From: Anaerolineae bacterium
Lineage (GTDB): Bacteria; Chloroflexota; Anaerolineae; 4572-78; J111
Direction of reading: 5' to 3'
Assembly (NCBI GenBank): GCA_020433835.1
Contig: JAGRBY010000283.1
Coordinates: forward strand, 1-8,852
Length of the DNA stretch: 8,852 nt
The notes beneath the pieces are model-generated. The model made no database searches and was not told the origin of the DNA. It worked only from the letters and a program-made list of their open reading frames with translations. The translations under genes were made by a program, and so were the position numbers. Of the stretch, positions 1 to 8,852 are shown in pieces. How positions within the stretch are numbered: position 1 is the first letter of the stretch; every line of letters begins with the position of its first letter.

Positions 1-626
1 TTGGCCTCAGATAAATCGGCCCCTTCTAAATTGGCGCAGCCCAACGTCACCTCAATCATCGTCGCCGAGCGGAGATCGGCCCGACTTAAATTGGCGTGAT
101 CAATTGTGGCCATGCTCAAAACAGCTTCGGTTAAATCGGCTCCGGAAAGATTGGCGTGGGTTAAATTGGCTCCTTCAAAATTGCACTGCTGTAAATTGGC
201 CCCGGAGAGATCGATGCCGTGCAGGTTTTGCCCTGAAAAATCTAAGCCTTGCAGCGACTCCGCCTCACCGCGTTTTTTCCAACTTTTAGCCCGTTTTAGC
301 GCCGCCTGGGGCGAATTGACTTCGGGGGGATCATCAAACGCTTCTTCTTCGACATTGTCGATGATTTCCTCGGTTAGGCCTAACAAACTGCCTACAGAAA
401 TCGGCTGCGGCTGCGAGGCAGAGACCGGATGTAGCTCAAGCGCTCCCAGGTCGATGGGCAAATTGTCCGACGTGCCTTGCCGCTGCCAGCGCAGCAGTTC
501 GGTGGCCAAAGCGCTTATTGCTTCGGCTAAAACAACCTGAGGGTCATCAACCCCTTCTATGGCTACCGCGGCCCACTGTCGGCCTTCAGCCGGAAATAGA
601 TCGATCTTGATAGTTGAAGAAATCAT
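1..626 (-). CDS. Pentapeptide-repeat protein with unrecognised N-terminal domain (3' end outside window)
   Basis: The frame is open from the ATG at 626 to the window edge, giving 208 complete codons; the C-terminus is missing. Residues 1-127 are a non-repeat region I do not recognise: a short beta-like start (MISSTIKIDLFP), a helical segment around residues 32-50 and an acidic stretch (EEIIDNVEEEAFDD) near 86-99. From about residue 128 come at least 16 consecutive pentapeptides of the A(D/N)LxX type (for example ANLSG, ADLTE, ANLEG, ADLSE), which make the DNA visibly periodic at 15 bp on the plus strand (aaattggc, aaatcggc). Such repeats fold as a right-handed quadrilateral beta helix and usually act in protein-protein contact. 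The molecular function is unknown. A GGGG stretch about 9 nt upstream is the only ribosome-site candidate. The gene follows the phosphatidyltransferase by 54 nt and may be co-transcribed with it. Family confidence is high, function is not assigned. Confidence 0.85.
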   Translation of the reverse strand, partial: MISSTIKIDLFPAEGRQWAAVAIEGVDDPQVVLAEAISALATELLRWQRQGTSDNLPIDLGALELHPVSASQPQPISVGSLLGLTEEIIDNVEEEAFDDPPEVNSPQAALKRAKSWKKRGEAESLQGLDFSGQNLHGIDLSGANLQQCNFEGANLTHANLSGADLTEAVLSMATIDHANLSRADLRSATMIEVTLGCANLEGADLSEA

Positions 627-680
627 AGTTTTACCCCAGTGTGTTTTTTCTAAACGGCTGCCAGGCCGAAATTAAGCGTT

Positions 681-1271
681 CTATCCGCCTTCCTCACCGC
701 CGGTAATACGCCAAACCAGATACATGCGCTGTATAGCGGTAAAGTTTGAAAAAATAGCCAACAACCACAAGATGAGCGTCAACTGATTAAAGATCAAGCC
801 CACCACCAACAGAAAAACCCGTTCAAAGCGGGTAAACAGGCCATCTTTTAGGGGCACACCGATGCCTTCCGCCCGTGCTCGAGCATAACTGACCATCAAC
901 GAGCCGACCACGGTGGCGTAAATCAATATCAGTTCCAACTGCTGGTTTTGGCCCATCAAGTAGATGAAAAGCCCTAAAAAGATAACCGCCTCTGAGAAGC
1001 GATCCAGCGTGGAGTCGAGAAAAGCGCCAAAGCGAGAGGTGCGCCCCATCATTCGGGCCAGCGTGCCATCGACAGCATCAAAGATGGCAGCCCCGGTGAT
1101 TAAAATGCCGCCCCACAAAAAATGGCCCTGCGCCAACACAAAAGCAACTCCCACCATCAAGATGAAGCCGATAATTGTAATTAAATTGGGGGAAACGCCG
1201 GTGGTACTGATAAATCGGGCCAAAGGCTCTAAAAAAACGCGGCTATACTTTCTTGCCATCTCACTGAGCAT
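681..1271 (-). CDS. CDP-alcohol phosphatidyltransferase, phosphatidylinositol-phosphate synthase (PgsA1)-like
   Basis: A 196-residue integral membrane enzyme predicted to transfer a phosphatidyl group from CDP-diacylglycerol to an alcohol, releasing CMP. The complete family signature is present: D65-x2-D68-G69-x2-A72-R73-x8-G82-x3-D86-x3-D90, whose aspartates bind the catalytic metals. Several hydrophobic helices are visible (about residues 30-47, 52-64, 94-106, 113-127, 150-175). The segment SYARARAE (128-135) followed by G144-x3-R148-F-E-R resembles the SYIKARAE...ERPER region I recall from mycobacterial PgsA1, as does QRMYLVW near the C-terminus. This favours inositol 1-phosphate as acceptor, though glycerol 3-phosphate is not excluded. 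One visible difference is Arg131 where PgsA1 has Lys. Start choice: GGAGG at 1281-1285 lies 9 nt upstream of the ATG at 1271; Met5 is the alternative. Its neighbours, a PimA-like glycosyltransferase and an acyltransferase, support the inositol-lipid reading. Confidence 0.88.
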   Translation of the reverse strand: MLSEMARKYSRVFLEPLARFISTTGVSPNLITIIGFILMVGVAFVLAQGHFLWGGILITGAAIFDAVDGTLARMMGRTSRFGAFLDSTLDRFSEAVIFLGLFIYLMGQNQQLELILIYATVVGSLMVSYARARAEGIGVPLKDGLFTRFERVFLLVVGLIFNQLTLILWLLAIFSNFTAIQRMYLVWRITGGEEGG

Positions 1272-1280
1272 GGGTAACTG

Positions 1281-1285
1281 CCTCC
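1281..1285 (-). promoter_or_regulatory. Ribosome binding site of the phosphatidyltransferase gene
   Basis: GGAGG on the minus strand, 9 nt before the ATG at 1271. It is the strongest Shine-Dalgarno match in the minus-strand block and decides the start in favour of Met1 over Met5. A dedicated strong site after a 243-bp gap also suggests that this gene is translated, and possibly transcribed, independently of the glycosyltransferase upstream. Confidence 0.65.
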
Positions 1286-1370
1286 ATCACAACGCGCACA
1301 AATAATTTAACTTGAGTATGAGTAGTTGAAGTCGATTTTGTTTACTATCTATTCAGATAATTTTATTACT

Positions 1371-1482
1371 GGGCGAAGGTTAAGGCTGAGGAACACTTTG
1401 GTTAATACAACCTATAGTTGATAAACGCGATAATTTTTTTCTTAGCCTTCGTCTCAGCCTCAGCCTTCATCTGATTTCGCCC
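1371..1482. repeat. Imperfect inverted-repeat element between the glycosyltransferase and phosphatidyltransferase genes
   Basis: The ends are complementary: GGGCGAA (1371-1377) with TTCGCCC (1476-1482), and further in AAGGCTGAG (1382-1390) with CTCAGCCTT (1459-1467). The right arm also contains a degenerate tandem of CTTAGCCTTCG / CTCAGCCT / CAGCCTTC. The centre (1391-1440) is AT-rich and ends in a T7 run. No clear target-site duplication flanks it. It could be a small dispersed palindromic element (MITE- or REP-like), or a long stem-loop acting as a processing or termination structure after the glycosyltransferase gene. The 80 bp to its left (1290-1370) are AT-rich and could hold the phosphatidyltransferase promoter, but I see no convincing -35/-10 pair. 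Confidence 0.45.
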
Positions 1483-1498
1483 CAAACAGAACTGTTTG
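1483..1498. repeat. Short palindrome CAAACAG-AA-CTGTTTG
   Basis: Perfect 7-bp inverted repeat with a 2-nt centre, lying 17 nt downstream of the glycosyltransferase stop codon in the transcription sense. A third copy of CAAACAG (1516-1522) overlaps that stop codon. It could be a weak hairpin or a dyad protein-binding site. No U-tract follows, so I do not call it a terminator. Confidence 0.3.
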
Positions 1499-1514
1499 CC
1501 GAATATTTTACACT

Positions 1515-2636
1515 TCAAACAGTGTCATTGTACACCGCTAAGGTTTGATCGACAACGTAATCCCAATTGTATTGGGTGGCTGTCATACGGCCGAGCTGTC
1601 CCATCCGCTGCCGCTGTTCAGGCTGCTCGATTAAAGAGCGTAGAGCAGCGGCCCATATATCGGCCTGACCGGGTGGTAACAGCAACCCTTCTTGCCCATG
1701 GTGAACCAAAGCGCGATAGCCGGTAATGTCCGAAGCGACTACCGGCAGTTCGGCGGCCATGGCTTCTAACAGCACGATGCCAAAACTCTCGCAGCCGGTA
1801 GAGGGCGCACAGAAGATATCGGCCTGATGGTAAAAATGGGGCAAATATTCAGGCGCAACGTAGCCGGTAAACTCAAGTCCGGCCACTCCTCGGGTTTGGG
1901 CCAAATAATGATACATGCGACACTGCCTATCATCAAAAGGACCAACCACGCGCAGTTTCAACTGCGGATAACAAGGCTGCAACGTACAGAATGCCTCGAA
2001 CAACGTAATGAAACCCTTGCGCGGCTCCGGGCGACCAACAAATAAAATCGTCACCTCGCCTGTCGCCGATTGGGGATGCGGCCCGCACGGCCGGCCAAAG
2101 CGGTTAAGGTCAACGCCGTTGGGGATAATGTGATAGTTGCCCGGAAACAAGCGCCCGGCAAAATCTCGGGCCGGCTGCGAAACAGCAATCAAGCGGTCGA
2201 GTTTGGCGAAGAGTTGGCTAAAAATCGACCGCCCCCGCCGGTAAAGCCAATGCGGCTGCTCGTGATAGGCGTGAAAAGTGCCCACCGTGGCAATGTGGGG
2301 CGCGGCCAGCAGCAAAAACCACCATGTTAGGCTGGGGATGAGTGGTTCTTGCAGGTGAATAATATCAAATTTCTCCTGGCGCAATATGGTTTTGACATGG
2401 CGATAATGTAACAGCCAAAAGCCAACGCGGGCAATGGTGCCGCCAATCGGCACTTTTGCAATTCTGCGGGTTATCACCCGCACGTTGGCCTGATTGCTGC
2501 CGGGCCGGCTTGAACTGGCCGCAAAAATTTGAACGTCGTGGCCTCGACGCTGCAAGCCGCCGGCCAGAGCTTTTACATGTTCGGTTACACCACCGGGATA
2601 GGGAAAATCGTAGGGAGAAACCAGAGCAATTTTCAT
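1515..2636 (-). CDS. GT4 glycosyltransferase, PimA-like (phosphatidylinositol mannosyltransferase type)
   Basis: A 373-residue GT-B glycosyltransferase predicted to transfer a nucleotide-activated sugar, probably mannose from GDP-mannose, to the inositol head group of a phospholipid at the inner membrane face. The N-terminal half has the acceptor-side loop PYPGGVTEH (12-20) and TFHAYHE with His122. The C-terminal half has VGRPEPRKG (200-208, Arg202, Arg206, Lys207) for the nucleotide-sugar phosphates, and the E-x7-E signature as E283-SFGIVLL-E291. From memory, mycobacterial PimA has PYSFDVPGGV, GRYDEPRKG and ESFGIVLVEAMAA at the matching places, an unusually close match along the whole length (PimA is about 380 residues). 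The ATG at 2636 lies 6 nt after the acyltransferase stop with no good Shine-Dalgarno, implying translational coupling. Another phospholipid or diacylglycerol glycosyltransferase (GT4) is the main alternative; sugar specificity cannot be read from sequence. Confidence 0.86.
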   Translation of the reverse strand: MKIALVSPYDFPYPGGVTEHVKALAGGLQRRGHDVQIFAASSSRPGSNQANVRVITRRIAKVPIGGTIARVGFWLLHYRHVKTILRQEKFDIIHLQEPLIPSLTWWFLLLAAPHIATVGTFHAYHEQPHWLYRRGRSIFSQLFAKLDRLIAVSQPARDFAGRLFPGNYHIIPNGVDLNRFGRPCGPHPQSATGEVTILFVGRPEPRKGFITLFEAFCTLQPCYPQLKLRVVGPFDDRQCRMYHYLAQTRGVAGLEFTGYVAPEYLPHFYHQADIFCAPSTGCESFGIVLLEAMAAELPVVASDITGYRALVHHGQEGLLLPPGQADIWAAALRSLIEQPEQRQRMGQLGRMTATQYNWDYVVDQTLAVYNDTV

Positions 2637-2642
2637 CGCGTA

Positions 2643-3512
2643 TCAAGATGGCTCGGCCCAAATAGGGACGGTTACCGTCCACTGTTCGGGGGCCTGGGCG
2701 ATGGCTTTTTCCATTTCGGCCACAATAAATTTCATACCCGCCGCTATGCGTTCTTCTTCCGAGCCGGAAGCGGGCGGATGGTAAGGCGGCAAAAACGTGG
2801 CCTGATAGCTTTGATCGGGGCGGCGATAGCTGAAGCCAACAACCAAAGGCGCGCCGGTTCGCAGCGCCAAACGGATATGGCCGTCGGGCAGGTGGGCCGG
2901 ATAGCCAAAAAAATCAACAATTTGACCGGTGCCGGTGATATCGCGGTCGCCGGCTAAGCCGGCCACGCCTTTCTTTTTGAGTGTCCGGATCAGATCGATT
3001 AGAGGGCCATCAATGGGGATCAATTTGAGACCTTTGCTGGTACGCAGGGCCGTAATGTAGCCAAAAATCTCCGGCGGCTCGATCCGCTCGACCGGAATGG
3101 TAATCGCCAAGCCGCGCAGCAGCATGGCGTACAGTACTACCTCGATATTGCCCAGATGGGCCGAAGTCATTACGATACCTTTACCTTCGGCCAAGGCGGC
3201 TTCGACATTATCCCAGCCGTTGACGGTCACCAGCCGCCTGACGGCATCATCATCCAATCGAGGCAGCCGGAACAGATCGAAATAATTATAGAGCAGCGTG
3301 TCGAAGGTTAACCGGGCGCGACGCTGTATCTCCCCCTCCGCTATTTGGGGACCTAAGATACGCCGCAGATTGAGGCTTATTGTCAAACGGGTCGACCGGT
3401 TAAAACGATAGGCCAAACCGCCGGCCCAGCGGCATAGGGTGTAGCCTAAAGCCGGCGGAATTTTAGGGACAATCGTCCCGGCCAGTCGAACCAGATGATA
3501 ACTTACGCTCAC
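2643..3512 (-). CDS. LPLAT/LpxL-family acyltransferase, PatA-like
   Basis: A 289-residue member of the bacterial lipid A/PIM acyltransferase family, which transfers a fatty acyl chain from acyl-CoA or acyl-ACP to a glycolipid hydroxyl at the cytoplasmic membrane. Visible hallmarks are the catalytic H-x4-[DE] box as H119-LGNI-E124, the GDRD segment (188-191) in a stretch ending IVDFFG (198-203), the HLPDG turn (207-211), and APEQW (274-278), the C-terminal motif typical of LpxL/PatA proteins. The amphipathic N-terminus could be a membrane anchor. It starts with GTG (3512), 17 nt after the lipoprotein stop, without a clear Shine-Dalgarno; the glycosyltransferase follows 6 nt after its stop. Nothing in the window suggests lipopolysaccharide. 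The PimA-like and PgsA1-like neighbours make a PatA-type role, acylating a glycosylated phosphatidylinositol, the best inference. Family confidence is high; acceptor identity is inferred. Confidence 0.86.
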   Translation of the reverse strand: MSVSYHLVRLAGTIVPKIPPALGYTLCRWAGGLAYRFNRSTRLTISLNLRRILGPQIAEGEIQRRARLTFDTLLYNYFDLFRLPRLDDDAVRRLVTVNGWDNVEAALAEGKGIVMTSAHLGNIEVVLYAMLLRGLAITIPVERIEPPEIFGYITALRTSKGLKLIPIDGPLIDLIRTLKKKGVAGLAGDRDITGTGQIVDFFGYPAHLPDGHIRLALRTGAPLVVGFSYRRPDQSYQATFLPPYHPPASGSEEERIAAGMKFIVAEMEKAIAQAPEQWTVTVPIWAEPS

Positions 3513-3529
3513 AACGTCAGCCGACAGGC

Positions 3530-4222
3530 TTATGGAACATAAATTTCCCCGATACCACGGTTATCTTCCCCTTTTGCGTCGATAGCGTCAGCACCAACAA
3601 TAAAGGTGCCGGAGAAAGGTGGTGCTTCCAGCTTTTCTTCGTGGCGGCATTCAATAGCATTGCGACAATCGATGTCGCCGCCAACCAGCGCCGTCTGGTT
3701 CTGGGTAAAAACCCCCCATGAGAACTCTGAAACCCCATCCGGATCGCGCACGATAAACACCACCTTAAATTTATCGCCTTTATCAAAGGTGTTGCCGTCG
3801 GGCAGTTCGACAATAATATCCGGTTTCGAACTGGCAGGAGCCGGTGGTTGGGTTGGAACAGCCGGCGCTTCAGTGGGTGCAGGCAGCGGCGTATCGGTGG
3901 GTGGTGGCGGTGGTGGCGGCTGCGTGGGCGGCACGGGCGTGTTGGTTGGCGGCACAGATGTTGGGGTCTCGGTGGGGATGGGCGTATCGGTGGGAATGGG
4001 TGTGGGCGTGGGCGTATCGGTAGGCAGCGGTGTTTCGGTGGGGGTAGGTAAGACGATATCCAATACAGGGGCCGTTGTTTCCAAAGGCGCTAATGTTTGT
4101 ACCCGACGCGGGGTTTTGGTTGGTGTAGGTGTTACTTGCTGGGCCGCGATGGGACCACAAGCCAGCATAGGTATAATAATTATTAATAGGACACCCTGTC
4201 CTAATATCAAAGAACGTTTCAT
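3530..4222 (-). CDS. Secreted lipoprotein with Thr/Pro-rich stalk and small C-terminal beta domain
   Basis: 230 residues. The N-terminus is a lipoprotein-type signal: MKR, a hydrophobic core (4-21) and a lipobox-like M-L-A-C22, where cleavage and lipidation at Cys22 are predicted. Residues about 31-137 are low-complexity Thr/Pro (TPTPT, TDTPTPTPIPT and a run of seven Pro at 102-108), giving an extended stalk that holds the rest of the protein away from the membrane and may be glycosylated. Residues about 138-230 form a compact domain rich in predicted beta strands (IIVELPDG, KFKVVFIVRDPDG, FSGTFIVGADA, IGEIYV) with two cysteines, C186 and C192, that could form a disulfide. It resembles an Ig-like or bacterial adhesion-type fold, but I recognise no named family. 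It is first in the minus-strand block behind an extended -10 promoter; AGGG about 6 nt upstream of the ATG may be the ribosome site. TPTPT lipoproteins are frequent in Anaerolineae. The function is unknown. Confidence 0.85.
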   Translation of the reverse strand: MKRSLILGQGVLLIIIIPMLACGPIAAQQVTPTPTKTPRRVQTLAPLETTAPVLDIVLPTPTETPLPTDTPTPTPIPTDTPIPTETPTSVPPTNTPVPPTQPPPPPPPTDTPLPAPTEAPAVPTQPPAPASSKPDIIVELPDGNTFDKGDKFKVVFIVRDPDGVSEFSWGVFTQNQTALVGGDIDCRNAIECRHEEKLEAPPFSGTFIVGADAIDAKGEDNRGIGEIYVP

Positions 4223-4257
4223 AACTAACCCTATTTCCTCTAAAATTACGGGCGTGA

Positions 4258-4288
4258 ATTATAGCACAAAGCGGGGTTATTCGGCCAA
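4258..4288 (-). promoter_or_regulatory. Extended -10 promoter for the minus-strand lipoprotein/lipid gene block
   Basis: Reading the minus strand, TATAAT at 4263-4258 is preceded by TG one base away (TGCTATAAT), the extended -10 form, which tolerates a poor -35. A loose -35 candidate TTGGCC (4288-4283) has a 19-nt spacer. Transcription would start near 4251, leaving a leader of about 28 nt before the ATG at 4222. With gaps of 17 and 6 nt downstream, it probably drives at least three genes. Confidence 0.6.
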
Positions 4289-4313
4289 AGTATAAAGCAG
4301 TCTACAAATCTCA

Positions 4314-4342
4314 TTGTCTAATCCCTATGACTATGGTACAAT
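4314..4342 (+). promoter_or_regulatory. Sigma-70-type promoter for the histidine kinase gene
   Basis: TTGTCT (4314-4319) and TACAAT (4337-4342) are separated by exactly 17 nt. The start would be near 4349, giving a leader of about 30 nt. TATACT at 4349-4354 is an alternative -10 but has no matching -35. The promoter is divergent from the lipoprotein promoter; the two -10 boxes are about 75 bp apart, so a shared regulator could act on both. No strong Shine-Dalgarno precedes the kinase ATG (the best is CTGGTAG). Confidence 0.55.
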
Positions 4343-4379
4343 CCCGGCTATACTGAATAGCTAAACTGGTAGTCCGTCC

Positions 4380-7325
4380 ATGCTCATAAACGAGTCTAAC
4401 CAACCCAATGGGGAAACACCGGACACGCACTCTGGAACGCTTTTATCAAAACTTTTACCGATCTTGGAAACCCGCTGGACTATTCTGTCCGATACGTGGG
4501 ATTTCAATGATTGGCAACATGTGCTCAACAGTGCTGTTCACACTCCACAAACTTTACCCCTTTATCTATCGAAATTCTTGCAAGACACCCCATGGTCGCG
4601 CTTAATTGAGTGTCTTGACATCACTTTAAAGGCGGCCCAGGCTACTCCATCACTTAACGCCACAGAATGGCAAATGCTGTTGGTGCTCCACCAGCAAATT
4701 CTTAACGCTGCGGCCCAAACGTTCTCCGGCAAAGAACAAAAACCCATAGGTGCTCCGCTTTTAGCAGCGCAAACCCTAACGCAGCTTCATCAAAAAATTG
4801 CATTACTGGCCGATCCGGCTCAGATGCTGGATGAAATATTGGCGCTGTTGCAGAATGATTTGGGGCATCCGTTTATCAGCCTGTACGTGCTCAACGCCAG
4901 CCGTACGACACTCACGCTGCAACATACCGCTTGGCGCGATCATCCACGCCGGTCTGCCGATGTCATCAGTTTACCCGCCTCGCAAGGCACGCTGGGGCGG
5001 GTGGTTACCACCAAGCAACCTGTCTGGCTTAATCAAACAATGGAAGTGCCACATTTTAGGGCGCATCCGGCGCTGCCGGAGGTTCAATCGCATTTGGCCG
5101 TACCAATTTCCTTCGGCCAAAATTTAATGGGCGTTTTAGCTATTGAAAACGACCAGCCCGATGCCTTCACAGAAAACGATCCGCCGGTGGCGCAAGCTCT
5201 GGCCGATCAAATTGCTATCGCTATCGAAAATGCCCGGCTGTATCAAGCCCAGCAGCGGGCGACCCGAGAGCAATCGACACTTTTTGAAACTATCGTAACC
5301 CTGAGCACCGAACGTGACTCAACTGAGGTGCTTGGCATAATGAGCCGGCGGATTACCCAGATTATCGACGCCGGAGCTTGTATTATCTGTATGATGGATG
5401 AGAAGGACAAAACGGTTACTGCTATCGCAGAATATGTAGCCCCTCATACCGGTAACCTGCAGCAAACCTGGCGTCCCCTTAACATTCCGCTGGCGATAGC
5501 CGCTGACTTTATCGGGCAGCAGATATTAAAAATTCCCCGCCCAATTATTCGCCGTGCGCCACCCGATCATATAGCCAATTGGCAAAAACCGCGTCAGGGA
5601 CAAGGCCTATGGAACATTGTTTTAGCTATCCCTTTTGAAATAAAACCGCTGGTGCGTGGTTTTGTTGAAATTTACGACCAAAATCGGCATCGAACATTTT
5701 CATCTGAAGATGCTAAAATCTGCCGAATGTTGGTTATGCAAACCGCAATGGCTATCGAACAAGCGCATCTTTTTGACCAAGCTATCCAACGTCTGAGCGA
5801 GATGAGCCTACTCTACATCATGGCTCAGAAGATTTCCAGTAGCCTTGATCTGGAAGATGTACTTAATATGATTGTTACGTCGCTGCGGCAGGCTATCGGC
5901 TGTCGTGCCTGCTGCATTTTTCTTTTGGATGAGACTACCCAACTGTTGGAGATTAAAGCGGCTGACGGGCTGAAACCGCAATGGCGCAAAGCCGCCAAAC
6001 TTAAATTAGGCGAAGGGGCGGCCGGTCGAGCCGCAGCCGAAGGACGCTCTATTTATCTGCCCGATACCCATCAGGATGATAGCTACGTTTTCTTTGATAA
6101 AGATGTAAAATCGCTGCTGGTGGTACCGTTGGTGGCGCAGGGTAAAATCATCGGGACGATAAATGTTGATGATGATCGCACCCACGCTTTTGGCTCCACA
6201 CAAGAGCGCCTCCTGACTATCGCGGCAGCCCAGGCCGGTATTACCATTGAAAATGCCCGCCTTTTTACCAAAGTTTCAGAAGAACAACAGCAGATGCAGG
6301 CCGTTATCCAGTACATGGCCGATGGCCTCCTGTTAATTGATAGCCAGGGAACCATTATTACCTGCAACCCGCCTTTAGCGATGATGCTGGGCGTTTCGCC
6401 GCTGCAAATTATCGGCAAAAATGTTGAAGATCCGCATCTGCACCCTAATCTAAACCGCGTTACCCGCTCCATAACCCATCACGCCCGCACCGGCGTTTTG
6501 GCCACCGAAATCTCCATCGACTCGCCCCACCCCCGAGCGCTGCAAGTATTCTCAACGCCGGTAACCGGCGACAAAAAAGAAAAATTTGGCGAGGTCAGGC
6601 TCATTCACGACGTAACCAAAGAGCGGGAGCTGGATCAACTCAAAGACGATTTTTACTCAACTATCTCGCACGAACTTCGAACCCCCCTTTTTTCCATTCA
6701 AGGTTTCGCTCAAATTATGTTGGAGGAAGAAGAACTGGCCCCCACCACCCAACGCGAGTTTTTAGAGACCATTCAACGCCAGGCACAGCAGCTCGGTGAA
6801 ATGGTCAACAATCTGCTGGATTTGTCTAAGTTTGATGCCGGTAAAATGGAAATCACCCAGGAACCGGTAGCTCTCTTACCACTGATTAAGCAAACTGTTG
6901 CAAAATTACAGGGCTTTGCTCATCAAAATGGCATCAACTTAGTTACCGAGCTTCCGTCTCACCTGCCGCCGATTACCGGCGACCAAGATCGACTGGAACA
7001 GGTTTTGACCAATCTCATTGGCAATGCTATAAAATTCTCAGAGCCGGAACAAAGGGTAACCATTACGGTTTCAAAAGGTGCTACCGACGTGATTGTCAAA
7101 GTAAAAGATAACGGCATCGGCATTCCGGCTGAAGATCTCGACCACATCTTCTCGCGCTATTATCAGGCTAACAACAAGAGCGAACGCTCGGCAATGGGCA
7201 GTGGGTTGGGATTACACATCGCCAAAAAGATTGTTGAGGGTCATAAAGGCAAAATTTGGGCTGAAAGTGAGCCGAGACAAGGCAGCACGTTTTGCTTCAC
7301 CTTACCTCGAACCAAAACCGTATAA
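4380..7325 (+). CDS. Cytosolic hybrid-sensor-type histidine kinase: three GAF domains, PAS, HisKA, HATPase_c
   Basis: 981 residues with no transmembrane segment or signal peptide, so it should sense intracellular cues. Approximate order: an unrecognised helical N-terminus (1-125); GAF1 (140-286, ending AIAIENARLYQ); a more divergent GAF2 (300-465, ending MAIEQAHLF); GAF3 (475-628, ending ITIENARLF); PAS (636-748, with MADGLLLIDSQGTI); HisKA with the H-box STISHELRTPL, phospho-acceptor His764; and HATPase_c with an N-box around N878/N882, G1 as DNGIGIP (910-916), F-box IFSRYYQ (923-929) and G2 as GSGLGLHIAKKIVEG (940-954). All residues needed for autophosphorylation appear intact. There is no receiver domain and no response regulator gene in the window, so it is an orphan here; despite the call, it is a plain kinase, not a receiver hybrid. 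GAF ligands cannot be predicted; GAF1 and GAF3 have canonical sequence, and no obvious chromophore cysteine is evident. A sirtuin follows 68 nt downstream, possibly co-transcribed. Confidence 0.93.
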   Translation: MLINESNQPNGETPDTHSGTLLSKLLPILETRWTILSDTWDFNDWQHVLNSAVHTPQTLPLYLSKFLQDTPWSRLIECLDITLKAAQATPSLNATEWQMLLVLHQQILNAAAQTFSGKEQKPIGAPLLAAQTLTQLHQKIALLADPAQMLDEILALLQNDLGHPFISLYVLNASRTTLTLQHTAWRDHPRRSADVISLPASQGTLGRVVTTKQPVWLNQTMEVPHFRAHPALPEVQSHLAVPISFGQNLMGVLAIENDQPDAFTENDPPVAQALADQIAIAIENARLYQAQQRATREQSTLFETIVTLSTERDSTEVLGIMSRRITQIIDAGACIICMMDEKDKTVTAIAEYVAPHTGNLQQTWRPLNIPLAIAADFIGQQILKIPRPIIRRAPPDHIANWQKPRQGQGLWNIVLAIPFEIKPLVRGFVEIYDQNRHRTFSSEDAKICRMLVMQTAMAIEQAHLFDQAIQRLSEMSLLYIMAQKISSSLDLEDVLNMIVTSLRQAIGCRACCIFLLDETTQLLEIKAADGLKPQWRKAAKLKLGEGAAGRAAAEGRSIYLPDTHQDDSYVFFDKDVKSLLVVPLVAQGKIIGTINVDDDRTHAFGSTQERLLTIAAAQAGITIENARLFTKVSEEQQQMQAVIQYMADGLLLIDSQGTIITCNPPLAMMLGVSPLQIIGKNVEDPHLHPNLNRVTRSITHHARTGVLATEISIDSPHPRALQVFSTPVTGDKKEKFGEVRLIHDVTKERELDQLKDDFYSTISHELRTPLFSIQGFAQIMLEEEELAPTTQREFLETIQRQAQQLGEMVNNLLDLSKFDAGKMEITQEPVALLPLIKQTVAKLQGFAHQNGINLVTELPSHLPPITGDQDRLEQVLTNLIGNAIKFSEPEQRVTITVSKGATDVIVKVKDNGIGIPAEDLDHIFSRYYQANNKSERSAMGSGLGLHIAKKIVEGHKGKIWAESEPRQGSTFCFTLPRTKTV

Positions 7326-7378
7326 AACACTTTTTAAGTAATAGAGTTACATGCGAATAAAGCAAAGAGCAGGAGATA

Positions 7379-7385
7379 AAAAGGA
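7379..7385 (+). promoter_or_regulatory. Ribosome binding site of the sirtuin gene
   Basis: AAAAGGA ends 8 nt before the ATG at 7394. A second purine-rich site, AGGAG at 7371-7375, is 18 nt away and too distant to be the main site. Another ATG at 7390, in a different frame, opens only a four-codon ORF that overlaps the sirtuin start. Confidence 0.5.
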
Positions 7386-7393
7386 TACGATGT

Positions 7394-8158
7394 ATGAATG
7401 TTGAACAGCAAATTCAGCGTGCCGCCGAATTTATTAGCAGCGCTCACAATATTGTAGCCATGACCGGGGCCGGCATTAGCACCCCGTCCGGCATCCCCGA
7501 TTTTAGAAGCGCCGACTCCGGCGTATGGGATAATGTTGACCCGCTCAGCGTGGCCTCAATTCACGCCTTTCGGCAAAACCCCGAGGCCCTTTACCACTGG
7601 ATTCAACCGCTGGCCCGACTCTTTCTGGAAGCCAAACCTAACCCGGCCCACTATGCGTTGGCCGAACTGGAAACTCAGGGCAAGTTAAAAGCTATCGTCA
7701 CCCAAAATATTGATGATTTGCACCGCAAGGCAGGGTCGTTGACGGTTTACGAACTGCACGGCCATTTGCGAGAAGTTACCTGCACGCGCTGCTACCGGGT
7801 TGAAGAAGCAAGCGCTCTGTTTCAATCCTTTGTCGAAACGGGCGAAGTTCCACGCTGTGGCTGCCAGGGTGTCTTCAAACCGAACGCCATCTTATTCGGC
7901 GAGCAGCTACCGATGAACGCGTTTGTCTCGGCTCGGCTCGCCATCGAAGCGGCCGACCTGATGGTTATCACCGGCTCTTCGCTGGAAGTGGCTCCGGCTT
8001 CAGACCTACCCGAGATTGCGCTTGAACGCGGTATTCCGGTGATCATAATCAACCGGCAGCCGACTTTTCTCGATACGCATGCCGATCTGGTTATTCGCGG
8101 TGACGTAGCCGAAATTTTACCGAAAGTGGTAGAGATGGTGGCTGCGCCGCAAGGATAA
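7394..8158 (+). CDS. cobB: Sir2-family NAD-dependent protein deacylase (class U-like sirtuin)
   Basis: 254 residues, the usual length for a bacterial sirtuin. It removes acyl groups from protein lysines using NAD+, giving nicotinamide and O-acyl-ADP-ribose. Visible motifs in order: GAGISTPSGIPDFRS (25-39) for NAD binding; TQNID (103-107); catalytic His122 in ELHGHLRE; zinc cysteines C130-x2-C133 and C155-x-C157; FGEQLP (168-173); GSSLEVAPA (194-202); and IIIN (217-220). The start of the NAD motif and the NIDDLHRKAGS segment resemble the Thermotoga Sir2 (class U). The second zinc pair is C-x-C, one residue shorter than the common C-x2-C. The class III (CobB/SIRT5-like) Tyr/Arg desuccinylase pair is not apparent, so deacetylation is the likelier main activity. 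In many bacteria sirtuins reverse acetylation of acyl-CoA synthetases; no such target is in the window. cobB is used as the general bacterial symbol. Confidence 0.93.
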   Translation: MNVEQQIQRAAEFISSAHNIVAMTGAGISTPSGIPDFRSADSGVWDNVDPLSVASIHAFRQNPEALYHWIQPLARLFLEAKPNPAHYALAELETQGKLKAIVTQNIDDLHRKAGSLTVYELHGHLREVTCTRCYRVEEASALFQSFVETGEVPRCGCQGVFKPNAILFGEQLPMNAFVSARLAIEAADLMVITGSSLEVAPASDLPEIALERGIPVIIINRQPTFLDTHADLVIRGDVAEILPKVVEMVAAPQG

Positions 8159-8165
8159 AAGAGAT

Positions 8166-8200
8166 TGGAGATTTGGAGAATTAGAAGAAAACAGTCTCCA
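8166..8200. terminator. Weak hairpin between convergent sirtuin and selenoprotein genes
   Basis: TGGAGA (8174-8179, with a second copy at 8166-8171) can pair with TCTCCA (8195-8200) around a purine-rich loop of about 15 nt. It lies in the 50-nt gap between two convergent stop codons, where a bidirectional terminator is expected. The stem is short and there is no U-tract on either strand, so the call is weak. GAGATTGGAGATTTGGAG is also a low-complexity purine tandem. Confidence 0.25.
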
Positions 8201-8208
8201 CTCCTCTG

Positions 8209-8757
8209 TTAGCGAGCATTAATCTGTTCCAGAATGGACAACAGTTGCTCGATGGCAGGCCGGTCAGTGGGTTCTTGGCTGGGGTGGGTATAACGCAAAA
8301 TACCGCTGTTATCGATGATAAAATCCCCACCAAGCTGACTGGTGTCTTCGCCATGCGAATCGTACAGCGGCTTTCTCTGGACCACAGCTTTAGCATAATA
8401 CCACAGGTTTTTTAGACCCCACGACCGCAACACCGACTGCTCCAAGCCATAGGCGCGATAAGCCTTCCGCTCTTGATCGAGCAGCAATGGAAACGGAGCC
8501 TGCGTCTGTTCTTGCCACACTTTAACCCAGAACTCAGCTCCAAAAGAGATGACCACAACTTCGGCATTTTGTACTTTGATATCTTCATAACGTGAGCGCA
8601 ACTGCGCTACATGATCACGTCACGGCAGTCAGCCCAAATGGCGCAGAAAGACCAGCACCACGTGCTGGCCCTTGCTCCAGGTATCGGCTAGCGCGATATT
8701 TCCACCATCGACAGTTTTTAGTATGAGATTCGGGGCTTTGCGACCGGTTTTTATCAT
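8209..8757 (-). CDS. Double-selenocysteine (UxxU) peroxiredoxin-like protein, SelL / AhpC-TSA_2 type
   Basis: 182 residues read from ATG 8757 to TAA 8209, translating two in-frame TGA codons (8631-8629 and 8622-8620) as selenocysteine U43 and U46. The protein is a thioredoxin-fold peroxiredoxin-like enzyme: N-terminal KAPNLILKTVDG (7-18), a central strand HVVLVFLRHLG (32-42), then U-L-P-U followed by RDHVAQLRSRY. Relatives usually read as FLRHxGCPFCREHVAQLR, so both cysteines of CxxC are replaced. Downstream are FPLLLDQERKAYRAYG (89-104) and QLGGDFIIDNSG (141-152), ending in DRPAIEQLL, all family-typical. There is no cysteine anywhere, so the UxxU pair is the only possible thiol/selenol redox centre, probably a diselenide. 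GAAGG at 8770-8766, 8 nt before the ATG, supports the start. Other genes here end in TGA, so TGA is not generally recoded. Standard gene callers would miss the N-terminus and report only a fragment starting near 8601. The peroxidase or reductase substrate is unknown. Confidence 0.85.
8586..8624 (-). promoter_or_regulatory. Bacterial SECIS-type stem-loop for selenocysteine insertion
   Basis: On the minus-strand RNA, CGUGACGUGA (8624-8615) pairs with UCACGUUAUG (8595-8586) in an uninterrupted 10-bp helix with two G-U wobbles. Then comes a 7-nt bulge UCAUGUA on the 5' side, an apical stem GCGC (8607-8604) with GCGC (8599-8596), and the tetraloop AGUU (8603-8600). Bacterial SECIS elements recognised by SelB have a small apical loop with a G in the first two positions, roughly 16-37 nt after the UGA. 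Here G is loop position 2 and the spacing is 25 nt from the first UGA and 16 nt from the second. The second UGA lies in the lower helix. Folding was done by eye. Confidence 0.75.
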
Positions 8758-8765
8758 CAACTTTT

Positions 8766-8770
8766 CCTTC
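8766..8770 (-). promoter_or_regulatory. Ribosome binding site of the selenoprotein gene
   Basis: GAAGG, followed by AAAAGTTG, stands 8 nt before the ATG at 8757. It places translation initiation upstream of both TGA codons and so supports the full-length selenoprotein over the shorter frame that could begin at TTG 8601. Confidence 0.65.
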
Positions 8771-8781
8771 AAAAAAGATTT

Positions 8782-8810
8782 TGTAGGACAAGTCAGCGAT
8801 TTGTCCTACA
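8782..8810. repeat. Perfect 10-bp inverted repeat in the selenoprotein leader
   Basis: TGTAGGACAA (8782-8791) and TTGTCCTACA (8801-8810) are perfectly complementary around a 9-nt loop. On the minus strand the hairpin is followed after 5 nt by TTTTTT and then by the ribosome site of the selenoprotein gene. It could be a terminator or attenuator, a leader stem-loop, or a copy of a dispersed palindromic (REP-like) repeat. Confidence 0.6.
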
Positions 8811-8825
8811 GAATTGAGAACAATA

Positions 8826-8834
8826 ATTTTAGCA
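8826..8834 (-). promoter_or_regulatory. Possible extended -10 promoter for the selenoprotein gene
   Basis: TGCTAAAAT on the minus strand (TG at 8834-8833, TAAAAT at 8831-8826) is an extended -10 like the TGCTATAAT upstream of the lipoprotein gene. The start would be near 8819, so the 10-bp hairpin would begin about 9 nt into the transcript. The -35 position falls at the window edge and cannot be judged. Confidence 0.4.
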
Positions 8835-8852
8835 CAGCCTTTTATGTAAAAC

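Follow-up and report, generated by a model that had tools for sequence, protein, structure and literature searches.

Classical peroxiredoxins have a TxxC arrangement, animal selenoprotein genes carry their SECIS in the 3′-UTR, and SelL was reportedly described by Shchedrina in 2007 as a UxxU protein with a diselenide. Among described systems, a 'Prx-like thiol:disulfide oxidoreductase' selenoprotein family with both UxxC and UxxU forms is tabulated in sections of PMC9312934 and PMC13188914, a section of PMC2398784 reports from ocean samples UxxU in the Prx-like 2 family and UxxC in the Prx-like 1 family, and a passage of PMC3473315 presents SelL as a 2-Sec family alongside four prokaryotic AhpC proteins that contain Sec and come from bacteria living in polluted water. 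As the reference cited in that passage for the Sec-containing AhpC concerns Chloroflexi, a Sec AhpC of this phylum may have been published already. Within main texts, 'Anaerolineae' occurs in neither PMC9312934 nor PMC13188914, 'Chlorofle' is absent from the former and 'Chloroflexota' from the latter, and our literature search of main texts found no paper on a Prx-like selenoprotein in Anaerolineae and none using the name 'SelL-related' redox protein.

Here we analyse a gene on an 8,852-nucleotide stretch of DNA from an Anaerolineae bacterium (the window; contig JAGRBY010000283.1). We hold with high confidence that it specifies a UxxU thioredoxin-fold selenoprotein with a redox role, whose UGAs would be decoded by SelB via one downstream hairpin.

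Frame, family and fold of the gene

Two TGA codons are the only internal stops of the frame, the peptide around the active site reads FLRHLG-U-LP-U-RDHVAQLR, and the protein contains no cysteine (Table 1), which confirms on the minus strand what a sequence-only reading had described as two TGAs in an otherwise intact, cysteine-free frame of 182 codons. The plus-strand reading of the same interval contains other stops and was rejected.

Table 1. Coordinates of the features of the selenoprotein gene (positions of the window)
Feature	Position	Strand	Basis
SelL-related selenoprotein CDS (predicted), 182 residues, ATG to TAA, two in-frame TGA	8209..8757	minus	frame reading and NF040769 match
GAAGGA, ribosome-site-like motif, 7 nt 5′ of ATG	8765..8770	minus	read from sequence
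Start codon ATG	8757-8755	minus	
TGA, codon 43 (putative first Sec, site 1)	8629..8631	minus	TGA in 80/80 loci (best 80 of 130 relatives)
TGA, codon 46 (putative second Sec, site 2)	8620..8622	minus	TGA 14, TGC/TGT 65, TAC 1 among best 80 of 130
SECIS-like hairpin (candidate)	8595..8608; arms 8608-8604 and 8599-8595, loop AGUU 8603-8600	minus	covariation and folding, published bSECIS constraints
Stop codon TAA	8211-8209	minus	

TGA terminates two of the six other genes in the window and occurs in frame in none of them, which argues against its general reassignment as an amino-acid codon here; the two codons also sit where other family members carry Cys or TGA, and we regard such a reassignment as exceedingly improbable.

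When Cys is substituted at both TGAs, the protein matches PF00578 (AhpC-TSA, 82.5 bits) as well as PF13911 and PF08534, and it scores 159.7 bits against the NCBIfam model NF040769, 'SelL-related redox protein' (cut-off 120), a model that all 49 aligned members match and from which we found no excluding difference. As in bacterial selenoproteins generally, an in-frame UGA occupies a conserved Cys/Sec position, and the combination of PF00578 with UxxU is shared with the Prx-like thiol:disulfide oxidoreductase selenoproteins as given in sections of PMC9312934 and PMC13188914, a comparison of domain and motif; the example record named there is WP_010940744.1. The NF040769 match and the UxxC and UxxU forms tabulated in those sections place the window protein in an already named family of an already known kind. 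SelL of aquatic animals likewise has two Sec according to a passage of PMC3473315, a likeness in Sec number.

An AlphaFold2 model built from 49 sequences (pLDDT 95.9, pTM 0.91) puts residues 43 and 46 where helix 44-55 begins, and its top matches among solved structures are Bcp, peroxiredoxins, AhpE and ResA, all of the thioredoxin fold. The best of these is Bcp4 (3hjp; TM 0.77 by query length, 23% identity). Bcp/PrxQ and AhpE are thus alike in fold but have the classical TxxC where the window protein has UxxU, and the protein reaches only 29.5 bits against the thiol peroxidase Bcp model PRK09437 (cut-off 140). ResA is also alike in fold, and in a sequence alignment residues 43 and 46 fall on its CxxC, but identity is ∼20%, Sec stands in place of Cys, and the score against the ResA model PRK03147 is 47.6 bits, far below the cut-off of 170.

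Relatives, their active-site codons and their genomes

Relatives with DNA were collected by scanning genome contigs with two peptide patterns from the C-terminal part of the protein, away from the active site. The scan matched 163 stretches; relatives were encoded in 130 of them, and from these the best 80 were retained (L001-L080). These counts reflect a query alignment made mostly of short TGA-type proteins, a ranking by likeness to the UxxU protein, and four assemblies that contribute two loci each. A scan of viral contigs matched 90 stretches, none of which encoded a relative. Among the best 80 of the 130 relatives, site 1 is invariably TGA, and site 2 is Cys or TGA in 79. The one exception, L037 (4121-4168), has Tyr at site 2, giving UxxY, which is either an error or a true one-Sec form.

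If a CxxC gene had acquired the TGAs by nonsense mutation or faulty base calling, they should not recur in this manner: TGA stands at site 1 in 80/80 loci and at both sites in 14/80, and the frame bodies are free of stops, extra stops being found in five loci and always at the C-terminal end of the match. The nearest of the best 80 loci, L001, comes from a separate MAG, is 65% identical and has both TGAs. Its differences from the window after the TGAs fall mainly on third codon positions (16, 14 and 43 at positions 1, 2 and 3); before the TGAs the third-position excess is slight (16, 10 and 20), an observation that leans towards a decayed gene. Together with the covarying hairpin described below this makes a pseudogene or sequencing error very unlikely, and for site 1 the 80 aligned loci, taken as sequence evidence, already refute it. 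The sequence-only reading had judged the TGA pair not to be random nonsense, and the pattern indeed lies far beyond chance. Codons 43 and 46 are, on this comparative evidence, almost certainly selenocysteine codons.

The same reading had expected such a protein to be unusual in this lineage, which is not the case, as 70 of the best 80 loci belong to Chloroflexota by record title, every one with TGA at site 1. The remainder are four Planctomycetota loci (L074, L075, L076, L080), one from Phycisphaerales (L059), and five of other or no named phylum (L020, L021, L032, L041, L049), for which wrong binning is possible. By its profile match and these record titles, the protein family is already named and common rather than rare in Chloroflexota, a phylum whose members are for the most part uncultured.

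Searching a protein database with the window protein gave 186 matches. Of the 120 listed, 105 are only 106-147 amino acids long (lengths read from the proteins, DNA not seen), as expected from a gene caller that restarts after an in-frame TGA, and one of them (P0002) is the window's own fragment; the forecast that annotation would yield a truncated piece is thereby borne out, and the family is probably widely mis-annotated. The remaining 15 listed matches measure 164-193 amino acids, with CLPC or CIPC in 13, so CxxC forms do exist in the database. The suggestion that relatives carry CxxC therefore stands for distant ones (six aligned CxxC proteins are 44-48% identical to the window protein) but fails for the closest relatives with DNA seen, which are UxxU or UxxC. 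Other close relatives, the proteins P0003-P0009, are 69-88% identical.

Sec machinery was searched in 36 genomes selected among those carrying the 80 loci, a set distinct from the window's own genome, and in 14 controls. selB scored above cut-off in 33/36 relatives' genomes (below it in G003, G017 and G036) and in 2/14 controls. tRNA-Sec passed the Rfam cut-off in 32/36, but because 5/14 controls passed as well we counted only matches above 60 bits, a gap picked after the scores were seen, which leaves 30/36. Among the 13 genomes with a UxxU locus, selB was found in 12 and tRNA-Sec above 60 bits in 11. In a subset of 13 genomes selA and selD were each above cut-off in nine, with no selA match in G021, G022 and G034 and selD below cut-off in G001, G002, G021 and G036. 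In the nearest relative's genome (G001), where selD falls below cut-off, selB is present, selA is reduced to a fragment at the end of a contig, and the tRNA-Sec match is a doubtful 47.3 bits. These gaps may be due to incomplete MAGs, whose completeness was not given. As a separate observation, nine of ten selD matches above cut-off contain one in-frame TGA (G003, G015, G017, G019, G022, G025, G026, G028 and G034), so SelD of those genomes looks like a selenoprotein too.

Upstream of the selenoprotein start codon the window extends for 95 bases. When six window genes were compared with the 80 loci, those labelled CDPOH, GT4 and HK found a match, while the adjoining gene, SIR2, did not. On the minus strand at 681-3512 a CDP-alcohol phosphatidyltransferase, a Lip_A acyltransferase and a GT4 glycosyltransferase stand in a row, which we take to resemble the actinobacterial pgsA1-patA-pimA locus for phosphatidylinositol mannosides; the first of them scores 155.7 bits against PIP synthase NF045883, below the cut-off of 170. 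In 27/80 loci (L012 3279-3881 and 26 others) the selenoprotein gene is preceded, on its own strand and at no more than 1.5 kb, by a CDP-alcohol phosphatidyltransferase-like gene (one representative Pfam-confirmed). The flank of 24/80 loci encodes a flavoprotein with kinship to halogenases and geranylgeranyl reductases, within 1.5 kb in 21 (L029 1669-3375 and 23 others; one representative checked). Just upstream of the ribosome-site-like motif, at 8782-8810, is an inverted repeat with perfect 10-base arms, possibly an operator or repeat element; the arm sequence is unique within the window, and a full match was found in 0/80 loci. Finally, the fetched flanks contain a pyridine nucleotide-disulphide oxidoreductase in 12/80 loci and a thioredoxin-like gene in 10/80, only one of the latter within 1.5 kb (one representative checked in each case). 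These redox genes of relatives fit a thioredoxin-type donor and say nothing on the window itself.

A SECIS-like hairpin behind the two UGAs

A bacterial SECIS is constrained, in the section of PMC13188914 that states the limits, to a loop of 3-9 nt with G in loop positions 1-2, a stem of 4-16 bp, a distance of 16-37 nt from the UGA and an MFE of ≤ –7.5. The window hairpin falls within these limits for both UGAs, as its AGUU loop has G second, its stem is 5 bp, its folding energy is –11.8 kcal/mol, and the loop begins 25 nt past UGA 1 and 16 nt past UGA 2. The element lies inside the gene, which differs from the 3′-UTR position of SECIS in the genes of aquatic animals that encode SelL. Searched against Rfam, the window returned three matches, none of which reached its gathering score.

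Covariation was counted in 61 of 81 sequences (the 80 loci and the window) that have a CAG-TTG or CGG-TTG loop, making 59 distinct rows and leaving out 16 QV and four EV/DV sequences. Across these rows 99.0% of cells in the 5-bp stem are paired, and both-sided changes occur in four of the five pairs (53 cells). The covariation score of 0.571 compares with a shuffled mean of 0.205 and was reached in 0/500 shuffles, and versions slid along the alignment score ≤0.186; because shuffles ignore kinship they overstate the case, whereas the slid control retains it. The number of pairs with both-sided changes is less telling, being reached in 16/500 shuffles. RNAalifold recovered the identical stem unaided. 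Several of the covarying bases are third codon positions that track a nearby codon, for example GCA-CAG-TTG-TGC vs GCG-CAG-TTG-CGC, a pattern that protein-level selection alone would not predict. The QV loci show weaker inner-stem pairing, with two inner pairs kept in 9/16 and 11/16.

Synonymous recoding of the 36 nt past site 2 gives a mean z of –1.32 (p<0.05 in 35/81 sequences), compared to –0.14 (7/81) for a control stretch. The window taken by itself shows a weak signal (z –1.5, p 0.07, so that 7% of recodings fold equally well; plain shuffles give z –0.8 to –1.5), and it is weak also in the UxxU members L031, L039 and L061. By these comparisons the hairpin fits the published bacterial SECIS model, as stated in that section of PMC13188914, with strong compensatory changes.

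The geometry recurs in all 15 UxxU sequences, where the loop begins 25-26 nt past UGA 1 and 16-17 nt past UGA 2, and one hairpin can thus serve both codons. Against a separate SECIS for each UGA, folding the 42 nt past site 2 gave a single hairpin in 15/15 UxxU sequences; this search for a second element was by folding only, which leaves room for upstream or more distal structures, and we give two separate elements a modest chance at most. In the Planctomycetota loci L074, L075, L076 and L080, which group together on the tree and are all UxxC, the hairpin is shifted, its loop beginning 19-21 nt past UGA 1 and 10-12 nt past site 2. The idea that this spacing forbids UxxU in these loci is suggestive only and was set aside, since the chance that four of 81 are all non-UxxU is ∼0.43, computed from the counts.

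It could also be argued that only UGA 1 is read as Sec, with UGA 2 mostly terminating or representing a recent loss-of-function change from TGC/TGT to TGA. The window loop lies at the very lower limit of the published distance range from UGA 2, and Cys is kept at site 2 in 65/80 loci, both of which speak for this idea. Against it, the 14 UxxU loci fall in several supported groups with open frames downstream, UxxU is present in the published family tables as far as the sections cited above go, and since the form is common to the window and L001 at 65% identity it has persisted. We consider a single functional UGA improbable.

The evidence thus favours the double-Sec protein, and the original claim of a UxxU peroxiredoxin-fold protein in a Chloroflexota-like genome gains support from TGA conservation, the NF040769 match, the hairpin and the structural model. 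The gene product is, as far as such comparisons can tell, most likely a small redox protein with two Sec in its active site. In the mechanism we propose, the gene would give a thioredoxin-fold, peroxiredoxin-like selenoprotein with the active site U43-L-P-U46. The downstream hairpin, a structure derived from comparison, would recruit SelB, which would decode both UGAs with Sec-tRNA, this one hairpin probably serving the two codons that its position allows. The two Sec at the helix start would probably alternate between two selenols and a diselenide. As site 1 is TGA in all of the best 80 loci and site 2 is U, C or Y, we infer that Sec43 probably makes the attack, to be resolved by residue 46, as in thioredoxin-like oxidoreductases and not as in TxxC. 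Most likely the enzyme would catalyse thiol/disulfide or peroxide reduction, drawing electrons from a donor of the thioredoxin type, which is the least certain step.

Spread of UxxU in the family

A tree of 90 rows (80 loci, the window and nine of the 13 CxxC matches) was built with both active-site positions masked; its bootstrap was not fully settled. The window pairs with L001 (UxxU, 100/99), and L002 and L003 (UxxC, 97/82) join this pair next. UxxU requires at least seven changes on this tree, six of them forced by well-supported branches, while shuffled labels average 14.2; the UxxU label is therefore, on this tree, clustered but not single. A single origin, with all 15 UxxU rows in one clade, was rejected (p-AU 6e-62), as was the grouping of the eight UxxU rows of the larger clade (p 3e-4), while the grouping of the window with L001, L031 and L039 was not (p 0.31); these p-values flatter, because the tested groups were picked with the tree already in view.

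By parsimony, gains of UxxU cannot be distinguished from losses. Since a single base separates TGC and TGT from TGA, and UxxC members already possess the hairpin, repeated gain is, on the sequences compared, our preferred but unproven reading. The hairpin lies at a workable distance from site 2 in most UxxC members, so a single base change would be enough for UxxU. We put forward, as a proposal whose chances we judge about even, that one in-frame SECIS decodes both UGAs, that a change from TGC/TGT to TGA suffices to convert an enzyme with one Sec into one with a diselenide, and that UxxU arose several separate times in Chloroflexota.

If this is true, the family would be a natural series on the benefit of a second Sec. 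With CxxC, UxxC and UxxU members interspersed in its tree, the family offers a way to compare directly one enzyme with no, one or two Sec, and it bears on how near a UGA may stand to a bacterial SECIS.
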